Shown here: positions 1 to 64,000 of the stretch, piece by piece
How the letters are laid out: each line of letters opens with the position of its first letter
Numbering within the stretch: the first letter of the stretch is position 1
Assembly (NCBI GenBank): GCA_029262295.1
Contig: JAJCZR010000037.1
Location: forward strand, 1-64,000
Origin: Deltaproteobacteria bacterium
Lineage (GTDB): Bacteria; Desulfobacterota_D; UBA1144; Nemesobacterales; Nemesobacteraceae
DNA length: 64,000 nucleotides
Reading direction: 5' to 3'
Position numbers and translations under genes: made by a program
Notes under the pieces: generated by a model
Told to the model about the DNA's origin: nothing
Seen by the model: only the letters and a program-made list of their open reading frames with translations
The model's database searches: none

Positions 1-131
1 AAGTCAGCTCCTCCGGACTCGGATAACACTTTTGTTATTGCTGCTGTTAGTGTTGTCTTACCGTGGTCTACGTGACCTATTGTACCTATGTTTAAATGAG
101 GTTTGCCTCTCTGAAATTTTGCCTTCGACAT
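1..131 (-). CDS. tuf: Elongation factor Tu, N-terminal fragment (runs off the window)
   Basis: Reverse translation of the first 131 bases gives [16 protein letters not shown] followed by [12 protein letters not shown], the N-terminus and P-loop (GHVDHGKT) of EF-Tu, the GTPase that delivers aminoacyl-tRNA to the ribosome. The ORF track does not list it because it is truncated by the window edge. The start ATG is at 131. It lies directly downstream of four tRNA genes on the same strand, the same arrangement as tufB in E. coli, so it is probably co-transcribed with them. Assignment is secure; only about 43 residues are visible. Confidence 0.95.
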
Positions 132-202
132 ATTGTCCTCCGAAATTTATTTCATATTGTTTACTGTTCATAATAACTTTTTTGATAACTTTATTTGCTT
201 CA

Positions 203-278
<76 letters not shown>

Positions 279-288
279 AGAACAAATG

Positions 289-362
289 AGCGGGAGACGG
301 GATTCGAACCCGCGACCCTCAGCTTGGAAGGCTGATGCTCTAGCCAACTGAGCTACTCCCGC
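289..362 (-). tRNA. tRNA-Gly (TCC)
   Basis: Minus-strand cloverleaf with acceptor GCGGGAG/CTCCCGC, anticodon loop CTTCCAA region giving TCC, and T-loop GGTTCGAATCC. Discriminator base is T and CCA is not encoded, so the CCA-adding enzyme must finish it. Third gene of the four-tRNA cluster. Confidence 0.95.
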
Positions 363-370
363 ACAAATTT

Positions 371-453
371 TGGGAAGGGCAGGATTCGAACCTACGTAGG
401 GGTTAACCGTCAGATTTACAGTCTGATGCTTTTGACCGCTCAGCCACCTTCCC
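371..453 (-). tRNA. tRNA-Tyr (GTA)
   Basis: Minus-strand tRNA of 83 nt with a long variable arm, as expected of class II tRNA-Tyr. Acceptor GGGAAGG pairs with CCTTCCC, anticodon loop contains GTA (CAGACTGTAAATCTG), T-loop is GGTTCGAATCC. Discriminator is A; CCA is not encoded. Confidence 0.95.
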
Positions 454-476
454 TCTCTATCCATATTGATTTTACG

Positions 477-548
477 AGCTGGAGAAGGGATTCGAACCCC
501 CGACCGGCTGATTACAAATCAGCTGCTCTACCCCTGAGCTACTCCAGC
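477..548 (-). tRNA. tRNA-Thr (TGT)
   Basis: Minus-strand cloverleaf: acceptor GCTGGAG/CTCCAGC, anticodon stem GCTGA/TCAGC with loop TTTGTAA giving TGT, T-loop GGTTCGAATCC. No encoded CCA. It is the promoter-proximal member of the cluster and, with the GGT tRNA downstream, covers threonine codons. Confidence 0.95.
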
Positions 549-562
549 AGTTTTTTCATTCT

Positions 563-574
563 CCCGCTATATTA
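563..574 (-). promoter_or_regulatory. Candidate tRNA-tuf promoter -10 with GC-rich discriminator
   Basis: On the minus strand a TAATAT box (569-574) is followed at once by AGCGGG, and the first tRNA begins about 15 bases later. A GC-rich discriminator after the -10 box is typical of stringently controlled stable-RNA promoters and stands out in such AT-rich DNA. No convincing -35 box is visible, so this is a suggestion only. Confidence 0.3.
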
Positions 575-682
575 AATTACAATTTCATTAAGATAATTTG
601 GGTATAAAAATCCCGTAAAATTTAAGCCGAAAATTATAACTTTATAGAATATGGATGTCAACTGGGCAAAACATATAAATTC

Positions 683-1123
683 TTACACAAGAGAAGCTGA
701 AACCTGTGCTTCAGCGACTTTTTTCCCATCAACTGTGGCCCTTCCACCAAAAAGGAGGATCCTTGACCTTCTTTTAATAAGTTCAACCTCAAATACTACT
801 TTATTCCCAGGTAAAACAGGGCTTCTGAATTTACAGCTGTCTAGCCCAATAAGATAGGCATTACTAAACTCACTTTTCTCAAGCTCTTCTTTAAATGAGT
901 GGTTAAAAAGAATTCCCCCTGTTTGTGCAATTGCCTCAGTAATAATTACACCGGGCACAATGGGGTTGCCGGGAAAGTGCCCCGGGAAAAAAAATTCATT
1001 TTCACCAAACACCTTTTCTGCAATAATTTTCTTACCTGATTCAATACTCACAACTGAATCAACAAACAGAAAAGGTTCTCTATGTGGTATTAAAGCCTTA
1101 ACCTGCTCTTTATCTAAAAGCAT
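683..1123 (-). CDS. fabZ: 3-hydroxyacyl-[ACP] dehydratase FabZ
   Basis: 146 aa, the usual FabZ length, hot-dog fold. It dehydrates 3-hydroxyacyl-ACP in type II fatty acid synthesis and also shapes the acyl pool for lipid A. Visible signatures are the catalytic histidine segment GHFPGNPIVPGV and the following ITEAIAQTGG with the catalytic Glu. The ATG lies 11 bases downstream of the skp-like gene, so it belongs to the bamA operon. In many Gram-negatives lpxD precedes fabZ and lpxA follows it; here both are absent and tRNA genes follow instead. Confidence 0.95.
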   Translation of the reverse strand: MLLDKEQVKALIPHREPFLFVDSVVSIESGKKIIAEKVFGENEFFFPGHFPGNPIVPGVIITEAIAQTGGILFNHSFKEELEKSEFSNAYLIGLDSCKFRSPVLPGNKVVFEVELIKRRSRILLFGGRATVDGKKVAEAQVSASLV

Positions 1124-1134
1124 AAACCGAGCAC

Positions 1135-1647
1135 CTACTTTGTTGCATCATATGCTTGTATAACTTTTCCAGTTATATCAGAATTTAACCCACCATAAAC
1201 AAGCCCGGCTTCAGTTTTTTCAAATATCATAGTGTAGCCGCCCTTATCACCAATATCTTTTACAATCCCTTCAATGTCTTTAAGTATCTTTTGGGTTAAC
1301 TCAAGGTCTTTTCTTTGAAGTTCGACTCTAAAGTCTTCTCTCGTACGGTCAAGGTCTTTTTGTTTTCTCTCAATTGTTTCTGCCATTGATTTTCTCTTGG
1401 TCTCGCTTGCAACTGCACCGTTTTTAATAAAATCCTGTCTTAAATTCTCAAGGGCACTTGCTTTCTGCTCAATTATCTTTCTTTTATTTTGGAATGCAGA
1501 CTCAAAAGATGTTTTCGCTGTTTTTCCTGCTTTTGAATCTCTTATCACCCTTTGAAGGTCAACATAGGCAATCTTATCACCTTGCGCGTAAGATAAACCA
1601 GCAAAACAAAATAAAAATATAGCACTTAATAATAAAAACTTTCTCAT
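1135..1647 (-). CDS. skp: Periplasmic chaperone, Skp/OmpH family
   Basis: 170 aa with a clear Sec signal peptide (hydrophobic stretch ending SYA-Q at about residue 21). The mature part begins KIAYVDLQRVI, the family's first strand, followed by a long charged helical region (about residues 45-125), the coiled-coil tentacles that hold unfolded outer-membrane proteins in the periplasm. The C-terminal YTMIFEKTEAGLVY strand is also typical. It lies 26 bp downstream of bamA, the conserved gene order, so it should supply substrates to the BAM machine. Confidence 0.92.
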   Translation of the reverse strand: MRKFLLLSAIFLFCFAGLSYAQGDKIAYVDLQRVIRDSKAGKTAKTSFESAFQNKRKIIEQKASALENLRQDFIKNGAVASETKRKSMAETIERKQKDLDRTREDFRVELQRKDLELTQKILKDIEGIVKDIGDKGGYTMIFEKTEAGLVYGGLNSDITGKVIQAYDATK

Positions 1648-1673
1648 TTAAAAGCCTCCTTACTATTTTTAAA

Positions 1674-4016
1674 TTAAAATAAGCTTCCTACAGTAAACTG
1701 TATTTCAAAGCTGTCTTCACCGGGAAGTGTGCTTCCCAGAGGAAAACCAAGATCCAATCTTAAAGGCCCAAGAGGTGAGATCCATCTAACTCCAAATCCA
1801 ACATCTGTCCTGAGATCATCAAAACTTGGGTTTTGTCCGTCATTAAATGCGTTTCCAGCTTCAAAGAAAACTACTCCTTTTAAGTTAAGATCACTTACAA
1901 TCGGGATAATATAGTCTACTGAGAAAAGCAGTTCCTGCACCCCACCAATTATTACAAAATCACCATCTTCTGTTGGTACCCTTGGTCCAACTCTCCTAAA
2001 TCCAAAGCCTCTAAGGGCATTTGGGCCTCCAAGGAAAAACCTTTCCCCAACAACTAAATCATCTCCGTTGTTTTTTAAATCAATAAAACCATACCTTCCA
2101 AGAACTGAAAAATAGGTATCTTTCCAAAATGGGAGCCAATAACGGCTGGACAAAGTGTACTTGATAAAATCTGTGTTTCCACCAATTCCTGCATACTCCA
2201 CATCTGCCCTTGCAAGTATTCCTCTGGTAGGATCCAGAAAATTATTTCTTGAATCCCAGATTAACCCAAAAGCAACACTGCTTATAGTTCGATCAGACTC
2301 AGTAATAATTAATCTTGAATCACGATCAACGTCCGAAATACTCTGCCTTTCAAGTCTGTATGATGTACGTGCACTTAAATTGCCATAAATTCTTCTGCCA
2401 AAACCAATAACACCACCAAAAGCTTCCCTGTCAAAATCCCTGAACTGCCTGTCATTCAAAAAGAGCAAAGTATCAAAAGTCCATTTTGAATCAAGAAAGG
2501 TAGGATCCCTGTAGTTTAATGATACTACCCTGGTCACACCGCCAATTTGTGCATTGAGCGTGAGTGTCTTTCCATAACCAAACAAGTTAGATTCCTGCAC
2601 CTGCGCAGCAAAAAGAACAGTCTCCACTGAACTAAATCCGCCAGAAACGCTAAAAAAACCGGTAGGACGTTCTTCAACTTTTACTTTCACATCAAGCTGA
2701 TCATCGGTATCGGGAACCCTTTCCGTTGTAACTTCAATATTATCATCAAAGTACCCAAGCCTTGTTATCTGGCTTTTGGCTGCATTAAATTTTGAGGAGC
2801 TGTAAAGTTTTTCTTCTTCAAGGGATAGGTTTCTTCTTACCACTTTATCCCTTGTTCTTGAGTTACCTGTTATATCAATATTTCTAACAAAGACTTCTTT
2901 TCCCTTTTCAAACTGATAGTCAATACTCACAGAATTGTTACTTCGATCAAGCTGCACATCGGGGTTTACGTTTGCAAACGCATACCCTTTATCACCATAA
3001 AATGTTGTTAATGAAGCAATATCCGCTTGTAAGGTAAAAGTGCTGAAAACATCACTGGGTTTTAATTTTACAGCACCCAGCAACTCACTCTCATCTGCAA
3101 TTATATCACCTGAAAAAGTAATATTGGATATATTAAACTGTGACCCTTCTTCAATTCTAAAAACAACACTATAACCCTCAAGCTCATCGTCATAGTTTAT
3201 CTCTGACTCACTTACCTTTACATCAAGATAACCCTTATCAAGATATATTGCCCTTATCCTGTCGGAATCTCTGTTAATTTCTTCAATGTTGTAAAGCCCT
3301 CTTTTTGTTAGAAATGAAAGGAAGAACTTTGTCTTGGAATAAATCTTCTTTTTTATTTCCTTGCTATCAATATTTTCATTACCAGCAAGTGAAACATTCT
3401 TGATATAAGCGGTGCTACCTTCAGTAATTTTGTATAAGACACTTACCGTACCATCACCCCTAGGCTCTATTTCATAGTCAACACTGGTACCGACAAACCC
3501 ATTTTGTGAATAAACCCCGAGTATTGCATTTTTGCTTTCTTCAACCTGGTTTAAATCAATTATCTTTCCTTCTTTAACCGTAAGGGCCTCGAGGACTGTA
3601 TCATCTTTAACATCATCGTTACCTGCTATTCTTAAATCTGTAACAACAGGTTTTTCAAGAACTGAGAATTCAAGCTGAAGGCCCTTCTCAGTTTCATCAG
3701 CTGCAACTGTAACCTGTTCAAAGAAACGGAGGTCATGTAGCGATCTTATACTATTTTTTACTGATTCAAGAGAATAAATATCACCAGTTTGTAATTTAAG
3801 GTTAAGACGAATTACTTCTTCTTCAATTCTTTTGTTTCCAGTAATTTTTATATCAACAATTTCTTTTCCCTCAAAACTGCTTTGGCTCTCTGCAGAAGGT
3901 TTAGCTGCTTCTTGAGAGTAAGAATGATTTACACAGAAACACAAAGTTACTGTAAAAACAAGAAAAGTTGTCAATAAAATCCTAAAAGAAACTCCAAATC
4001 TATTATTAATGCTCAT
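1674..4016 (-). CDS. bamA: Outer-membrane protein assembly factor BamA
   Basis: 780 aa. A signal peptide (about 35 residues) leads into repeated POTRA units (the first begins with EIVDIKITGNKRI at about residue 51; later units show ITGN motifs) and then a C-terminal Omp85 barrel from about residue 440. The barrel has the conserved GGPNALRGFGFR loop (the VRGF/LRGF lid motif), and the protein ends in phenylalanine, as expected for a beta-signal. It inserts beta-barrel proteins into the outer membrane. Its ATG overlaps the end of lolD by 11 bp, so the two are probably translationally coupled. Confidence 0.96.
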   Translation of the reverse strand: MSINNRFGVSFRILLTTFLVFTVTLCFCVNHSYSQEAAKPSAESQSSFEGKEIVDIKITGNKRIEEEVIRLNLKLQTGDIYSLESVKNSIRSLHDLRFFEQVTVAADETEKGLQLEFSVLEKPVVTDLRIAGNDDVKDDTVLEALTVKEGKIIDLNQVEESKNAILGVYSQNGFVGTSVDYEIEPRGDGTVSVLYKITEGSTAYIKNVSLAGNENIDSKEIKKKIYSKTKFFLSFLTKRGLYNIEEINRDSDRIRAIYLDKGYLDVKVSESEINYDDELEGYSVVFRIEEGSQFNISNITFSGDIIADESELLGAVKLKPSDVFSTFTLQADIASLTTFYGDKGYAFANVNPDVQLDRSNNSVSIDYQFEKGKEVFVRNIDITGNSRTRDKVVRRNLSLEEEKLYSSSKFNAAKSQITRLGYFDDNIEVTTERVPDTDDQLDVKVKVEERPTGFFSVSGGFSSVETVLFAAQVQESNLFGYGKTLTLNAQIGGVTRVVSLNYRDPTFLDSKWTFDTLLFLNDRQFRDFDREAFGGVIGFGRRIYGNLSARTSYRLERQSISDVDRDSRLIITESDRTISSVAFGLIWDSRNNFLDPTRGILARADVEYAGIGGNTDFIKYTLSSRYWLPFWKDTYFSVLGRYGFIDLKNNGDDLVVGERFFLGGPNALRGFGFRRVGPRVPTEDGDFVIIGGVQELLFSVDYIIPIVSDLNLKGVVFFEAGNAFNDGQNPSFDDLRTDVGFGVRWISPLGPLRLDLGFPLGSTLPGEDSFEIQFTVGSLF

Positions 4017-4689
4017 TCACAATTATCCCGTCAGAAATTGTAATTGTACGTTTCAACTTGCTGGCTATTTCCAAGTTGTGTGTAACAACTACTGATGTAA
4101 TCCCATATTCCTCGTTCAATTTAAGAAATAACTCCAATATAGACAATCCAGTTTTTAAATCAAGGTTTCCAGTTGGTTCATCGGCAAGAATCACCTTTGG
4201 GTTCAAGACCATTGCCCTTGCAATTGAAACCCTTTGCTGCTCTCCCCCTGAAAGTTGCCCTGGGTTATGAGTGACCCTTTGTTCAAGTCCTAAACTCTTA
4301 AGCACATTAAAAGCTTTTTCTTCAGCTGCATCCCTTTCCTCTCTTCTTATTAAACAAGGCATCATTACATTTTCAAGTGCAGAAAATTCAGGGAGTAAAT
4401 AATGAAACTGAAAAACAAAACCTATTTGTTTATTTCGGAAATCACAAAGATAAGCTTCATCTTTAATAAAAAGGTTTTCTTCATCGTAAAAGACTTCACC
4501 TTCACTTGGTGAATCAAGGGCACCCATAATATGAAGTAAAGTGCTTTTGCCTGAACCTGAAACTCCAATTATGCCAAGGGTCTCTCCAGTCTCAATATCA
4601 AGGTCTATACCATTTATAGCTTTCACAATAGAACCATTGTTTGAAAACCTTTTCTCAAGACCTCTTATCTTATATAAATTATTACTCAT
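4006..4689 (-). CDS. lolD: Lipoprotein-releasing ABC transporter ATPase LolD
   Basis: 227 aa from the ATG at 4689. The ORF track begins at a TTG five codons earlier, but the ATG overlaps the lolC stop (ATGAGTAA), a normal coupling arrangement. It has Walker A (GVSGSGKST), the Q-loop, the signature LSGGEQQR, Walker B (VILADEPTGNLD) and the H-loop (VVVTHN). It powers extraction of lipoproteins from the inner membrane for delivery to LolA. The neighbouring membrane subunit supports LolD over other members of the MacB/LolD family. Confidence 0.93.
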   Translation of the reverse strand: MSNNLYKIRGLEKRFSNNGSIVKAINGIDLDIETGETLGIIGVSGSGKSTLLHIMGALDSPSEGEVFYDEENLFIKDEAYLCDFRNKQIGFVFQFHYLLPEFSALENVMMPCLIRREERDAAEEKAFNVLKSLGLEQRVTHNPGQLSGGEQQRVSIARAMVLNPKVILADEPTGNLDLKTGLSILELFLKLNEEYGITSVVVTHNLEIASKLKRTITISDGIIVNEH

Positions 4690-5977
4690 ATCTAAGTGCT
4701 TCAACAGGATCCCTTTTTGATGCTTGATATGAAGGATACAAAGTTGCTATAAAACAAATCAGTAAACTGCAGATTGCAACAATGATAAAATATTCAGCCT
4801 CCATCTTAACAGGAAACTCCGAGATAGGATACACATTGTTATCGAAAGGTATCAAGTTCTTTATAAAATTACTGGTTTTAAGAAAATAGCAGACTAGGTA
4901 TCCTGCTATAGTGCCCAACAATGTTCCAACTGAACCAATTATCATTCCGTCCATAACAAATATTTTTCTAACCCCTGATTTTTTTGCCCCCATAGCCCTG
5001 AGAATAGCGACATCTTTATTTTTCTCCATGACAAGCATTGTAAGCGTGCTGACAATGTTAAGGGCAGCCACAAGTATTATGAAAGCCAGAAAAATGGCTA
5101 TTGCAATTCTCTCAAGCCGGAGGGCCTTGAAAAGGCTTTTATTAACCTCTTCCCAGTTTCTTGCAAAGTAAGGGAACTTTAGTAATTCAGAAAGATCCTC
5201 ACCTATTTTTTTAGCCCTGTAGATTTTGTCGACCTTTACCTCAATTCCAGTTGCCTTATTATCAGTCTCAAAAAAGTCCATTGCGTCCCGAAGGGATGTA
5301 TAAGATATAGATGAATCATATTCGAGCATTCCGTAATCAAAAATCCCAATCACTTCAAATTTTCTTGTTTTTGCCTGCGGACCAAATGGGCCTATCTTTC
5401 CAAATGGAGACACTAGATTAATTGAATCTCCAACTAAAACTCCAAGGGAATTTGAAAGCTCCTTACCAATAAGAATTGGCGGAACACCAGACTCTGTTTT
5501 TTTATCCAGTTTTGTTAAAAGTTCTTTACCGGCATTAATTAGTAACTGATCATCTTCTTCATTAACGGGAAATAAGCCTTTTCCCACAGCCTCGGCAATA
5601 TTACTAACAGTGGTAGCAGTGTTAGGATCAATTCCTCTTACAACCGAACCAGCAACATTGTTTTCTGCAACAAGCATCCCTTGATTATAAATAAAGGGGC
5701 TTGCACCAACCACTCCCGGAAAATCGAGAATTTTCTCTCTCAGTTCATTAAAGTTATCAAAATCGCCGTCATAACTCATAACAACAATGTGGGAGCTAAC
5801 ACCAAGAATTTTGTCTCTTAACTCTTCTTCAAATCCCTTCATAACAGAGAGCACAACATTAAGGGACATTACCCCAAGGAATACTCCTAGTATGGAAATA
5901 AGTCCAATAACTGAAACAAACTTTTGCTTGCTTCTGGACCTTAAGTATCTAAAGGATATTAATGATTCGTAGCTCAT
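4682..5977 (-). CDS. lolC: Lipoprotein-releasing system transmembrane protein (LolC/E)
   Basis: 431 aa with the MacB/FtsX-type layout: one N-terminal transmembrane helix (about residues 20-45), a large periplasmic domain, and three C-terminal helices. The N-terminus (SLISFRYLRSRSKQKFVSVI) and the C-terminus ending RDPVEALRYE are hallmarks of LolC/LolE. Only one membrane subunit is encoded here, so it may act as a homodimer (a LolF-type arrangement) unless a LolE lies elsewhere. It sits between lysS and lolD with 0-8 bp spacing. Confidence 0.93.
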   Translation of the reverse strand: MSYESLISFRYLRSRSKQKFVSVIGLISILGVFLGVMSLNVVLSVMKGFEEELRDKILGVSSHIVVMSYDGDFDNFNELREKILDFPGVVGASPFIYNQGMLVAENNVAGSVVRGIDPNTATTVSNIAEAVGKGLFPVNEEDDQLLINAGKELLTKLDKKTESGVPPILIGKELSNSLGVLVGDSINLVSPFGKIGPFGPQAKTRKFEVIGIFDYGMLEYDSSISYTSLRDAMDFFETDNKATGIEVKVDKIYRAKKIGEDLSELLKFPYFARNWEEVNKSLFKALRLERIAIAIFLAFIILVAALNIVSTLTMLVMEKNKDVAILRAMGAKKSGVRKIFVMDGMIIGSVGTLLGTIAGYLVCYFLKTSNFIKNLIPFDNNVYPISEFPVKMEAEYFIIVAICSLLICFIATLYPSYQASKRDPVEALRYE

Positions 5978-7438
5978 TTAGGATCTAAGATGAGGAAAGA
6001 ATATTACTTCTCTTATAGACGATGCCCCGGTAAGCAACATCACAAGACGGTCTATTCCAATGCCAGCACCAGCAGTTGGGGGCATGCCATACTCAAGTGC
6101 CGTAACATAGTCTTTATCCATTTCGTGTGATTCATCCTCACCTTTTTCTTTCATTTTCATCTGATTGGCAAACCTTTCGTTCTGGTCAATAGGATCGTTT
6201 AATTCTGAAAAAGCATTCGCAATCTCTCTTCCATAAATATAAAGCTCAAACCTGTCTGTTATTTCAGGATTATCATCATTTTTTCTTGCAAGTGGAGATA
6301 CATCAAGCGGAAACCCATAAACAAAAGCGGGGTCAATTAACTTTTCTCCAATTTCCAGCTCAAAAAGCTCAGTAATGGCTTTTCCCTTTATATCATTATG
6401 ATCAATTCCAAGTGAACCTGCTTTTTCAAAAAGAGTTTTTTCATCATTCACAATTTCTTCACCAAATTTATCTATGAGTGCATCATATATATTTATTCTT
6501 TTCCACGGCCTACTTAAATTTATTTCTTTTTCTTCATATGGAATGGTTAATGAACCAACTGTTTCTTCTGCAAGATGGCAAATAAGATCTTCAATTAGCT
6601 CCATTAAGTCTTCATACGTTGCATACGATTGATAAAACTCTAGCATCGTAAACTCAGGGTTATGCCTTGTGGAAACTCCCTCATTTCTGAAGGTACGTCC
6701 TAGTTCATAAACCCTCTCAAGCCCACCCACTACAAGCCTTTTTAAATAAAGTTCAGGGGCAATTCTAAGATAAAGGTCCATATCAAGTGCATTGTGGTGA
6801 GTAATAAAAGGTTTTGCAGCAGCACCTCCTGCAATTGGATGAAGTATAGGCGTTTCAACTTCAAGATAATCCCTTTTATCAAGAAAAGTTCTTATTAAAT
6901 TTATCACCTTTGATCTTCGTTTAAAAATTTCTTTTGTCCCAGAGTTTGAGATGAGATCGAGATACCTTTGTCTGTATCTTGTTTCAACATCAGAAAGTCC
7001 ATGCCATTTTTCTGGAAGCGGCCTCAGGGTCTTGGTGAGAAATTCATAAGAAGAAATATTAATTGTTAACTCTCCGGTTTTAGTCTTAAAAACATTCCCT
7101 TCAATACCAATAAAATCTCCAATATCTATTAACTTTTTAAACGACTGAAATGTTTCATCATCAAGATTCTTTTTCTGAATAAATGCCTGTATTTTCCCGG
7201 TACGGTCCACAATATTTAGAAAAGCACTTTTACCAAAATCCCTTATTGAAATTATTCTGCCTGCAAGAGAAAAGCTTTCCTGTATATCTTTTAATTCTTC
7301 TGCATCTTTCTCACCGTATACAGAAATAACTTCCAGGGAAGTATTTTTAGGCTTAAATCTATTTTCATAGGGATTTATTCCCTTTTCTTTAAGCTCTGAT
7401 AGTTTTGATTTTCTTAATTGAAACTGATCATTGTCCAT
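5978..7438 (-). CDS. lysS: Lysyl-tRNA synthetase (class II)
   Basis: 486 aa. N-terminal OB-fold anticodon-binding domain (about residues 55-165) followed by the class II catalytic core. Motif 2 is [20 protein letters not shown] and motif 3 is [12 protein letters not shown], ending [10 protein letters not shown]. It charges tRNA-Lys in the cytoplasm. It is the first gene of the envelope operon, with lolC starting directly at its stop codon. That arrangement, lysS immediately before lolC-lolD, occurs in several delta-type genomes as far as I recall. Confidence 0.97.
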
Positions 7439-7475
7439 AATTTAGTTTAGGAAACCGCTTTTGGGGAATCTTGAT

Positions 7476-7868
7476 TTAATCCAAGATAATATACGTAGCT
7501 ATTGCTTTCGCTACAAGATTATTTTTATTGTACACCTCTGCTTCGACAGGAATAACCCTTCCCTCTCTAAGCACTTTTGCCAAACATATGAGTTCGTCTT
7601 CTGTCACCGGTTCAAGATAATTTATTTTCATTTCTGCAGTAACAAACTTTTTTTCAAATTTAACTATACTCGCAACTGCAAAGCCACAAGCAGAATCAGC
7701 CAAAGAGAAGATTGCCCCCCCATGCACCATATCATAGGGTTGTCTTAATTTAAGATCAAAAGGCATTCCTAGTTCTGATTCCCCATTTTGCATCTTATAG
7801 ATTTCGATGCCAAGTGTATCGATTAAATTTGGTTTTGGAAAAGGAAGCTTAATAGGGGTTTTACTCAA
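7476..7868 (-). CDS. PaaI-family hot-dog thioesterase
   Basis: 130 aa, single hot-dog domain. The segment MVHGGAIFSLADSACGFAVAS is the PaaI/YdiI helix motif (HGG...D). The C-terminus carries the VEAEVYN-KNNLVAKA strand pair. Such enzymes hydrolyse acyl- or aryl-CoA thioesters; the substrate cannot be read from sequence. Translation must start at a TTG at 7868, preceded by GGAGAG, and overlaps the end of the upstream MFS gene by 8 bp, implying coupled translation of transporter and thioesterase. Confidence 0.85.
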   Translation of the reverse strand: MSKTPIKLPFPKPNLIDTLGIEIYKMQNGESELGMPFDLKLRQPYDMVHGGAIFSLADSACGFAVASIVKFEKKFVTAEMKINYLEPVTEDELICLAKVLREGRVIPVEAEVYNKNNLVAKAIATYIILD

Positions 7869-9045
7869 ATTTACTCTCCATCAATTCAAATTTTTTTGAA
7901 TAAGAATTAAATATAAAAAATGTGATAAAAACTGTACTAGCAATCACAGAAAACATTACCCTGAATCCAAAGAAATCTGCAACCATGCCATATAAAATTG
8001 AACCTATCATTCCTCCGGCAGTAAAAGAAAGACTGCTCACTGCAAAAGATTTTGACCTTGAAATACTGCCAGCCGACTCAATGATTATTGTATAAATTGA
8101 TGGATAAGCAAAGCCATGTGCAACTCCAAAAATAAAAGCTGCAACAATCAAAATTGTGAGGTTTTTTGTAAAAGCTAATATCAATATAGCAAATGCAAAT
8201 ACCAAAATTGAAGGAGAAGAAACTTTCCATCTTCCATATTTATCAGGTACCCATCCAAAAAACAGCCTTATAAGTAAGACAGCCGCAGTATATGAAACAA
8301 AATACAGATAATATGATTCAATTGATATTGAAAGGGAAAAAAGAGAAATAAAATTAAGCACTGATATGAAAGCGGCACCCAAAATAAAAAGTGCAAAGGC
8401 TGATATAAGTGAAGGCTTGTTTTTTATATAACTCAGATATGATTTGGGAACCTTAAATAAACCTTCTTTTTCTGATTTAGATATATTTTTTAATGCTAAT
8501 GACAAAACAAAACCAATTATTCCAAAAACACTCAGCAACAAAATGTATGTTTTAAAATCAAACCTGTTTATAATAATTGATCCAACAAATGGTGCTATAG
8601 CATAATTTATAACTGTAAATACCCCATAAATACCAATTGCCTGGGTTTTTTTAGTTTCAGGGGAGATATCCGTTGTGTAAGCCCCTGCTGAAATAAAAAA
8701 AAGTGAGAATGACGCGCCATGTAAAATCCTGAGTAAATATACATAAAAACCAATATTGCTTATATAAGCAAAAGGAAATGTTGATAGGATTAAAAGCAGA
8801 AATCCAGAAGAGATAAACAGTTTTTTCCCAATCTTATCCGACAGATAACCAACTAGAGGTGTGAGTATTAATGTACTGACACCGGAAATACCCATTATAA
8901 AACCAACATCCTTTTCAGTTGCCCCCAGATCTGTGAGAAACGGAGGCAGCAATAAAAAGGAATGAAGATTAAAGAAATAAAAAAAGCCAATTGTTGTTAT
9001 AAGAACAAATTCCCTATTGAGAATTGAGTTATTATTTATATTCAT
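7861..9045 (-). CDS. Major facilitator superfamily transporter
   Basis: 394 aa with about 12 hydrophobic segments. The loop 2-3 motif is present as PLVGYLSDKIGKKLF, and the second-half equivalent as FGWVPDKYGRWKV. Charge pattern and length fit a drug or metabolite proton-coupled exporter/importer of the MFS type in the inner membrane. The substrate is unknown. It overlaps the thioesterase gene, so the two may share a role in handling an organic acid or its CoA ester (inference). No regulator gene adjoins it. Confidence 0.88.
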   Translation of the reverse strand: MNINNNSILNREFVLITTIGFFYFFNLHSFLLLPPFLTDLGATEKDVGFIMGISGVSTLILTPLVGYLSDKIGKKLFISSGFLLLILSTFPFAYISNIGFYVYLLRILHGASFSLFFISAGAYTTDISPETKKTQAIGIYGVFTVINYAIAPFVGSIIINRFDFKTYILLLSVFGIIGFVLSLALKNISKSEKEGLFKVPKSYLSYIKNKPSLISAFALFILGAAFISVLNFISLFSLSISIESYYLYFVSYTAAVLLIRLFFGWVPDKYGRWKVSSPSILVFAFAILILAFTKNLTILIVAAFIFGVAHGFAYPSIYTIIIESAGSISRSKSFAVSSLSFTAGGMIGSILYGMVADFFGFRVMFSVIASTVFITFFIFNSYSKKFELMESKFE

Positions 9046-9082
9046 TAATTGGTTTTAAAAATTATGATTTGGCAGGGGGGAA

Positions 9083-10366
9083 CTAATTCTTTGAATAAAC
9101 AACCTTTCCTGAAACAATAGTCTTATGAACAACCCCTTTCAATTTCCATCCTGAAAAAGGTGTATTTGTACCTTTTGATAAAAACTTTTCAGGGCAGACC
9201 TCATGCTCTTTCTCAGGGTCAAAAATTGTAACATCAGCAATAGCACCTGGTTTAAGGGTGCCTCTACCTATGTTAACTATCTCAGAGGGTTTAATAGTCA
9301 ACTTTTTTATCATATCTGAAACACTTAATATCCCACCTTCAACAAGTTTAAGTGATAATGGTAAGGCTGTTTCCAAACCTACAATACCAAATGGTGCAAG
9401 GTCAAACTCCACATTTTTCTCATCCTGACTGTGAGGGGCATGATCAGTTGCTATTGCATCTATTGTGTCATCTTTAAGGGCTTTTATAATAGCCTTTACA
9501 TCTTTTTGAGTTCTAAGTGGCGGGTTCATTTTTGCATTTGTATTGTAATCTACCACAGCTTCATCTGTGAGTGTAAAATGATGAGGTGCTGCTTCCGCTG
9601 TAATTTTAACACCTCTTTTCTTTGCATCCCTTATTAATCTTACAGATCCAGCAGTTGAAACATGGCATATATGTATATGGGCCCCGGTTATCTCAGAAAG
9701 TATTATATCCCTTGCAATCATTACCTCTTCAGAAGCACCCGGTATACCTTTCAAACCAAGTTTTGTTGAGACAACACCTTCGTTCATAACACCATCAGAA
9801 GATAAATACTTATCTTCAGCATGAATAATTAATGGAATACCAAAAGGCTTTACATATTCCATGGCCCTTCTCATTAAATTTGAATTTGTTACCGGAACAC
9901 CATCATCTGATATTCCAACACACCCTGCTTCATACATCTCACCTATATCAGCAAGTGCTTCACCTTTTTCCTCTCTCGTTATTGCCCCGATTGGAAAAAC
10001 ATTAACTATGCCTTCTGTTCTAGCCTTTAGGAGTATATATTCGGTCACAGAGGCATTATCATTTATCGGGTTAGTATTAGGCATACAAACAATTGAAGTG
10101 AAACCACCGGCAGCTGCAGACATACAGCCAGTTTTTATTGTTTCTTTATATTCATAACCTGGTTCTCTTAAATGAACGTGCACATCTACAAACCCGGGGC
10201 AAACAATCATATTTTTGGCATCTATCTCTTTTACATTTTTTCCAGAAGGTGTTTTTATTTTTTTTGAGATCTTATCAATTTTTCCTTTATCAATATAAAT
10301 ATCACAAACCTTGTCAATATTCTGTGATGGATCAATAACCCTTCCATTTCTAATAAGCAGGCTCAT
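9083..10366 (-). CDS. pyrC: Dihydroorotase PyrC (type I, multifunctional-like)
   Basis: 427 aa from the ATG at 10366 (MSLLIRNGRVIDPSQ). The ORF track runs 32 codons further, into pyrB, but the ATG one base after the pyrB stop is the sensible start. Metal-binding motif VDVHVHLREPG, and later ITAEAAPHHFTLTDE and the catalytic IATDHAPH. It catalyses the third step of pyrimidine synthesis, closing carbamoyl-aspartate to dihydroorotate. It forms a tight operon with pyrB and pyrR. The intact His and Asp residues argue for an active enzyme rather than a PyrC-like pseudoenzyme. Confidence 0.95.
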   Translation of the reverse strand: MSLLIRNGRVIDPSQNIDKVCDIYIDKGKIDKISKKIKTPSGKNVKEIDAKNMIVCPGFVDVHVHLREPGYEYKETIKTGCMSAAAGGFTSIVCMPNTNPINDNASVTEYILLKARTEGIVNVFPIGAITREEKGEALADIGEMYEAGCVGISDDGVPVTNSNLMRRAMEYVKPFGIPLIIHAEDKYLSSDGVMNEGVVSTKLGLKGIPGASEEVMIARDIILSEITGAHIHICHVSTAGSVRLIRDAKKRGVKITAEAAPHHFTLTDEAVVDYNTNAKMNPPLRTQKDVKAIIKALKDDTIDAIATDHAPHSQDEKNVEFDLAPFGIVGLETALPLSLKLVEGGILSVSDMIKKLTIKPSEIVNIGRGTLKPGAIADVTIFDPEKEHEVCPEKFLSKGTNTPFSGWKLKGVVHKTIVSGKVVYSKN

Positions 10367-10367
10367 T

Positions 10368-11294
10368 TTAGTGTTTATCTCCCGTTGAAACCAGATAAAG
10401 CATGGCCATCCTGATTGCAATCCCATTTGATACCTGATCCAGGATAACAGACTTTGGATCATTGGCTATTTCCGAACTAAGTTCCACACCCCTGTTAATT
10501 GGGCCCGGATGCATCACGGTAACATCTTTTTTTGCAATTTTGAGTTTGTCTTTATTCAGACCATAGAATTTAGAGTACTCCCTTAGCGATGGGAAAAACT
10601 CAAGGCTCTTCCTTTCTGCTTGCACTCTTAGCATGATCACAACATCAACATCTACTAAAGATTCCTCAAGAGAATAAAAAATTTGTACACCGAGGTCTTC
10701 AAAATATTTTGGAACTATTGATCCTGGGCCAACAATTCTTACATTCGCACCGAGTTTTAAAAATCCAAATATATCTGACCTTGCAACCCTGCTATTGAGA
10801 ATATCTCCTACAATAAGAACATTCAGCCCTTTAATACCTCCCTTAATTTGCCTGATTGTGAAAAGATCGATTAGTGCCTGACTTGGATGTTCATGTGATC
10901 CATCACCAGCATTAATTACAGAGGAATTTATTTCCCTTGCCAAGACAAAAGGCGCACCTGACATTGAGTGACGTATTACAATAATTGTGGCGCCCATTGC
11001 CTCAAGGTTCTTTGCTGTATCAACAAGGCTTTCACCTTTGACAATACTGCTTTGTGAAGAAGAAAAATTAAGTACATCTGCACTTAACCTTTTTTCCGCA
11101 ATTTCAAAAGATGACCTTGTTCTTGTACTTGGTTCTAAAAAAAGATTAACAACAGTGATCCCTTTAAGGGCAGGAACTTTCTTAACATCCCGTGAAGAAA
11201 CCTCTTTCATGGATTCAGCTGTATCCAGAATAGTTTCAATCTCACCCTGTGTTAGTTCATTTAGGCTTAAAATGTTTTTTCTGTTAAACGCCAT
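10368..11294 (-). CDS. pyrB: Aspartate carbamoyltransferase catalytic subunit
   Basis: 308 aa, usual length. Carbamoyl-phosphate-binding motif FLEPSTRTRSSFE (about residues 53-65), the aspartate-domain residues GDGSHEHPSQALID, and HPGPINRGVE near the C-terminus. It makes N-carbamoyl-aspartate, the committed step of pyrimidine synthesis. No pyrI regulatory subunit is present, so control probably comes through PyrR next door or by feedback on carbamoyl phosphate synthesis. Start ATG overlaps the end of pyrR by 11 bp. Confidence 0.96.
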   Translation of the reverse strand: MAFNRKNILSLNELTQGEIETILDTAESMKEVSSRDVKKVPALKGITVVNLFLEPSTRTRSSFEIAEKRLSADVLNFSSSQSSIVKGESLVDTAKNLEAMGATIIVIRHSMSGAPFVLAREINSSVINAGDGSHEHPSQALIDLFTIRQIKGGIKGLNVLIVGDILNSRVARSDIFGFLKLGANVRIVGPGSIVPKYFEDLGVQIFYSLEESLVDVDVVIMLRVQAERKSLEFFPSLREYSKFYGLNKDKLKIAKKDVTVMHPGPINRGVELSSEIANDPKSVILDQVSNGIAIRMAMLYLVSTGDKH

Positions 11295-11817
11295 TTGATT
11301 TTATTACTTCTACTTCTTCTTTTTTATCCACCTCATGTATAAAAACGTTAACAATTTCGTCTTTAGAAGTTTCTATTTTAATGCCCACAAAGTCAGGTTG
11401 AATAGGAAGCTCTCTATTTCCTCTATCTACTAAAACGGCAAGTTTTACTGAGGACGGCCTTCCAAAATCCATAATGGAGTTTATTGCAGCCCTTGCCGTG
11501 CGTCCTGTGTTAATAACATCGTCCACCAGCAACACATCTTTATCTTCAATATCAATGGGTATTTCAGTTTTTTGCAGCTGAGGCCAAGCTTTGTTGTTTT
11601 TAAAATCATCCCTGTAAAGGGTAATATCAAGGGTTCCAAAATGAACTGACTTTCCGGTTTTATCTTTTATCATACTTACTAATCTTTTCCCAAGAAATTC
11701 GCCCCTTGTTTTAATACCAATAACAACCAGGGCTTCAAGATTACCCTTGTTTATATTATTAAAACTGTCTGAAATAAAATCTTTAATTCCATCGCTCCCA
11801 CTGATTTTTTTACTCAT
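11284..11817 (-). CDS. pyrR: Bifunctional pyr operon regulator / uracil phosphoribosyltransferase PyrR
   Basis: 177 aa. Type I phosphoribosyltransferase fold with the PRPP loop VLLVDDVINTGRTARAA. The hood region IGIKTRGEFLGKRL and the VDRGNRELPIQPDFVG segment are specific to PyrR. In Gram-positives PyrR binds a leader RNA to attenuate pyr transcription in response to UMP, and has weak uracil phosphoribosyltransferase activity. I see no obvious PyrR anti-antiterminator in the 18 bp upstream of the small gene ahead of it, so whether it regulates here is open. Confidence 0.92.
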   Translation of the reverse strand: MSKKISGSDGIKDFISDSFNNINKGNLEALVVIGIKTRGEFLGKRLVSMIKDKTGKSVHFGTLDITLYRDDFKNNKAWPQLQKTEIPIDIEDKDVLLVDDVINTGRTARAAINSIMDFGRPSSVKLAVLVDRGNRELPIQPDFVGIKIETSKDEIVNVFIHEVDKKEEVEVIKSNGV

Positions 11818-11823
11818 ACCAGA

Positions 11824-12171
11824 TTAAAAGACCCCTGCTTCTGCTGCTTTACATTCATGATAAAATTCAAACTTTTTTTGGTAATATCCAAAGAAATCTG
11901 CAGTATCTGTATAATATATTTCAACAAATGTTCCATCCTCAGCTTCAGTAACTTTGTGTTGTCTTTGTGATTTAGGAATTCCCAGCTCATTAAGGTCATT
12001 GTTAATAGTTCCAGTAATATATTCTTTATGATACCTATAGATACGGTCTGCATTATCTTTACAAATGCTTTTTATAGCCACAGATTTGTAATAAATTGGC
12101 ACTATTTTCCAGGCAACTACTATTGCAACCACAATAAAGATAACCAAGAAAGTTTTTTTCAGAAATTCCAT
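11824..12171 (-). CDS. Small single-pass membrane protein, function unknown
   Basis: 115 aa. One N-terminal transmembrane helix (about residues 7-25, FLVIFIVVAIVVAWKIVPIY) followed by a soluble domain of about 85 residues facing the periplasm, ending near a conserved-looking YYTDTADFFGYYQKKFEF segment. This layout resembles DUF4845-type proteins that sit beside lepB in proteobacteria, and lepB is indeed the next gene upstream (18 bp). The resemblance is by size, topology and position only. It is co-oriented with pyrR, 6 bp away. Confidence 0.7.
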   Translation of the reverse strand: MEFLKKTFLVIFIVVAIVVAWKIVPIYYKSVAIKSICKDNADRIYRYHKEYITGTINNDLNELGIPKSQRQHKVTEAEDGTFVEIYYTDTADFFGYYQKKFEFYHECKAAEAGVF

Positions 12172-12189
12172 TAAGTAATCCCCCAGTAG

Positions 12190-13134
12190 TTAGTTAATAT
12201 CAGAGAATATTCTGTTCCATCTAACTTTACCAAAAATCTCAGGGTTTTTAAAATCCCACGACCAGTGAATAAAAAATGCTTTACCAGATACATTTTCAAC
12301 AGGAACAAAACCCCAAAACCTGCTGTCGTAACTATTATCTCTATTATCACCCATTACAAAAAGATTTTCTTCTGGCACGACTAAAGGAAAATCAATTCTT
12401 CCAAGTTCAGTTGAACTAAAACCTTTTCTGTATATTACTCGTGATTCTCCGGCAGGAAGCAATTGTTTATACTCATCAGCTGTTCGTGTTACTTTACTGT
12501 CTAAATATTCATAATCACCAATGTAGAGCTGTTTTATAGGTTCATCATTTACATAAACAACCCTTTTTCTTATATCCACTTTATCCCCGGGAAGACCAAT
12601 AACCCTCTTAATATAATGAACACCTGTTGCGGCAACGCCAGAATCCCTACCCTCGGGAAATTGAAATACTATTACGTCACCTCTTTTTATATCTTTAATA
12701 GGGAAGATCACTTTGCCAAGAAATGGTATATTGGTCCCATAAATAAATTTATTCACTAAAAGCTGATCGCCAATTAATAGCGTTGGGATCATTGAGCCTG
12801 ATGGAATTTTGAAAGGCTGCACAACAAAAGTACGAATTAGAAAAGCAAGCGCTAAGGCAAAAATAAGGACTTCTAAATTTTGCCTTATTTTTGATTTTTC
12901 ATAGGTACCCAGGTTTTTTTTATTAAAGTTAATAAGTGAGTTGTGAGTCCTTTTAATTTCTTTAAGACCGCCTTTTTCAATAGCAGTTTCAGATTCTTTA
13001 ATTTTTTGATCTGCTTCGTAAGCAATTTCAGGTTTTAAAAATTGCCTGTGTTTATTAAGAATCTTGTTTGTTGTTCTTAATAATTCTTTGGATTTTTTTA
13101 CTGTCGATCTTTTTTTAAACCAGGAAAGAATCAT
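12190..13134 (-). CDS. lepB: Signal peptidase I
   Basis: 314 aa. Transmembrane helix at about residues 88-106, then box B PSGSMIPTLLIGD with catalytic Ser114 and box D HYIKRVIGLPGD with catalytic Lys176; box E is GDNRDNSYDSRFWG. It removes signal peptides from exported proteins at the periplasmic face of the inner membrane. Unusual is the roughly 85-residue N-terminal extension before the membrane helix, rich in Lys and predicted helical, where one expects 10-60 residues. The next gene upstream is rel, 59 bp away. Confidence 0.94.
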   Translation of the reverse strand: MILSWFKKRSTVKKSKELLRTTNKILNKHRQFLKPEIAYEADQKIKESETAIEKGGLKEIKRTHNSLINFNKKNLGTYEKSKIRQNLEVLIFALALAFLIRTFVVQPFKIPSGSMIPTLLIGDQLLVNKFIYGTNIPFLGKVIFPIKDIKRGDVIVFQFPEGRDSGVAATGVHYIKRVIGLPGDKVDIRKRVVYVNDEPIKQLYIGDYEYLDSKVTRTADEYKQLLPAGESRVIYRKGFSSTELGRIDFPLVVPEENLFVMGDNRDNSYDSRFWGFVPVENVSGKAFFIHWSWDFKNPEIFGKVRWNRIFSDIN

Positions 13135-13193
13135 ATTAAGGCAAAGATTATAAACGTGATAGTAGACATTTCAATAAAAAATCTAAATTACTC

Positions 13194-15347
13194 TTAGCCA
13201 AAAGATGGTCTCTCAACTAACATCACACCATCTATCATTTTCAAAGAATTTATAACCTGATCCAGCTGTTCAATGCTGTTTACAGTTATGTTAAATGTGC
13301 CAACGGCATGCCCTGCACCTGTCTGGTTCATTTCAACCTTGGATATATTCACATCCGAATTTGATATTAATTTTGTAAGGTCTGACAAAATACCTGGTTT
13401 GTCTTCACATTTTACATGAATTGTTGTGGGAAGCTGCCCGCTAAATTTCTCATCCCAATTAATCTCAATTCTTCTTTCCGGATCAACCTCAAAAAGCTTT
13501 GGGCAATTTGATTTGTGTGCGGTAATTCCTCTACCTCTTGTTATAAAACCAATTATTGGTTCTCCTGGAACTGGAGTGCAACAGTTACCAAACCTTATAA
13601 GAATATTGTCATAACCTTTTACCAAAACAGAATTATTGAATTCAGGTTTACTGATTTTATCAACTATACTTTTGATTCTTTCATCTTTTTTGGTCTTGTC
13701 ACCTAATTCGTCTGGTTTAATGATTTTTATAAGCTCATTGGCAGAAATTGTCCCAAAACCAACCGCTTTATAAAAATCATTAATACCCTCAAACTTCAAC
13801 TTCTTTAAAGATGCATCAAGTTTGTTTTTTTCAATAAGTTTTTTAAGATTTAGCTTGCTTGCAACAAACTTTCTTTTGGTAATAGACTCACCAACTTCTA
13901 GGGCCTTCGTGTTTTCTTCATCCCGAAGCCAGCTTCTAATACTGGTTTTTGCTTTTGAGGTAATAACAAAATCAAGCCAGTCCCTGTTAGGCGCTTTATC
14001 TTTTGCTGTTATCACTTCAACCATATCACCGGTGTGCAGTTTACAATCAAGTGCAACCATATTTCTATTAACAAGGGCCCTTGTGCAGTGGTTTCCAACA
14101 TCACTATGAATTGCGTAAGCAAAATCTACTGGAGTGGCCCCAATCGGAAGTTCAATAAGATCGGCATTTGGAGTGTACACATATATTACATTTGATATTA
14201 ACTCACCTTTTATTGCTTCAATAAACTCAGTGGGGTCTTTAATATCTTTAAACTCTATTAACTGCCTTAGGTTTGAATAAACCTCCACATTATCATTTCC
14301 ATCTTTTGCACCTTCTTTATAGTTCCAGTGAGCTGCAACACCATATTCTGCAAAGTGGTGCATTTCTTCGGTTCTTATCTGAATCTCCATCTGCTCACCA
14401 AAAGGGCCAATCACAGTTGTATGAAGGGACTTATATCCATTGGCTTTTGGAAGCGCCACATAATCTTTTATCCTGCCCGGGATTGGTTTCCATATTTGAT
14501 GCACTGCCCCAAGTGCTTGATAACACTCAGTAACATCTTTAGTAATAATTCTGAAAGCAAGAACATCATAAATATTCTGAAAATCCATATTCCCTACATT
14601 CATTTTTTTATTAATGCCGTATATGTGTTTAAACCTTCCTGTAATTTTAGATTTAACACCTATTTCCTTCATCTTATCCTGTAGTAAGGATTTGACTTCT
14701 TTAACGTAGTTTTTCCACTCCTTCTTTTTTTTGGAAACAAGTTTTGAGAGCCTTAAATATTCTTTCGGATCAGAAAATTTAAAAGCCAGATCTTCAAGCT
14801 CAGTTGATATCCAGTTAATACCAAGCCTGTGGGCAAGAGGAGCATAAATTTCCATTGTCTCATTCGATATTCTTATTTGTCTCTCTTTTGCAAGGTGCTT
14901 TAGGGTCCTCATATTGTGAAGTCTGTCGGCTAATTTAACCAGGACAACCCTTATGTCCTTAGCAGTGGCAAGGATGAGTTTTCTGAAACTTTCAGCCTGC
15001 TTTTCAACATCGGTTACATTTGGCAGACGGCTAATTTTTGTTGTGCCATCTACAAGGAAACAGATTTCCTCGCCAAAAAGCGCCTCTATTTCCTCAAGCG
15101 TGGCCAAAGTATCTTCCACTGTATCATGTAGAAGGCCCGTAACGACGGAAGGGATATCAAGTTGCAGGTCAGTGAGGATGGCGGAGACTTCAAGTGGGTG
15201 GCTCAGGTATGGTTCTCCTGAGACTCTTTTTTGCCCGGCATGTACTTTCGCAGAGTAAACATAGGCTTTTTGTAAGAGATCAACATCTTCTTCCTTAAAA
15301 TCTATATAAGCGTTAACCTTTTCAACGATGTCATTAAGCCTTATCAT
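13194..15347 (-). CDS. rel: Bifunctional (p)ppGpp synthetase/hydrolase (Rel/SpoT)
   Basis: 717 aa, full-length RSH. The HD hydrolase domain is intact (SGEPYLSHPLEV and HDTVEDT), the synthetase domain has RIKDYVALPKANGYKSLHT, then TGS (IYVYTPNADLIELP), a zinc-finger-like CCTPVPG segment and a C-terminal ACT domain (VKCEDKPGILSDL). With both catalytic halves intact it should both make and degrade the alarmone, acting as the main stringent-response enzyme. ATG start at 15347 follows GAGG at good spacing and lies 14 bp after gmk. Confidence 0.95.
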   Translation of the reverse strand: MIRLNDIVEKVNAYIDFKEEDVDLLQKAYVYSAKVHAGQKRVSGEPYLSHPLEVSAILTDLQLDIPSVVTGLLHDTVEDTLATLEEIEALFGEEICFLVDGTTKISRLPNVTDVEKQAESFRKLILATAKDIRVVLVKLADRLHNMRTLKHLAKERQIRISNETMEIYAPLAHRLGINWISTELEDLAFKFSDPKEYLRLSKLVSKKKKEWKNYVKEVKSLLQDKMKEIGVKSKITGRFKHIYGINKKMNVGNMDFQNIYDVLAFRIITKDVTECYQALGAVHQIWKPIPGRIKDYVALPKANGYKSLHTTVIGPFGEQMEIQIRTEEMHHFAEYGVAAHWNYKEGAKDGNDNVEVYSNLRQLIEFKDIKDPTEFIEAIKGELISNVIYVYTPNADLIELPIGATPVDFAYAIHSDVGNHCTRALVNRNMVALDCKLHTGDMVEVITAKDKAPNRDWLDFVITSKAKTSIRSWLRDEENTKALEVGESITKRKFVASKLNLKKLIEKNKLDASLKKLKFEGINDFYKAVGFGTISANELIKIIKPDELGDKTKKDERIKSIVDKISKPEFNNSVLVKGYDNILIRFGNCCTPVPGEPIIGFITRGRGITAHKSNCPKLFEVDPERRIEINWDEKFSGQLPTTIHVKCEDKPGILSDLTKLISNSDVNISKVEMNQTGAGHAVGTFNITVNSIEQLDQVINSLKMIDGVMLVERPSFG

Positions 15348-15361
15348 TTTGCCTCTTTAAT

Positions 15362-16033
15362 TCATCTCAAATTAAACCTTTTAGTAATAATTTCATCAAA
15401 AATTTTATCACTTTTAACTCTTTCTGCAGCAAGGGAATGTTCATTCGTTAGAGTGGGCGCAGAATCATTAGATTTAAAATTTCTCTCAAATATTATTATG
15501 GATTCAATTGTCTTTCCAGCTGCATCCATATCATCATTAATAATAATATAATCATACTCTTTTGACTTTTGTATCTCATATTTCACAACATTCAGCCTAA
15601 GTGAGATATCATCTTTTTTTTCTGAATTTCTCATCTCAAGCCTTTTTCTTAGCACTTTCATTGATGGGGGCACAACAAATATAAAAATAGCGTCTGGAAA
15701 TTTTTGTTTTAGTTGTTCTGCACCCTGCACATCAATATCAAGAAGAATATCAACTCCTTTTTCATTAGTATCTTTAATGTTATCAATTGGTGTGCCATAC
15801 AGGTTTCCATGCACTTTAGCCCACTCGGCAAACTTTCCCTCTTTCACCATTTCAGTAAACGTGTTTTGATCCACGAAGAAATAGTCAACTCCATCCACCT
15901 CACCATTGCGTATAGGCCTTGTGGTAAATGACACTGAAAACCTGAGGTTATCAATGTTTTTTACCGCATGGCTTGAAAGAGTTGTCTTGCCACTGCCAGA
16001 TGGCCCTGATATTACAAATAAACGTCCTTTCAT
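15362..16033 (-). CDS. gmk: Guanylate kinase
   Basis: 223 aa from the ATG at 16033 (MKGRLFVISGPSGSGKTT). The track's start eight codons upstream is a GTG and adds residues not expected in the family. P-loop GPSGSGKT, GMP-binding SFTTRPIRNGEVDGVDYFFV, lid and the NDDMDAA segment. It phosphorylates GMP to GDP. It lies upstream of rel on the same strand, joining guanine nucleotide supply with (p)ppGpp metabolism; gmk next to a spoT/rel gene (usually with rpoZ between) is common. No rpoZ is visible here. Confidence 0.95.
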   Translation of the reverse strand: MKGRLFVISGPSGSGKTTLSSHAVKNIDNLRFSVSFTTRPIRNGEVDGVDYFFVDQNTFTEMVKEGKFAEWAKVHGNLYGTPIDNIKDTNEKGVDILLDIDVQGAEQLKQKFPDAIFIFVVPPSMKVLRKRLEMRNSEKKDDISLRLNVVKYEIQKSKEYDYIIINDDMDAAGKTIESIIIFERNFKSNDSAPTLTNEHSLAAERVKSDKIFDEIITKRFNLR

Positions 16034-16122
16034 AATTTTAGTAAACTTATGTATCACTGTTGCCGAATAAAAAGATTAAATTATAATAAAAAATTATAAT
16101 TCAGCATAGTCAATAATAATAT

Positions 16123-16872
16123 ATGAACAACAAACTTCCTTATATAGACTGCAGATTAATTTTCATTTTGATTGTTTTTATATTCTTTTCAAACAGCATT
16201 GCTTTAGCAGAAAAGCAATTTTTTTATAAATGGAAAGATGACAAAGGCACCACACATGTAACTGACAATAAAGATAATGTGCCTCAAAAATTCAGAAATA
16301 AAGTAGTGAAATATGAGAAAAAAGAAGGTCTTGAAAAACAAGGAATAAAAACATATTACGATAAAGGCCAGAAGCTAGTACTTAAATATAAATATTTTTT
16401 GTTGGGATTACTGCTTATTGTTTCAACACTTATTCTTTTAATAAAAGTTTTTAGAAAAACAAAAGAACTTAACCTTAAAAGAAAAACAATTTCAACTGAA
16501 AAAATTATCAAAAACTCTGGAATTGAAAATATGGGCGCTGATGAATTTAAAGATAATGTAAAAGAAATCCTTATTAGAAGCGGCTATAAACTTGCTCAGA
16601 TAGATGCCCCTTTTAAGACTTTTTCTGACTTTATTGGTGAAAAGAAAGGTAAGAAATATACCGTTCTCATTAGCACCGCATTAAATGAAATATCAAAAAA
16701 CCAAATCAGTGATCTTGAAAGCGAAAGAGACAAATATGGATGTGATGGTTCAATTGCGATTGCAAAATCAGGATTTGATAATTCAGCAGCCTCTTTTGCC
16801 AAAGAAAATGGCTGTAAAATTATTGACCGAAAGACAATAGCAAAAGCTATTTTAGGTAAGTCACAAATCTAG
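16123..16872 (+). CDS. Membrane protein: DUF4124 domain plus Mrr-like nuclease-fold domain
   Basis: 249 aa. A signal peptide (about residues 1-29) is followed by FYKWKDDKGTTHVTDNKDNVP, a clear DUF4124 motif found in periplasmic proteins. A transmembrane helix lies at about residues 90-107. The C-terminal 110 residues (MGADEFKDNVKEILIRSGYK ... CKIIDRKTIAKAI) follow the restriction-endonuclease-fold Mrr pattern, but the catalytic D...QxK positions appear as VLISTALNE, so the nuclease is probably inactive. Divergent from gmk, convergent with the HAD gene 1 bp away. Function unknown; the domain calls are by eye. Confidence 0.65.
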   Translation: MNNKLPYIDCRLIFILIVFIFFSNSIALAEKQFFYKWKDDKGTTHVTDNKDNVPQKFRNKVVKYEKKEGLEKQGIKTYYDKGQKLVLKYKYFLLGLLLIVSTLILLIKVFRKTKELNLKRKTISTEKIIKNSGIENMGADEFKDNVKEILIRSGYKLAQIDAPFKTFSDFIGEKKGKKYTVLISTALNEISKNQISDLESERDKYGCDGSIAIAKSGFDNSAASFAKENGCKIIDRKTIAKAILGKSQI

Positions 16873-16873
16873 T

Positions 16874-17545
16874 TTAAAAATTAGTTAAAAAATCCGGGTT
16901 AATTTTTTCAAAACTTTCAAAAACAAGATCAGCATCTTTAATTTCATCACTGTTGTATGAATTGGAAATCCCAACGCATTTCATTCCAGCAGATTTTGCA
17001 GCCTGAATTCCATAAACCGCATCTTCAAAGACAAGGCATTCCTCAGCCATTAATTGAAAGTCATTTCTGGAATTAAATTCGTCTAAAACTTTAAGATAAA
17101 CTTCTGGATTTGGTTTACAGTTCTCCACTTCATCAGCACTAACTATAAAATCAAAATACTTTTCCATATTCAATTTATTTAGAATGATCTCAATTTCTGA
17201 CCTCAAAGCCCCGGAACCTATTGCCACAGGATAATTACCATTAATATTTTGTAAAAATTCACGAACTCCAGGAAAAACCTTTATACTATCTTCAATCAAT
17301 GCTTCAAATATCCTGGATTTTTTATTTATAAGTTGCTCAACCTGTTGGGGGCTTTCATATTTGCCAAAATCAGACAAAGAATTTGTAAAAAAAGTCTTAT
17401 CATCAAATGCAAGGTATTTTAAAATGTAATCTTCTTTGCTTAAACTAACACCTACATCTCTTAACACTTGCTGAAATACTTTCAGATGAAGCGGCTCGCT
17501 ATCAACTACAACACCATCAAAATCAAAAATAATAGCTTTTATCAT
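16874..17545 (-). CDS. HAD-superfamily hydrolase, beta-phosphoglucomutase/phosphatase type
   Basis: 223 aa from the ATG at 17545, which has CCAGGA about 10 bases upstream; the track's start ten codons earlier is less likely. Motif I is FDFDGVVVDSEPLH (nucleophile Asp plus acid/base Asp), motif II AIGSGA, motif III lysine around CKPNPEVY, motif IV FEDAVYGIQAAKSAGM. The helical cap between motifs I and II marks subclass IA. It probably dephosphorylates or isomerises a sugar phosphate; substrate not assignable. A second member of the same family is encoded at 23.6 kb. Confidence 0.88.
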   Translation of the reverse strand: MIKAIIFDFDGVVVDSEPLHLKVFQQVLRDVGVSLSKEDYILKYLAFDDKTFFTNSLSDFGKYESPQQVEQLINKKSRIFEALIEDSIKVFPGVREFLQNINGNYPVAIGSGALRSEIEIILNKLNMEKYFDFIVSADEVENCKPNPEVYLKVLDEFNSRNDFQLMAEECLVFEDAVYGIQAAKSAGMKCVGISNSYNSDEIKDADLVFESFEKINPDFLTNF

Positions 17546-17646
17546 TTTATATATTCCTGGAAAAAATATTTTCAACTACTTTTTTAAAACTAATGATCCA
17601 ACAACTAAAAAACAGTACATAAACAAATTTTTTTGTGTTAATTTCA

Positions 17647-17667
17647 TGTAAATAACTTTTATTTACA
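17647..17667. promoter_or_regulatory. Palindrome upstream of the arsenosugar operon, candidate operator
   Basis: Perfect 9-bp inverted repeat TGTAAATAA / TTATTTACA separated by CTT, about 100 bp before the first gene's ATG. It is AT-rich and dyad-symmetric, like binding sites of small winged-helix repressors of the ArsR type. No arsR gene is in the window, so the binding protein is unknown. A 21-bp palindrome could also arise by chance in such AT-rich sequence. Confidence 0.35.
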
Positions 17668-17702
17668 CTATAACTTCAGCTTTGTGAATCCAAGATTGCA
17701 GC

Positions 17703-17731
17703 TTGAAGAGTAATTTATATTGGAAATAATA
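17703..17731 (+). promoter_or_regulatory. Candidate promoter for the arsenosugar operon
   Basis: TTGAAG (17703-17708), a 17-bp spacer and ATAATA (17726-17731) match a housekeeping sigma promoter moderately well, 37 bases before the ATG at 17768. The palindrome at 17647-17667 lies just upstream of it. Sequence match only. Confidence 0.3.
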
Positions 17732-17767
17732 TAAATCTATACAATTAAACCAGGAGTGTTACAAATA

Positions 17768-18742
17768 ATGAGTGCAAATGAAGTAACCCATGATGATGTT
17801 CAGGAATTTTATGGTGAAGCTGCAAAAAAACCACAAGCAGATCTTTGCTGTCCAACAAACTACCCGATTGAAGATACAAGCCATATTCCACAAGAAGTAA
17901 TAGACAGGTTTTATGGTTGTGGCAGCCCTGTAGGAATTGCGGAAATAAAAAATGGAGAAACTGTTGTTGACCTTGGATCAGGTGCCGGGATTGACTGCTT
18001 TATAGCTGCAAAAAAAGCAGGTGCTGTAGGTAGTGTTATTGGAATTGATATGACAGATGAGATGCTCGAGGTTGCAAGAAAAAGTAGTGAAAAAGTTTCT
18101 GAAAACCTTGGATATAGAAATGTTGAATTCAGAAAAGGTTATCTTGAGGAGATTCCCGTTGATAGTGAAACAGTTGATCTTATAACCTCAAACTGCGTTA
18201 TTAATCTTTCTCCAAACAAAGTAAAAGTTTTCCAGGAAATGATCAGAACACTTAAAGATCATGGAAGAATTCTTATCTCAGATGTTGTTTCTGAGGTTTC
18301 GCTTCCAAAAGAAATAAGGGAAGACAAACAACTTTGGGGAGAATGCCTTGGTGGGTGCGTCACAGAAAACCAGTTAATCTCATATCTTGAACAGGCAGGT
18401 TTTTATGGAGTTGAAATACTTGGGAAAACATTTTGGAAAACTGTTGAAAAAATCAATTTTTATTCTGTTTCCGTAAGGGCATTTAAACATAACAAATCTG
18501 ACAAATGTGTTTATGAGGGGCAAAAAGCAGTTTATTGTGGCCCATTTAAAGTAATTATAGATGATGAAGGACATGTCTTTCCAAGAAACGAAGAAGTAGA
18601 AGTATGCAGCGATACAGCTTCAAAATTAAGCAGGCCACCATATAAAATGTTCTTCAATATAATTGAACCTGATGACAAAACAGGGAATTCATGCTGCACT
18701 CCAGGAGCAAATGGTTTATCAGACAGCCCATCTTGTTGCTAA
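17768..18742 (+). CDS. arsM: Arsenite S-adenosylmethionine methyltransferase, ArsM-like
   Basis: 324 aa from the ATG at 17768, which follows AGGAG; the track's GTG at 17756 overlaps that ribosome site. SAM-binding motif TVVDLGSGAGIDCF and GIDMTDEML are typical of ArsM, with Cys residues where the family binds As(III): ADLCCPTN, FYGCGSP, SNCVINLSP and CLGGC. A C-terminal region with VYCGPFKVIIDDEGH and a final CC tail is seen in homologues from arsenosugar clusters. It should methylate arsenite to mono- and dimethylated species. First gene of a six-gene operon. Confidence 0.88.
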   Translation: MSANEVTHDDVQEFYGEAAKKPQADLCCPTNYPIEDTSHIPQEVIDRFYGCGSPVGIAEIKNGETVVDLGSGAGIDCFIAAKKAGAVGSVIGIDMTDEMLEVARKSSEKVSENLGYRNVEFRKGYLEEIPVDSETVDLITSNCVINLSPNKVKVFQEMIRTLKDHGRILISDVVSEVSLPKEIREDKQLWGECLGGCVTENQLISYLEQAGFYGVEILGKTFWKTVEKINFYSVSVRAFKHNKSDKCVYEGQKAVYCGPFKVIIDDEGHVFPRNEEVEVCSDTASKLSRPPYKMFFNIIEPDDKTGNSCCTPGANGLSDSPSCC

Positions 18743-18764
18743 GTCATCTTAGGAGAAGGTTAAT

Positions 18765-19100
18765 ATGTCATACTATGATCCATCTGATCTAAAGAGATTT
18801 GCTGAAGTTGGTAAATTCAGCAAAGAACTTATGGATAAGTTTTTTGAATATTACAATAGTGCAGTTGGTGAAGACGGCGCCTTAACAAAAAGAGAGAAAT
18901 CATTAATTGCTCTTGCTGTAGCTCATACTGAACAGTGCCCTTATTGTATTGATGCATACACTACTCAGTGCCTTGAATCAGGCGCTGATCCTGAGCAGAT
19001 GACTGAAGCAGTACACGTTGCGGCATCAATGTCCGCAGGAATAAAGTTAATCCATGCCCTACAGATGCAAAATTCACTCAAAAAAAAGGGTGCCCTTTAA
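18765..19100 (+). CDS. Arsenosugar-cluster AhpD-like (carboxymuconolactone decarboxylase) protein
   Basis: 111 aa with the AhpD/CMD core. The redox motif EQCPYCIDAYTTQC contains the CxxC expected of alkylhydroperoxidase-like proteins, preceded by KREKSLIALAVAHT. A family of this type is named 'arsenosugar biosynthesis-associated peroxidase-like protein' because it is found beside ArsS. Position between ArsM and ArsS, 22 bp after arsM with AGGAGAAGG as ribosome site, agrees. Its biochemical role is unproven; thiol-based reduction of an arsenic species is one guess. Confidence 0.85.
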   Translation: MSYYDPSDLKRFAEVGKFSKELMDKFFEYYNSAVGEDGALTKREKSLIALAVAHTEQCPYCIDAYTTQCLESGADPEQMTEAVHVAASMSAGIKLIHALQMQNSLKKKGAL

Positions 19101-19134
19101 AACTTTCTTTCAAACTATTTCGTAGGTGTTCTTA

Positions 19135-20166
19135 ATGAGCCAGTCAACAAGTGTAGAAAAAATATCCAATAAAAACTCCCACAAATATAATTTTGTTGAT
19201 AAATTCAAAAGAAGTGGCCTGAAACCTAACCCTCTTACAGTTGAAACTCTTCAGGTAAATGTCACAAAGCTTTGCAACCAGACATGTGTTCACTGCCATG
19301 TTGATGCATCACCTAAAAGAAAAGAACAATTGAATATTGATGGGGTAAATAGATGTATTGAGATTTTAAAGGAACATCCATCAATAAAAAATCTGGACTT
19401 AACAGGCGGTGCCCCTGAGTTAAATCCACATTTTGACTATTTTGTGGAAGAGGCAAAAAAACTGGGTGTGCATGTGATGGTAAGGCACAACCTCACTGTT
19501 ACTCTGGATGGAAATCCCGTAACAGGGGAAGAGAAAACCTACCTTCCTGATTTTTTTGCTGAGCATAAAGTAGAAGTTATATCTTCACTTCCATATTACC
19601 AGGAGTATTTTACAGATAAACAAAGAGGTAAAGGAGTTTTCGAAAAAAGCATTGAGTCAATAAAAATGCTTAATTCCAGGGGATTTGGAAACGGCAATAG
19701 TGAACTCATGCTCAACTTTGTCTATAACCCGGCGGGCGCATATCTTCCACCATCTCAGGAACAACTTGAAATTGATTTCAAAAAAGAGCTTCACAACAAA
19801 TATGGAATAACCTTTAACAAGCTTTTTGCTATAACCAATATTCCAATTAACAGGTTCAGGACGCAACTACTTAAAATAGGGGCTTATGAAGAATATATGG
19901 AAAAGCTTGTAAACGCCTTTAACCCAGCTGCCGCCGAAGGAATAATGTGCAGAAACCTTATAAGTGTGGATCACGATGGGAAAATATACGATTGTGATTT
20001 CAATCAACAGATGATGAACATGGAAGTCGAAGTTGATGGTGAACCACTTACAATCTTTAATTTTAATATGGAAAAAGCACTTAAAAGAAAAATTAGATTT
20101 GGCCCGCACTGTTTTGGCTGCACAGCAGGAGCAGGAAGTAGTTGCGGGGGAACTATCTCGGAATAA
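19135..20166 (+). CDS. arsS: Arsenosugar biosynthesis radical SAM protein ArsS
   Basis: 343 aa from the ATG at 19135 (the track's GTG at 19126 overlaps the AGG ribosome site). The radical SAM cluster motif is KLCNQTCVHCHVDA (CxxxCxxC), with LDLTGGAPEL as the SAM-binding GGxP-type motif. The C-terminus ends CFGCTAGAGSSCGG, the cysteine-rich tail characteristic of ArsS; in some organisms one of these positions is selenocysteine, here all are Cys. ArsS joins a 5'-deoxyadenosyl radical to dimethylarsenite, giving the arsenosugar precursor. Confidence 0.92.
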   Translation: MSQSTSVEKISNKNSHKYNFVDKFKRSGLKPNPLTVETLQVNVTKLCNQTCVHCHVDASPKRKEQLNIDGVNRCIEILKEHPSIKNLDLTGGAPELNPHFDYFVEEAKKLGVHVMVRHNLTVTLDGNPVTGEEKTYLPDFFAEHKVEVISSLPYYQEYFTDKQRGKGVFEKSIESIKMLNSRGFGNGNSELMLNFVYNPAGAYLPPSQEQLEIDFKKELHNKYGITFNKLFAITNIPINRFRTQLLKIGAYEEYMEKLVNAFNPAAAEGIMCRNLISVDHDGKIYDCDFNQQMMNMEVEVDGEPLTIFNFNMEKALKRKIRFGPHCFGCTAGAGSSCGGTISE

Positions 20167-20175
20167 ACTACAGTT

Positions 20176-20871
20176 ATGTGCGGCAATAAATCAGAAAATG
20201 CATTAATAATTTTTGTAAAATATCCCGAAAAAGGAAAGGTAAAAACAAGGCTTGCAAAGAAAACAGGGGAAGCAAAAGCAACGGGAATTTATTCTATTGT
20301 AGCAAAATATATTATTGATAAATTTTCAGGTCCTGATTTTTATAAAACGTATATTTACTACTCACCACCACAAAGAGAAAAAGAACTAAAAGACTGGCTT
20401 TTGAATCCCGAAGTGCAGTATTTTCCTCAAAAAGGAAATTCCCTTGGCGAGCGGGTTTCAGATGCTCTCCAAAACACTATAAAAAAAGGTGCAAAGAATA
20501 TAGTAATTATCGGGACAGATTGCATAGATATCACAGTTAAAGACATACAGACAACTTTTGAGAAGCTCTCACGCAATACCTCGCAGATTGTAATTGGCCC
20601 GGCAAGGGATGGAGGGTATTACCTTATTGGGTTAAATGCTTTCAGAAAAGAACTATTTGAAGATATAGACTGGAGCACAGAAAAGGTATTGCCGCAAACA
20701 ATTGAGAAAATTAAAAAAAGTAAATTAAACTACAACCTCATGCATACATTAAATGATATTGATGAAATTGAAGACATAGACTTTGATTCGTTAAATAAGA
20801 TTGATTTAGAGGTAGCGAAAAGAATAAACTCAATAATTGTAAATGATCAGGTAGCAAAGGGGGCAATATAA
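20176..20871 (+). CDS. TIGR04282-type arsenosugar glycosyltransferase (DUF2064-like)
   Basis: 231 aa. ALIIFVKYPEKGKVKTRLAK at the N-terminus, IIGTDCIDIT in the middle and GPARDGGYYLIGL match the DUF2064/TIGR04282 nucleotidyl- or glycosyltransferase-like family that travels with ArsS. It is thought to attach a sugar or glycerol-type group to the deoxyadenosyl- or ribosyl-arsenical. The gene starts 9 bp after arsS; its stop abuts the ATG of the next gene. The fold has a GT-A-like DxD-type site (GTDC). Exact reaction not established. Confidence 0.88.
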   Translation: MCGNKSENALIIFVKYPEKGKVKTRLAKKTGEAKATGIYSIVAKYIIDKFSGPDFYKTYIYYSPPQREKELKDWLLNPEVQYFPQKGNSLGERVSDALQNTIKKGAKNIVIIGTDCIDITVKDIQTTFEKLSRNTSQIVIGPARDGGYYLIGLNAFRKELFEDIDWSTEKVLPQTIEKIKKSKLNYNLMHTLNDIDEIEDIDFDSLNKIDLEVAKRINSIIVNDQVAKGAI

Positions 20872-21396
20872 ATGTTGTGCAAATCGAGATCAATTATCTT
20901 TTTTACTTTAATGATTTCAATTCTTTTTTCTTCCTGTAGTAATCAAAGTGGGAATGGGAAAGATTATAAATCAAAAGAAAAAGAAATAAGCTTTAATGCA
21001 CCTTCTTTAACCAATGATAAAGAATTCACTTTTAAAGATTTTGAGGGCAAACCAACTATACTAAATTTTTGGGCTTCCTGGTGTGTTCCATGCAGGGATG
21101 AGATGCCTTTTCTGGAAGAGACCTGGAATGAATTAAAGGGTAGGAATATAAACATCGTTGGAATTAATGTGATGGATGATAAAAAAGAAGCCTTAAGTGT
21201 TCTTAAACAGTTCAATATAACTTATATAAATTTGTTTGATCAGAGTGGCGACATTTCAAGAAAGTTTGGCGTGCTTGGGCTTCCTGCAACTATTTTTATA
21301 AATAAGAGTGGTAAGGTGGTGAAACAAAATTACGGACCGTTTCTTGGTGAACAAGGAGAAAAACAGTTCCACAATTTTGTTGGGGAAATACTCTAG
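20872..21396 (+). CDS. TlpA-like thioredoxin lipoprotein
   Basis: 174 aa. N-terminal signal with lipobox ending ILFSSC, so it is probably lipidated and periplasm-facing. Thioredoxin-like fold of the TlpA/ResA class with active site WASWCVPCRDEMP and the cis-Pro segment GLPATIFINKSG. It should reduce periplasmic disulfides. The ATG directly follows the stop of the glycosyltransferase (TAAATG) with GGGGG upstream, and the CcdA gene follows directly, so it is translated with the arsenosugar genes. A CcmG-like role is possible, but a separate CcmG lies at 27.6 kb. Confidence 0.88.
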   Translation: MLCKSRSIIFFTLMISILFSSCSNQSGNGKDYKSKEKEISFNAPSLTNDKEFTFKDFEGKPTILNFWASWCVPCRDEMPFLEETWNELKGRNINIVGINVMDDKKEALSVLKQFNITYINLFDQSGDISRKFGVLGLPATIFINKSGKVVKQNYGPFLGEQGEKQFHNFVGEIL

Positions 21397-22149
21397 ATGG
21401 AATTTAGTATATTAAATGTAGGAGGTGCTTTTCTTGCAGGGCTAATATCTTTTCTCTCACCATGTGTTCTTCCCCTTATGCCTGGATATCTTTCTATAAT
21501 AACTAAACTTTCCTACGAAGATCTCACTGAAAACGAGAACATCTCAAAGTTTTCAACAATATTTATTCCGAGCCTTGTATTTGTCTTGGGTTTTTCAACT
21601 GTATTTATTTTACTCGGGGCATTTTCTTCTCAGGTTGGAAATTTTCTTTCAGCAAATAAAACCCTGATCCTAAAAATAATTGGGATATTGATAATCCTGT
21701 TTGGAATTTTCTCATTAGAATTAATAAAAATACCTTGGCTCTATAGAGAAAAAAGAGTTGATTACAAAGCAAACAACAGGGGAGGTTTAATAAGCACATA
21801 TTTTTTGGGATTTGCATTTGGATTTGGCTGGACGCCTTGTGTAGGGCCAATTCTTGCTTCGATCCTCCTTTATGCAAGCACTGCTGAAGGAAGCTTTAGC
21901 GGCCCTTTTTTACTTTTTATTTATTCACTCGGTCTTGGCGTTCCATTTATTTTAACTGGCTTGGCATTCTGTCAGGCACTTAACACTTTTAAATCAATAA
22001 GAAAACACTATCAGTATTATAAGTATATTGTTGGTGGGGCACTAATTTTGATTGGAATATTAATGGTTACCAACAACCTTTTTCAACTTAATATCTATGG
22101 ACAAAAAGTCCTTGATACCTTTGGAATTGATTTCTGGAAGAACTTCTAG
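21397..22149 (+). CDS. ccdA: Cytochrome c biogenesis/thiol-redox transporter CcdA
   Basis: 250 aa polytopic membrane protein with six hydrophobic segments. Both halves carry the redox cysteine motif: [13 protein letters not shown] near residue 24 and [12 protein letters not shown] near residue 147. CcdA moves electrons from cytoplasmic thioredoxin across the membrane to periplasmic thioredoxin-like partners. The obvious partner is the TlpA lipoprotein whose stop codon abuts its ATG (TAGATG). It may serve cytochrome c maturation via CcmG as well as the arsenosugar operon. Confidence 0.93.
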
Positions 22150-22262
22150 AAATTAGCAAAAGCTTATCTAAGAAAAAATTTACAACCTCATTTCTGGCTA
22201 ATAATTTTTTTTTATATATAATGTTTTCTATTTTCAGCACATCAACGGAGGAGTTGTTTTTA

Positions 22263-23552
22263 ATGTGTGAATATCAAAAAGACATGAGACAGGCTGCACT
22301 TAAGTATCACAGTACTGGAAGGAAAGGAAAGCTTGAAGTTTTACCGACCAAACCATGCAAGACTTCATGGGATCTCTCTCTGGCCTATTCACCCGGAGTT
22401 GCTGAACCTTGTAGAGAAATAGAAAAAGACGAAAATCTCGCATATGAATATACAAACAAGGGGAACCTTGTAGCAGTAATTTCCAATGGCACAGCAGTGC
22501 TTGGCCTCGGAAATATTGGGGCACTTGCAGGAAAACCTGTAATGGAAGGGAAAGGCGTGCTTTTCAAAAAATTTGCTGACGTTGATGCGTATGATATTGA
22601 ATTGAATGTAGAAGATCCGGATGAACTTATAAAGACTGTTAAGTATCTTGAACCCACATTTGGTGGAATAAATCTTGAAGATATAAAAGCCCCGGAATGT
22701 TTTTATATTGAAGATGTATTAAAAGAAGAAATGAACATTCCTGTTTTTCATGATGACCAGCATGGTACAGCTATTATTTCTGGTGCCGGGCTTTTAAATG
22801 CGTGTGAGTTTGCAGGGAAAAGTATGGGCGAGCTAAAAATGGCATTTAATGGTGCCGGGGCTTCTGCTATTGCCTGTGCTGAGTTTTTCATTACACTCGG
22901 TGCGAAAAAGGAAAACATTATTATGTGTGATAGTAGAGGGGTAATTTACAAAGGAAGGAAAGAAGGTCTTAATTCTCAAAAAGAAAAATTTCTAGTGGAA
23001 ACAGGGAAAAGAACAATTGAAGATGCACTTGTTGGAGCTGATGTTTTTGTCGGACTTTCAAGCGGCGGAGCAATAACCAAAGATATGGTTAAAACTATGG
23101 CTGATAACCCTATTATATTTGCAATGGCAAATCCCGACCCTGAAATACTCCCTCCCGATGCAAAAGAGGCTAGAAGTGATGTAATCACGGCAACAGGAAG
23201 ATCGGATTATGCAAACCAGGTAAATAATGTTTTAGGTTTCCCTTTTATCTTTAGAGGTGCACTTGATGTAAGGGCAACTTCAATTAATGAAGAGATGAAA
23301 GTGGCAGCGGCAAAATCACTAGCAGCGCTTGCCAGGGAACCTGTGCCATTGTCAGTTGCAAAAGCATATGGAGTTGAGTCTTTTGAATTTGGTCCTGAAT
23401 ATCTTGTGCCTAAACCTTTTGACCCCAGAGTATTTGTATGGGAGTCATTAGCCGTAGCTAAAGCTGCAATGGAAAGTGGTGTGGCAAGAGTGCAATTAGA
23501 TCTGGATGTTTACAAAAAGAAATTAGAAAAGAAAATGGAAGAGCTAATTTGA
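22263..23552 (+). CDS. maeB: NADP-dependent malic enzyme
   Basis: 429 aa from the ATG at 22263, which has GGAGGAG nine bases upstream; the track's start 14 codons earlier lacks a ribosome site. [11 protein letters not shown], the lysine-containing [15 protein letters not shown], and metal ligands in [11 protein letters not shown] and [12 protein letters not shown](P) motif [11 protein letters not shown]. It oxidatively decarboxylates malate to pyruvate. At this length it lacks the phosphotransacetylase-like C-terminal domain found in long MaeB proteins. A TATAAT sequence lies 41 bases upstream of the ATG; a strong terminator follows. Confidence 0.95.
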
Positions 23553-23575
23553 AATAAAATTGGTTTTAACTTTAT

Positions 23576-23613
23576 AAAGGGATGAAGCAAAAAACTTGTT
23601 TCATCCCTTTTTT
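23576..23613 (+). terminator. Rho-independent terminator after maeB
   Basis: A perfect 11-bp stem AAAGGGATGAA / TTCATCCCTTT with a 13-base loop runs straight into a T-run (TTTTTT). It starts 24 bases after the maeB stop. Its position also shows that the track's start for the next ORF (23582) lies inside the terminator and is wrong. Confidence 0.85.
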
Positions 23614-23620
23614 ATTTACT

Positions 23621-24268
23621 ATGAAAAAAGCTGTGATTTTTGATATGGACGGAATTATTATTGATAGTGAACCTCTTTGGGAAAAAGCTGAAATTATGCT
23701 AATAAATCAAAAAGGTATCACTTATAGTAGTTCATACAGAGAAAAAATTGTAGGGCTTAATCAAAATGATTCTGTGAAACTTCTAAAAAAAACTTTTAAT
23801 CTTAAATCATCAATCGAATCTATTTACGAAGAAAGGATTAATATTCTTTTAAATATCTATAAGGAAAAACTCACTCTTGTTCCTGGAATACACAAACTAC
23901 TTGAAGAAGTAAAATCTCATAATCTAACAATTGGTCTGGCTTCAGGATCTCCTATGAAAGTTATTGAGTTTGTGCTCGACAGATTTAAGATTAAACATTA
24001 TTTTTCGGCTGTAGTGTCAGCTGATTGCACTGAAAAAGGGAAACCGGCTCCCGATTCATATCTCAAAGCTGCTAGTATTACTAAAACCAGGCCACCTGAT
24101 TGCGTTGGAATTGAAGACTCAATAAATGGAGTAAAATCAGTCAAGAATGCGGGAATGTTTTGTATTGCAGTTCCTCATCCTGATTTGGACATCAACAAAT
24201 ATGAAGAAGCAGATTTAATTTTTCAAAAGGTTTCAGAAATTAATATTAATTCTATTCTTAACAACTAA
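23621..24268 (+). CDS. HAD-superfamily phosphatase, beta-phosphoglucomutase-like
   Basis: 215 aa from the ATG at 23621 (MKKAVIFDMDGIIIDSEPLW); the longer ORF begins within the maeB terminator. HAD motif I DMDGIIIDSEP, motif II LASGSP, motif III lysine in KGKPAPDSY, motif IV GIEDSINGVKSVKNAGM. Subclass IA cap. It resembles 2-deoxyglucose-6-phosphatase/YniC-type sugar phosphatases. It lies immediately after the maeB terminator with no visible ribosome site, so it may be transcribed by read-through. It converges with the aldo/keto reductase gene, 6 bp apart. Confidence 0.87.
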   Translation: MKKAVIFDMDGIIIDSEPLWEKAEIMLINQKGITYSSSYREKIVGLNQNDSVKLLKKTFNLKSSIESIYEERINILLNIYKEKLTLVPGIHKLLEEVKSHNLTIGLASGSPMKVIEFVLDRFKIKHYFSAVVSADCTEKGKPAPDSYLKAASITKTRPPDCVGIEDSINGVKSVKNAGMFCIAVPHPDLDINKYEEADLIFQKVSEININSILNN

Positions 24269-24274
24269 TTTTAC

Positions 24275-25270
24275 TTATTTATTTGGTCTTGGGCCGGGTG
24301 CCATAAATTCTGGGCCAATTGGCTCAGAAATAACTTCATTCACAATATTCTCGATTTCAGCCATAGAACCATCATCAATATTCCATCCCATAACTTTGGA
24401 GACATCATCAAGCTGGTCCGGTCTTCTCGCTCCCCAAAGAGATATATCATTTTTACACTTATCGAGCATCCATCTAACCGAAAGATGAAGAACATTTTTA
24501 TTAAAATGTTCTTTTGCAAACTGATCAAGCTTATCTACAACCTCAATATACTTTTTGAAGGCAGGCATTTGAAATTTTGGATCAAAGTTTCGTATGTCAT
24601 CACCTTTAAATTCGGAATCTGCACTCAGTTTTCCACTTAAAAGGCCTCTGCATAATGAGCCATAAAGAAGCATTGTAATTTTATTCTCATTACAATAAGG
24701 AATAACATCCTCATCAATGCCTCTTTCAAAAAGATTATATGGAGGCTGGTCTGTTTGAAGTTTACAAACAGATGAAAATATCTCCATCTGTCGAGGAGAA
24801 TAGTTGCTTACACCAACTGCCCTTATCTTCCCTTCTTTAATAAGATATGCCATAGCCTCAGCAGTTTCTTCAATTGGCACTAAAGGGTCAGGCCAGTGAA
24901 TTTGATATAAATCTATGTAATCCGTTTTTAATCTTCGAAGTGAATCATCCACTTCTTTCAGTATTCTCTGTTTGGTTGAGTTTCTATAAACTTTATTGTC
25001 GGGCCACTCAAGACCTGCTTTGGTTGCAATAACCAGGTCATCCCTGAAACTTGTTTCAGAAATAGCTTCTCCAACAATTTCTTCTGATACCCCGAATCCA
25101 TAAACTGGAGCTGTATCAATTAAATTTATACCTTCATCAAAAGCTTTATAAAGGGTCTTAACACACTTCTTTTTATCACTCCCTCCCCAAAGCCATCCTC
25201 CCATTGCCCATGTTCCAAGCCCTATCCTTGATGCTTTAATATCCGAACCTGCTATTTTTATGAATTCCAT
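24275..25270 (-). CDS. Aldo/keto reductase
   Basis: 331 aa TIM-barrel oxidoreductase. The catalytic tetrad is readable: Asp and Tyr in NLIDTAPVYGFG, Lys in LVIATKAGLE, His in YQIHWPDP. GVSNYSPRQMEIF and the C-terminal NDISLWGARRPDQLDDV fit the NADPH-binding region. Such enzymes reduce aldehydes or ketones on sugars and metabolites. Substrate unknown. It lies 8 bp downstream of otsAB on the same strand and is probably in its transcript, which hints at a role in carbohydrate or stress metabolism. Confidence 0.92.
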   Translation of the reverse strand: MEFIKIAGSDIKASRIGLGTWAMGGWLWGGSDKKKCVKTLYKAFDEGINLIDTAPVYGFGVSEEIVGEAISETSFRDDLVIATKAGLEWPDNKVYRNSTKQRILKEVDDSLRRLKTDYIDLYQIHWPDPLVPIEETAEAMAYLIKEGKIRAVGVSNYSPRQMEIFSSVCKLQTDQPPYNLFERGIDEDVIPYCNENKITMLLYGSLCRGLLSGKLSADSEFKGDDIRNFDPKFQMPAFKKYIEVVDKLDQFAKEHFNKNVLHLSVRWMLDKCKNDISLWGARRPDQLDDVSKVMGWNIDDGSMAEIENIVNEVISEPIGPEFMAPGPRPNK

Positions 25271-25278
25271 ATTATTAA

Positions 25279-27465
25279 CTAGTTTATATCAGCCAGATAG
25301 TAAAGAAGATTCCTTACTTCTTTAACAGAAGGCAACCTGTATTTTGCTTTGGAAGGCCCAAACCCAACTTTTATTGAATAAGCATCATCTGGAAGCACCT
25401 CAAATACATACTCGTCAGTCCAGTCATCACCAATGGATATGATCGTATCCCATTTAGCTGATTCAAGCCACCTGAGAGCCGCCCTTCCTTTATTTATGGA
25501 TGTGTACTTTATTTCTATCACTTTATTTCCTTCAAGCACACCTACACCCAAATTTGATATAAGATGGGAAAGGGTATCTTTAAGTTCCCCTACCCTCACA
25601 TTTGAAAGGGCAGGATCAACATTTCTGTAGTGCCATGCAATTGAGTAGGCCTTCTCTTCAATTAGTGAACCCGGGGTCCTGTCTACAAACAACTCTAAGA
25701 TAGGCCTTACTTCCTCTTTCCACTCATCTGAAAGGGTATCAATCATCTTCCAGTCTTTACCATCCATTATCCACAAACCATGCTCTGCAGAAAGCCCATT
25801 AGTAAGTCCATTTAGCCATAATCCAAGTGAGTCTTTATCCCTTCCGCTTATTACAACCACTTCATTCTTTGGATTTTTTGAAAGTACCTTTAAAATCTTA
25901 CAGAGTTCTTTATCAGGCTTTGCATCTGCGGGATTTTTTACAAAAGGCACCATCGATCCATCATAATCGAGAAGAAATAAACAGTTTTTACCTTTTTTAT
26001 ACTTTTCAAAAAGTTCATCAATTGTTTCAGAGTTTAATTTTTTTGAAAGCATATTGTCCTGAACTTCCTTTATATGGTTTAGTCTTTCCATAAAATCTTC
26101 AGTCCAGACTTTTAGGTCATACCTCTTAAGGCGCTTTTGCATACTGTTCATTCGTTTTTTCTGTTCAGGTTTATCCATGTCTATTGCAGTCTTAAGAGCA
26201 TTAGAAGTAGCTTCAAGATCATTTGGGTTTATAATAAGGGCCTCACTTAGTTCCTTAGCAGTCCCAGCCATCTCACCTAATATCAGAACCCCGGTTTTAT
26301 CATTTCTAGCGGCAACGTATTCCTTAGCAATAAGGTTCATCCCATCCCTTAGCGGGGTAATAAAAAGGACATCTGCGATCAGATAAAGTGCTATGAGATT
26401 ATCAAAATCAAATGATCTATACATATAATGGATTGGGTTCCATGATATAGTCCCATGATTTCCGTTAATGTTTCCAACTAGTGTATCAACTTCAGATTTG
26501 AGCATTTTATAATGAGTCACTTCAGTTCTGGATGGTACAGCCACAAGTATCAACAAAACCTTTTCCTTTAAATCAGGGTTTTGCTCTAAAAAAAGATCAT
26601 ATGCCTTTAACCTTTCAGGAATACCTTTTGAATAATCCAGCCGATCAATAGAAAGAATAATTTTGTAATTTCCACTCAACGATTTGGTAATTTCCTTAAT
26701 ATTTTTTTTAACTTCTGATTTTTTATGGGCAGTTGAAAACTTTTTGTAATCAATACCCATTGGGAATGTGTCCATCTTCACAGCTCTTTTACCTACAAAA
26801 AGCTGGCCAAGAGAGTGCTCATAACCAAGAATTCTTCTTGCACTTTCTGCAAAGTGGCGCACATAATCAAATGTATGAAATCCAATTAGATCAGAGCCAA
26901 GAAGTCCGTTAATAATATCTTTGCACCAAGGTATTAATCTGAATATCTCAGATGAGGGAAAAGGAATATGAAGAAAAAAGCCAATATTTGAATTTTCAAG
27001 ATTTGCCCTTATTAATTTTGGCAGAAGCATTAAATGATAGTCGTGAACCCAGATATAGTCACCTTCATCTGCAACTTTAAGGACAGCTTCGCAAAACTTC
27101 TCATTTACCTCAACATAAGATTCCCAAAACTCTTTATCATATATCCCATACTGAACAAAATAATGGAATAATGGCCAAATGATTTCATTACAAAACCCCT
27201 GATAATAAGATTCTATTTCATCTGAGCTTAAATACACCGGATGAAATTTATTCTTACCAAGTTCTTTTTCTATCTCTTTTAACTCTTTTTTTGATCTGTT
27301 TTCATGATCGATTCCCGGCCATCCAATCCAGTGTTTTTCATACTCACTTTCTAGAGAACTCAGGCCAGTTGCCACACCACCCATGCTTGGCTCAAAAGTG
27401 AGTTTGTCATTTTGCTCCTTGACTGTTACTGGAAGTCTATTCGAAACTATTATTAGTTTTTTCAT
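25279..27465 (-). CDS. otsAB: Bifunctional trehalose-6-phosphate synthase/phosphatase (OtsA-OtsB fusion)
   Basis: 728 aa. The first 470 residues are a GT20 glycosyltransferase (IVSNRLPVTV, WVHDYHLMLLPKLIR, SIDRLDYSKGIPERL, PLRDGMNLIAKEYVA). A HAD-type phosphatase follows from about residue 490 (LLDYDGSMVPF, VVISGRD, SIGDDWTDEYVF). The single chain should make trehalose-6-phosphate from UDP-glucose and glucose-6-phosphate and then remove the phosphate, giving the compatible solute trehalose. The fused form is typical of several delta-type and Bacteroidetes lineages. Divergent from ccmG. Confidence 0.95.
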   Translation of the reverse strand: MKKLIIVSNRLPVTVKEQNDKLTFEPSMGGVATGLSSLESEYEKHWIGWPGIDHENRSKKELKEIEKELGKNKFHPVYLSSDEIESYYQGFCNEIIWPLFHYFVQYGIYDKEFWESYVEVNEKFCEAVLKVADEGDYIWVHDYHLMLLPKLIRANLENSNIGFFLHIPFPSSEIFRLIPWCKDIINGLLGSDLIGFHTFDYVRHFAESARRILGYEHSLGQLFVGKRAVKMDTFPMGIDYKKFSTAHKKSEVKKNIKEITKSLSGNYKIILSIDRLDYSKGIPERLKAYDLFLEQNPDLKEKVLLILVAVPSRTEVTHYKMLKSEVDTLVGNINGNHGTISWNPIHYMYRSFDFDNLIALYLIADVLFITPLRDGMNLIAKEYVAARNDKTGVLILGEMAGTAKELSEALIINPNDLEATSNALKTAIDMDKPEQKKRMNSMQKRLKRYDLKVWTEDFMERLNHIKEVQDNMLSKKLNSETIDELFEKYKKGKNCLFLLDYDGSMVPFVKNPADAKPDKELCKILKVLSKNPKNEVVVISGRDKDSLGLWLNGLTNGLSAEHGLWIMDGKDWKMIDTLSDEWKEEVRPILELFVDRTPGSLIEEKAYSIAWHYRNVDPALSNVRVGELKDTLSHLISNLGVGVLEGNKVIEIKYTSINKGRAALRWLESAKWDTIISIGDDWTDEYVFEVLPDDAYSIKVGFGPSKAKYRLPSVKEVRNLLYYLADIN

Positions 27466-27608
27466 TATGGTTAATTCTGAAATATGGCACTTTAGGTATG
27501 CATAATTTTAATATGGTTTAAATTTTAACTATCTCAATTATACTAACATCTACTGCTTATTAATAAAAAACATTAACCTAGTATTAATATTGTATTTTGC
27601 ACTAATCA

Positions 27609-28157
27609 ATGAAAATATTTAAAACCATTTATAGAATTATTACGCTTGGATTAATAATATTTCTTTTATTCATAATGTACAATGCGCTCTTTGGTGAAAA
27701 GAAGATTGCCACTTTCTCACCTCTGGTAGGAAAACCCGCACCAGAATTCTCTCTTAAAACTTTTGACGGAAAAAAGGTTAAACTCTCCGATTATAAGGGA
27801 AAGGCACTTTTGGTAAATTTTTGGGCTTCTTGGTGTAATCCATGTAAAGTGGAAGCCCCAGCACTTGAGAAATCCTATAAAGACCTTTCCGGCAAAAATG
27901 TTGAATTTCTTGCAGTGAATGTACTAGATGATCAGAAAAGTGCTAAAAGATATTTATCCTTGTTTGGGGGATCGTTCCCACATCTATACGATGAGGATAA
28001 AATAATACATTTAGATTACGGAGTAGAGGGAGTTCCTGAGACTTTCTTTATAAACCCGGAGGGGATTATCACTGATAAATATAGAGGGCCCCTAACAGAA
28101 GATATAATTGCTGTATTTATCAAAAAAGCACTAACGCTTAATGGAGAAACTTCTTGA
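27609..28157 (+). CDS. ccmG: Periplasmic thiol-disulfide oxidoreductase CcmG/DsbE
   Basis: 182 aa. N-terminal membrane anchor (about residues 10-27, no lipobox), then a TlpA-type thioredoxin domain with NFWASWCNPCKVEAP and the cis-Pro GVEGVPETFFIN. The EGVPETF segment is characteristic of CcmG, which keeps apocytochrome CxxCH cysteines reduced for haem attachment. Directly followed by ccmH, with the ccmG stop overlapping the ccmH start. These two are separated by 26 kb from the rest of the ccm genes in this window. Confidence 0.92.
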   Translation: MKIFKTIYRIITLGLIIFLLFIMYNALFGEKKIATFSPLVGKPAPEFSLKTFDGKKVKLSDYKGKALLVNFWASWCNPCKVEAPALEKSYKDLSGKNVEFLAVNVLDDQKSAKRYLSLFGGSFPHLYDEDKIIHLDYGVEGVPETFFINPEGIITDKYRGPLTEDIIAVFIKKALTLNGETS

Positions 28158-28603
28158 AAATAATATTTATTTTGATCCTTATTATTCTCTCCAACCCTTT
28201 ACATTCTTACTCAGATACAGTTGAAGACCAGGTAACCGATATTGCCGGGGAGCTTTTATGCCCAGTCTGTCAGGGGCAAAGTGTTGCTGAATCAAACTCA
28301 CAGCTTGCCCAGGATATGAGGGCAACAATAAGAAAAAAACTGAAGGAAGGCGAATCAAAAGAAGAGATAATAAGTTATTTCAGGGCAAGTTATGGTGACA
28401 CTATTCTTGGTTCACCCCCACTAAAGGGAATTAACCTTTTTTTGTGGTTGCTTCCTGTTATATCACTTTCAATTGGAGTAATTATTATTTTTAGAGTTCT
28501 TCAAACCTATAAAAAGCCGTCTGATGTAACTAATAATGAAAAACCTGATCCTGAATATATTGAAAAAATTGAAAAAGAACTAGAAGATTCAAAAGATACT
28601 TAA
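28154..28603 (+). CDS. ccmH: Cytochrome c-type biogenesis protein CcmH
   Basis: 149 aa. Signal peptide, then the CcmH redox motif ELLCPVCQGQSVAESNS, then the three-helix domain with SKEEIISYFRASYGDTIL, and a C-terminal transmembrane helix (about residues 97-117). CcmH presents apocytochrome c to CcmF. Translation starts at a TTG (28154) that overlaps the TGA of ccmG. Only the short form is present, without the CcmI-like TPR domain; a CcmI-like small protein is encoded at 54.7 kb. Confidence 0.92.
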   Translation: MKIIFILILIILSNPLHSYSDTVEDQVTDIAGELLCPVCQGQSVAESNSQLAQDMRATIRKKLKEGESKEEIISYFRASYGDTILGSPPLKGINLFLWLLPVISLSIGVIIIFRVLQTYKKPSDVTNNEKPDPEYIEKIEKELEDSKDT

Positions 28604-28612
28604 TTTTTCACA

Positions 28613-29278
28613 TCAAATAGAAAAGGTTTCTCCATCAAACTTTTCATTCACTGTAAACTCTGAAACTGATTTTCTAGATAATCTTGTCAACTGTTTTACC
28701 GGCTTTCCAAGTGGAATAAGTGCACTTATCGCATAGTGATCAGGAATGTTAAAGCACTGCTTTAACTTTGGCTCTTGAGTTACTGGAATTGTTGTAATTC
28801 TTCCACCAAGACCTTCATTTCTGGCTGCAAGCAATATATTCCAGACAAATGTATAAATTGATGCCCCGGATATTACTCCAACCCTGTCTAGATATTGATC
28901 CATTGCTGCAACAACCTTCAAATCAATACAGGTAATAAGTACTACTGGGGCTTTAACATAAGTCATTTGCAGAAGTGGTGATGGCGGTGTGTTTTCAATT
29001 GTCTTTTCATCTACCAAAGTTGAATCAATTGTATTCCAGGGATTTTCACCAGCATTTCGCTGAGCAGCATATCTTTTGGCCCCGGGTATTGCAAACTCTG
29101 CAATCTTTTCTTTAGATTCCTCACTTCTAACAATAATTACCTTCCAACCCTGACGATTTCCTCCACTTGGGGCAAAGCGGGCATTATCCAGAATTCTATA
29201 TATAAGTTCATCTCTGACTGGATCATTCGTAAACTCCCTTGCTGAAAAAGTTGTACGCATCACATCGAAAAGCTCCAT
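28613..29278 (-). CDS. Nitroreductase-family FMN oxidoreductase
   Basis: 221 aa. RTTFSAREFTNDPV followed by ILDNARFAPSGGNRQGWKVIIVR is the FMN-binding N-terminus, and GLGGRITTIPV near the C-terminus closes the cofactor site. Such dimeric flavoproteins reduce nitro groups, quinones or enones; the natural substrate is not predictable. A strong ribosome site (AAGGAG) precedes the ATG at 29278. It converges with ccmH (9 bp apart) and stands alone. Confidence 0.88.
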   Translation of the reverse strand: MELFDVMRTTFSAREFTNDPVRDELIYRILDNARFAPSGGNRQGWKVIIVRSEESKEKIAEFAIPGAKRYAAQRNAGENPWNTIDSTLVDEKTIENTPPSPLLQMTYVKAPVVLITCIDLKVVAAMDQYLDRVGVISGASIYTFVWNILLAARNEGLGGRITTIPVTQEPKLKQCFNIPDHYAISALIPLGKPVKQLTRLSRKSVSEFTVNEKFDGETFSI

Positions 29279-29344
29279 TAATTATCTCCTTAAAAATTAG
29301 TAATTATTCTGCATATCAAAGGCTATACTATATGACAAAATTCA

Positions 29345-29806
29345 ATGTTAACAAGAAAACAACATCTACCTATATTACTTTCAATTCTTTTAATTTCTCT
29401 CATTTTTATGCACTCTGTATATGCAAAAGACATAAAGAAGAAAGTTATTAAAGAAACCCAACTAGATGAACAAATAGAGTTGTTTTGCAATGAATATTGC
29501 CAGGGGAACAAGAAAAAAGGTTATTTAAAAAGTATTACACTAGATAAGATTAACCCTGATAATTATAGAGTGGTTGGAAGAGCGGCACTTCAGAGTAAAC
29601 ATGTGTATGCAAACTATGTTGTCTATAACCACACTGTAATAATTAATACATTTGGAACTTTAAATCCAAATAGCTGTGAACTCAGGGTTGATGAAATATT
29701 TGTACAAAATGATTTTAACAATATTTTCACAAAACTTATTCAAAACCAGTCAGATATTATTGGGAGGAAGGAGTCAGTGCCTGATTGTAAGAAATTTTTA
29801 AATTGA
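29345..29806 (+). CDS. Secreted protein of unknown function
   Basis: 153 aa. A signal peptide (hydrophobic to about residue 27, HSVYA-K) and four cysteines in the mature part (two close together in FCNEYCQG, then NSCEL and VPDCKK), suggesting disulfide-bonded periplasmic protein. The middle repeats short strands (YRVVGRAALQSKHVYANYVVYNHTVI), possibly a small beta-rich domain. I recognise no family. It overlaps the end of the convergent gene by 50 bp, unusual even in this compact window. Confidence 0.6.
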   Translation: MLTRKQHLPILLSILLISLIFMHSVYAKDIKKKVIKETQLDEQIELFCNEYCQGNKKKGYLKSITLDKINPDNYRVVGRAALQSKHVYANYVVYNHTVIINTFGTLNPNSCELRVDEIFVQNDFNNIFTKLIQNQSDIIGRKESVPDCKKFLN

Positions 29807-31058
29807 TTTTTGAAAACACTTCTTCATAGTTTGGGTTATCTACATCCACAAAAATAAATTTATTATCAATTATTTCTTTACTCAAAAAAGGATATTTAGG
29901 TGATACTTTCTTATATAAAACTATAACTTGAGGAATATTTGTAATATCAAAATAAACAGCAAGAAATTTTGGAATCATACTTTGTTGATTACCAACTAAT
30001 ATGATATCTGCCTCAAATATTGAGTGAATGAGGCTGTGTAGTTTTTCCTTATCTTCTCCAATAATTAATTTAGAATTTCTAATGCTTTTAAGTATTTTGA
30101 AATAATTTCTATCATAGTCACTTTCACTTTTTATCAATAAGAATTTCTGTTTTTTTGTTAATTTAAGCTTATCAGCTCTATTGTAAATTCCTTTAAAAGC
30201 TCTTTTGAAGCCATCTGAAAAAAAAATGATTGAAAATTTATTTTCATCATAAAAAGAAACTAGTTTTTCTAAAAAGTTTTTAAATACATATGCTTCAATA
30301 TTCCTGTGACTCTTTATTTGTGCGAGACTATCAAGTTCCTCAAAGGAATCCTCGATGTACTTATACATAGAATATGAAGATATATAAGTTTTCCATGGTG
30401 TTTTAATTACACCAGTATCGCCTTGTCTTATATGAACTAGTACTTTTAACTTTTTATCATCAAATTTAGACACAAAATTACTGTTTTCTCTTTGTTCAAA
30501 ATATTTTTCCCTTAATTCTAATTCATTTTGAGATAACGGAATATTTAAAAAAATAGGTTTTAGTAAACTTCTTCCCGATTGTTGCATCTTAAAAAGGATA
30601 AACTTGTGGGAGTTGCTACAACTTGATAAAGCTTTTTTAATAGAATTCTTGAGATTATTTAGTGAATTTTCATTGTTTTTGCAAACAAGTTCATTGTCAA
30701 AAACAACTTCAATTTTTGAAAAATTATTAAGGTTTAAAGTCTTATTTCTTTCATTCAAAGACTTATTAAAACCTATAAAATCAAACACATCTGAATTAGG
30801 ATTGATTTTCAACTTAATTTTCTCTAAAACTTTTTGAAATCTTAAAAGTATTTTCAGAAACAAGTTGTTTGAATTTAATTCTCTAATGTCAGAGCTTCTG
30901 GAGGATTTAAAATCAGTATGATAGTATTGAAAACCCATTGAACAACCCAGTCTATATAGTGCATCAAACTGGTTTAATTTATCCGTAAAACCTGAAACTT
31001 TTGTTGGAATTATAGTAAAACAAGTTTTTTGTTTTGCCTGAAATTCTTTATTAGTCAT
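29757..31058 (-). CDS. Putative glycosyltransferase, fucosyltransferase-like
   Basis: 433 aa, no membrane helix. The segment GFTDKLNQFDALYRLGCSMG resembles the GxxNQLxQ...LG start of GT11/NodZ/POFUT-like enzymes, and VLVHIRQGDTG matches their HxRxGD sugar-nucleotide motif; near the C-terminus ADIILVGNQQSMIPKFLAVYF fits the acceptor/phosphate helix. It is very rich in Asn, Lys, Phe and Ser, unlike its neighbours, which suggests horizontal acquisition or relaxed selection. Only one such gene is present; acceptor unknown. Family call is by motif only. Confidence 0.55.
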   Translation of the reverse strand: MTNKEFQAKQKTCFTIIPTKVSGFTDKLNQFDALYRLGCSMGFQYYHTDFKSSRSSDIRELNSNNLFLKILLRFQKVLEKIKLKINPNSDVFDFIGFNKSLNERNKTLNLNNFSKIEVVFDNELVCKNNENSLNNLKNSIKKALSSCSNSHKFILFKMQQSGRSLLKPIFLNIPLSQNELELREKYFEQRENSNFVSKFDDKKLKVLVHIRQGDTGVIKTPWKTYISSYSMYKYIEDSFEELDSLAQIKSHRNIEAYVFKNFLEKLVSFYDENKFSIIFFSDGFKRAFKGIYNRADKLKLTKKQKFLLIKSESDYDRNYFKILKSIRNSKLIIGEDKEKLHSLIHSIFEADIILVGNQQSMIPKFLAVYFDITNIPQVIVLYKKVSPKYPFLSKEIIDNKFIFVDVDNPNYEEVFSKINLKISYNQALTPSSQ

Positions 31059-31081
31059 AGAAACATCTTAAAAAACAAACA

Positions 31082-32017
31082 TTAATCAAGAAATTGCTTT
31101 ACTCTATTAATAATAGATTTTAGTTCTGTATTATTATCAAACCATTCTATTTCTTTATCCGCACGAAGCCATGTCATTTGTCGTTTAGAAAATCTTTTTG
31201 AATCTCTTTTAATAACTTCCACAGCCCTATCCAGAGTTAAATTGTTATCCAGATATTGATTAACCTGTTTATAACCGATGGATTTCATAGGTTTAAGATC
31301 AGGACCAAAACCAATATCTCTAAGATTCTTTACTTCGTCAACAAAACCATCTCCAAACATTTGGTCCACTCGTTTATCTATTCTATTTCTCAGATCTTCT
31401 CTTTCAACACCTATTCCAATTTTTAATGTGTCGAATCTTTTATCCTGAAAAGCATGTTCTTCTTGATGTTCGCTGATTGATTTTCCTGTGAGCTGGTAGA
31501 CTTCAAGAGCACGTTCTATTCTTACATAGTCATTTTTATTAATCCTTTTTGCAGATTCGGGATCGATCATTTTCAAGCGTTTATGAAGAGAAGATGTTCC
31601 TTCTTTCTCTCTAAGTTTTTTTAATTCAGCTCTAAATTTCTTATCAACTCCAATATTTTCAAGTAGACCGGAGAGCAAAACCTTCACATAAAGAAAAGTA
31701 CCACCAACAATTATAATTTTTTTTTCTTCTTTTAAGAGTTGTTCAATTTTTGCAAGTGCGAGATCTCTATAGACACCTGCATTACAGTCTTCAGTCGGCT
31801 CTAATACATCTATTAAATGATGTGGAACTTCTTTTCTTTCCTGTATTGTAGGTTTGGCAGTACCTATATCAAGGTATTTATAAATCTGAAGAGAATCGGC
31901 ACTTATAATTGAAGCGCCAATTCTCTTTGCAATCTCTATTCCTAACTTTGTTTTGCCAACGGCTGTTGGACCAAGAATTACAATTAACTTAGGTTTTTTA
32001 TTTTCGCTCTTACTCAA
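31082..32017 (-). CDS. miaA: tRNA dimethylallyltransferase
   Basis: 311 aa. P-loop VILGPTAVGKTKLG, DSLQIYKYLDIGTAKPT, and the zinc-free C-terminal region KSIGYKQV and RDSKRFSKRQMTWLR are diagnostic. It adds dimethylallyl to A37 of UNN-reading tRNAs. The only available start is a TTG at 32017, 6 bp after the pnp stop; no earlier ATG exists. It is the last gene of the RNA operon that starts with rimP. Confidence 0.95.
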   Translation of the reverse strand: MSKSENKKPKLIVILGPTAVGKTKLGIEIAKRIGASIISADSLQIYKYLDIGTAKPTIQERKEVPHHLIDVLEPTEDCNAGVYRDLALAKIEQLLKEEKKIIIVGGTFLYVKVLLSGLLENIGVDKKFRAELKKLREKEGTSSLHKRLKMIDPESAKRINKNDYVRIERALEVYQLTGKSISEHQEEHAFQDKRFDTLKIGIGVEREDLRNRIDKRVDQMFGDGFVDEVKNLRDIGFGPDLKPMKSIGYKQVNQYLDNNLTLDRAVEVIKRDSKRFSKRQMTWLRADKEIEWFDNNTELKSIINRVKQFLD

Positions 32018-32023
32018 ATAACT

Positions 32024-34126
32024 TTACTTATAGTCAGCTATGTTCTCATCCAGTGCAGCTTTTCTGCTCAATCTGACTTTACCATCCCTTTCAACCATGA
32101 TGCATTTTACAAGGACTTCGTCCTTTTCATTTACAACATCTGTAACATTTTTCACCCTTTCATTTGCAAGTTCAGAAATATGCACAAGACCGTCCTTACC
32201 GTTTTTAAGCTCAACAATTGCACCAAAATCGAGGATACGTTTTACTACACCAAGGTATGATTTCCCAACTTCGAGATCTGTTATGAGGTCTTCAATATAT
32301 TTCTTTGCATTTTCACACGATTCTCCATCAGGTGATGCAATATTTATAATCCCATCATCATTGATATCAATCTGTACACCGGTTTCTTCAATAATCTTCT
32401 TGATGGTTTTTCCACCCTGTCCGATTACATCCTTGATCTTGTTTTTATCGATCTGCATTGTTAATATTCTGGGAGCAAATTCAGAAAGTTCGTTACTTGG
32501 AGCATCAATCACTTCTCCCATTTTTGAAAGAATATGCATTCTTCCTTCATGAGCCTGGTTTAAGGCTTTATTAAGAATCTCTTTTGTTATACCCTTTATT
32601 TTTATATCCATCTGAAGAGCGGTAATTCCGTTTTTTGTACCGGCAACTTTGAAATCCATGTCGCCCAGATGATCTTCATCACCAAGAATATCAGAGAGAA
32701 TAACAAATTCTTCCCCTTCTTTTATCAGTCCCATCGCAATCCCTGCCACAGCACCACTAATTGGCACACCAGCATTCATAAGGGAAAGTGAAGAACCACA
32801 AACGGTGGCCATTGAAGATGAACCGTTTGATTCAAGCACTTCTGAGACAATCCTGATTGTGTATGGAAACTCTTCTTTTGGAGGGAGTACAGGCTTGATA
32901 GCCCTTTCTGCTAATGCACCGTGGCCTATTTCCCTTCTGCCCGGGCCTAGCCTAAAGCTTGTCTCTCCAACAGAATAAGGTGGAAAGTTGTAATGAAGCA
33001 TAAAACTTTTTGTAATATCACCATCCAGTGCATCTATTCTTTGTTCATCGTAAGCTGTTCCAAGAGTGGCAACCACAGCAGCCTGGGTTTCTCCCCTTGT
33101 AAACACAGATGAACCGTGAGTCCTGGGAAGAAATCCAATCTCGCTTGTTATTGGCCTTACAGTTGTGAAATCCCTGCCGTCTGGCCTTACTTTCTCATTT
33201 ACAATAATTCCTCTTACCATATCCTTTAAAAGCTTATCGTAAGCCTTTCCAACATGATCTTCCTTTTCTTCAAACCTATCACCAAAGCTCTCCTTCATAT
33301 CTGAAAGAACCTCTCTAACCAGATCACTTCTGGAGGATTTGGAATCTACAATAATATTTTCTCTTAATCTGTCTTTTGCAAAAACCGCAACAGCTTCACT
33401 AACCTCGGCATCTATCTCAGCTTTTTTAACTTCTCTTTTTGGTACTTCAATACCATCTATAAAACGTTTTTGTAAATCAATGAGCTTCCTGGCGGCATCA
33501 TGTGCAAATATCAAGGCATCTACCACTGCTTCCTCACTAACCTCTTTTGAACCACCTTCCACCATTACAAGTGCCTCTTCAGTGCAGACTACTGTAATAT
33601 CCATATCACTTTTTTCAGCCTGTTCTTTTGTAGGGTTTATTATAAACTCCCCGTCAACCCTTCCAACTGTAACCCCTGCAATAGGACCATCAAAAGGTAT
33701 ATCGGAAACCATAATCGCAGCCGATGATGCCGTAAGGGCAAGCACTCCGGGATCATTTTCCTGATCCGATGACATAACTGTTATTATTACCTGAGTGGAA
33801 TAACTAAACTCCTTTGGTATTAATGGCCTGATAGGCCTGTCAATAAGTCTTGAAGTCAGGACTTCAAATTCTGAAGGCCTTCCCTCTCTTTTGAAATATC
33901 CGCCAGGAATTTTTCCTGCGGCATAGGATTTTTCCTGATAGTTTATAGTTAGTGGTAAAAAATCCTCATCAATTCGATCTCTAGATGCAACAACAGTGGC
34001 TAAAACAGATGTTCCGCCGCATGAGGCCAAGACTGCACCACTTGCCTGTTTTGCAAGTTTTCCTGTTTCAAATCTGTAATCTCTTCCAAATAGGTTTTCT
34101 TCTATAACTCTATAGTCGTTCGACAC
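32024..34126 (-). CDS. pnp: Polyribonucleotide nucleotidyltransferase (PNPase)
   Basis: 700 aa from the GTG at 34126, which has AGGAG seven bases upstream; the track's GTG two codons earlier sits almost on the ribosome site. Two RNase PH domains (GGTSVLATVV ... and RTHGSSVFTRGETQ ...), then KH (KDVIGQGGKTIKKI) and S1 (GAIVELKNGKDGLVHISEL). It degrades mRNA 3' to 5' with phosphate and is part of the degradosome in many bacteria. It follows rpsO by 18 bp, the classic rpsO-pnp pair. Confidence 0.97.
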   Translation of the reverse strand: MSNDYRVIEENLFGRDYRFETGKLAKQASGAVLASCGGTSVLATVVASRDRIDEDFLPLTINYQEKSYAAGKIPGGYFKREGRPSEFEVLTSRLIDRPIRPLIPKEFSYSTQVIITVMSSDQENDPGVLALTASSAAIMVSDIPFDGPIAGVTVGRVDGEFIINPTKEQAEKSDMDITVVCTEEALVMVEGGSKEVSEEAVVDALIFAHDAARKLIDLQKRFIDGIEVPKREVKKAEIDAEVSEAVAVFAKDRLRENIIVDSKSSRSDLVREVLSDMKESFGDRFEEKEDHVGKAYDKLLKDMVRGIIVNEKVRPDGRDFTTVRPITSEIGFLPRTHGSSVFTRGETQAAVVATLGTAYDEQRIDALDGDITKSFMLHYNFPPYSVGETSFRLGPGRREIGHGALAERAIKPVLPPKEEFPYTIRIVSEVLESNGSSSMATVCGSSLSLMNAGVPISGAVAGIAMGLIKEGEEFVILSDILGDEDHLGDMDFKVAGTKNGITALQMDIKIKGITKEILNKALNQAHEGRMHILSKMGEVIDAPSNELSEFAPRILTMQIDKNKIKDVIGQGGKTIKKIIEETGVQIDINDDGIINIASPDGESCENAKKYIEDLITDLEVGKSYLGVVKRILDFGAIVELKNGKDGLVHISELANERVKNVTDVVNEKDEVLVKCIMVERDGKVRLSRKAALDENIADYK

Positions 34127-34144
34127 GTTCACTCTCCTTAGGTG

Positions 34145-34414
34145 CTAACGTCTTAGGCCAAGTCTGGCAATTAGTTCACCATATTCGCCTGGCTTAACTC
34201 TTTTTAGATAATTTAGTAATTTTCTTCTTTTAGCAACTAATGAAACCAAACCTTTTCTTGAATGATTGTCCTTCGGTGCATTTTCCATATGAACTGAAAG
34301 TTCCTGTATCCTTTTACTCAGTATTCCCACCTGCACTTCAGCAGAACCTACATCCTGTGGGTGTTTTTGAAACTCACTAATAACCTGAGCTTTGTCTTCG
34401 CTGTCGAGAGCCAT
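34145..34414 (-). CDS. rpsO: Small ribosomal subunit protein uS15
   Basis: 89 aa, the exact family length. FQKHPQDVGSAEVQVGILSKRI and DNHSRKGLVSLVAKRRKLL are the S15 16S rRNA-binding segments. It binds the central domain of 16S rRNA early in 30S assembly and often represses its own mRNA. The ribosome site is strong (GGAGG, 7 bp from the ATG). Only 18 bp separate it from pnp, too little for the processing hairpins that sit between these genes in E. coli. Confidence 0.97.
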   Translation of the reverse strand: MALDSEDKAQVISEFQKHPQDVGSAEVQVGILSKRIQELSVHMENAPKDNHSRKGLVSLVAKRRKLLNYLKRVKPGEYGELIARLGLRR

Positions 34415-34436
34415 TGGCTTCCCTCCTCATAAAATA

Positions 34437-35348
34437 TTAATTAAGTACCCTTAAATGCTGGAAAATTATATCCTCATCTTCGGCATATTCAAATTCAGAT
34501 GAACTAATCTTGGCCTCTGAGAGGGAAATTACTTCTCCTTCAAAAAGGGTTTTAATTATATCCATTTTATCAAAATTTGGTAATAAAATTTTTAAAAGTG
34601 ATTTTTTAGTGATCTGTCTTCCATTTTTGATCATTTCGGTAAGCTCAAGATCTATATTAATACTTATATAACCACTTAAGATTTCACTTGCAGAAAGAAT
34701 ATTGTACCTTCCAGACTCTATCTCATTAAAGCTATAAGAGTTTTCAATAATAAAGTTTCCACTACCCAACCTTCTAAGAGAAGATAGATGGGCCCCGCAA
34801 CCAAGCTTATCCCCAATATCTGAAGCTAAAGCCCTTACATAGGTTCCTTTTGAACAATTAACATAAACTTTAATAACTGGAGGATTAAACTCTTGAAGCT
34901 TTATCTCATGAATAAATATCTCTCTTGGTTCCCTTTCAACTTCAAGGCCTTTTCTTGCAAGATTGTATAGCCTCTCACCTTTTATTTTTAGAGCAGAAAA
35001 CATCGGAGGAACCTGTTTTACCCTGCCTTTAAAACAACTCATAACGCTTTCCACATTAGACTTTTCAATTCCATCTACACTCTTTTCGGAAATAATCTCA
35101 CCAGTATAATCCATTGTATTAGTTGAAGTGCCCAGCTCAATTTCAGCAGCATATTGTTTTGTTTCTTCACAAAGATAAGGAATAAGTTTTGTAGCTTTAT
35201 TAAAACAAACGGGAAGAACACCTGTTGCAAATGGGTCGAGTGTGCCGGTATGGCCGGCTTTTTTTATATCAAGAATCTTTTTTAACCTCGAAACTGCCTG
35301 ATGAGATGTACAATCTGCTGGTTTATCAAGAATAAGTAGTCCATTCAT
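34437..35348 (-). CDS. truB: tRNA pseudouridine-55 synthase
   Basis: 303 aa. LDKPADCTSHQAV, catalytic AGHTGTLDPFATGVLPV, and CSKGTYVRALASDIG are diagnostic of TruB, which makes pseudouridine 55 in the T-loop of tRNAs. The C-terminal part (after about residue 235) lacks a recognisable PUA domain but has a variable tail, as in some other phyla. Its ATG follows the nrnA stop directly (TGAATG). Confidence 0.95.
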   Translation of the reverse strand: MNGLLILDKPADCTSHQAVSRLKKILDIKKAGHTGTLDPFATGVLPVCFNKATKLIPYLCEETKQYAAEIELGTSTNTMDYTGEIISEKSVDGIEKSNVESVMSCFKGRVKQVPPMFSALKIKGERLYNLARKGLEVEREPREIFIHEIKLQEFNPPVIKVYVNCSKGTYVRALASDIGDKLGCGAHLSSLRRLGSGNFIIENSYSFNEIESGRYNILSASEILSGYISINIDLELTEMIKNGRQITKKSLLKILLPNFDKMDIIKTLFEGEVISLSEAKISSSEFEYAEDEDIIFQHLRVLN

Positions 35349-36326
35349 TCATCTAAGCTCTTTTTTAATAGAACTGTAGAGCTTTGATTTTGCATCTTTT
35401 ATTGAACCTGCAACTCTACACCCGGCTGCCTTTTTATGACCACCACCACCATAGCCCTTTGCAATATTGGCTACATCCACATATTCTTTGGAGCGAAGGC
35501 TTGCCTTCCAGTCTGAATTTCCATTTATACATTCTTCGCGCAGCATAACTGCCACTTCTACCCCTTCTATAGATCTTGGAATATTCACCAGGCCTTCTGT
35601 ATCAACCCGGCTTGTCTTGGTTAGATCAAACATTTTTTTATCAACATGAATAAATGCAATTTTACCGGATTCATCAAGATCCAGAGTTCCAAGTGCCATA
35701 CTTTTTAATTTTATTTTTTTTACAGATTCTGTATCAAAGATTTTCTGCGAAATTTTTTCGGGGTCAACCCCAATACTCACAAGATCACCGGCAATATGAA
35801 AAGTTTCAGAATATGTGTTTGAGTATCTAAATGATCCAGTATCACCAACAATAGTTGCAAAAATATTTTCGGCGATGTCTTTATCAATTTCAATTCCCAT
35901 ATGCTTAATTAATTTATAGATTAGAATTCCAGTTGAAGAAGCATCAGGATCAACAATGATGTTTGCCCCATTGAGGCCGTTTGTCTTATGATGATCGATA
36001 AAAAGCATATCAATCCTGGTTTTTTTTGTATAATTTGCAAAATCTTCACCAGGCCGCATTGTATCTGCACAATCAAGCACTATAGCAGTTGATACTTCTG
36101 AATCTATAAGATCAAGGGAATCTTTTATAAGATGTGAACCTGGAAGAAATTTAAGATAATGAAGCTCATCTTTATTATACATTTCAACAGCTTTTCCAAT
36201 CTTGGTTAGGGCAAGCCCCAATGCCAGGGTTGAACCAATTGCATCACAATCAGGATTTTCATGTGCAACTATCAATAATTTGCTGCTATCCAGAATATGT
36301 TGAGAAACTTCTTCAAAATTAATCAT
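35349..36326 (-). CDS. nrnA: DHH-family phosphoesterase, NrnA-type (nanoRNase / pAp phosphatase)
   Basis: 325 aa. DHH metal motifs AHENPDCDAIGSTLAL, VLDCADT and LFIDHHKTN, with DHHA1 at the C-terminus (YGGGGHKKAAGCRV). NrnA degrades 2-5-nt RNAs and dephosphorylates 3'-phosphoadenosine 5'-phosphate. It sits between rbfA and truB, the usual place in non-enteric bacteria, overlapping rbfA by 8 bp. Together with PNPase downstream it would complete RNA turnover in a genome where no orn is visible in this window. Confidence 0.93.
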   Translation of the reverse strand: MINFEEVSQHILDSSKLLIVAHENPDCDAIGSTLALGLALTKIGKAVEMYNKDELHYLKFLPGSHLIKDSLDLIDSEVSTAIVLDCADTMRPGEDFANYTKKTRIDMLFIDHHKTNGLNGANIIVDPDASSTGILIYKLIKHMGIEIDKDIAENIFATIVGDTGSFRYSNTYSETFHIAGDLVSIGVDPEKISQKIFDTESVKKIKLKSMALGTLDLDESGKIAFIHVDKKMFDLTKTSRVDTEGLVNIPRSIEGVEVAVMLREECINGNSDWKASLRSKEYVDVANIAKGYGGGGHKKAAGCRVAGSIKDAKSKLYSSIKKELR

Positions 36327-36672
36327 CGACGCTGTCTTTTATTATTTGATCAAGCCTTTGGCTCTGATCTATAAATTGATCATACTCAAATTCTATATTT
36401 GGGATTTTTTTAATCCTCAGTCTTTTTGAAAGTTGGGTTTTTATATGGCCTGTGGCACTTCTTAGACCTTCTAAAACTTCATTCTCATCAATATCATCAA
36501 GAAGGGGCTTAAAAAATATTTTTGCATATCCCATATCATCTGTAACTTTTATGCCGGTTATAGATATTGATGAAACCCGTGGGTCTTTGATTTCCCCTCT
36601 TGTAATCATATTTGAAATTTCTTTAACAAGCAGATCTGAAATTCTGGCAGACCTTTTATAGCTGTGCCCCAA
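36319..36672 (-). CDS. rbfA: Ribosome-binding factor A
   Basis: 117 aa, KH-like fold. ARISDLLVKEISNMI at the N-terminus and VTDDMGYAKIFFKPL match RbfA, which binds the 16S 5' region and is required for 30S maturation and cold growth. Translation starts at a TTG (36672) that has AGGAG six bases upstream; there is no ATG in the N-terminal region. Neighbours DUF503 and nrnA flank it within 10 bp. Confidence 0.93.
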   Translation of the reverse strand: MGHSYKRSARISDLLVKEISNMITRGEIKDPRVSSISITGIKVTDDMGYAKIFFKPLLDDIDENEVLEGLRSATGHIKTQLSKRLRIKKIPNIEFEYDQFIDQSQRLDQIIKDSVDD

Positions 36673-36681
36673 GACTATCTC

Positions 36682-36972
36682 CTAAAAATGAATGACCTCT
36701 TTCTCTTCATTATTAATGAAAGAACCTGAAATTTGCTGAATGTAAAAAAACGCCTGATCTAAAATTGAATCCACAAAGGAAGCTTCATTTGAGACTATTG
36801 ACAAACCCACTGTAGATTTGTTCCATTTATCCAAAGAGCCAACTTCTGCAATAGATATATTTGGGAACCTTGATTTTGTTTTACCTATTAAACTTTTTAC
36901 TTGTCTTCTTTTATCTTTTAAAGACTGATTACCTTCCATGTAAATATCAAATTTCAATATCCCGACAACCAT
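36682..36972 (-). CDS. DUF503 protein
   Basis: 96 aa. The pattern SLKDKRRQVKSLIGKTKSRFPNISIAEV is the DUF503 signature. The family is small, of unknown function, and almost always sits between infB and rbfA, as here (10 bp from each), suggesting a role in translation initiation or ribosome assembly. No catalytic motif is visible. Confidence 0.9.
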   Translation of the reverse strand: MVVGILKFDIYMEGNQSLKDKRRQVKSLIGKTKSRFPNISIAEVGSLDKWNKSTVGLSIVSNEASFVDSILDQAFFYIQQISGSFINNEEKEVIHF

Positions 36973-36982
36973 TCAAAGGTAT

Positions 36983-39577
36983 CTATAGTGTTTGTTTTAT
37001 CTCTTCAAACATATAGAGTTCAAAAACATCACCAACTTTTATATCATTAAAATTTTCAATTGTTATTCCACACTCAAATCCTGTTTGCACTTCTTTTGCA
37101 TCATCCTTAAAACGCTTTAAGGAACTTAACTTTCCATCGTAAGTAATTACCCCTTCACGAAGTACCCTTGCCTTATCATCTCTTCCGACTTTTCCATCTG
37201 TAACCATACAACCAGCAATTGTACCTATCCTGGATATATGAAAAGTTTCCCTTACTTCAACATGTCCTGTAATTACTTCTTTTAGAACAGGCTCAAGCAG
37301 GCCTTCCATTGCATCTCTGATTCTGCTCACAACATCATAAATAATTGAATGAAGCTCAAAAGATACTTTTTCCTTTTCAGCTATTGAGAGTGCATTATTG
37401 TCAGGCCTTACATTAAATCCAACAACAATAGCGTTAGAAGCGCTGGCAAGCACAACATCTGTTTCGCTAATTCCACCTACACCTGTGTGAACTATTTTCA
37501 CAACACATTTTTCAGTGGAAAGTTTTTCAATCGATTCTTTAAGTGCTTCAACAGAACCCTGGGTATCACCTTTAATAATTATAGGTAGTTCTTTTACTTC
37601 TTCTTTTTCAAGAGAATCAAATAGATCCTCAAGCGATATCTTATTTGTATTTGGGGAATGAATATTAATCTTGTCTTCACGATGGGTAATAATATCTTTT
37701 GCGTCTTTTTCACCTTTCACTACATAAAACATATCGCCAGCTTCGGGTACTCCAGACAGTCCCATAATCTCAACTGGCATAGATGGCCCGGCCTCTTTAA
37801 CTCTTTTGCCATTATCATCCAAAAGTGCTTTTACTTTTCCATAATTAAGCCCTGATATAACATAGTCACCAACTTTGAGGGTCCCTTCTTTTACGATAAC
37901 AGTCGATAGTGCACCTCTACCCTTATCAAGCTCGGCTTCTACCACAACCCCATTTGCCCTTATATCTATTGCAGCTTTTAACTCCAGAAGATCAGACTGA
38001 AGTAATATAATTTCCAAGAGTTCCTTGATTCCAATTTTGCTTTTTGCTGATACTTCTGCAAAAAGTGTATCTCCACCCCACTCCTCAGAAATAAGACCTA
38101 TTTCGGAAAGTTCTCTTTTTATTTTTTCAGGATCAGCGCCGTCTTTATCAATTTTGTTAATAGCAACAATGATTGGCACTTCTGCTGCTTTGGCATGGTT
38201 AACAGCTTCCACAGTTTGCGGCATCACTCCATCATCAGCAGCCACCACAAGAATTACTATATCTGTAATGCTTGCTCCTCTGGCCCTCATGGAAGTAAAA
38301 GCTTCATGACCTGGAGTATCAACAAAAACAACACTCCCATCATTTACTTTAACTTTATATGCACCTATGTGCTGTGTAATTCCACCTGCCTCACCATCAA
38401 CAACATTAGCTTCCCTTATTGTGTCAAGCAAAGTTGTTTTTCCATGATCAACATGCCCCATCACAGTTACAACAGGAGGACGAGAAATAATTTCCTTTCC
38501 GCTTTCAATATCTACATCTATAAGAAATTCTTCTTCTTCAAATTTTTGAACTACTACCTCGTAACCAAATTCATCCGCAATCAGAGTTGCAGTATCTGTA
38601 TCTATCAACTCATTAATTGTGGCAGGTGTGCCCAATTGCATTAATTTTTTTATTATTCCACCAGCCTTTATTGACATTAATTTTGCAAGATCTCCCACTG
38701 AAACTGTTTCACCAATCTTCACAACTCTCTTAGTAGGTGGGACCGTGGAAATTGTTGAGCCACCTGCAATTCCATCTGAGGATACACCCCGTCGTGAACC
38801 TCTTGCATTTCTTCCGCCTGACCTTCTTCTTGAATCAGATCCATGCCTCAGCTTTGGCCTTCTTTCATCAACAACATATTCTCTTTTTCTGCTAGGTAAC
38901 TTGGTCCTGAATGCCTTTTTCAGTTCTTCTAATGAATCTTCATCAATTATTTCTTCTTTTTTCGGTTTTTTCTTTTTACCCTTTTTCTTTTTAATATCTT
39001 CTTCAGCCGCACTATCACCTTTTTTAGGTGATTTGGCCGAAACTTTTTTCTTTTCAGTTTCTTCTTCGGGAATATCCTTCGATTCTGTGGCAATATCTAC
39101 CACATCTTGTTGTGTTTCAGGAGAAAGTTCTTCTTTAGCTTCTTCTTTTGCTTCAACTACATCTTCTTTCTCAACTGGTTTTTCTTCAACTTCAACCTCG
39201 GAAACTTCTTCTGTGATAGTATCATCTTCAGCAACAGTTGTTTCTTCAACGGTTTCTTCTGATTCTTCTTTTACTTCAGATCGTTTCTTCTTTCTTAAGA
39301 CAACTCTTGAACCAGTTCTTCTTTCAACAATTTCCTGTCCACTATCTGACTTGAAAACTTTTACTTTCTCTTCTTTTCCTTCAACCTCTTCTGGCTTGGC
39401 AACAGAACTGATACCATTAGAAACGGATAAAGAATCCTTTATCTTTTGTGCATGCTCTTCACTAACAGAGCTTGCGTGGCTTTTAAGCTCAAACCCCAGT
39501 TCCTTACCTGCACTTATCACCTGCGCATTTGTAAGTCCAAGTTCTCTTGATATTTCATATACCCTAACTTTAGGCAT
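36983..39577 (-). CDS. infB: Translation initiation factor IF-2
   Basis: 864 aa. Small N-terminal IF2N domain ([23 protein letters not shown]), then about 200 residues of highly charged low-complexity linker (Glu/Lys rich, with [13 protein letters not shown]), a second IF2N ([23 protein letters not shown]), then the GTPase domain ([30 protein letters not shown]) and C-terminal fMet-tRNA-binding domains. It places initiator tRNA on the 30S subunit. The acidic linker produces a 324-aa antisense open frame that is not a gene. Confidence 0.97.
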
Positions 39578-39603
39578 TCCACATTTCCCGTAAAAATTTA
39601 TAT

Positions 39604-41109
39604 TTATTCACTATTTTCTACACTACTCTCATCAATTGAAATTTCTGATGGTTCAGAATCCGGCTCAGTCTCAGAAACAGGTTCAGGTTCTGAAACAGGC
39701 TCATTTTCCGAGATTGATTCATTTTCTAAAACAGGCTCAGCTTCAGAAGCATTTTCTTTTTCTGGTTCAGGTTCATTTTCTGATGTAGTTTCTTTGAGTT
39801 CTTCAGATTTACTTGCATCAACGGATTCATTATCAGAAACATCATCTTCAATAGACATTTGATCAAGTCTGTCTTTAAGGGCAAGTCTTGAAGCAGTTTG
39901 TATCTTGGCAACTTCGTCAAGATCTGGAAGGCCAGCTGCCCTCATTAACGATTCAGGCTCTGAAAATGCAACATCTTCCAGTGAATAAAATCCTTCATTA
40001 TAAAGAAGATTGGCAGTAACCTCACTAATAGAAGGAAGGCTCATTAATAATGATAAAACATCTTGCTGTTCTTTTTTTACTTTTGTCTCAGTCTTAATAT
40101 CAATCTTCCAATCTGTTAATTGTGAGGCAAGCCGCACATTCTGACCTCTTCTCCCAATTGCAAGTGATAATTGATCATCATCAACAATCACTTCCATAGC
40201 CTTACTCCCTTCATCAATAATTACTTTATTTACACTTGCAGGGGAAAGGGCATTACATGCATAACGGGCAGAATCTTCAGACCACGGGACGATATCAATC
40301 TTCTCACCTCTAAGTTCCTGAATAATATTCTGAACCCTTGAACCTCTCATTCCAACACATGCACCCACGGGATCAACATCAGAATCGGCAGAAGTAACTG
40401 CTATTTTAGTCCTACCACCCGGATCTCTTGCCACTGATTTTATTTCAACAATTTGTTCACTAATTTCAGGCACTTCTGATTCAAACAACTTAACTACAAA
40501 GCTCCTGTCAGATCTTGATAAAATGATCTGTGGCCCACGTTTTGATTCCCTTATATCCAGAAGTACAGCCCTTATTCTTTCCTTGGGCTTATAGTATTCT
40601 TTTGGCACCTGCTGATCTGCCGGCAAAATTGCTTCTGTTCTGCCAAGATCCACTATCACATTTCTTCTTTCCATTCTTCTAACAATACCACCCACAAGAT
40701 CGCCTTTTCTGTTTATAAATTCATCGTATATAACTTTTCCTTCAGCTTCTTTGAGTTTTTGTAATACTTTTTGCTTTGCATTTTGTATTGCAATTCTTGT
40801 GAACTCAGGACTTATTTTTACACCGATCAAATCACCAATCTCAGCATCTGGATCAAGTTTGGCAGCATCGTCTACAGAGATTTCAAGATCAGGATCTTCA
40901 ATATCATTTACAACTTCTTTAAACTCAAATAACTCAACTTCACCTTCAACAACATTATAGTGAACTTCAAATTCCTTATCTTTCCCGCCTCTAAGAAGTT
41001 TTTCAGCAGCAGACAAAACAGCTTCTTCAACAGCCTGTATTATCTGATCCTTGTCAACTCCTTTATCTTTACCTACGGAATCTATTACTCGGCTTAATTC
41101 CGTAATCAT
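39604..41109 (-). CDS. nusA: Transcription termination/antitermination factor NusA
   Basis: 501 aa from the ATG at 41109, which has GGAGG six bases upstream; the track's TTG seven codons earlier overlaps rimP. N-terminal RNAP-binding domain, S1 (GDLVGGIVRRMERRNVIVDLG), KH1 and KH2 (GACVGMRGSRVQNI and LAIGRRGQNVRLA), then one AR2-like helix-hairpin domain and an acidic tail of about 65 residues built from repeated S-E-x-E-P units. It modulates pausing and termination. An intrinsic terminator in the operon leader suggests that it regulates itself. Confidence 0.96.
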   Translation of the reverse strand: MITELSRVIDSVGKDKGVDKDQIIQAVEEAVLSAAEKLLRGGKDKEFEVHYNVVEGEVELFEFKEVVNDIEDPDLEISVDDAAKLDPDAEIGDLIGVKISPEFTRIAIQNAKQKVLQKLKEAEGKVIYDEFINRKGDLVGGIVRRMERRNVIVDLGRTEAILPADQQVPKEYYKPKERIRAVLLDIRESKRGPQIILSRSDRSFVVKLFESEVPEISEQIVEIKSVARDPGGRTKIAVTSADSDVDPVGACVGMRGSRVQNIIQELRGEKIDIVPWSEDSARYACNALSPASVNKVIIDEGSKAMEVIVDDDQLSLAIGRRGQNVRLASQLTDWKIDIKTETKVKKEQQDVLSLLMSLPSISEVTANLLYNEGFYSLEDVAFSEPESLMRAAGLPDLDEVAKIQTASRLALKDRLDQMSIEDDVSDNESVDASKSEELKETTSENEPEPEKENASEAEPVLENESISENEPVSEPEPVSETEPDSEPSEISIDESSVENSE

Positions 41110-41119
41110 ATTTTGCCTC

Positions 41120-41587
41120 CTAGAAATCAAGTTCTAAGTTTGCCTTTTTAATTGAATCTAAAGGCAAGCTGTACAGCTTTCCATCAACATCTACAGATAC
41201 TATTTTTTTCTCAATTCCCATCAAATTACCTATAAAGTTCTTTCTGTCTTCAATAATTTCATTTGTCTTTATCTTCACTTTTTTTCCTGCAAACCGCTCA
41301 AAATCACTCTCCTTACGGAGTGGCCTTCTAAGGCCAGGTGACGACACCTCCAGGTTATATGAGCTTCCAATAACATCATTCACATCAAGCAAAACACTCA
41401 AATTCCTGCTAACTTTGGCACAATCATCAAGTTTAATGCCCCCGGGTTTATCAAGATAAACCCTGAGAACTTTTCCGCCTGCTTCGTTTTTAAACTCAAT
41501 ATCTACCAGTTCAATATGACCTTCATCAAGTATTGGTGCCAAAATGTCTGCAACCGAATTTACTGAAGGATCATCAAATTGTTTCAT
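41120..41587 (-). CDS. rimP: Ribosome maturation factor RimP
   Basis: 155 aa. VDIEFKNEAGGKVLRVYLDKPGGI and SYNLEVSSPGLRRPLRKE are the RimP signatures. It helps assemble the 30S subunit and always precedes nusA. The gene is the first of the RNA operon; no ribosome site is evident, and a strong terminator hairpin lies about 31 bp upstream of its ATG. Confidence 0.95.
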   Translation of the reverse strand: MKQFDDPSVNSVADILAPILDEGHIELVDIEFKNEAGGKVLRVYLDKPGGIKLDDCAKVSRNLSVLLDVNDVIGSSYNLEVSSPGLRRPLRKESDFERFAGKKVKIKTNEIIEDRKNFIGNLMGIEKKIVSVDVDGKLYSLPLDSIKKANLELDF

Positions 41588-41617
41588 TATAATTTTTATG
41601 CTTTATATTAAACTAAT

Positions 41618-41645
41618 AAAAAAAAGCGGGCTAAAACCCGCTTTT
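41618..41645 (-). terminator. Intrinsic terminator in the leader of the rimP-nusA-infB operon
   Basis: Minus-strand stem AAAAGCGGG / CCCGCTTTT with loop TTTTAG, followed by an unbroken run of eight T's. It ends 31 bases before the rimP ATG. Both flanking genes are transcribed away from it, so it cannot be an ordinary end-of-gene terminator. The most economical reading is a transcription attenuator. On the plus strand the same hairpin is followed only by CTTTTC. Confidence 0.8.
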
Positions 41646-41715
41646 CTTTGCAAATCAAAAAATAGTCTACATAAACAATGTAAATCATCAAGAAAAGAAA
41701 TACAAACAGTTTGTT

Positions 41716-42222
41716 ATGAAAAATAAAGTTCAAAGCCTGATAAAACTAATCTATAATTCCCTTATATTTGATCAAAAAACCTACAGAGAAGTAAAAGATA
41801 ATGGTGAATACACAAAATATTGCCTCTTAATTGTTATTATTGCTGCCCTTTGCGATGGTGTTTCAACAGCTCACTACACAAATGCTGAAGGCCTTGTTAA
41901 GCAACTTGTTTTCTCAATTGTCGGTTGGATCATAAGCAGTGCAATTATATACTTGATCGGGGTTAGGGTGATTGGTTATAGCTCCGGGATATTACAATTA
42001 GCCAGAACGCTTGGAATTTCATACTCACCTCATATTATCAATCTTTTTACAATCATACCGTTTATTGGAATAAACATTTTTATTATTTCAGTAATATGGG
42101 GGTTTTTTACAACAGTTTATGCAGTAAAACTCACTTTTAATTGCAGAAAGCTAATTGCATTTTTAATAACTTTAGCAGGATTAGTTCCCTACGGTATTAT
42201 TATGTTTTTTCTTCTGAGATAG
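41716..42222 (+). CDS. Yip1-domain integral membrane protein
   Basis: 168 aa with four or five hydrophobic segments and the soluble start LIYNSLIFDQKTYREVKDNG, typical of bacterial Yip1-family proteins. The segment RTLGISYSPHIINLFTIIPFIG is the family's conserved Pro-rich loop. Function in bacteria is unknown. It is read divergently from rimP; the terminator hairpin lies between the two. Confidence 0.75.
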   Translation: MKNKVQSLIKLIYNSLIFDQKTYREVKDNGEYTKYCLLIVIIAALCDGVSTAHYTNAEGLVKQLVFSIVGWIISSAIIYLIGVRVIGYSSGILQLARTLGISYSPHIINLFTIIPFIGINIFIISVIWGFFTTVYAVKLTFNCRKLIAFLITLAGLVPYGIIMFFLLR

Positions 42223-42226
42223 TTTT

Positions 42227-43189
42227 TTATTCCATTGACCAACTTTCTTTAAATGCTTCATTAACTATTTTCACCTCAACGTCTTTAGTAATACCATATG
42301 CATTTCTAACATCCTTTTTATACTTATCCGTTAATTCTCGGTTTTTATCAATATTTTTTATTATATTTTCTTGTTTGTAGTTCGGATCAAAAATATCAAT
42401 GGGATAAATTTTGTCGGCTTCTATTCTAGCTTTATCTTCAGCAGCAACAATTTCTTTGAAATATTCTCTTCTTTCTTCTTCAGTAAAACCAAATTTATCT
42501 TCTGATTTGACTCTTTGGCTTAGATACTCTTCAAGATTTTCCCTTATTTTAATTGTTGTTTTGTAATTTGTTCTATCATTACTTTTTGCAATTTTAGGAG
42601 TGACATTTCCTAATTTTCCTTCTGGTGCCCAAGTTGCAGTTGCAACATCATATGCTCCATTTATAAGATTTCTATCACTAAAAATCCATATTGTTATTTC
42701 ATCAATATCAATATCTTTAGTGGTGATGTCATTAATGATTTTTTGAATAGTAGGTGTTACTTGATCTTCTAAAATATCTGAGATAACTACTATTCTGTAA
42801 GCCATCTTTTTATCAAGAGGAAGTGCTCTAATTTCTTGAGTTGTATAATCAGAAAGTGATTTATTTCCAAGTGCTTTATAACTTTGATCTTTAATTTCTA
42901 AAATTTCATATTCAACAGCAGAAATATTTTTATTCTCTGTTTCTTTTAAATTTTTTTGTTCTTTTTCTTTCGTTTTATTTTCAACTTTATCCGTACTATT
43001 TGTTGTTAAAGGTTCAGTTGTCACTCCTATTAAAATAAATAAAATTATTGTTGATAATCCAAATATTATTATTGAATTTTTTCGTGTTGCTTTTTCTTTT
43101 AAAAATCTAGAAAACAAGGATGGCTTGATAAAAGCTATGATTAAACAAAGAAGCGAAGTAAGAAAAAGAATTATTAATAGATCATCCAT
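42227..43189 (-). CDS. Membrane-anchored protein of unknown function
   Basis: 320 aa. Two N-terminal hydrophobic helices (about residues 4-20 and 40-57), a charged linker (KVENKTKEKEQKNLKE) and a soluble domain (about 95-215) containing YRIVVISDILEDQVTPTIQKI and DRNLINGAYDVATATWAPEG. The last segment resembles DUF4875-like proteins, weakly. The C-terminal 100 residues are helical and highly charged. It converges with the Yip1 gene with 4 bp between. I cannot assign a function. Confidence 0.55.
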   Translation of the reverse strand: MDDLLIILFLTSLLCLIIAFIKPSLFSRFLKEKATRKNSIIIFGLSTIILFILIGVTTEPLTTNSTDKVENKTKEKEQKNLKETENKNISAVEYEILEIKDQSYKALGNKSLSDYTTQEIRALPLDKKMAYRIVVISDILEDQVTPTIQKIINDITTKDIDIDEITIWIFSDRNLINGAYDVATATWAPEGKLGNVTPKIAKSNDRTNYKTTIKIRENLEEYLSQRVKSEDKFGFTEEERREYFKEIVAAEDKARIEADKIYPIDIFDPNYKQENIIKNIDKNRELTDKYKKDVRNAYGITKDVEVKIVNEAFKESWSME

Positions 43190-43413
43190 GATTTTATTGT
43201 GAATTACAGAAACTATTTGTAGGTCAAAATAATACTATATTTACATTCCTTATAAATAATATTCTGTGCAAACAAATTTAAAGTATTAGTTTTATACATT
43301 AACCGTTCATAATCTAAATTAAATATCTCTATTTTAGTATTATATATTTTCTAGAATATTTGATGACATAATTTTAGGTGTAATTCATTAAGTATAATTC
43401 ATTTATGCAGCTA

Positions 43414-45468
43414 CTATTTTTTCATCAGCTTTATCTTCAGTTTCCTCGAAAGAGTTTTAATCAAATTAATCTTCTCATCCGACCTTTCATCACCAAACCT
43501 TGATTCCTGATAAAGCTCAGTAATCTCATTTAAAAGCTTATAAGCCTGATAATCTTTAGATCTAAGGCTTTGCAAAAATTCATCAGGAGTAAGGTATTCA
43601 CTTTTCTTAAACCCTTTTTTGGCAAGAATATTCAAAGTCTTTTCATAAATTCTCACTATTTTATCTGTATCATTTTTTAATCCTGGCAATGAAAAACTTT
43701 TATTCTTAAAGAAAATAAAAGAGAACACAAAAAGAAAAAAGACAAGTACAAACTCCTTTTTTATATCAACTTTGGCTATTGATCCCCTTTTGATATTAAG
43801 GTTTGTTTTTTTTACCTTTTTGTTAACATTCTCAAAAAAGTTGAGCTGGTCCCTCCTTGAAAAATCCACCACATACCTACTCCACCTGAACTTTAAAAAA
43901 TCAATGTAGCTGGAAAGGTATGAACCGTTTTGAAAATGAGAAGCATCAGAAGCTTCGGGCGTAGGATCAAAAAGCACCCAGCCACTTTCAGGAAAATACA
44001 CCTCCACCCATGCATGTGCATTACTCTCTCTCACAAGATAAAAGCTTCCGAGTTCATTAAATTCCCCACCCAGAAAGCCCGTAACAATCCTTGAAGGTAT
44101 TCCCATCTCTCTTAGGATCAGTACCATTGCACTTGCAAAATATTCGCAGTGCCCTTCTTTGTATTTGAAAAGAAAATCATCAATTGGATATGTGGCCGAA
44201 CCTTTTTTTAATATTCGGGTGTACTTGTAATTGGAAAGAATGTAATCCCTCACATTTACAACATTGCTGTAATACTTATCATCCTCGTTATAAAGTGACC
44301 CAACCAAATCCGTAAAACTTTCCGACGATGGCGGAGACTGTGCATAATTAGATAATACTTTTTCAGGTATTTTGCCGTTATCTTCCCTCAGTTGTGTTGC
44401 ATCTGGCTTTTCAAGATTTGAATATGCCTCATATTTAATTCTTGATTTTTTGTAATCAAAAAGAGAGTATGAGTTGTTATAGCTGATTATCTTTCTATTC
44501 GGAACTTTTGAAAAACTTACAGGCTTGTCTGCGGAAAAAAGCACCTGCGTGTCTATTGGCTCTGTTATTATTTCCTGTTTTAATAGTTTTTGCCTTTTCT
44601 TGTTTTTCCCAACAACTATCTGTCCATACTCATTTTCCCTGTAAAAAACCTGTTTGGAATCCTTTCCTGCTTTCCACGACTTTCCGTCAAACTCATCAAG
44701 TGCAAGCCCTCTCCAATAGATCGGACTATCTATCTCACCAGGTTTATGATCCAGAATATGCACTCGCATCACTGGAGAATTATCCGCCTTTATCTCACCA
44801 AGCCTGCCGAGAGTTACCTCATCAGAAAAACCAGATTTAATTGAGGTGGGCTTTGAGAAAGCTCCTGTTAAAAACTCACTGTTAAACCTGGGCATTATTA
44901 AAAAGAAAACAGAGGTGAGAAGCAATACAAAAACAATTATAAGGAGTTCAAATTTTAGAAAAGGATAAATATCGATATTTGATTCACTTTTACCTACTAC
45001 CTGCTGTTTTTCTTTTTTTATATTTAAAACTATTAGTGCCAGCAGTGCCATAAAAAGGTAGACAATAAGGATAATACCAAAAGTAAAACTTGTGGTTAAA
45101 ACACAGGAAGCTACAACCTGAAAGAAGCTCAGAAGAAGTATCTGCTGGTGATCTCTCAGTTTTTTGTCTGCAATAAGCTTATAAGAGTGAAGCAGAATAA
45201 TTGTGTTAATAAGAAATGAAAGAAACTCTGTTTCCAGAAAAACAAAATCGGCGATAAGAAACAAAACCAGCCCATAAATAAATATAGTGGGGAATTTCCC
45301 CTTTAAACTCAAAAAATTCTTGTTTTTTATCTTAAAGAAACCAGCAATGACTGAAACTAAAAAAAGTATTGTGAAGATAGTATCGACAGTATCAGTGAGG
45401 TATAAACAGACAAAACCAGTAAGAGACACAATCAGGATCAGGATATTCAGAACCCTTTCTATATTCAT
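43414..45468 (-). CDS. Transglutaminase-like membrane protein, TgpA/DUF3488 family
   Basis: 684 aa. About seven N-terminal membrane helices (residues 1-200), a periplasmic transglutaminase-like domain with the Cys of HCEYFASAMVLILREMGIPS, the His of NAHAWVEVYFP and the Asp of WVLFDPTP, a further helix near residue 570 and a short C-terminal domain (DUF4129-like). The Cys-His-Asp triad is intact. TgpA is essential in Pseudomonas and thought to act on peptides in the periplasm; such genes often lie beside an AAA ATPase/DUF58 pair, absent here. Its ATG overlaps the uvrB stop (ATGA). Confidence 0.9.
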   Translation of the reverse strand: MNIERVLNILILIVSLTGFVCLYLTDTVDTIFTILFLVSVIAGFFKIKNKNFLSLKGKFPTIFIYGLVLFLIADFVFLETEFLSFLINTIILLHSYKLIADKKLRDHQQILLLSFFQVVASCVLTTSFTFGIILIVYLFMALLALIVLNIKKEKQQVVGKSESNIDIYPFLKFELLIIVFVLLLTSVFFLIMPRFNSEFLTGAFSKPTSIKSGFSDEVTLGRLGEIKADNSPVMRVHILDHKPGEIDSPIYWRGLALDEFDGKSWKAGKDSKQVFYRENEYGQIVVGKNKKRQKLLKQEIITEPIDTQVLFSADKPVSFSKVPNRKIISYNNSYSLFDYKKSRIKYEAYSNLEKPDATQLREDNGKIPEKVLSNYAQSPPSSESFTDLVGSLYNEDDKYYSNVVNVRDYILSNYKYTRILKKGSATYPIDDFLFKYKEGHCEYFASAMVLILREMGIPSRIVTGFLGGEFNELGSFYLVRESNAHAWVEVYFPESGWVLFDPTPEASDASHFQNGSYLSSYIDFLKFRWSRYVVDFSRRDQLNFFENVNKKVKKTNLNIKRGSIAKVDIKKEFVLVFFLFVFSFIFFKNKSFSLPGLKNDTDKIVRIYEKTLNILAKKGFKKSEYLTPDEFLQSLRSKDYQAYKLLNEITELYQESRFGDERSDEKINLIKTLSRKLKIKLMKK

Positions 45469-47474
45469 TTGATCTCACCTGCATATTTTGCTTCAAGTTC
45501 ACGCAATTTTTTGATCTGGTTTTTCTTTTCTGAGGCATTTTCAAACTCAAGCCTTTTGGCCGCTGCCCTCATCTCTTTATTTAGTTTAAAAATAAGTTTT
45601 GGTATCTTGTTTGGCGGAATATCAAAGAACTCATCATCTTTGTCTTTTGGCACAGTTATATAATCCGCTTCATAAATTGAACTCAGAATATCTGTGATAT
45701 TTTTCTTTATACTTGTAGGAGTAATATCGTTTGCTTTATTGTACTCAAGCTGAATTTTCCTTCTTCTGTTTGTTTCCGAAATTGCATGTTGCATTGAACG
45801 TGTAATTGTGTCTGCATACATAACAACCCTGCCGTTAACATTTCTCGAAGCCCTTCCGAAAATCTGGATCAACGAAGTTTCCGATCTGAGGTAACCTTCC
45901 TTGTCAGCATCAAGCACTGCCACAAGAGATACTTCCGGAATATCCAGCCCTTCCCTTAAAAGATTAATGCCCACAAGCACATCAAATTTTCCCATCCTGA
46001 GATCCCTTACAATTCTGATTCTTTCCAGGGTATCTATCTCAGAATGCAAATATCTTACTTTTACACCAAGTTCTATATAATAATCAGTAAGATCTTCAGC
46101 CATCTTTTTTGTTAATGTGGTAACTAAAACCCTCTCCCCATTTGTCGTGACACTTCTTATCTCTTCAAGAAGGTTGTCCACCTGGTTTTCGGCAGGCCTT
46201 ATCTCAAGAGTTGGATCGGCAAGTCCTGTTGGTCTGATTATCTGCTCTGTTATCTGGCCTTCACACTTTTCTTTCTCATAAGGCCCGGGTGTAGCTGAAA
46301 CATATACCACCTGATCCACCTTTTTTTCAAACTCCTCAAAACTAAGCGGCCTGTTATCAAGTGCGGAGGGAAGCCTAAACCCGTTTTCCACAAGTGAAGT
46401 TTTTCTGCTTCTGTCTCCAAGATACATTGCCCTTAGCTGAGGGATCATCTGATGGCTTTCATCAATTACACATAAAAAATCGTCGGGGAAATAATCAAGA
46501 AGTGTAAATGGAGGCTCCCCGGCTTTTCTTCCTGACAGGTGACGGGAATAGTTTTCAATCCCCGGACAAAATCCCATTGTTTCCAGAAGCTCAATATCAA
46601 ATTTTGTTCTCTCCACAAGCCTGTTTTTTTCCAGTTCGAGGCCCTGCAACTTTAATTTCTCCATTTGCTCTTCAAGTTCTTCTTTTATTGCTTTAATAGC
46701 CTGTTTAAATCTTTCCTTTGGGGCTACATAGTGCGATCCGGGAAAAATCGTAGCTTTATCAACACTACTAATTGTAATACCTTTTAGGGGATCTATGCGT
46801 TTTATGTTGTCGACAACATCCCCAAAAAACTCCACACGAAGGGCAATCGACTCTTCATGTGATGGAAAAATATCTACAACATCCCCTTTTACCCTGAATG
46901 TGCTTCTCTCAAGTTCATTCACTTTTCTGTCGTACTGGACTTCCTGAAGCCTTTTCATAAAACTCTCTCGTGTAAGCTCCATATCCTTTTCAACTATTGT
47001 TAACATTCCGTAGTAATCCTTTGGGGCACCGATTCCATAAATTGAAGAAACACTTGCCACAATTACCACATCTTCCCTGTCGAAAAGGGATGTTGTGGCA
47101 GCGTGCCTCAACCTGTCGATATATTCATTTATAGATGAGTCTTTTTCTATATACGTATCGGTTTGGGGAATGTATGCCTCAGGCTGGTAATAATCGTAGT
47201 AGCTTACAAAGTAGTGGATGCTATTTTCTGGAAAAAACTCCAAAAGCTCTGCGTAGAGTTGTGCGGCAAGAGTTTTGTTATGAGCGAGGATTAATGTTGG
47301 GCGCTGAATATTTTCTATTACATTTGCAACAGTAAAAGTCTTACCACTTCCTGTTACACCAAGAAGCGTCTGGTGTTTTTCACCTGTATTTATTCCACCG
47401 GTTAATTCTTTAATAGCGGCAGGTTGATCACCTTTTGGTTCAAATTCGCTCTTTAGTATAAATTTTTCAGACAC
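45465..47474 (-). CDS. uvrB: UvrABC excision repair helicase subunit B
   Basis: 669 aa, full length. Walker A GVTGSGKTFTVANV, the beta-hairpin YYDYYQPEAYIPQTDTYIEKD, DESHQMIPQLRAMY, helicase motifs VGINLLREGLDIPEVSLV and GRASRNVNGRVVMYAD, and a C-terminal UVR domain (LNKEMRAAAKRLEFENASEKK). It is loaded by UvrA at damaged DNA and recruits UvrC. Start is GTG at 47474. No LexA-like box is apparent upstream. Confidence 0.97.
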   Translation of the reverse strand: MSEKFILKSEFEPKGDQPAAIKELTGGINTGEKHQTLLGVTGSGKTFTVANVIENIQRPTLILAHNKTLAAQLYAELLEFFPENSIHYFVSYYDYYQPEAYIPQTDTYIEKDSSINEYIDRLRHAATTSLFDREDVVIVASVSSIYGIGAPKDYYGMLTIVEKDMELTRESFMKRLQEVQYDRKVNELERSTFRVKGDVVDIFPSHEESIALRVEFFGDVVDNIKRIDPLKGITISSVDKATIFPGSHYVAPKERFKQAIKAIKEELEEQMEKLKLQGLELEKNRLVERTKFDIELLETMGFCPGIENYSRHLSGRKAGEPPFTLLDYFPDDFLCVIDESHQMIPQLRAMYLGDRSRKTSLVENGFRLPSALDNRPLSFEEFEKKVDQVVYVSATPGPYEKEKCEGQITEQIIRPTGLADPTLEIRPAENQVDNLLEEIRSVTTNGERVLVTTLTKKMAEDLTDYYIELGVKVRYLHSEIDTLERIRIVRDLRMGKFDVLVGINLLREGLDIPEVSLVAVLDADKEGYLRSETSLIQIFGRASRNVNGRVVMYADTITRSMQHAISETNRRRKIQLEYNKANDITPTSIKKNITDILSSIYEADYITVPKDKDDEFFDIPPNKIPKLIFKLNKEMRAAAKRLEFENASEKKNQIKKLRELEAKYAGEIK

Positions 47475-47514
47475 AAAATAATTTTATTGTAATTGGGATA
47501 AAGGGCAATGTAGT

Positions 47515-47684
47515 TGTGATGCCAGATACTGAATCGAGTTCAGCACATGCTCGATCTGGGATCTCGGATATTGTCAAAAAACTTTATACACATTTCTAAA
47601 TTTAAATCACTGAAACAAAACCATCATTCAGCAATTTGTTTTTCTTTTTTGTAATCCTGGATTCCTGCTTTCGCAGGAATGACA
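47515..47684. repeat. REPIN-like element: two inverted hairpins about 100 bp apart
   Basis: The left arm starts TGTGATGCCAGAT and returns to ATCTGGGATC with an inner hairpin CTGAA-TCGAG-TTCAG; the right arm is TGGATTCC-TGC-TTTC-GCAGGAATGACA. Ends (TGTGAT... and ...ATGACA) are inverted relative to each other. The element spans 170 bp and fills the space between the Spy-like gene and uvrB. A similarly built element lies at 60766. The 'TGTCATTCC...GGAATCCA' hairpin type is common in bacterial genomes; its mobility is not shown here. Confidence 0.6.
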
Positions 47685-47688
47685 GAAG

Positions 47689-47720
47689 CTAACTACTAAC
47701 CACCAAAACCTAACAACTAA
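47689..47720 (-). repeat. G/T-rich 'TTAG' repeat tract
   Basis: On the minus strand the tract reads TTAGTTGTTAGG, TTTTGG, TGGTTAGTAGTTAG, a loose array of TTAG/GTTAG units. It begins 3 bases after the end of the Spy-like gene and abuts the REPIN-like element. A second tract of the same kind is at 57446. No function known. Confidence 0.5.
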
Positions 47721-47723
47721 TTT

Positions 47724-48128
47724 CTACTTATGTTTACTCTTAAGCTGTTTCAGTTTTTTTCTTTGATCAACTGTAAGTACATCGCGAATACCAAAGAGCA
47801 TGTCAAGCTTAAGCTCTTTTCTTTCACTCTTTAGTTTTAAGACATCTTTACTGAGAAGTTTTACTTCGCTGTTTTTTGCCGAAGGATCGTTCAACATATC
47901 TTTGAGTTCACCTTCCTTTTGGGAAAGTTTTTTGTCTATATCATTTATTTGCAAACTATGAGATTGAAACATATTTTCAATCTGGTCTATCTGAGATGAA
48001 GAAAGTTTCACCTGTTCTATTATTTTAGGAACTCTCCACCAATAAAAACTATCATCCCCGCTACCAGCAAAGACATTAGAGGTGAAAAAAAGCATTATAA
48101 AAGCAACTGCAACCAACTTTTTCAAATA
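47724..48128 (-). CDS. Spy/CpxP-like periplasmic protein
   Basis: 134 aa if started at the TTG at 48128, which has AGGAG eight bases upstream and gives a classic signal peptide (KKLVAVAFIMLFFTSNVFA). The track's ATG at 48155 lies inside the preceding gene and adds nine charged residues. The mature part is helical: YWWRVPKIIEQVKLSSSQI, then a coiled coil, then VLTVDQRKKLKQL, the LTxxQ motif of Spy/CpxP. Such proteins are chaperones or metal-stress sensors. Third gene of the ECF sigma operon, its likely output or feedback component. Confidence 0.75.
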   Translation of the reverse strand, partial: YLKKLVAVAFIMLFFTSNVFAGSGDDSFYWWRVPKIIEQVKLSSSQIDQIENMFQSHSLQINDIDKKLSQKEGELKDMLNDPSAKNSEVKLLSKDVLKLKSERKELKLDMLFGIRDVLTVDQRKKLKQLKSKHK

Positions 48129-48148
48129 AGTGCTCCTTTCTTTTGATT

Positions 48149-48589
48149 TTACCATGGCCCATACACTTCCAGGGAAGAATCGCTGTTTAATGTAATTGCA
48201 TTATCGAGTTGATTCAATATTTCCACATCTTCGGAAAATGTAAATCCACTGTTTACATCAGAGAAATAATTATTGATAAAAAATGCTGAAGCTACAAAAA
48301 ACACTGCAAATGATCCCGCAAGTTTCCAGTTGAATTTAAAGAAATCAAAAAATCTAAAACCTTTATTCTTTTCTTTATCCGCTTTCTTCCAAAAATCGGT
48401 TACAAATGATTTTGAAGGCTCTATCCCGGCAAGATTATCAAGATTATCCCATGATAATTTTGAAGATTTATAATAGCTTTGAAGTTCCGAAGATTCATTT
48501 ATCAAAAGCTCCACCTGAGCCTTTTCACCAGCCTCAAGGTCACCACATATAAGCATTTGGACTTTTTCTTTTAACTTGTCATCAATCAT
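48149..48589 (-). CDS. Membrane anti-sigma factor (probable)
   Basis: 146 aa: a soluble N-terminal domain of about 75 residues, one transmembrane helix (LAGSFAVFFVASAFFINNYF, about 90-109) and a short periplasmic tail. That topology and position, 3 bp after the ECF sigma gene, mark it as its anti-sigma. The canonical zinc motif HxxxCxxC is missing; one Cys (MLICGDLEAGE) aligns with the second-helix region. So it is a non-zinc variant of the class. Family membership is inferred, not proven. Confidence 0.7.
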   Translation of the reverse strand: MIDDKLKEKVQMLICGDLEAGEKAQVELLINESSELQSYYKSSKLSWDNLDNLAGIEPSKSFVTDFWKKADKEKNKGFRFFDFFKFNWKLAGSFAVFFVASAFFINNYFSDVNSGFTFSEDVEILNQLDNAITLNSDSSLEVYGPW

Positions 48590-48592
48590 AAT

Positions 48593-49150
48593 TTATTCCT
48601 GGGCCAGGTCTTTTAAATCCTCGACCAACTTCATCCTTCCTCTATAAATGTGGGTTTTCACTGCCCCTACAGTACATTCCAATACTTCTGCTATCTGATT
48701 GTAAGACATACCTTCATATTTACTCAAAGTTACTGCCACTCTTTCTTTTTCAGGTAGTTTGCCCAATGCTGCAAATATAGTTTCCTTAATTTCGTTTCTG
48801 TAATAAAGATCATAACCACTTTCAGATTTTGCATCTGGAAGGTCGCCTGCTTTTTCGCTAATTTCATCCAGGCTGAGATCTTTTTTATAATTCTTTTTTA
48901 TTTTAGTTAAACATAGATTTGTTGCAATCTTGTAAAGCCAGGTTGTAAATTTGGCTTCCGGTTCATATCTTCCAATCGACTTGTACACCCTCAAAAACAC
49001 TTCCTGAGTAATATCCTCCGAATTCGCACTACCGTTTGTAAACCTGTATACAAAATTCAGGATTCCTTTGTAATGTCGCTGCATCAACTCAGAGAAAGCG
49101 CCTTCGTCTCCGTTCTTTGCCTTTAGGGCAAGTTCAATATCATTAAGCAT
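48593..49150 (-). CDS. ECF-type RNA polymerase sigma factor
   Basis: 185 aa. Region 2 (MQRHYKGILNFVYRFTNGSANSEDITQEVFLRVYKSIGRYEP), with sigma-2.4 KFTTWLYKIATNLCL, and region 4 (LPEKERVAVTLSKYEGMSYNQIAEVLECTVGAVKTHIYRGRMKL) are all clear, RpoE-like. Region 3 is absent, as in all ECF factors. Upstream on the minus strand GTAACC (49241-49246) could be an ECF -35 box for autoregulation, but no matching -10 is obvious. Followed by an anti-sigma and Spy-like gene: an envelope-stress unit. Confidence 0.9.
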   Translation of the reverse strand: MLNDIELALKAKNGDEGAFSELMQRHYKGILNFVYRFTNGSANSEDITQEVFLRVYKSIGRYEPEAKFTTWLYKIATNLCLTKIKKNYKKDLSLDEISEKAGDLPDAKSESGYDLYYRNEIKETIFAALGKLPEKERVAVTLSKYEGMSYNQIAEVLECTVGAVKTHIYRGRMKLVEDLKDLAQE

Positions 49151-49300
49151 CCTGAATTATCTCTGTTTTCAATAATTTAAACTACTTTTAACTAAGAATG
49201 TTTCAAAAATAAGACATTTATCCAACAACAAAAATTATTAGGTTACAAAAGCTTAGCCGGCTTGACAACATATTTCAGCTTGGTTTCATTTTACATAACT

Positions 49301-50827
49301 ATGAAAAAAACAGGTAAAGCTTTTCTTGTAGGTGCAGGGCCTGGCGATCCGGGCTTAATTACAGTTAAAGGAAAAAACATTTTGAAAAGTGCTGATGTGG
49401 TGGTTTACGACTCACTTATTAACCCCATACTCTTAAAAATGTGTAGAGAAAATGCCGAACTAATTTATGTTGGCAAAAAGATAGGACATAAAGAGCTCAG
49501 CCAAAATGAGATTAACAAACTCCTTGTGAAAAAAGCAAAAGAGGGAAAAATGGTTCTAAGATTAAAGGGTGGTGATCCATTTGTTTTTGGAAGAGGTGGT
49601 GAGGAAGCAGAAATACTTGAGAAAAATAATATTGAAACTGATATTGTGCCTGGAATAAGCTCAATTATTGCAGTGCCGGCTTATAGTGGGGTCCCTGTTA
49701 CCCATAGAGATTATAATTCCTCATTTGCTGTGTTCACAGCACATAAAAGCAAGTTTAATAGCTTAAAAGATTTTGATCCCGCTTCCCTAAAAAGTATCAA
49801 AACCCTTGTTTTTTTAATGGGATTAAACAATATCCGCAATATAATGAGCAAATTAACAGAGTCAGGAAAAGATCCTGAGACACCTGTTTTAGTTATCTCA
49901 AACGGAACATTACCATCTCAGAACTCACTTGTCGGCACTATTTCCAATATTACCAATAAGCTCAAGGATAATCCTGCGATTACTACGCCAGCAACAATTA
50001 TTGTAGGGGATATTATTAATCTAAGGAACAAAATAAACTGGTTTGAAAATAAACCCCTTTTTGGAAAAACAGTTGTAAGCACAAGGGACAAAAATTACAG
50101 CTCTGAAATTGAGAGTATCTTAAATCAGAATGGTGCTAATGTAATAAATTTTCCAACTATAGAGATCAAACCCATTAAAAACAATAAGAAACTCGCAAAA
50201 TCCATTAAAGATTTTGACGAGTACAATTTTGTAATATTCACAAGTGTAAATGGTGTAAAATATCTTTTCGAAAACTTAAAAAACCTCAAAAAAGATTCTA
50301 GAATATTTGGCAATAAGAAAATAATTACAATTGGAGAAAAAACTGCTGCCGAATTAAAAAGGTACGGTTTAGAATCAGATTACACACCGGATGAATATAT
50401 TGCAGAAGGAGTTATCGAGCTTTGCAAGAAAATTGGGGTCAAAAATAAAAAAGTATTGATCCCACGGGCAAAAGTGGCAAGGGAAATACTGCCGCAAAAA
50501 TTAAAAGAACTAGGTGCAAAAGTTGATGTAGTAGCAACTTATGAAACTATTTTACCAAAACACAAAAAGAAAGATATTGACGAGATCATAAATAAATTAA
50601 AAAAAGGTGAAATTAATATTGTTACATTCACAAGTTCATCAACTGCCAGAAATTTTTTTGAACTAATCGGTAAAAGAAAAACCATATACACAAAAACAAG
50701 GTTTGCATGTATTGGCCCAATCACTGCCGACACTGTAAAATCCTTTGGTTTTAAATCTGATATTGTTGCTGAAAAGTACACAATTGAAGGTTTGGCACAA
50801 GGAATTATAGACTTTTATACCAAGTAA
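49301..50827 (+). CDS. cobA-hemD: Uroporphyrinogen-III C-methyltransferase / uroporphyrinogen-III synthase fusion
   Basis: 508 aa from the ATG at 49301 (MKKTGKAFLVGAGPGDPGLI); the track's earlier start is a TTG. Residues 1-240 are a SUMT (VGAGPGDPGLITVKG, VVYDSLINP, LRLKGGDPFVFGRGGEE, GVPVTHRDY). Residues 255-508 are HemD (FGKTVVSTRD, FTSVNGVKYLF, FTSSSTARNFF). The fusion closes the tetrapyrrole ring and methylates it toward sirohaem or haem d1/b12. A TTGACA lies 34 bp before the ATG. Its product feeds haem to cytochromes of this cell. Confidence 0.94.
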   Translation: MKKTGKAFLVGAGPGDPGLITVKGKNILKSADVVVYDSLINPILLKMCRENAELIYVGKKIGHKELSQNEINKLLVKKAKEGKMVLRLKGGDPFVFGRGGEEAEILEKNNIETDIVPGISSIIAVPAYSGVPVTHRDYNSSFAVFTAHKSKFNSLKDFDPASLKSIKTLVFLMGLNNIRNIMSKLTESGKDPETPVLVISNGTLPSQNSLVGTISNITNKLKDNPAITTPATIIVGDIINLRNKINWFENKPLFGKTVVSTRDKNYSSEIESILNQNGANVINFPTIEIKPIKNNKKLAKSIKDFDEYNFVIFTSVNGVKYLFENLKNLKKDSRIFGNKKIITIGEKTAAELKRYGLESDYTPDEYIAEGVIELCKKIGVKNKKVLIPRAKVAREILPQKLKELGAKVDVVATYETILPKHKKKDIDEIINKLKKGEINIVTFTSSSTARNFFELIGKRKTIYTKTRFACIGPITADTVKSFGFKSDIVAEKYTIEGLAQGIIDFYTK

Positions 50828-51341
50828 AAAGATATTAAAGTTAACTCCTTTAAAGCAACTAATAGTTTTGTCTTGTAAACTACTGTAATCATTAAACTTT
50901 AATTAAAACATTTCAAGAAGTTACTATTTAACATTAAGTCTTATCAAATAATTAAAGTTGCGGTTTATGTTTGCCTTTCTTTTATAAGTTACTTTAAGTT
51001 CAAACAATTGTTACCAACTGCAATCATTAGATTTTCTTAAAATTTCTACGCAGATATACTTAAAGTTAAGAAAAGACCTTAGGTATTAAGGGTAATTCAC
51101 TGTAATTATTAACTTATATTTTCCTAAAATTCTACGAAGAATTTAAAATCTTTATTGATATCAATAGGTTAGGATTCATAAATAATGTTTGTTTAATGTT
51201 AACTTTAACTATTAAATCCGGTAAATAGAATACAAAGAATAAATTAAAACTATATTCCAATATAGTTTTTCGTAAATTCATGATCAAATAAAGCGGAAAA
51301 TATTGTAAAAAGTCATGTTGTTTATACTATAGAATAAGCCA
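50828..51341. other. 514-bp gene-free region with degenerate repeats
   Basis: No open frame of note on either strand. Three degenerate copies of ACTGTAATCATTA-like sequence start at 50882, 51017 and 51099, each followed at 15-25 bases by an AAAATT(T)CTACG- or AAACATTTCAAG-like segment. TTAAAGTTAA-like words recur between them. Near the right end is an AT palindrome (51246-51269). The spacings (135 and 82 bp) are irregular, so it is not a simple tandem array. Could be remnants of repeats, a small RNA or a regulator-binding region. Confidence 0.4.
51246..51269. repeat. Perfect AT-rich palindrome upstream of rsmE
   Basis: Arms AAAACTATATT and AATATAGTTTT are separated by CC only. With a T after the right arm it could be a weak terminator or an operator. 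It lies 72 bp upstream of the rsmE ATG. Confidence 0.45.
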
Positions 51342-52067
51342 ATGCCTAGATTCCCAATAGATAAAGAGCAAATTACCGAAGATTTAGTAATAATTACCGG
51401 CAGTGATTTTAAGCACATCACAAAAGTTCTGAGATTGAAAGAAGGTGATCTAATTGATCTATTTGATAACAACTCAACTGAATACAGAGGAAAGATCACT
51501 GAAATTAACGCAAAGGGTATAACTGTAAGAATTCAAGATTTTTGGGCAATTGAAACCGAATCAAAACTTCAAATTGATCTTTATCAGAGTATTATCAAAC
51601 CAAACAAGATGGATTTGCTAGTGCAGAAAGCTACGGAACTTGGTGTCTCAAATATTATTCCCATGACAACTGAAAGAACTCAAAAGAATTTGCAGGTTAA
51701 AGATGAAAGATTAAACAAAATATCTGTGGAATCTGCAAAACAGTGCAGACGGAGTAAACCTCCAATTGTTTCTGAAACTATTAGTTTTAAAGAAGCATTG
51801 GAAACAGACAGTGATTATGATTTAAAACTAATACTCTATGAAAATTCTGAAGTATCACTAAAAAATCATCTCAAAAACTACTCTAAAAATGTCGACCGAA
51901 TATCAGTTTTAATTGGCCCGGAAGGTGGATTTACTGAAGATGAAGTAAGTCTTGCAGAGAAAAATAGTTATATATCTTTGGGTCTTGGAAAAAGAATTTT
52001 GAGGGCTGAGACTGCTGCTATAACTATTATTTCTCTGCTTCAATTTCAATTAGGAGATCTAGGATAA
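51342..52067 (+). CDS. rsmE: 16S rRNA (uracil-1498-N3)-methyltransferase RsmE
   Basis: 241 aa, SPOUT methyltransferase. VLRLKEGDLIDLFDNN in the N-terminal PUA-like domain; the C-terminal knot has VLIGPEGGFTEDEV and SLGLGKRILRAETAAI. It methylates U1498 in the 30S decoding region. The ATG at 51342 has no clear ribosome site. It ends 9 bp before the convergent DUF3592 gene. Confidence 0.94.
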   Translation: MPRFPIDKEQITEDLVIITGSDFKHITKVLRLKEGDLIDLFDNNSTEYRGKITEINAKGITVRIQDFWAIETESKLQIDLYQSIIKPNKMDLLVQKATELGVSNIIPMTTERTQKNLQVKDERLNKISVESAKQCRRSKPPIVSETISFKEALETDSDYDLKLILYENSEVSLKNHLKNYSKNVDRISVLIGPEGGFTEDEVSLAEKNSYISLGLGKRILRAETAAITIISLLQFQLGDLG

Positions 52068-52076
52068 GATTTAGTG

Positions 52077-52532
52077 CTAATTTTTGAACAGTTTAAAAAT
52101 TCCAAGGCCCCCAATAAATGTAAAAAAGATTGAGATTAATCCAGCACTAATAAAACCAACCCATTTCACCCCTGGTTCTAAGACTGCAATATTGGGATCT
52201 TCAGTTGAGTAGTACACCCTAACCTTTTTTCCAACGGGATAGCGGTCACGCTTTTTTCTTGCAGAATCACCAAACACCTTTGCCACAAAGCCAACATCAT
52301 GGCTCGTGTAAGTTCTTTGATTGACACTATACTCGTAAGTAATTCTGTGTTTTCTTTTACCTGGCCCTCTCCAAACTTTTGATTTCAGAACTACACCTTC
52401 GGTTGTCGGCCATGAAAGACTCTCATTAGCCAATGGAAAGTCTTTGGTTGTTTTCCATATACCTAAAACACCGCCTAATAAGAAAAACAACAGTAAAAAA
52501 GCTATTAATAATTTTGGGAGAAAAGTTTTCAT
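52077..52532 (-). CDS. DUF3592 membrane protein
   Basis: 151 aa from the ATG at 52532; the track's start is a TTG eight codons earlier. Two transmembrane helices (about 8-27 and 125-145) flank a small periplasmic domain with SWPTTEGVVLKSKV, EYSVNQRTYTSHDV and YPVGKKVRVYYSTEDPNIAVLEPG, the DUF3592 pattern. The family's function is unknown. It stands alone. Confidence 0.82.
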   Translation of the reverse strand: MKTFLPKLLIAFLLLFFLLGGVLGIWKTTKDFPLANESLSWPTTEGVVLKSKVWRGPGKRKHRITYEYSVNQRTYTSHDVGFVAKVFGDSARKKRDRYPVGKKVRVYYSTEDPNIAVLEPGVKWVGFISAGLISIFFTFIGGLGIFKLFKN

Positions 52533-52636
52533 CAGATGTTTATAATTATAAGACAATTATTAACTTCTAATATGAAAAGAAAGAGTTTGAATCAGGATGA
52601 TACTCTATTTTAGATATATAAGTTTAGTTAGTTAAG

Positions 52637-52671
52637 TTTAAGTCGGGAATAAAAGTCCCCGAGCTTAAGTT
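52637..52671. other. GC-rich bulged hairpin downstream of a lipoprotein gene
   Basis: AAGTCGGGA and TCCCCGAGCTT pair as an extended stem with two single-base bulges and loop ATAAAAG; further A/T pairs extend it at both ends. It stands out as GC-rich in AT-rich surroundings. On the minus strand it lies about 30 bases after the stop of the lipoprotein gene but has no T-run, so it is not a standard terminator. It might be a 3'-end stabiliser or a structured RNA. Confidence 0.4.
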
Positions 52672-52703
52672 ACCCGGAGACTAGTAGTTTTTAATTATTT
52701 TTA

Positions 52704-53099
52704 TTATTCAACAGTAATTATCCAGGCTCTCTGATTACCACTCACAGTTCCTTTCAGCTCGACATCCTGTTTATTACCAGCCTGAATCCTTTCAATAGTT
52801 TCAGCGTTTGCATTTACTGCATAAACATTTCCCTGCTTGGATCTGGTATCAAGAAAAACATGGGCATGAGAAGTCTTTCCCACACATGGTTCACTAGCAA
52901 CTATAGGTTCTACAGTACCATTTTCATAATCAGGAAGTAGACAAATAACATTCCCTTTATGTATATCACCTGCATGTACACTGTCTGCAGAAGCAGAAGT
53001 ATCGGCAGTATCAGCAGCAGGTCTTGCACAAGAAATAACAATAAGACCTACAAACAAGATAAAAACTAAACTTAAACAAGTTGTAACAGATTTTGACAT
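52704..53099 (-). CDS. Small lipoprotein of unknown function
   Basis: 131 aa. Signal sequence with lipobox LIVISC, then an Ala/Ser/Asp-rich spacer (TADTSASADSVHAGDIH) and a compact domain with two cysteines (VICLLPDY, ASEPCVGK), a His pair (SHAHVFLD) and a C-terminal KGTVSGNQRAWIITVE strand. The ribosome site is excellent (AGGAGG, 6 bp before the ATG). It resembles no family I know; the small C-terminal domain looks OB-like. It is probably anchored at the outer membrane. Confidence 0.65.
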   Translation of the reverse strand: MSKSVTTCLSLVFILFVGLIVISCARPAADTADTSASADSVHAGDIHKGNVICLLPDYENGTVEPIVASEPCVGKTSHAHVFLDTRSKQGNVYAVNANAETIERIQAGNKQDVELKGTVSGNQRAWIITVE

Positions 53100-53234
53100 A
53101 TTTAACCTCCTGGATATTTTTATTAACTTTAATTTCCTTTATTAATACAACCTTAACACAAATGGTATTTAGTATCCATTTTTTTATTTAAGTTAAAGTA
53201 TCACTATTTATACACTTTTCATCTGAAAAAAGAT

Positions 53235-54638
53235 CTATTTTTTTATATTAAGTTCAATTATCTTGTTCTTTAATTCTTCTCTTTTAATTTTATATTCAGA
53301 TTCTTTTATGCCATCCAGTTCAAATAAGTCGTCTATTCTCGCAATCTCTTTAATCAACCCTTCTCTTGAATAAACACAATCTTTAGGTTCAGACTTTGAA
53401 TTAAACCGGGAGTAAAATATTCCAGCAAGAATAAAAATCCCAAATAATACAATTGGAATATATTTTTTAAATTCTCTGAAAACAAATACTCCATCAAATA
53501 AAATTAGAACTGACTCGTCTTTTGATAAACCTGATCTCTCATACTTATCAAAAGTATCGTTTTCAATCACTACTTCCTGAGAATTTCCCATACCTTCAAC
53601 CTGTGCTTCAACACCATCTTTCTTCTTCAAAACTATAAGGCTATTGATGTTGTAAGCAGATTCAATTTTGAGCGAAGTTGATAGGCTCTGCAAAGGTAAC
53701 TCATAGCTTAAAACCACATTTCTAAACCCCGGGTTCACAGCAGTTGTATCAAAATATTTGTCCCCATTTTTTATAACATTTTCTGGGTTTATGCCATTTA
53801 GGAAATTTACATTTTTTGCATCTTCTGGAACTTTAAAGGCAAGAGTTTTTCTCTGTGAATTATCACCTTCTATCTTGCTACCAACAAAAATAGTGTTTGA
53901 TGAATTCAAAAGTTCATAGATATTTGTAATGCTCACAGACTTTTCATCAGATGCAGGATAAATAATTACATGAAGGTTATTTATAGAAATATTTTTTTCG
54001 GACTCGGTTGAATTAAAGACGGGTAGTTCAAGTGAAATAATATCCTGATTGGGGGCAAAAACCATTTTACTGGAAGTGTATTGTGCCTGCTGATAAAGGA
54101 CTGTGAGTTCATAACTCCTATTCCAGTCTAGCCCACTAAAGGTAAAGTTGCCGTTAGCATCCACTTTTTTAAAACTCTCGCCCTGCTCCACATCACCAAG
54201 ATATGATCTTAAAACTATCTCCACATCACTGGCATTTTGCGAAGTTGTCTCATTTACTATTGTTCCTTTTATTGTTCCTTTCTCAGAGAGACCATCTTTC
54301 AGATCAAAATTCAAAAGATAATTAGACACTTTTTCGGCTTCACTTTGGGATAAGTTCATTGGAGGCATTGGAGGAAAACCCTGATTAACCGGCACTTTAC
54401 CCTTTTTTTGATAGATAAGCTGAGGGTTTATTGCCCATTTAATTATCTCTTCAGTGCTATATTTATTTTTAAGATTATTAAGATCAGGGCCAACAAATAT
54501 TCCTCTTCCTATTGTATGGCACCTCACGCACCTTTTTTCCAGAAATAGTTCTTCCCCGGATTTCTGAACCTGCTGTGAGTAGGCACTTATTGGAATGAAT
54601 AAAAATATCTGTATTAATAATAAATATATAATTTTCAT
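53235..54638 (-). CDS. Membrane-anchored cytochrome c with carboxypeptidase-regulatory-like domain
   Basis: 467 aa. Signal peptide to about residue 21; class I cytochrome c with CVRCH (37-41), a GPDLNNL segment and candidate Met ligand in PPMPPMNLS; then a carboxypeptidase-regulatory-like beta-sandwich (about 124-200); a long linking region; a transmembrane helix (about 396-414) and a helical cytoplasmic tail. It ends the ccm operon and is a likely client of the maturation system. Its tail echoes the CcmI-like protein encoded next to it. Confidence 0.85.
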   Translation of the reverse strand: MKIIYLLLIQIFLFIPISAYSQQVQKSGEELFLEKRCVRCHTIGRGIFVGPDLNNLKNKYSTEEIIKWAINPQLIYQKKGKVPVNQGFPPMPPMNLSQSEAEKVSNYLLNFDLKDGLSEKGTIKGTIVNETTSQNASDVEIVLRSYLGDVEQGESFKKVDANGNFTFSGLDWNRSYELTVLYQQAQYTSSKMVFAPNQDIISLELPVFNSTESEKNISINNLHVIIYPASDEKSVSITNIYELLNSSNTIFVGSKIEGDNSQRKTLAFKVPEDAKNVNFLNGINPENVIKNGDKYFDTTAVNPGFRNVVLSYELPLQSLSTSLKIESAYNINSLIVLKKKDGVEAQVEGMGNSQEVVIENDTFDKYERSGLSKDESVLILFDGVFVFREFKKYIPIVLFGIFILAGIFYSRFNSKSEPKDCVYSREGLIKEIARIDDLFELDGIKESEYKIKREELKNKIIELNIKK

Positions 54639-54654
54639 TTTCTGGTAAATAAAA

Positions 54655-55008
54655 TCAGGAATTTACTTTTCTAAAGGCAAGAATTTCTTTTTCGATCTGT
54701 TCATCAACTTTCTTAATATCAGTGTCTTCTTTAATATTATCTATTTTTTCAATTACAGATGCTGCTTTTAATTTATATTCCTTAAGAAGTTGCTGATAAT
54801 CTTTTTCATTTAACTTTCCAAGACCATAATCAAACTCTATGTCTTTTATTTCGGATAAATATAAATCTTTTTGTTCCACCAGCTTTTCAAGTATCTCAGT
54901 AGAATGGTCGGTTGCCTCTAAGCTATTGTTTTTTCCTCTGAAGAAGTAAGGGTATGAAACATAAAAAGACACAATTAGAACCAAAAATATTATTATGAAT
55001 TGTTCCAT
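54655..55008 (-). CDS. ccmI: CcmI-like N-terminal membrane protein
   Basis: 117 aa from the ATG at 55008, which lies 1 bp after the ccmF stop; the track's start, 29 codons earlier, is inside ccmF. One membrane helix (residues 3-23) and a helical domain with the CcmI pattern LSEIKDIEFDYGLGKLNEKDYQQLL. It lacks the TPR part of full CcmI, so only the membrane/coiled-coil module is present. CcmI helps bring apocytochrome c to CcmF/H. Confidence 0.8.
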   Translation of the reverse strand: MEQFIIIFLVLIVSFYVSYPYFFRGKNNSLEATDHSTEILEKLVEQKDLYLSEIKDIEFDYGLGKLNEKDYQQLLKEYKLKAASVIEKIDNIKEDTDIKKVDEQIEKEILAFRKVNS

Positions 55009-55009
55009 T

Positions 55010-57010
55010 TTAAGAAGTTTTTCTCCTGGTCCCGGATATCTCAGGAATAAATGAATGAAATCTCGCAAACTTAACCCCGGGCCACATTGCAACAAGTGCT
55101 CCTAATAATATAAAGATACCCCCGCCCCATATCCAACTCACCATTGGATTCAAAAGTGCCCTGATGCTGGCCCTTCCATCATCTGTGGAATTTGAGAGTA
55201 TTAAATAAAGGTCATCTCTAATTGTAGACCGAAGTGCCACTTCAGTTTCCTGGTTAATTTCCCTGTTGCCTTCATATTTATATATATTTTTTTCTGGTGT
55301 CATATTTCCAAGATTTTTATTTCCATCAAATAAGGCTAAAGTTGCAACCGTGCCATCTTTTGCATCATTAGAGAATGTTTTTACACCTTCAAAAACGAGT
55401 GTATATCTTCCAAGATCAAAAGAATCCCCTTTTGATAAGACCACTTCCCTCTGTGTCAAAAAAACTGAAGAGGAGGTTATTCCAATTACAATTAGAACTA
55501 CTCCAAGATGAATTATATATCCACCGTATCTCCTTCTGTTTTTTGAAACAAGATTGGAAAAAGCAACAAGATAATTTTCGCCCCTTTTGCTTCTAACTTT
55601 TACCCCTCTGAAAAATTCAATAAAAATTGTGGATGTAACAAATGCACATATAGAAAATGTGGCAACTGCCACAAATTCCCTTATACCTAAAATCAAAAGA
55701 AGTATTCCAGTTGCAATACCAAAAATAGCAGGGATCAAAAAGTTCTTTTTTAGATTATTGGGAGATGCCTTACGCCATGATATGAGCGGCCCGACACCCA
55801 TAAGTAATATTAACACGAGACCAATTGGCACATTCACCTTATTAAAATATGGGGGGCCAACCAGAATTTTATTACCTGTAATAGCTTCCGACAAAATCGG
55901 AAATATTGTTCCCAGAAATACGGTAAATGCAGCAGCAAGAAATAAAAGGTTATTAAAAACAAATGCACTTTCTCTTGAAAGAAGAGAATCAAACTTCTCC
56001 TTGCTTTCAAACTCTTTTAATCGATATGTAAATATTGAAAATGAAAATAGAAGTATAAATGCAATAAATCCAAGAAATAATGGACCTATATCAGACTGGG
56101 CAAATGAATGAACTGAGGATACAATTCCGCTTCTGGTAAGAAAAGTGCCAAAGATTGTGAGAAAAAAAGTAATAATCAATAAAATTATATTCCACTTTTT
56201 AAACATCCCCTTTCTTTCCTGGATCATAATTGAGTGAAGAAAAGCTGTGCCGGCAAGCCAAGGCATAAAAGCAGCATTTTCCACTGGGTCCCATGCCCAG
56301 TAGCCTCCCCATCCAAGCTCCAGATATGCCCATCTAGCTCCTAAGAGCAAACCAACACTTAGAAATGTCCAGGCAAAAAGTGCCCATTTTCTAGAGTTTC
56401 TTATCCAGTTGTCATCCAGTTTTCCACTGATAAGAGCGGCCATTCCAAAAGCAAAAGGTATGGATATTCCAACATAACCTATGTACAAGGTAAGAGGATG
56501 TATTGCCATATAGCCGTTTTGCAATATTGGGTTAAGTCCCCTGCCCTCATTTGGAATAAAATCCAGTTTCTCAAAAGGGTTTTCTACATAGGTAATCAAA
56601 AATAGAAAAAAAAGTGATATTACAGCCAAGGTGGCATTAACATAAGGTTGAAAATCCCTGTCCTTATTTCTGTTTTGAATTACAACAACAGCTGTAAACC
56701 CGGAAAGGATAATAGACCAAAGCAGAAGTGAACCCGCTTGCCCTGCCCAGAGTGAAGAAATCCTGTATATAAGTGGAAGATCTGTGCTTGTATTTAGAGC
56801 AACATATTTTATTGAAAAATTAAGTGTTATAAGCTCATAGATTAATGAACCACCGGCGAAAAGAAGCAAAAGAAAAATTGCAATTAAACCATTTTCAGCG
56901 CTCTTAACAAAACTTCTGTTTCTTTTTTTTACTCCGATTATCGAAAAAACAAGTGAATAAATAGAGATAAAGAAGGACAGAAGTATTGATATACTTCCAA
57001 TTTCAGACAT
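55010..57010 (-). CDS. ccmF: Cytochrome c haem lyase subunit CcmF
   Basis: 666 aa polytopic membrane protein. The tryptophan-rich haem-handling motif is GWGGYWAWDPVENAAFMPW, preceded by SLWAGQAGSLLLWS; the Trp-rich WWD-type domain plus later conserved His positions are those of CcmF. It attaches haem from CcmE to apocytochrome c. Its ATG overlaps the last bases of ccmE. Length and order are normal for System I. Confidence 0.95.
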   Translation of the reverse strand: MSEIGSISILLSFFISIYSLVFSIIGVKKRNRSFVKSAENGLIAIFLLLLFAGGSLIYELITLNFSIKYVALNTSTDLPLIYRISSLWAGQAGSLLLWSIILSGFTAVVVIQNRNKDRDFQPYVNATLAVISLFFLFLITYVENPFEKLDFIPNEGRGLNPILQNGYMAIHPLTLYIGYVGISIPFAFGMAALISGKLDDNWIRNSRKWALFAWTFLSVGLLLGARWAYLELGWGGYWAWDPVENAAFMPWLAGTAFLHSIMIQERKGMFKKWNIILLIITFFLTIFGTFLTRSGIVSSVHSFAQSDIGPLFLGFIAFILLFSFSIFTYRLKEFESKEKFDSLLSRESAFVFNNLLFLAAAFTVFLGTIFPILSEAITGNKILVGPPYFNKVNVPIGLVLILLMGVGPLISWRKASPNNLKKNFLIPAIFGIATGILLLILGIREFVAVATFSICAFVTSTIFIEFFRGVKVRSKRGENYLVAFSNLVSKNRRRYGGYIIHLGVVLIVIGITSSSVFLTQREVVLSKGDSFDLGRYTLVFEGVKTFSNDAKDGTVATLALFDGNKNLGNMTPEKNIYKYEGNREINQETEVALRSTIRDDLYLILSNSTDDGRASIRALLNPMVSWIWGGGIFILLGALVAMWPGVKFARFHSFIPEISGTRRKTS

Positions 57011-57441
57011 TAACCCTTTTCCTTTTTATACTGATAACCATTGGGGTTTTTAAGCTGATCTTCACCCTCATATTTGGTTGGACATTTGGCCAGCAAAAGA
57101 TCGGCCTTAAAAATATTTTGTTCGTTTAGTGTACCTTCGACAACTGCTTCTACATCATCTGCAAAAATATCAGGCACTATTCCCTGATACTCAACATCTA
57201 CCACAGCATCGCCATCTGTAATCTTAAACTTCAAAGATCGGTCAATATTATTATCAATTGATCCCGTAACGACTGTTCCTGAAACCCTGACCTTATCATT
57301 ATAAACTTCTGGGACTTTAGTAATAAGTTCATCAATAGTCAGATAATAAACAAATGTATCTTTTACACCTGCAAATACGAGGTAGGAAATACCTGTTACT
57401 ACAACCAAAATTGCTATTATTATTTTATATTTACCTTTCAT
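57010..57441 (-). CDS. ccmE: Haem chaperone CcmE, CxxxY variant
   Basis: 143 aa. N-terminal membrane helix (about 7-26), then the OB-fold domain (VSGTVVTGSIDNN, LKFKITDGDAVVDVEYQGIVPDIFADD). At the haem-binding site where E. coli has LAKHDENY, this protein has LLAKCPTKYEG: the His is a Cys, giving the CxxxY motif known from delta-proteobacterial and archaeal 'System I*' CcmE. CcmE carries haem from CcmC to CcmF. The leader contains the G/T-rich repeat tract (57446-57503). Confidence 0.93.
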   Translation of the reverse strand: MKGKYKIIIAILVVVTGISYLVFAGVKDTFVYYLTIDELITKVPEVYNDKVRVSGTVVTGSIDNNIDRSLKFKITDGDAVVDVEYQGIVPDIFADDVEAVVEGTLNEQNIFKADLLLAKCPTKYEGEDQLKNPNGYQYKKEKG

Positions 57442-57445
57442 TTTT

Positions 57446-57503
57446 CCTAATCCTTAACCACTAACTGTTAACCACTAATCCCCAACACCTAAAACCTAAT
57501 CCC
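57446..57503 (-). repeat. G/T-rich 'TTAG' repeat tract in the ccmD-ccmE gap
   Basis: On the minus strand the leader of ccmE reads as TTAG-type units: GGATTAGG, TTTTAGG, TGTTGGGGATTAG, TGGTTAACAGTTAG, TGGTTAAGGATTAGG, ending five bases before the ccmE ATG. It includes the ccmD stop and probably the ccmE ribosome site (AAGGA). The same style of tract is found at 47689-47720. On RNA, runs of G could pair or form unusual structures. Confidence 0.55.
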
Positions 57504-57618
57504 TATTCTTATAAGATTCAATCTCTTTATTAAGAGAATCGGCTCTCAATTTCAAATAGACTACATAAACAGTGATAGAGACCCAAACAATAATATTAGA
57601 CCATAAAAGATATCCCAC
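57496..57618 (-). CDS. ccmD: Haem exporter protein CcmD (small, not in the ORF track)
   Basis: 40 aa starting at a GTG whose first base is the last base of the ccmC stop (TAGTG). It is a single transmembrane helix (WSNIIVWVSITVYVVYLKLR) followed by a short charged tail (ADSLNKEIESYKN), the CcmD topology. CcmD binds the CcmABC complex and helps release haem-loaded CcmE. Position between ccmC and ccmE, exactly where ccmD belongs, supports the call; the protein is too short for the ORF track. Confidence 0.8.
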   Translation of the reverse strand: MGYLLWSNIIVWVSITVYVVYLKLRADSLNKEIESYKNRD

Positions 57619-58280
57619 TATTTTTCCCCACTGTATTTCAAACTTTCAAGCGTGTCTCTCATTTTGATTATTTTTATCCTTTGCTTTAAAAGTATAATAA
57701 ATAAAAGTGTAAAGGCTACGAGCGAAACCAAGAGTGTATACAACATTTCAGGAGCAATCCCGCCGCCACCTGGTCCAAAGACCACAGGTGATATTCCCCT
57801 CTTTAGCCTGGCAGATATATATACGAGAGGCAGATCAATAAAAGCAATTATAGCAAAGATGGATGAATATTTTGCAGCCCTTTCCCCTTTACCAGCTCCT
57901 GATCTCAATAGAAGATAGACTACATACAATACCCATAGTATAAATGTAGTTGTCAGCTGAGGATCCCATGTCCACCAAGTTCCCCAAACGGGTTTTGCCC
58001 AAATACTGCCTGTAATTATAGTAAGTGTTATAAAAAGCACACCAATTTCTGCTGCAGAATAGGCAATTATATCCCATTTACGTTTTTCTTTTACGAGATA
58101 CATAATACTTGCCACAAACACCACAATAAATGCTATTGTTGCAGCCCAAACCGTGCCCATATGAAAGTAGAAAATCCTCTGAATATGCCCCATAACTACC
58201 TCAGTGGGAGCATATACGAGGCTTGTGTAGGTAGCGCACAACATCGCTATAAATGTCAGGATAAACAGTATATTTTTCAT
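57618..58280 (-). CDS. ccmC: Haem exporter protein CcmC
   Basis: 220 aa, six membrane helices. The Trp-rich motif GTWWTWDPQLTTTFILWVLY and flanking His residues (QRIFYFHMGTVWAA before, GIAPEM.. after) mark CcmC, which loads haem on to CcmE. Upstream gene ccmB ends 15 bp before it. Confidence 0.95.
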   Translation of the reverse strand: MKNILFILTFIAMLCATYTSLVYAPTEVVMGHIQRIFYFHMGTVWAATIAFIVVFVASIMYLVKEKRKWDIIAYSAAEIGVLFITLTIITGSIWAKPVWGTWWTWDPQLTTTFILWVLYVVYLLLRSGAGKGERAAKYSSIFAIIAFIDLPLVYISARLKRGISPVVFGPGGGGIAPEMLYTLLVSLVAFTLLFIILLKQRIKIIKMRDTLESLKYSGEK

Positions 58281-58294
58281 GATTTATTAAGGAT

Positions 58295-58966
58295 TCAGCT
58301 GTCTTCTATTAAATATTCAAATAAAACCGCGCATGCAACCGCAAAGATTATATCGAATGTAACCAGCACCTGCAACGAAGATTTATATTGACTAAAGTCT
58401 TTTCCGTCCAGGATTGATGAGCAGATTTTAACTGAAGTTATTATTACTGGAATAATTATCGGAAATGTAAGTACCGGAAGCATAAGCTCTTTCATTTTGG
58501 TGTTAAGCGCCATTGATGAAAAAAAAGTGCCTATTGCTATAAAACCAAAAGTGCCAAGCGCCACAACACCTAAAACTGAAAGAAGGTTTGATGAAAAATC
58601 CAGATTAAAAAACAAAATAAATACGGGGATTATTATAAGTTCCATTAAGAAAACTAAGACAAAATTTGAAAGAAGCTTTCCTATGTAAATATATGTTTTA
58701 TCTGCAGGCGTAATTACTAGGCTGAGGAGGGCATCATTTTCCTTTTCAAGTGCAAAAGACCTGCTCAGGCTTAAAAGCCCTGCAAAAATAAAAGTTATCC
58801 AGAGCATTGCTGAAATAGCATTTGGAGTTATTTCTGATCTAAACTCAAAAGCAAAATTAAATATAAGAAGTATCAGTATTCCGAAGATTAGCATTATCGG
58901 AAAAATCTCTTTGGAACGAATCTCTGTAATAATATCCTTCCAAAATATTGCAGCTATTTTATTCAT
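58295..58966 (-). CDS. ccmB: Haem exporter protein CcmB
   Basis: 223 aa with six membrane helices. Start FWKDIITEIRSKEIF and the segment LSRSFALEKENDALLSLVITPADKTYIYIGK are typical of CcmB, the membrane partner of the CcmA ATPase. It overlaps nothing; 2 bp separate it from ccmA. Confidence 0.93.
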   Translation of the reverse strand: MNKIAAIFWKDIITEIRSKEIFPIMLIFGILILLIFNFAFEFRSEITPNAISAMLWITFIFAGLLSLSRSFALEKENDALLSLVITPADKTYIYIGKLLSNFVLVFLMELIIIPVFILFFNLDFSSNLLSVLGVVALGTFGFIAIGTFFSSMALNTKMKELMLPVLTFPIIIPVIITSVKICSSILDGKDFSQYKSSLQVLVTFDIIFAVACAVLFEYLIEDS

Positions 58967-58968
58967 GA

Positions 58969-59673
58969 TTAATTCTTTAAAACAGAAAAGTAGATTTCCT
59001 TAAACTCTTCTTTTCTGTAAATATTTTTTTGATCAAAGACAAGCTTACCTTTATTCAGGATCATAAGCCTGTCGCTCAGCTCCAAGCCTTCATCTATATT
59101 GTGGGTTGTCAGAAAAATTGTGTGTCCTTTGCTTTTTAGGTCACTTAAAATGCTTGAGAAACTCTCAATACCTTCCTGATCGAGCCCGTTATACGGTTCA
59201 TCCAGAAAAAGTATTTTGGGGTTGTTAATCAGTGTTCTGGCAATCGAAAGCCTTTGTTTCATTCCACTTGAAAATGTTTTCACAGGATCACTTCTTCTCT
59301 CATACAAACCAATATCCTGAAGCAATTTTCCGCAAATTTCGTCTGGTTTTTTGATAGAGTAAAAAGTTGAAATAAACTTCAGGTTTTCAAACGCGGTAAG
59401 ATTCTCATAAAGCATGTTTTGATGCGAGACAAAACCAATGATCTTTCTTATCTCATTTCTATTTTTTCCAAGATCATGCCCACTGATAACAACATTACCT
59501 TCACTTGGCTTTAATAAGGTCGAGAGTATTTTTAGTAAGGTGGATTTACCTGCTCCATTTGGCCCGAAAAGGGTTATAAAATCGCCTTTTTCAAGCCTTG
59601 CATTAAGATCACTGATAGCAGTAAGATAAGAGTAATTTTTTTTTAGGTTACTAATTTCTATTTCAAAACCCAT
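58969..59673 (-). CDS. ccmA: Haem exporter ATPase CcmA
   Basis: 234 aa ABC ATPase: Walker A FGPNGAGKST, signature FSSGMKQRLSIARTL, Walker B ILFLDEPYNGLD, H-loop LTTHN. ATP hydrolysis by CcmAB frees haem-loaded CcmE from CcmC/D. The gene context (ccmB next) distinguishes it from other ABC ATPases. First of the ccm genes, 3 bp after an epimerase gene on the same strand. Confidence 0.92.
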   Translation of the reverse strand: MGFEIEISNLKKNYSYLTAISDLNARLEKGDFITLFGPNGAGKSTLLKILSTLLKPSEGNVVISGHDLGKNRNEIRKIIGFVSHQNMLYENLTAFENLKFISTFYSIKKPDEICGKLLQDIGLYERRSDPVKTFSSGMKQRLSIARTLINNPKILFLDEPYNGLDQEGIESFSSILSDLKSKGHTIFLTTHNIDEGLELSDRLMILNKGKLVFDQKNIYRKEEFKEIYFSVLKN

Positions 59674-59676
59674 TTA

Positions 59677-60705
59677 TTAACTCAACAATTTTTTGTAGCC
59701 GCCAATATCATCGACCCATTCTTTTAGTTCACTCATACCTTCTTCATATGAAGATACTGGTTCATAACCCAGTTGCTCTTTTGCTTTTTGAATACAGTAA
59801 GTCCTGCTTCCTGAAAGTGCTGAAACAGCAAATCTTGTAAGGACTGGTGGTTTTGGTGATTTAAAAAGTTTAAATATCATTTCCATAATAAATGCAATCC
59901 CGTAACCAACTTTATATGGAATAGTCATTTTGGGTTTCCAGTCAATTCCAATTGCTGAAAGCTCATCCTTCACAAATTCTGTATTATTCAGTTCTTTCCC
60001 ATCGTTTATGAAGTATATATTTCCAGGTGCATTTTCACTTTCTGCAGCCAGAATTACACCATGAATAAGATTATTTATATTGCAAGGTGAAACTATCTTA
60101 TTGTTAGTCCCCATATTCACAAGAAATCCTTTGAGTGCAGCCTCTGCAACACGGGGAAGTATAACAGTATCACCTGCTCCCCAAATATTTGATGGCCTTA
60201 TGGCAACTGTTTCAATATCATCTTTACCATTGTATTCAATTACCATTTTTTCGGCTATAGATTTGGTCTCATTGTAATTGTCATTGTACTTTTCAGGGTA
60301 AGGATAATTTTCATCTACATTTTTTAGGTTATGTATCTCAGAAAAAGTGGATTTCCATATAACTGTCGAAGAACTCATGTGTATAAATCTTTTAACCCCA
60401 TGTTTTATGGATGCATCCAGTAAGGTTTTGGTTGCATCAATATTTTGAGTATAGAAATCTTCTTTTTTCCCCCAATCAGAAACAAGTGCTGCAATATGGA
60501 ATACATGGTCACACCCACTTGAAAAGTCTTCTAAGGATTCAGGCGAAGAAAGATCACCATAAACTATTTCGACTTTTAGAGATTCCAATTTTGATATATC
60601 ACTAGTAGTTCTTGCAAGCGCCTTAACTTCAAAACCCTTTTCGACCAGTTTTTCTACAAGTTTTCCACCCACAAATCCCGTTGCACCTGTTACCGCAGCT
60701 TTCAC
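59677..60705 (-). CDS. NAD-dependent epimerase/3-beta-HSD-like short-chain dehydrogenase
   Basis: 342 aa extended SDR. Rossmann motif TGATGFVGGKLVEKL, VFHIAALVSDWG, the catalytic tyrosine in YNDNYNETKSIAEKMV and RPSNIWGAGD. It probably acts on a nucleotide sugar or a hydroxysteroid/hopanoid-like substrate; substrate unknown. It starts at GTG (60705) with AGGAG five bases upstream and lies 3 bp before ccmA, so it is co-transcribed with the ccm genes although there is no functional link that I can name. Confidence 0.85.
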   Translation of the reverse strand: MKAAVTGATGFVGGKLVEKLVEKGFEVKALARTTSDISKLESLKVEIVYGDLSSPESLEDFSSGCDHVFHIAALVSDWGKKEDFYTQNIDATKTLLDASIKHGVKRFIHMSSSTVIWKSTFSEIHNLKNVDENYPYPEKYNDNYNETKSIAEKMVIEYNGKDDIETVAIRPSNIWGAGDTVILPRVAEAALKGFLVNMGTNNKIVSPCNINNLIHGVILAAESENAPGNIYFINDGKELNNTEFVKDELSAIGIDWKPKMTIPYKVGYGIAFIMEMIFKLFKSPKPPVLTRFAVSALSGSRTYCIQKAKEQLGYEPVSSYEEGMSELKEWVDDIGGYKKLLS

Positions 60706-60765
60706 AATTACTCCTCTTAAACAATAATTCTCAACATTCTAACTAATATGGAAATTATGTTGAAC

Positions 60766-60931
60766 TGTCATCCCGCACTAGATGCGGGATCCACTATGCT
60801 TGCTTATAAATTTGAGTAATTAAAAAGATTTAATTCTGGCAGAAATTAACTTCTTGAGCATAATCTAAAGATATTAGTAATTCCTTAATTCTAGTCACCA
60901 CTCTGGATTCCAAATCAAGTTTGGAATGACA
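60766..60931. repeat. REPIN-like element: two inverted hairpins
   Basis: The left arm is TGTCATCCCGCA-CTAGA-TGCGGGATCCA; the right arm TGGATTCCAAA-TCAAG-TTTGGAATGACA is in the opposite orientation. Together they span 166 bp, close to the 170 bp of the element at 47515. The inner 110 bp of the two elements are not obviously related. It fills most of the gap between the epimerase gene and tRNA-Leu. Pairs of inverted REP hairpins like this are called REPINs; no RAYT transposase is in the window. Confidence 0.6.
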
Positions 60932-60961
60932 AGAATTTAAAATATTTAGTCTTTAAAAAAC

Positions 60962-61046
60962 TGCCCGGGGCCGGACTTGAACCGGCACAGTTCTAAGAAC
61001 CGAGGGATTTTAAGTCCCTTGCGTCTACCAATTCCGCCACCCGGGC
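60962..61046 (-). tRNA. tRNA-Leu (TAA)
   Basis: 85-nt class II tRNA on the minus strand: acceptor GCCCGGG/CCCGGGC, anticodon loop CTTAAAA giving TAA, long variable arm (CTCGGTTCTTAGAACTG), T-loop GGTTCAAGTCC. Discriminator A; CCA not encoded. Confidence 0.95.
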
Positions 61047-61063
61047 TGATATTATTTTTAATT

Positions 61064-61138
61064 TGGAGGCGGCGCCCGGATTCGAACCGGGGTATAACGG
61101 TTTTGCAGACCGTCGCCTTACCACTTGGCTACGCCGCC
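61064..61138 (-). tRNA. tRNA-Cys (GCA)
   Basis: Minus-strand cloverleaf: acceptor GGCGGCG/CGCCGCC, anticodon loop TCTGCAAAA giving GCA, T-loop GGTTCGAATCC. The CCA end is encoded. It is transcribed just ahead of tRNA-Leu, 17 bp apart. Confidence 0.95.
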
Positions 61139-61204
61139 AGATTTAAGACTTATTAATCTTCCAGAAAAATTTACATATTGCAAAGAATTATCATTAATTT
61201 CTAT

Positions 61205-61234
61205 TTGACTTGAATAGAGTTATTTTAATATACT
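61205..61234 (+). promoter_or_regulatory. Candidate promoter before the antitoxin-like gene
   Basis: TTGACT, 18 bp, TATACT: five of six matches to each consensus box, 72 bp upstream of the ATG at 61307. It is the clearest sigma-70-type promoter in this part of the window. Confidence 0.45.
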
Positions 61235-61306
61235 TTTAACTATGAAGTAACAGTTAATAGATTGTTGCTGTCATAAGTCAAACAGATAAGGAAATACTTT
61301 TATATT

Positions 61307-61540
61307 ATGTCAATAGAATATGAAAAGCTTGAAAAAGAGATTTTAGCCTTAAGTTCAAAACAAAAGGCAGCACTTGCCATTACGTTGATCGAAGAGCTGG
61401 ACAATTCCACAGACGAAAATGTAGAAGAACTGTGGATTGAAGAAGCCGAGCGAAGATATCAATCCTATAAAGCCGGTGAATTAGAGGCTGTTGACGGAGA
61501 AGAAGCACTAAAAAGAGTGCAAACTCGTCTTAATAGATGA
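61307..61540 (+). CDS. Addiction-module antitoxin-like protein (PF09720/TIGR02574)
   Basis: 77 aa. LEKEILALSSKQKAALAITLIEEL and ELWIEEAERRYQSYKAGE match the short family of 'addiction module' proteins that pair with RelE/ParE toxins. The toxin normally starts at or overlaps the antitoxin stop. Here ATG overlaps the TGA (61537), but that frame ends after five codons, and no RelE-like frame follows, so the antitoxin looks orphaned. Confidence 0.8.
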   Translation: MSIEYEKLEKEILALSSKQKAALAITLIEELDNSTDENVEELWIEEAERRYQSYKAGELEAVDGEEALKRVQTRLNR

Positions 61541-61694
61541 TTGGCTTTAGATAGCTCGAAAGAATATTTTACTCTATAAATTTTTGTTTTAATTGGGTTG
61601 GTTCTTTAGTTGTTTTATATTTATTTGAATCGATTGAAATAACGTATAAATTTAATGTGTATTAAGTTTTGTGAATATGTGGTGATTAGCAAAT

Positions 61695-61931
61695 ATGCCA
61701 ACTGTACTCAAGATTGGCCCCTATCGATTCTTTTTCTATAGTAATGAAAGAGGGGAACCACCTCATATTCATGTGCAGAGAGAACGTTTTCTTGCTAAAT
61801 TCTGGTTAAATACTGTTACCTTAGCAGGTTCTAGACGCTTTTCTTCACATGAGCTAAGAACAATACAGAAATATGTTGATGAAAATAGAGAAATATTTCT
61901 GGAGGCATGGAATGAACACATTGACAGTTGA
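61695..61931 (+). CDS. DUF4160 protein (probable toxin-antitoxin-like partner)
   Basis: 78 aa. GPYRFFFYSNERGEPPHIHVQR and LRTIQKYVDENREIFLEAWNEH are the DUF4160 signature. DUF4160 genes very often overlap a DUF2442 gene, as here (20 bp), and are suspected toxin-antitoxin-type pairs. Function unproven. Complete, no frameshift visible. Confidence 0.85.
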   Translation: MPTVLKIGPYRFFFYSNERGEPPHIHVQRERFLAKFWLNTVTLAGSRRFSSHELRTIQKYVDENREIFLEAWNEHIDS

Positions 61932-62157
61932 AACACATCCCCTGGCACTGAGTATAGAATTTACAAAAGATGATCTCATTGTTTCGTTAGTAGATGGACG
62001 AAAAATCACAGTACCACTGATATGGTTTCCGCGTTTATCAGAAGCCACAGAAAGTCAATTAGAAAAATACGAACTTCTCGGTGATGGAGAAGGCATACAC
62101 TGGCCTGAAATTGATGAAGATATAAGCATTGCCGGATTATTACAGGGTAATCACTAG
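61912..62157 (+). CDS. DUF2442 protein
   Basis: 81 aa from the ATG at 61912, preceded by GGAGG; the track's start 13 codons earlier lies inside DUF4160. LSIEFTKDDLIVSLVDGRKITVPLIWFPRL and WPEIDEDISIAGLL match DUF2442, a small DNA-binding or regulatory-like domain. It overlaps DUF4160 by 20 bp, which predicts coupled translation. Probably the antidote or regulator of that pair (inference). Confidence 0.85.
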   Translation: MNTLTVETHPLALSIEFTKDDLIVSLVDGRKITVPLIWFPRLSEATESQLEKYELLGDGEGIHWPEIDEDISIAGLLQGNH

Positions 62158-62171
62158 TATACACTCTAAGA

Positions 62172-62357
62172 TTGAAACATGTTGACATAGCCAAAGCCAG
62201 TCGCTCTTCACGAAAGCAAAAAAGAGTTAATGTCGATTTTCCTATATGGATGATTGAATCACTTGATCGTGAAGCTGGAAGGTTAGGTGTAACTCGTCAA
62301 TCAGTTATCAAAATGGGGCTTGCAGAAAGTTTAAAGAATTCACCATCTGAGAATTGA
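62172..62357 (+). CDS. CopG/RHH-type antitoxin-like protein, weak start
   Basis: 61 aa beginning at a TTG. RVNVDFPIWMIESLDREAGRLGVTRQSVIKMGLAE is the ribbon-helix-helix pattern of CopG/BrnA-type antitoxins. Upstream in frame the codons for VYTLR precede the TTG and fit the family's usual N-terminus (YTLRLKHVD), but the ATG that should begin it is absent, so the start may be mutated and the gene decaying. No toxin gene adjoins it; it starts 14 bp after DUF2442. Confidence 0.6.
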   Translation: MKHVDIAKASRSSRKQKRVNVDFPIWMIESLDREAGRLGVTRQSVIKMGLAESLKNSPSEN

Positions 62358-62710
62358 TATAATTCAGGTGCAAGCCAAAATTAATACAAAAAAAGTAACG
62401 TCCCCATATTAAGCAATAGTTTGAACAATTTATAAACATTTCTATTTATTATCATAGAATTTGGTATTAATTGATTTAATCTAAAAAATTTATTAAATTT
62501 ATTTTATCATTCCATCAGAGACTACATAAAATTCTCAAATAATTAAGAATAAAGCTCATGTCAGATAATCTTACCACTGAAGATTATGAAAATATCTGGT
62601 TACGTATAAAAGATCGCTTCTTAAGGTATTACATCTTTTGACTTATTTATTGTTTGTTTTATAATGTATATAAAATATTTTAGATAATATAAGAATTAAA
62701 CATAGGCAAT
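62358..62710. other. Gene-free AT-rich stretch with one tiny open frame
   Basis: 353 bp without a convincing gene. A 27-codon frame at 62558-62641 (MSDNLTTEDYENIWLRIKDR then FLRYYIF) reads sensibly but has no ribosome site; it may be the stump of a lost gene. The rest is A/T-rich and I see no repeat, tRNA or hairpin worth naming. Confidence 0.4.
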
Positions 62711-63085
62711 ATGACTCAAAAATTCACATGTCCTCATTGCAGCAGGTCTTTAAACCCACCTGATAGACTTCTGGGTCATACTGTCAATTGCCCATCTTGC
62801 AAAGAAAAAATCACATTGCCACGAACTGCCATCCAACAGCATTCGAATATGACATCAAATGCAATTAACACTCATCAAAAGTCAAGTGACGGTCTCATAG
62901 CTTCAGGGTACTTCTGCAGTTTGATTGCACTTTTACTATTTCCACCTGGCTTTGGTATAGCAGGACTTGCAATCGGAATTATTAACTTGACTAAAGGATC
63001 TATAGGCCATGGTATTGCACAGATAGTTTTATCAATAACCTGTGCAGTCTTTGGAATGATAATTGGAGTAGCAACATCGGTTTGA
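62711..63085 (+). CDS. Zinc-ribbon DUF4190-type membrane protein
   Basis: 124 aa. N-terminal zinc ribbon (CPHC at 8-11 and CPSC at 27-30), a Gln/Asn/Ser-rich linker and two membrane helices (about residues 65-88 and 97-118), with GFGIAGLAIGIINLTKG between them, as in DUF4190. Function unknown; such proteins are common in bacterial genomes with variable regions. Standing alone, after the toxin-antitoxin patch. Confidence 0.75.
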   Translation: MTQKFTCPHCSRSLNPPDRLLGHTVNCPSCKEKITLPRTAIQQHSNMTSNAINTHQKSSDGLIASGYFCSLIALLLFPPGFGIAGLAIGIINLTKGSIGHGIAQIVLSITCAVFGMIIGVATSV

Positions 63086-63157
63086 TCTACTAGAAATGAA
63101 CTGAGTTAAATGTATATTGTTTAATATAAATTGAAGATTCGTGATAAACCCATAAAA

Positions 63158-63943
63158 TCAAATCAATGTTTCAGACTTCATGACAGTCACTGCATTTCCA
63201 GAAAGAAGAACCGTATCATCTTTAAGTTTTGTATAGACTACTCCTCCTCTTTTTGATGCCTGAAATCCGATCAACTCTTTTTTGCCAAGTCTTTTACTCC
63301 AGAATGGAGCTAGGCAACAGTGAGCTGAGCCTGTAACAGGATCTTCATCAATTCCGGAGTTGGGAGCAAAAAACCTTGAAACAAAATCATATTTATCTGA
63401 TGATGATTTTGCTGAAATTATTAAGCCTCTGCAATCTAATTTTTTTAGATATTCAAAATTTGGAATTACTTTTCTAACAACTTCTTCATTCTCATAAACA
63501 GCAAGATAATCCATTCTGTTTTTACCAACAAATATTGGTTGATATCCAATTGCCTTCAATAGTTCTTCAGGACAATCGGCTTCAACAGGTGATTCGATCG
63601 GAAAATCCATTTCTATAAGATAATTATTTTTCCTAGCTTTTAATATTCCACTTTTGGTTTCAAATACTGCTTCCTCTTTTATGTCTAGCACTCCAACTTC
63701 CCAGAGAATATGAGCTGCGGCCAAAGTGGCATGTCCACATAAACCAGCTTCTTTTATCGGAGTAAACCAACGTAACCTGAAACTGTCATCTTTTTTTAAA
63801 ACAAATGATGTTTCGGAAAGATTTATTTCAGAAGCGATATTCTGTTTGAGCTCATCTGAAATATCTTTTTCTAAAATAAAAGTTGCTGCGGGGTTGCCAG
63901 AAAAAGGTTTATCAGTGAATGAATCTACTATATAAAAGATCAT
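63158..63943 (-). CDS. PhzF-family isomerase/epimerase-like protein
   Basis: 261 aa. IVDSFTDKPFSGNPAATFIL, the catalytic Glu in EINLSETSFV, GLCGHATLAAAHILW and DEDPVTGSAHCCLAPFW are the PhzF signatures. The family includes trans-2,3-dihydro-3-hydroxyanthranilate isomerase and related enzymes; no phenazine genes are nearby, so the substrate is probably different. The ATG at 63943 lies 12 bp after the end of an upstream frame that runs off the window. Confidence 0.88.
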   Translation of the reverse strand: MIFYIVDSFTDKPFSGNPAATFILEKDISDELKQNIASEINLSETSFVLKKDDSFRLRWFTPIKEAGLCGHATLAAAHILWEVGVLDIKEEAVFETKSGILKARKNNYLIEMDFPIESPVEADCPEELLKAIGYQPIFVGKNRMDYLAVYENEEVVRKVIPNFEYLKKLDCRGLIISAKSSSDKYDFVSRFFAPNSGIDEDPVTGSAHCCLAPFWSKRLGKKELIGFQASKRGGVVYTKLKDDTVLLSGNAVTVMKSETLI

Positions 63944-63955
63944 GGTAAGATCAAT

Positions 63956-64000
63956 TTAACTACTTTCAAAATTATATTTCTTATCTTTCAGAGCTCTCAC
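63956..64000 (-). CDS. Possible 3' end of an upstream gene (runs off the window)
   Basis: One minus-strand frame is open from the window edge to a TAA at 63956 (VRALKDKKYNFESS), 12 bp before the PhzF start; the other two frames stop at once. That arrangement looks like the end of a co-transcribed gene, but 14 codons are too few to be sure. Confidence 0.3.
   Translation of the reverse strand: MRALKDKKYNFESS

Follow-up and report, generated by a model that had tools for sequence, protein, structure and literature searches.

The hairpin that precedes rimP in the 64-kb stretch of Dadabacteria DNA analyzed here (the window) is a further instance of a known and very widespread brake on the rimP-nusA-infB operon. 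We consider it likely that it serves as an intrinsic terminator close to the promoter and so attenuates this operon, with the level of NusA setting the extent of termination. RNA polymerase would start near position 41656 and transcribe the hairpin almost at once, and a fraction of the complexes would stop after about 38 nt; NusA, itself a product of the operon, would most likely work the brake. Reading the leader as an attenuator is well supported by comparison among genomes, which covers the hairpin and its conservation, a promoter-like element upstream of it, the U-tract, and independence both from the neighboring gene and, in other bacteria, from RimP. The idea of a NusA attenuator at this position is not new. 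In 2010 Naville and Gautheret described the rimP-leader as the most ubiquitous attenuator in bacteria; of RimP and NusA, both of which they brought up as effectors, they favored NusA (PMC2965389). What the present analysis usefully adds are genomes that lack RimP and the concentration of an AGUGGG stem at the leader; it also adds an uncultured phylum to the range of the known attenuator, and the layout of promoter and hairpin is clear there.

Positions 41649-41618 of the minus strand read AAAGAAAAGCGGGTTTTAGCCCGCTTTTTTTT. The core of the hairpin is a stem of 9 bp, AAAAGCGGG-TTTTAG-CCCGCTTTT, which reaches at most 14 bp when flanking A-U and G-U pairs are counted, and it is followed by T8 at 41625-41618. 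The RNA fold has an energy of -18.3 kcal/mol, as against -6.6 +/- 2.3 for shuffled sequences (z = -5.0), and none of 200 shuffles equaled it. A census of the whole window found nine terminator-like sites, among which the leader hairpin ranks strongest and is the only one with a strong stem and T8 that is aimed at a gene start. The sequence-only reading had described a 9-bp stem with T8 before rimP, pointing into the operon, and the sequence, the fold and the census all bear this out. The pattern GCGGG-N3-9-CCCGC occurs at one place in the 2.2-Mb genome, which is the leader hairpin, and AGYGGG..CCCRCT is likewise present there in a single copy. The T tract ends at 41618 and the rimP ATG begins at 41587, with 30 bases between them (41588..41617, minus strand). 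This part of the leader differs widely in length among relatives, while the spacing of promoter and hairpin does not. Read on the plus strand, 41618-41652 also forms a hairpin with a T-rich tail (TTTTCTTT), which could end antisense transcripts from rimP.

The first gene of the operon, rimP (41120..41587, minus strand), matches Pfam RimP_N (E 9e-26) and DUF150_C. It is followed on the same strand by nusA (39604..41130; NusA_N, E 1e-32, KH_5 and S1), whose product is the proposed effector, and by infB, DUF503, rbfA, a DHH/nrnA-like gene, truB, rpsO, pnp and miaA (31082..39577), with the miaA end of the run at 31082. Pfam confirms the first six genes (rimP, nusA, infB, DUF503, rbfA and the DHH protein), while truB, rpsO, pnp and miaA are names given from their sequence alone. 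The ten-gene operon proposed earlier is thus upheld as a co-directional run by the order of open reading frames, and by Pfam for its first six members. Upstream of the hairpin is an open reading frame of 168 amino acids on the plus strand (41716..42222), for which a Pfam search returned no match; its homologues occur near a transglutaminase-like gene in genomes of a related family (f5). Because this reading frame is divergent, there is no transcript that needs ending at the hairpin, as had been pointed out from the sequence.

We searched 60 relatives, 57 of them in the window's class, and obtained upstream DNA for nearly all. Among those with a name, the nearest are Candidatus Dadabacteria and genomes that carry the labels Deltaproteobacteria, Desulfobacterota or Thermodesulfobacteriales. 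In 53 of 57 distinct leaders, a set that includes a few outgroups, we found a GGG..CCC hairpin followed by a T-rich tail. Four leaders gave no match. Two of these, from the class (L003 and L013), have related variant stems with other cores; an outgroup leader (L080) has GTGGGT..ACCCAC just before rimP and was missed since its tail is cut at the start codon; and in the other outgroup leader (L079) the search found no hairpin. All 50 of the distinct class leaders that were aligned, from at least seven families, carry the hairpin before rimP. The GGG is invariant in this alignment, partly by construction because the alignment was anchored on it, and so are three T after the stem, for which the search demanded a T-rich tail that favors T but leaves its positions unfixed. 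The outer positions on the 3' side are T in 48 of the 50 leaders, also where the base opposite them on the 5' side is other than A. Since T is kept where pairing is impossible, the comparison favors termination over a merely longer stem. Aligning related leaders had been proposed as a check on the sequence-only reading, and loss of the hairpin from close relatives as evidence against it; the hairpin is kept in close and distant relatives alike. Leaders of a family with reduced genomes (L063-L076, family f8) have a weaker T tract after the stem, such as TTTATT, and are better candidates for NusA-dependent termination than the T8 of the window.

The operon promoter is predicted at 41664..41691 on the minus strand, with TTGATG (41691-41686), a spacer of 16 nt and TAGACT (41669-41664), and it is homologous to an element in the relatives. 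In a strict motif search, 47 of the 50 class leaders had TTGC/TTGA..N15-18..TA--AT immediately before the hairpin, compared with a mean of 1.6 and a maximum of 4 in shuffled upstream DNA. On this comparative evidence, the promoter expected upstream of the terminator in a NusA-autoregulated attenuator of the B. subtilis type is represented by a conserved promoter-like element. The median distance from the -10 element to the GGG is 18 nt (sd 4.9) in the class leaders, whereas that from the hairpin to the start codon ranges from 22 to 118 nt (sd 20). In one genus (g10), for example, the leader after the hairpin extends to 58-118 nt and the spacing between promoter and hairpin is still 15-17. Judged by this near-constant spacing against a variable distance to the start codon, the position of the hairpin follows the promoter rather than the ribosome site; in other words, the hairpin is a feature of the transcript's beginning. 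For the window, transcription should begin at about 41656/41655, with the hairpin beginning at most about 20 nt from the predicted start, and the terminated RNA should be about 38 nt long. An RNA of that size would be a compact template for testing NusA-stimulated termination near a promoter. A transcription start between the hairpin and rimP would have counted against the attenuator, and the comparison instead places the conserved promoter-like element upstream of the hairpin. Outside the class, a fixed promoter spacing was sought in an aligned logo of rimP leaders and gave no signal. The short TACAT/ATGTA dyad that had also been remarked on is indeed present at 41682-41668 (minus strand). 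It falls within the promoter, in the spacer and the -10 element, and its pairing is not conserved in relatives, and we rejected it as a second, separate regulatory element.

By sequence, the element in the window has the defining features of the general rimP-leader (PMC2965389) that we tested. As there, a single GGG..CCC terminator with a G-rich 5' arm and a T stretch stands upstream of rimP-nusA-infB, its distance to the gene lies within the range of 4-130 nt, and neither a riboswitch nor an antiterminator goes with it. The GCGGG..CCCGC stem of the window has the same core in the 50 relatives (in the GGG-anchored alignment), its signature is shared with none of the genome's other terminators, and no larger conserved sensor structure accompanies it, no Rfam family reaching threshold. 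It differs in the base pair next to the GGG, which is C-G here and, in our comparison, U-A in most other bacteria. An Rfam scan at the locus with gathering and permissive thresholds gave nothing meaningful. We rejected the Rfam rimP family RF01770, the tandem form known from E. coli, as a description of this leader: the model, which has 102 positions and passed its cut-off in only 1 of 14 control genomes, has no match at the locus (gathering score 47 bits; best score elsewhere in the genome 30.2 bits).

Several known systems resemble this leader. In S. agalactiae, RNA-seq showed that transcripts of the same operon (gbs0413-gbs0418) terminate 31 nt from their start, and the same proposal was made there (PMC4448216); the 31 nt were measured and our 38 nt are predicted, and the likeness is one of operon and distance. 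NusA of B. subtilis autoregulates by termination in its own leader (Mondal 2016, as summarized in the review PMC12288461), so that the precedent invoked by the sequence-only reading is real as that review gives it. By analogy, the window too would have an intrinsic terminator before the nusA operon that responds to NusA, although that leader measures about 180 nt in B. subtilis (PMC2965389) and ours, counted through the T tract, about 38 nt. For E. coli, the account in PMC6511841 places the terminators t1 and t2 before rimP and describes NusA-controlled expression of the operon. The metY-rimP-nusA-infB operon, which NusA represses, also has terminators between promoter and rimP. Unlike the window, with its one hairpin and no tRNA, it has a tRNA gene and a tandem of CCCg..cGGG followed by GGGc..gCCC.

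Another view of the element comes from other bacterial families. Within 350 nt upstream of rimP, 56 of 80 regions have a terminator and 47 a GGG..CCC terminator, where dinucleotide shuffles of the same regions gave 3-5 and 0-1, respectively. Aligned on the GGG, the consensus across phyla is (A)AGUGGG..CCC(A/G)CUU followed by a T tract. Outside the class, among the genome-wide AGYGGG..CCCRCTYTT matches that were listed and could be placed, the AGTGGG..CCCACT type stood at a rimP or nusA leader in 21 of 25 cases and the AGCGGG..CCCGCT type in none of 27.

If the hairpin merely ended the transcript of an upstream gene (uvrB in the ancestral state), as ordinary 3' terminators do, it would be no attenuator at all. 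A codirectional uvrB does end directly upstream in many genomes of genus g2, in the window's own family, and in families f6 and f8. The hairpin or a variant of it is nevertheless kept in eight genomes whose upstream gene is divergent (that of the window, L001, and seven others: L003, L011, L014, L015, L031, L037 and L062), and hence is more than a terminator for the preceding gene. The conserved promoter-like element moreover separates the upstream gene from the hairpin, and the stem type is concentrated at the rimP/nusA leader across bacteria. We regard this explanation as very improbable in general, and rejected it for the window, where a codirectional gene just upstream is missing and the reading frame at 41716-42222 is divergent. 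Equally hard to sustain is the idea that the hairpin is a 5' stem-loop cap that shields the operon mRNA from decay. Its position within a few nucleotides of the predicted 5' end and, in the window, the pairing of an A tract with the U tract would suit a cap, but the U-tract is conserved even where such pairing is impossible, and S. agalactiae yields a short terminated RNA from this operon (PMC4448216).

A more serious alternative accepts the attenuator and takes NusA away from it: read-through would be set by another factor (NusG, cold-shock proteins or the state of transcription and translation), or termination would be constitutive and simply lower expression. Strong stems with an uninterrupted T tract often have little need for NusA in other bacteria, and the strong stem and T8 of the window may terminate without it. 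In E. coli the whole operon is cold-induced, and changes at promoters and/or terminators are suspected in the account we draw on (PMC6511841). Split nusA genes without a hairpin also fit this alternative. Against it stand the NusA-dependent control of the operon reported for E. coli and B. subtilis in the sources cited above, the persistence of the hairpin without RimP when nusA leads, and a leader of about 38 nt in which no conserved antiterminator or sensor is visible. We judge this alternative to be unlikely, though well ahead of the two preceding ones. Given the parallels in B. subtilis and E. coli, NusA feedback is the best inference as to mechanism.

Genomes without RimP offer a natural test that removes RimP as a necessary effector, a choice that was open in 2010. 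We collected 20 genomes (L162-L181) with a well-scoring NusA and no match to RimP_N. Depending on the upstream distance taken, 17 or 18 of the 20 have a terminator shortly before nusA; in 13 it is a GGG..CCC terminator, about 48-198 nt ahead of the NusA domain. Because the hairpin precedes nusA in these 13, the comparison indicates that the element is retained without RimP, which cannot be the required effector in genomes that lack it, and NusA gains support over RimP. A hairpin of the AGTGGG type stands directly before nusA in most of the RimP-less genomes. The converse test does not separate RimP from NusA, since in five genomes where rimP and nusA lie apart (among L182-L189, L113 and L157) the hairpin was found at neither gene; the hairpin therefore does not always travel with nusA. 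The hairpin accompanies a high-scoring NusA in 40 of 55 genomes and a lower-scoring one in 7 of 25 (Fisher p = 0.0002), a difference that is confounded by phylogeny.

The AGUGGG..CCCACU stem, with its C-G variant in Dadabacteria, might even be an ancient sequence-specific RNA element that is shared by many bacterial families and read directly by NusA. We offer this as a tentative and rather doubtful proposal, suggested by the concentration of the stem at the leader, by its presence before nusA without rimP, and by its lower frequency where NusA scores lower. The pair next to the GGG is C-G in Dadabacteria, with one genus at a U-G intermediate, and U-A in most other bacteria; if the proposal were true, one stem pair would have switched in Dadabacteria, with compensation, from U-A through U-G to C-G. 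Leaders of Desulfomonile and other Deltaproteobacteria (L018, L019 and L020), read by eye, have a tRNA-like sequence and then a terminator directly before rimP, like metY-rimP of E. coli, and the stem in L018 and L019 is of the CCCGGG type.
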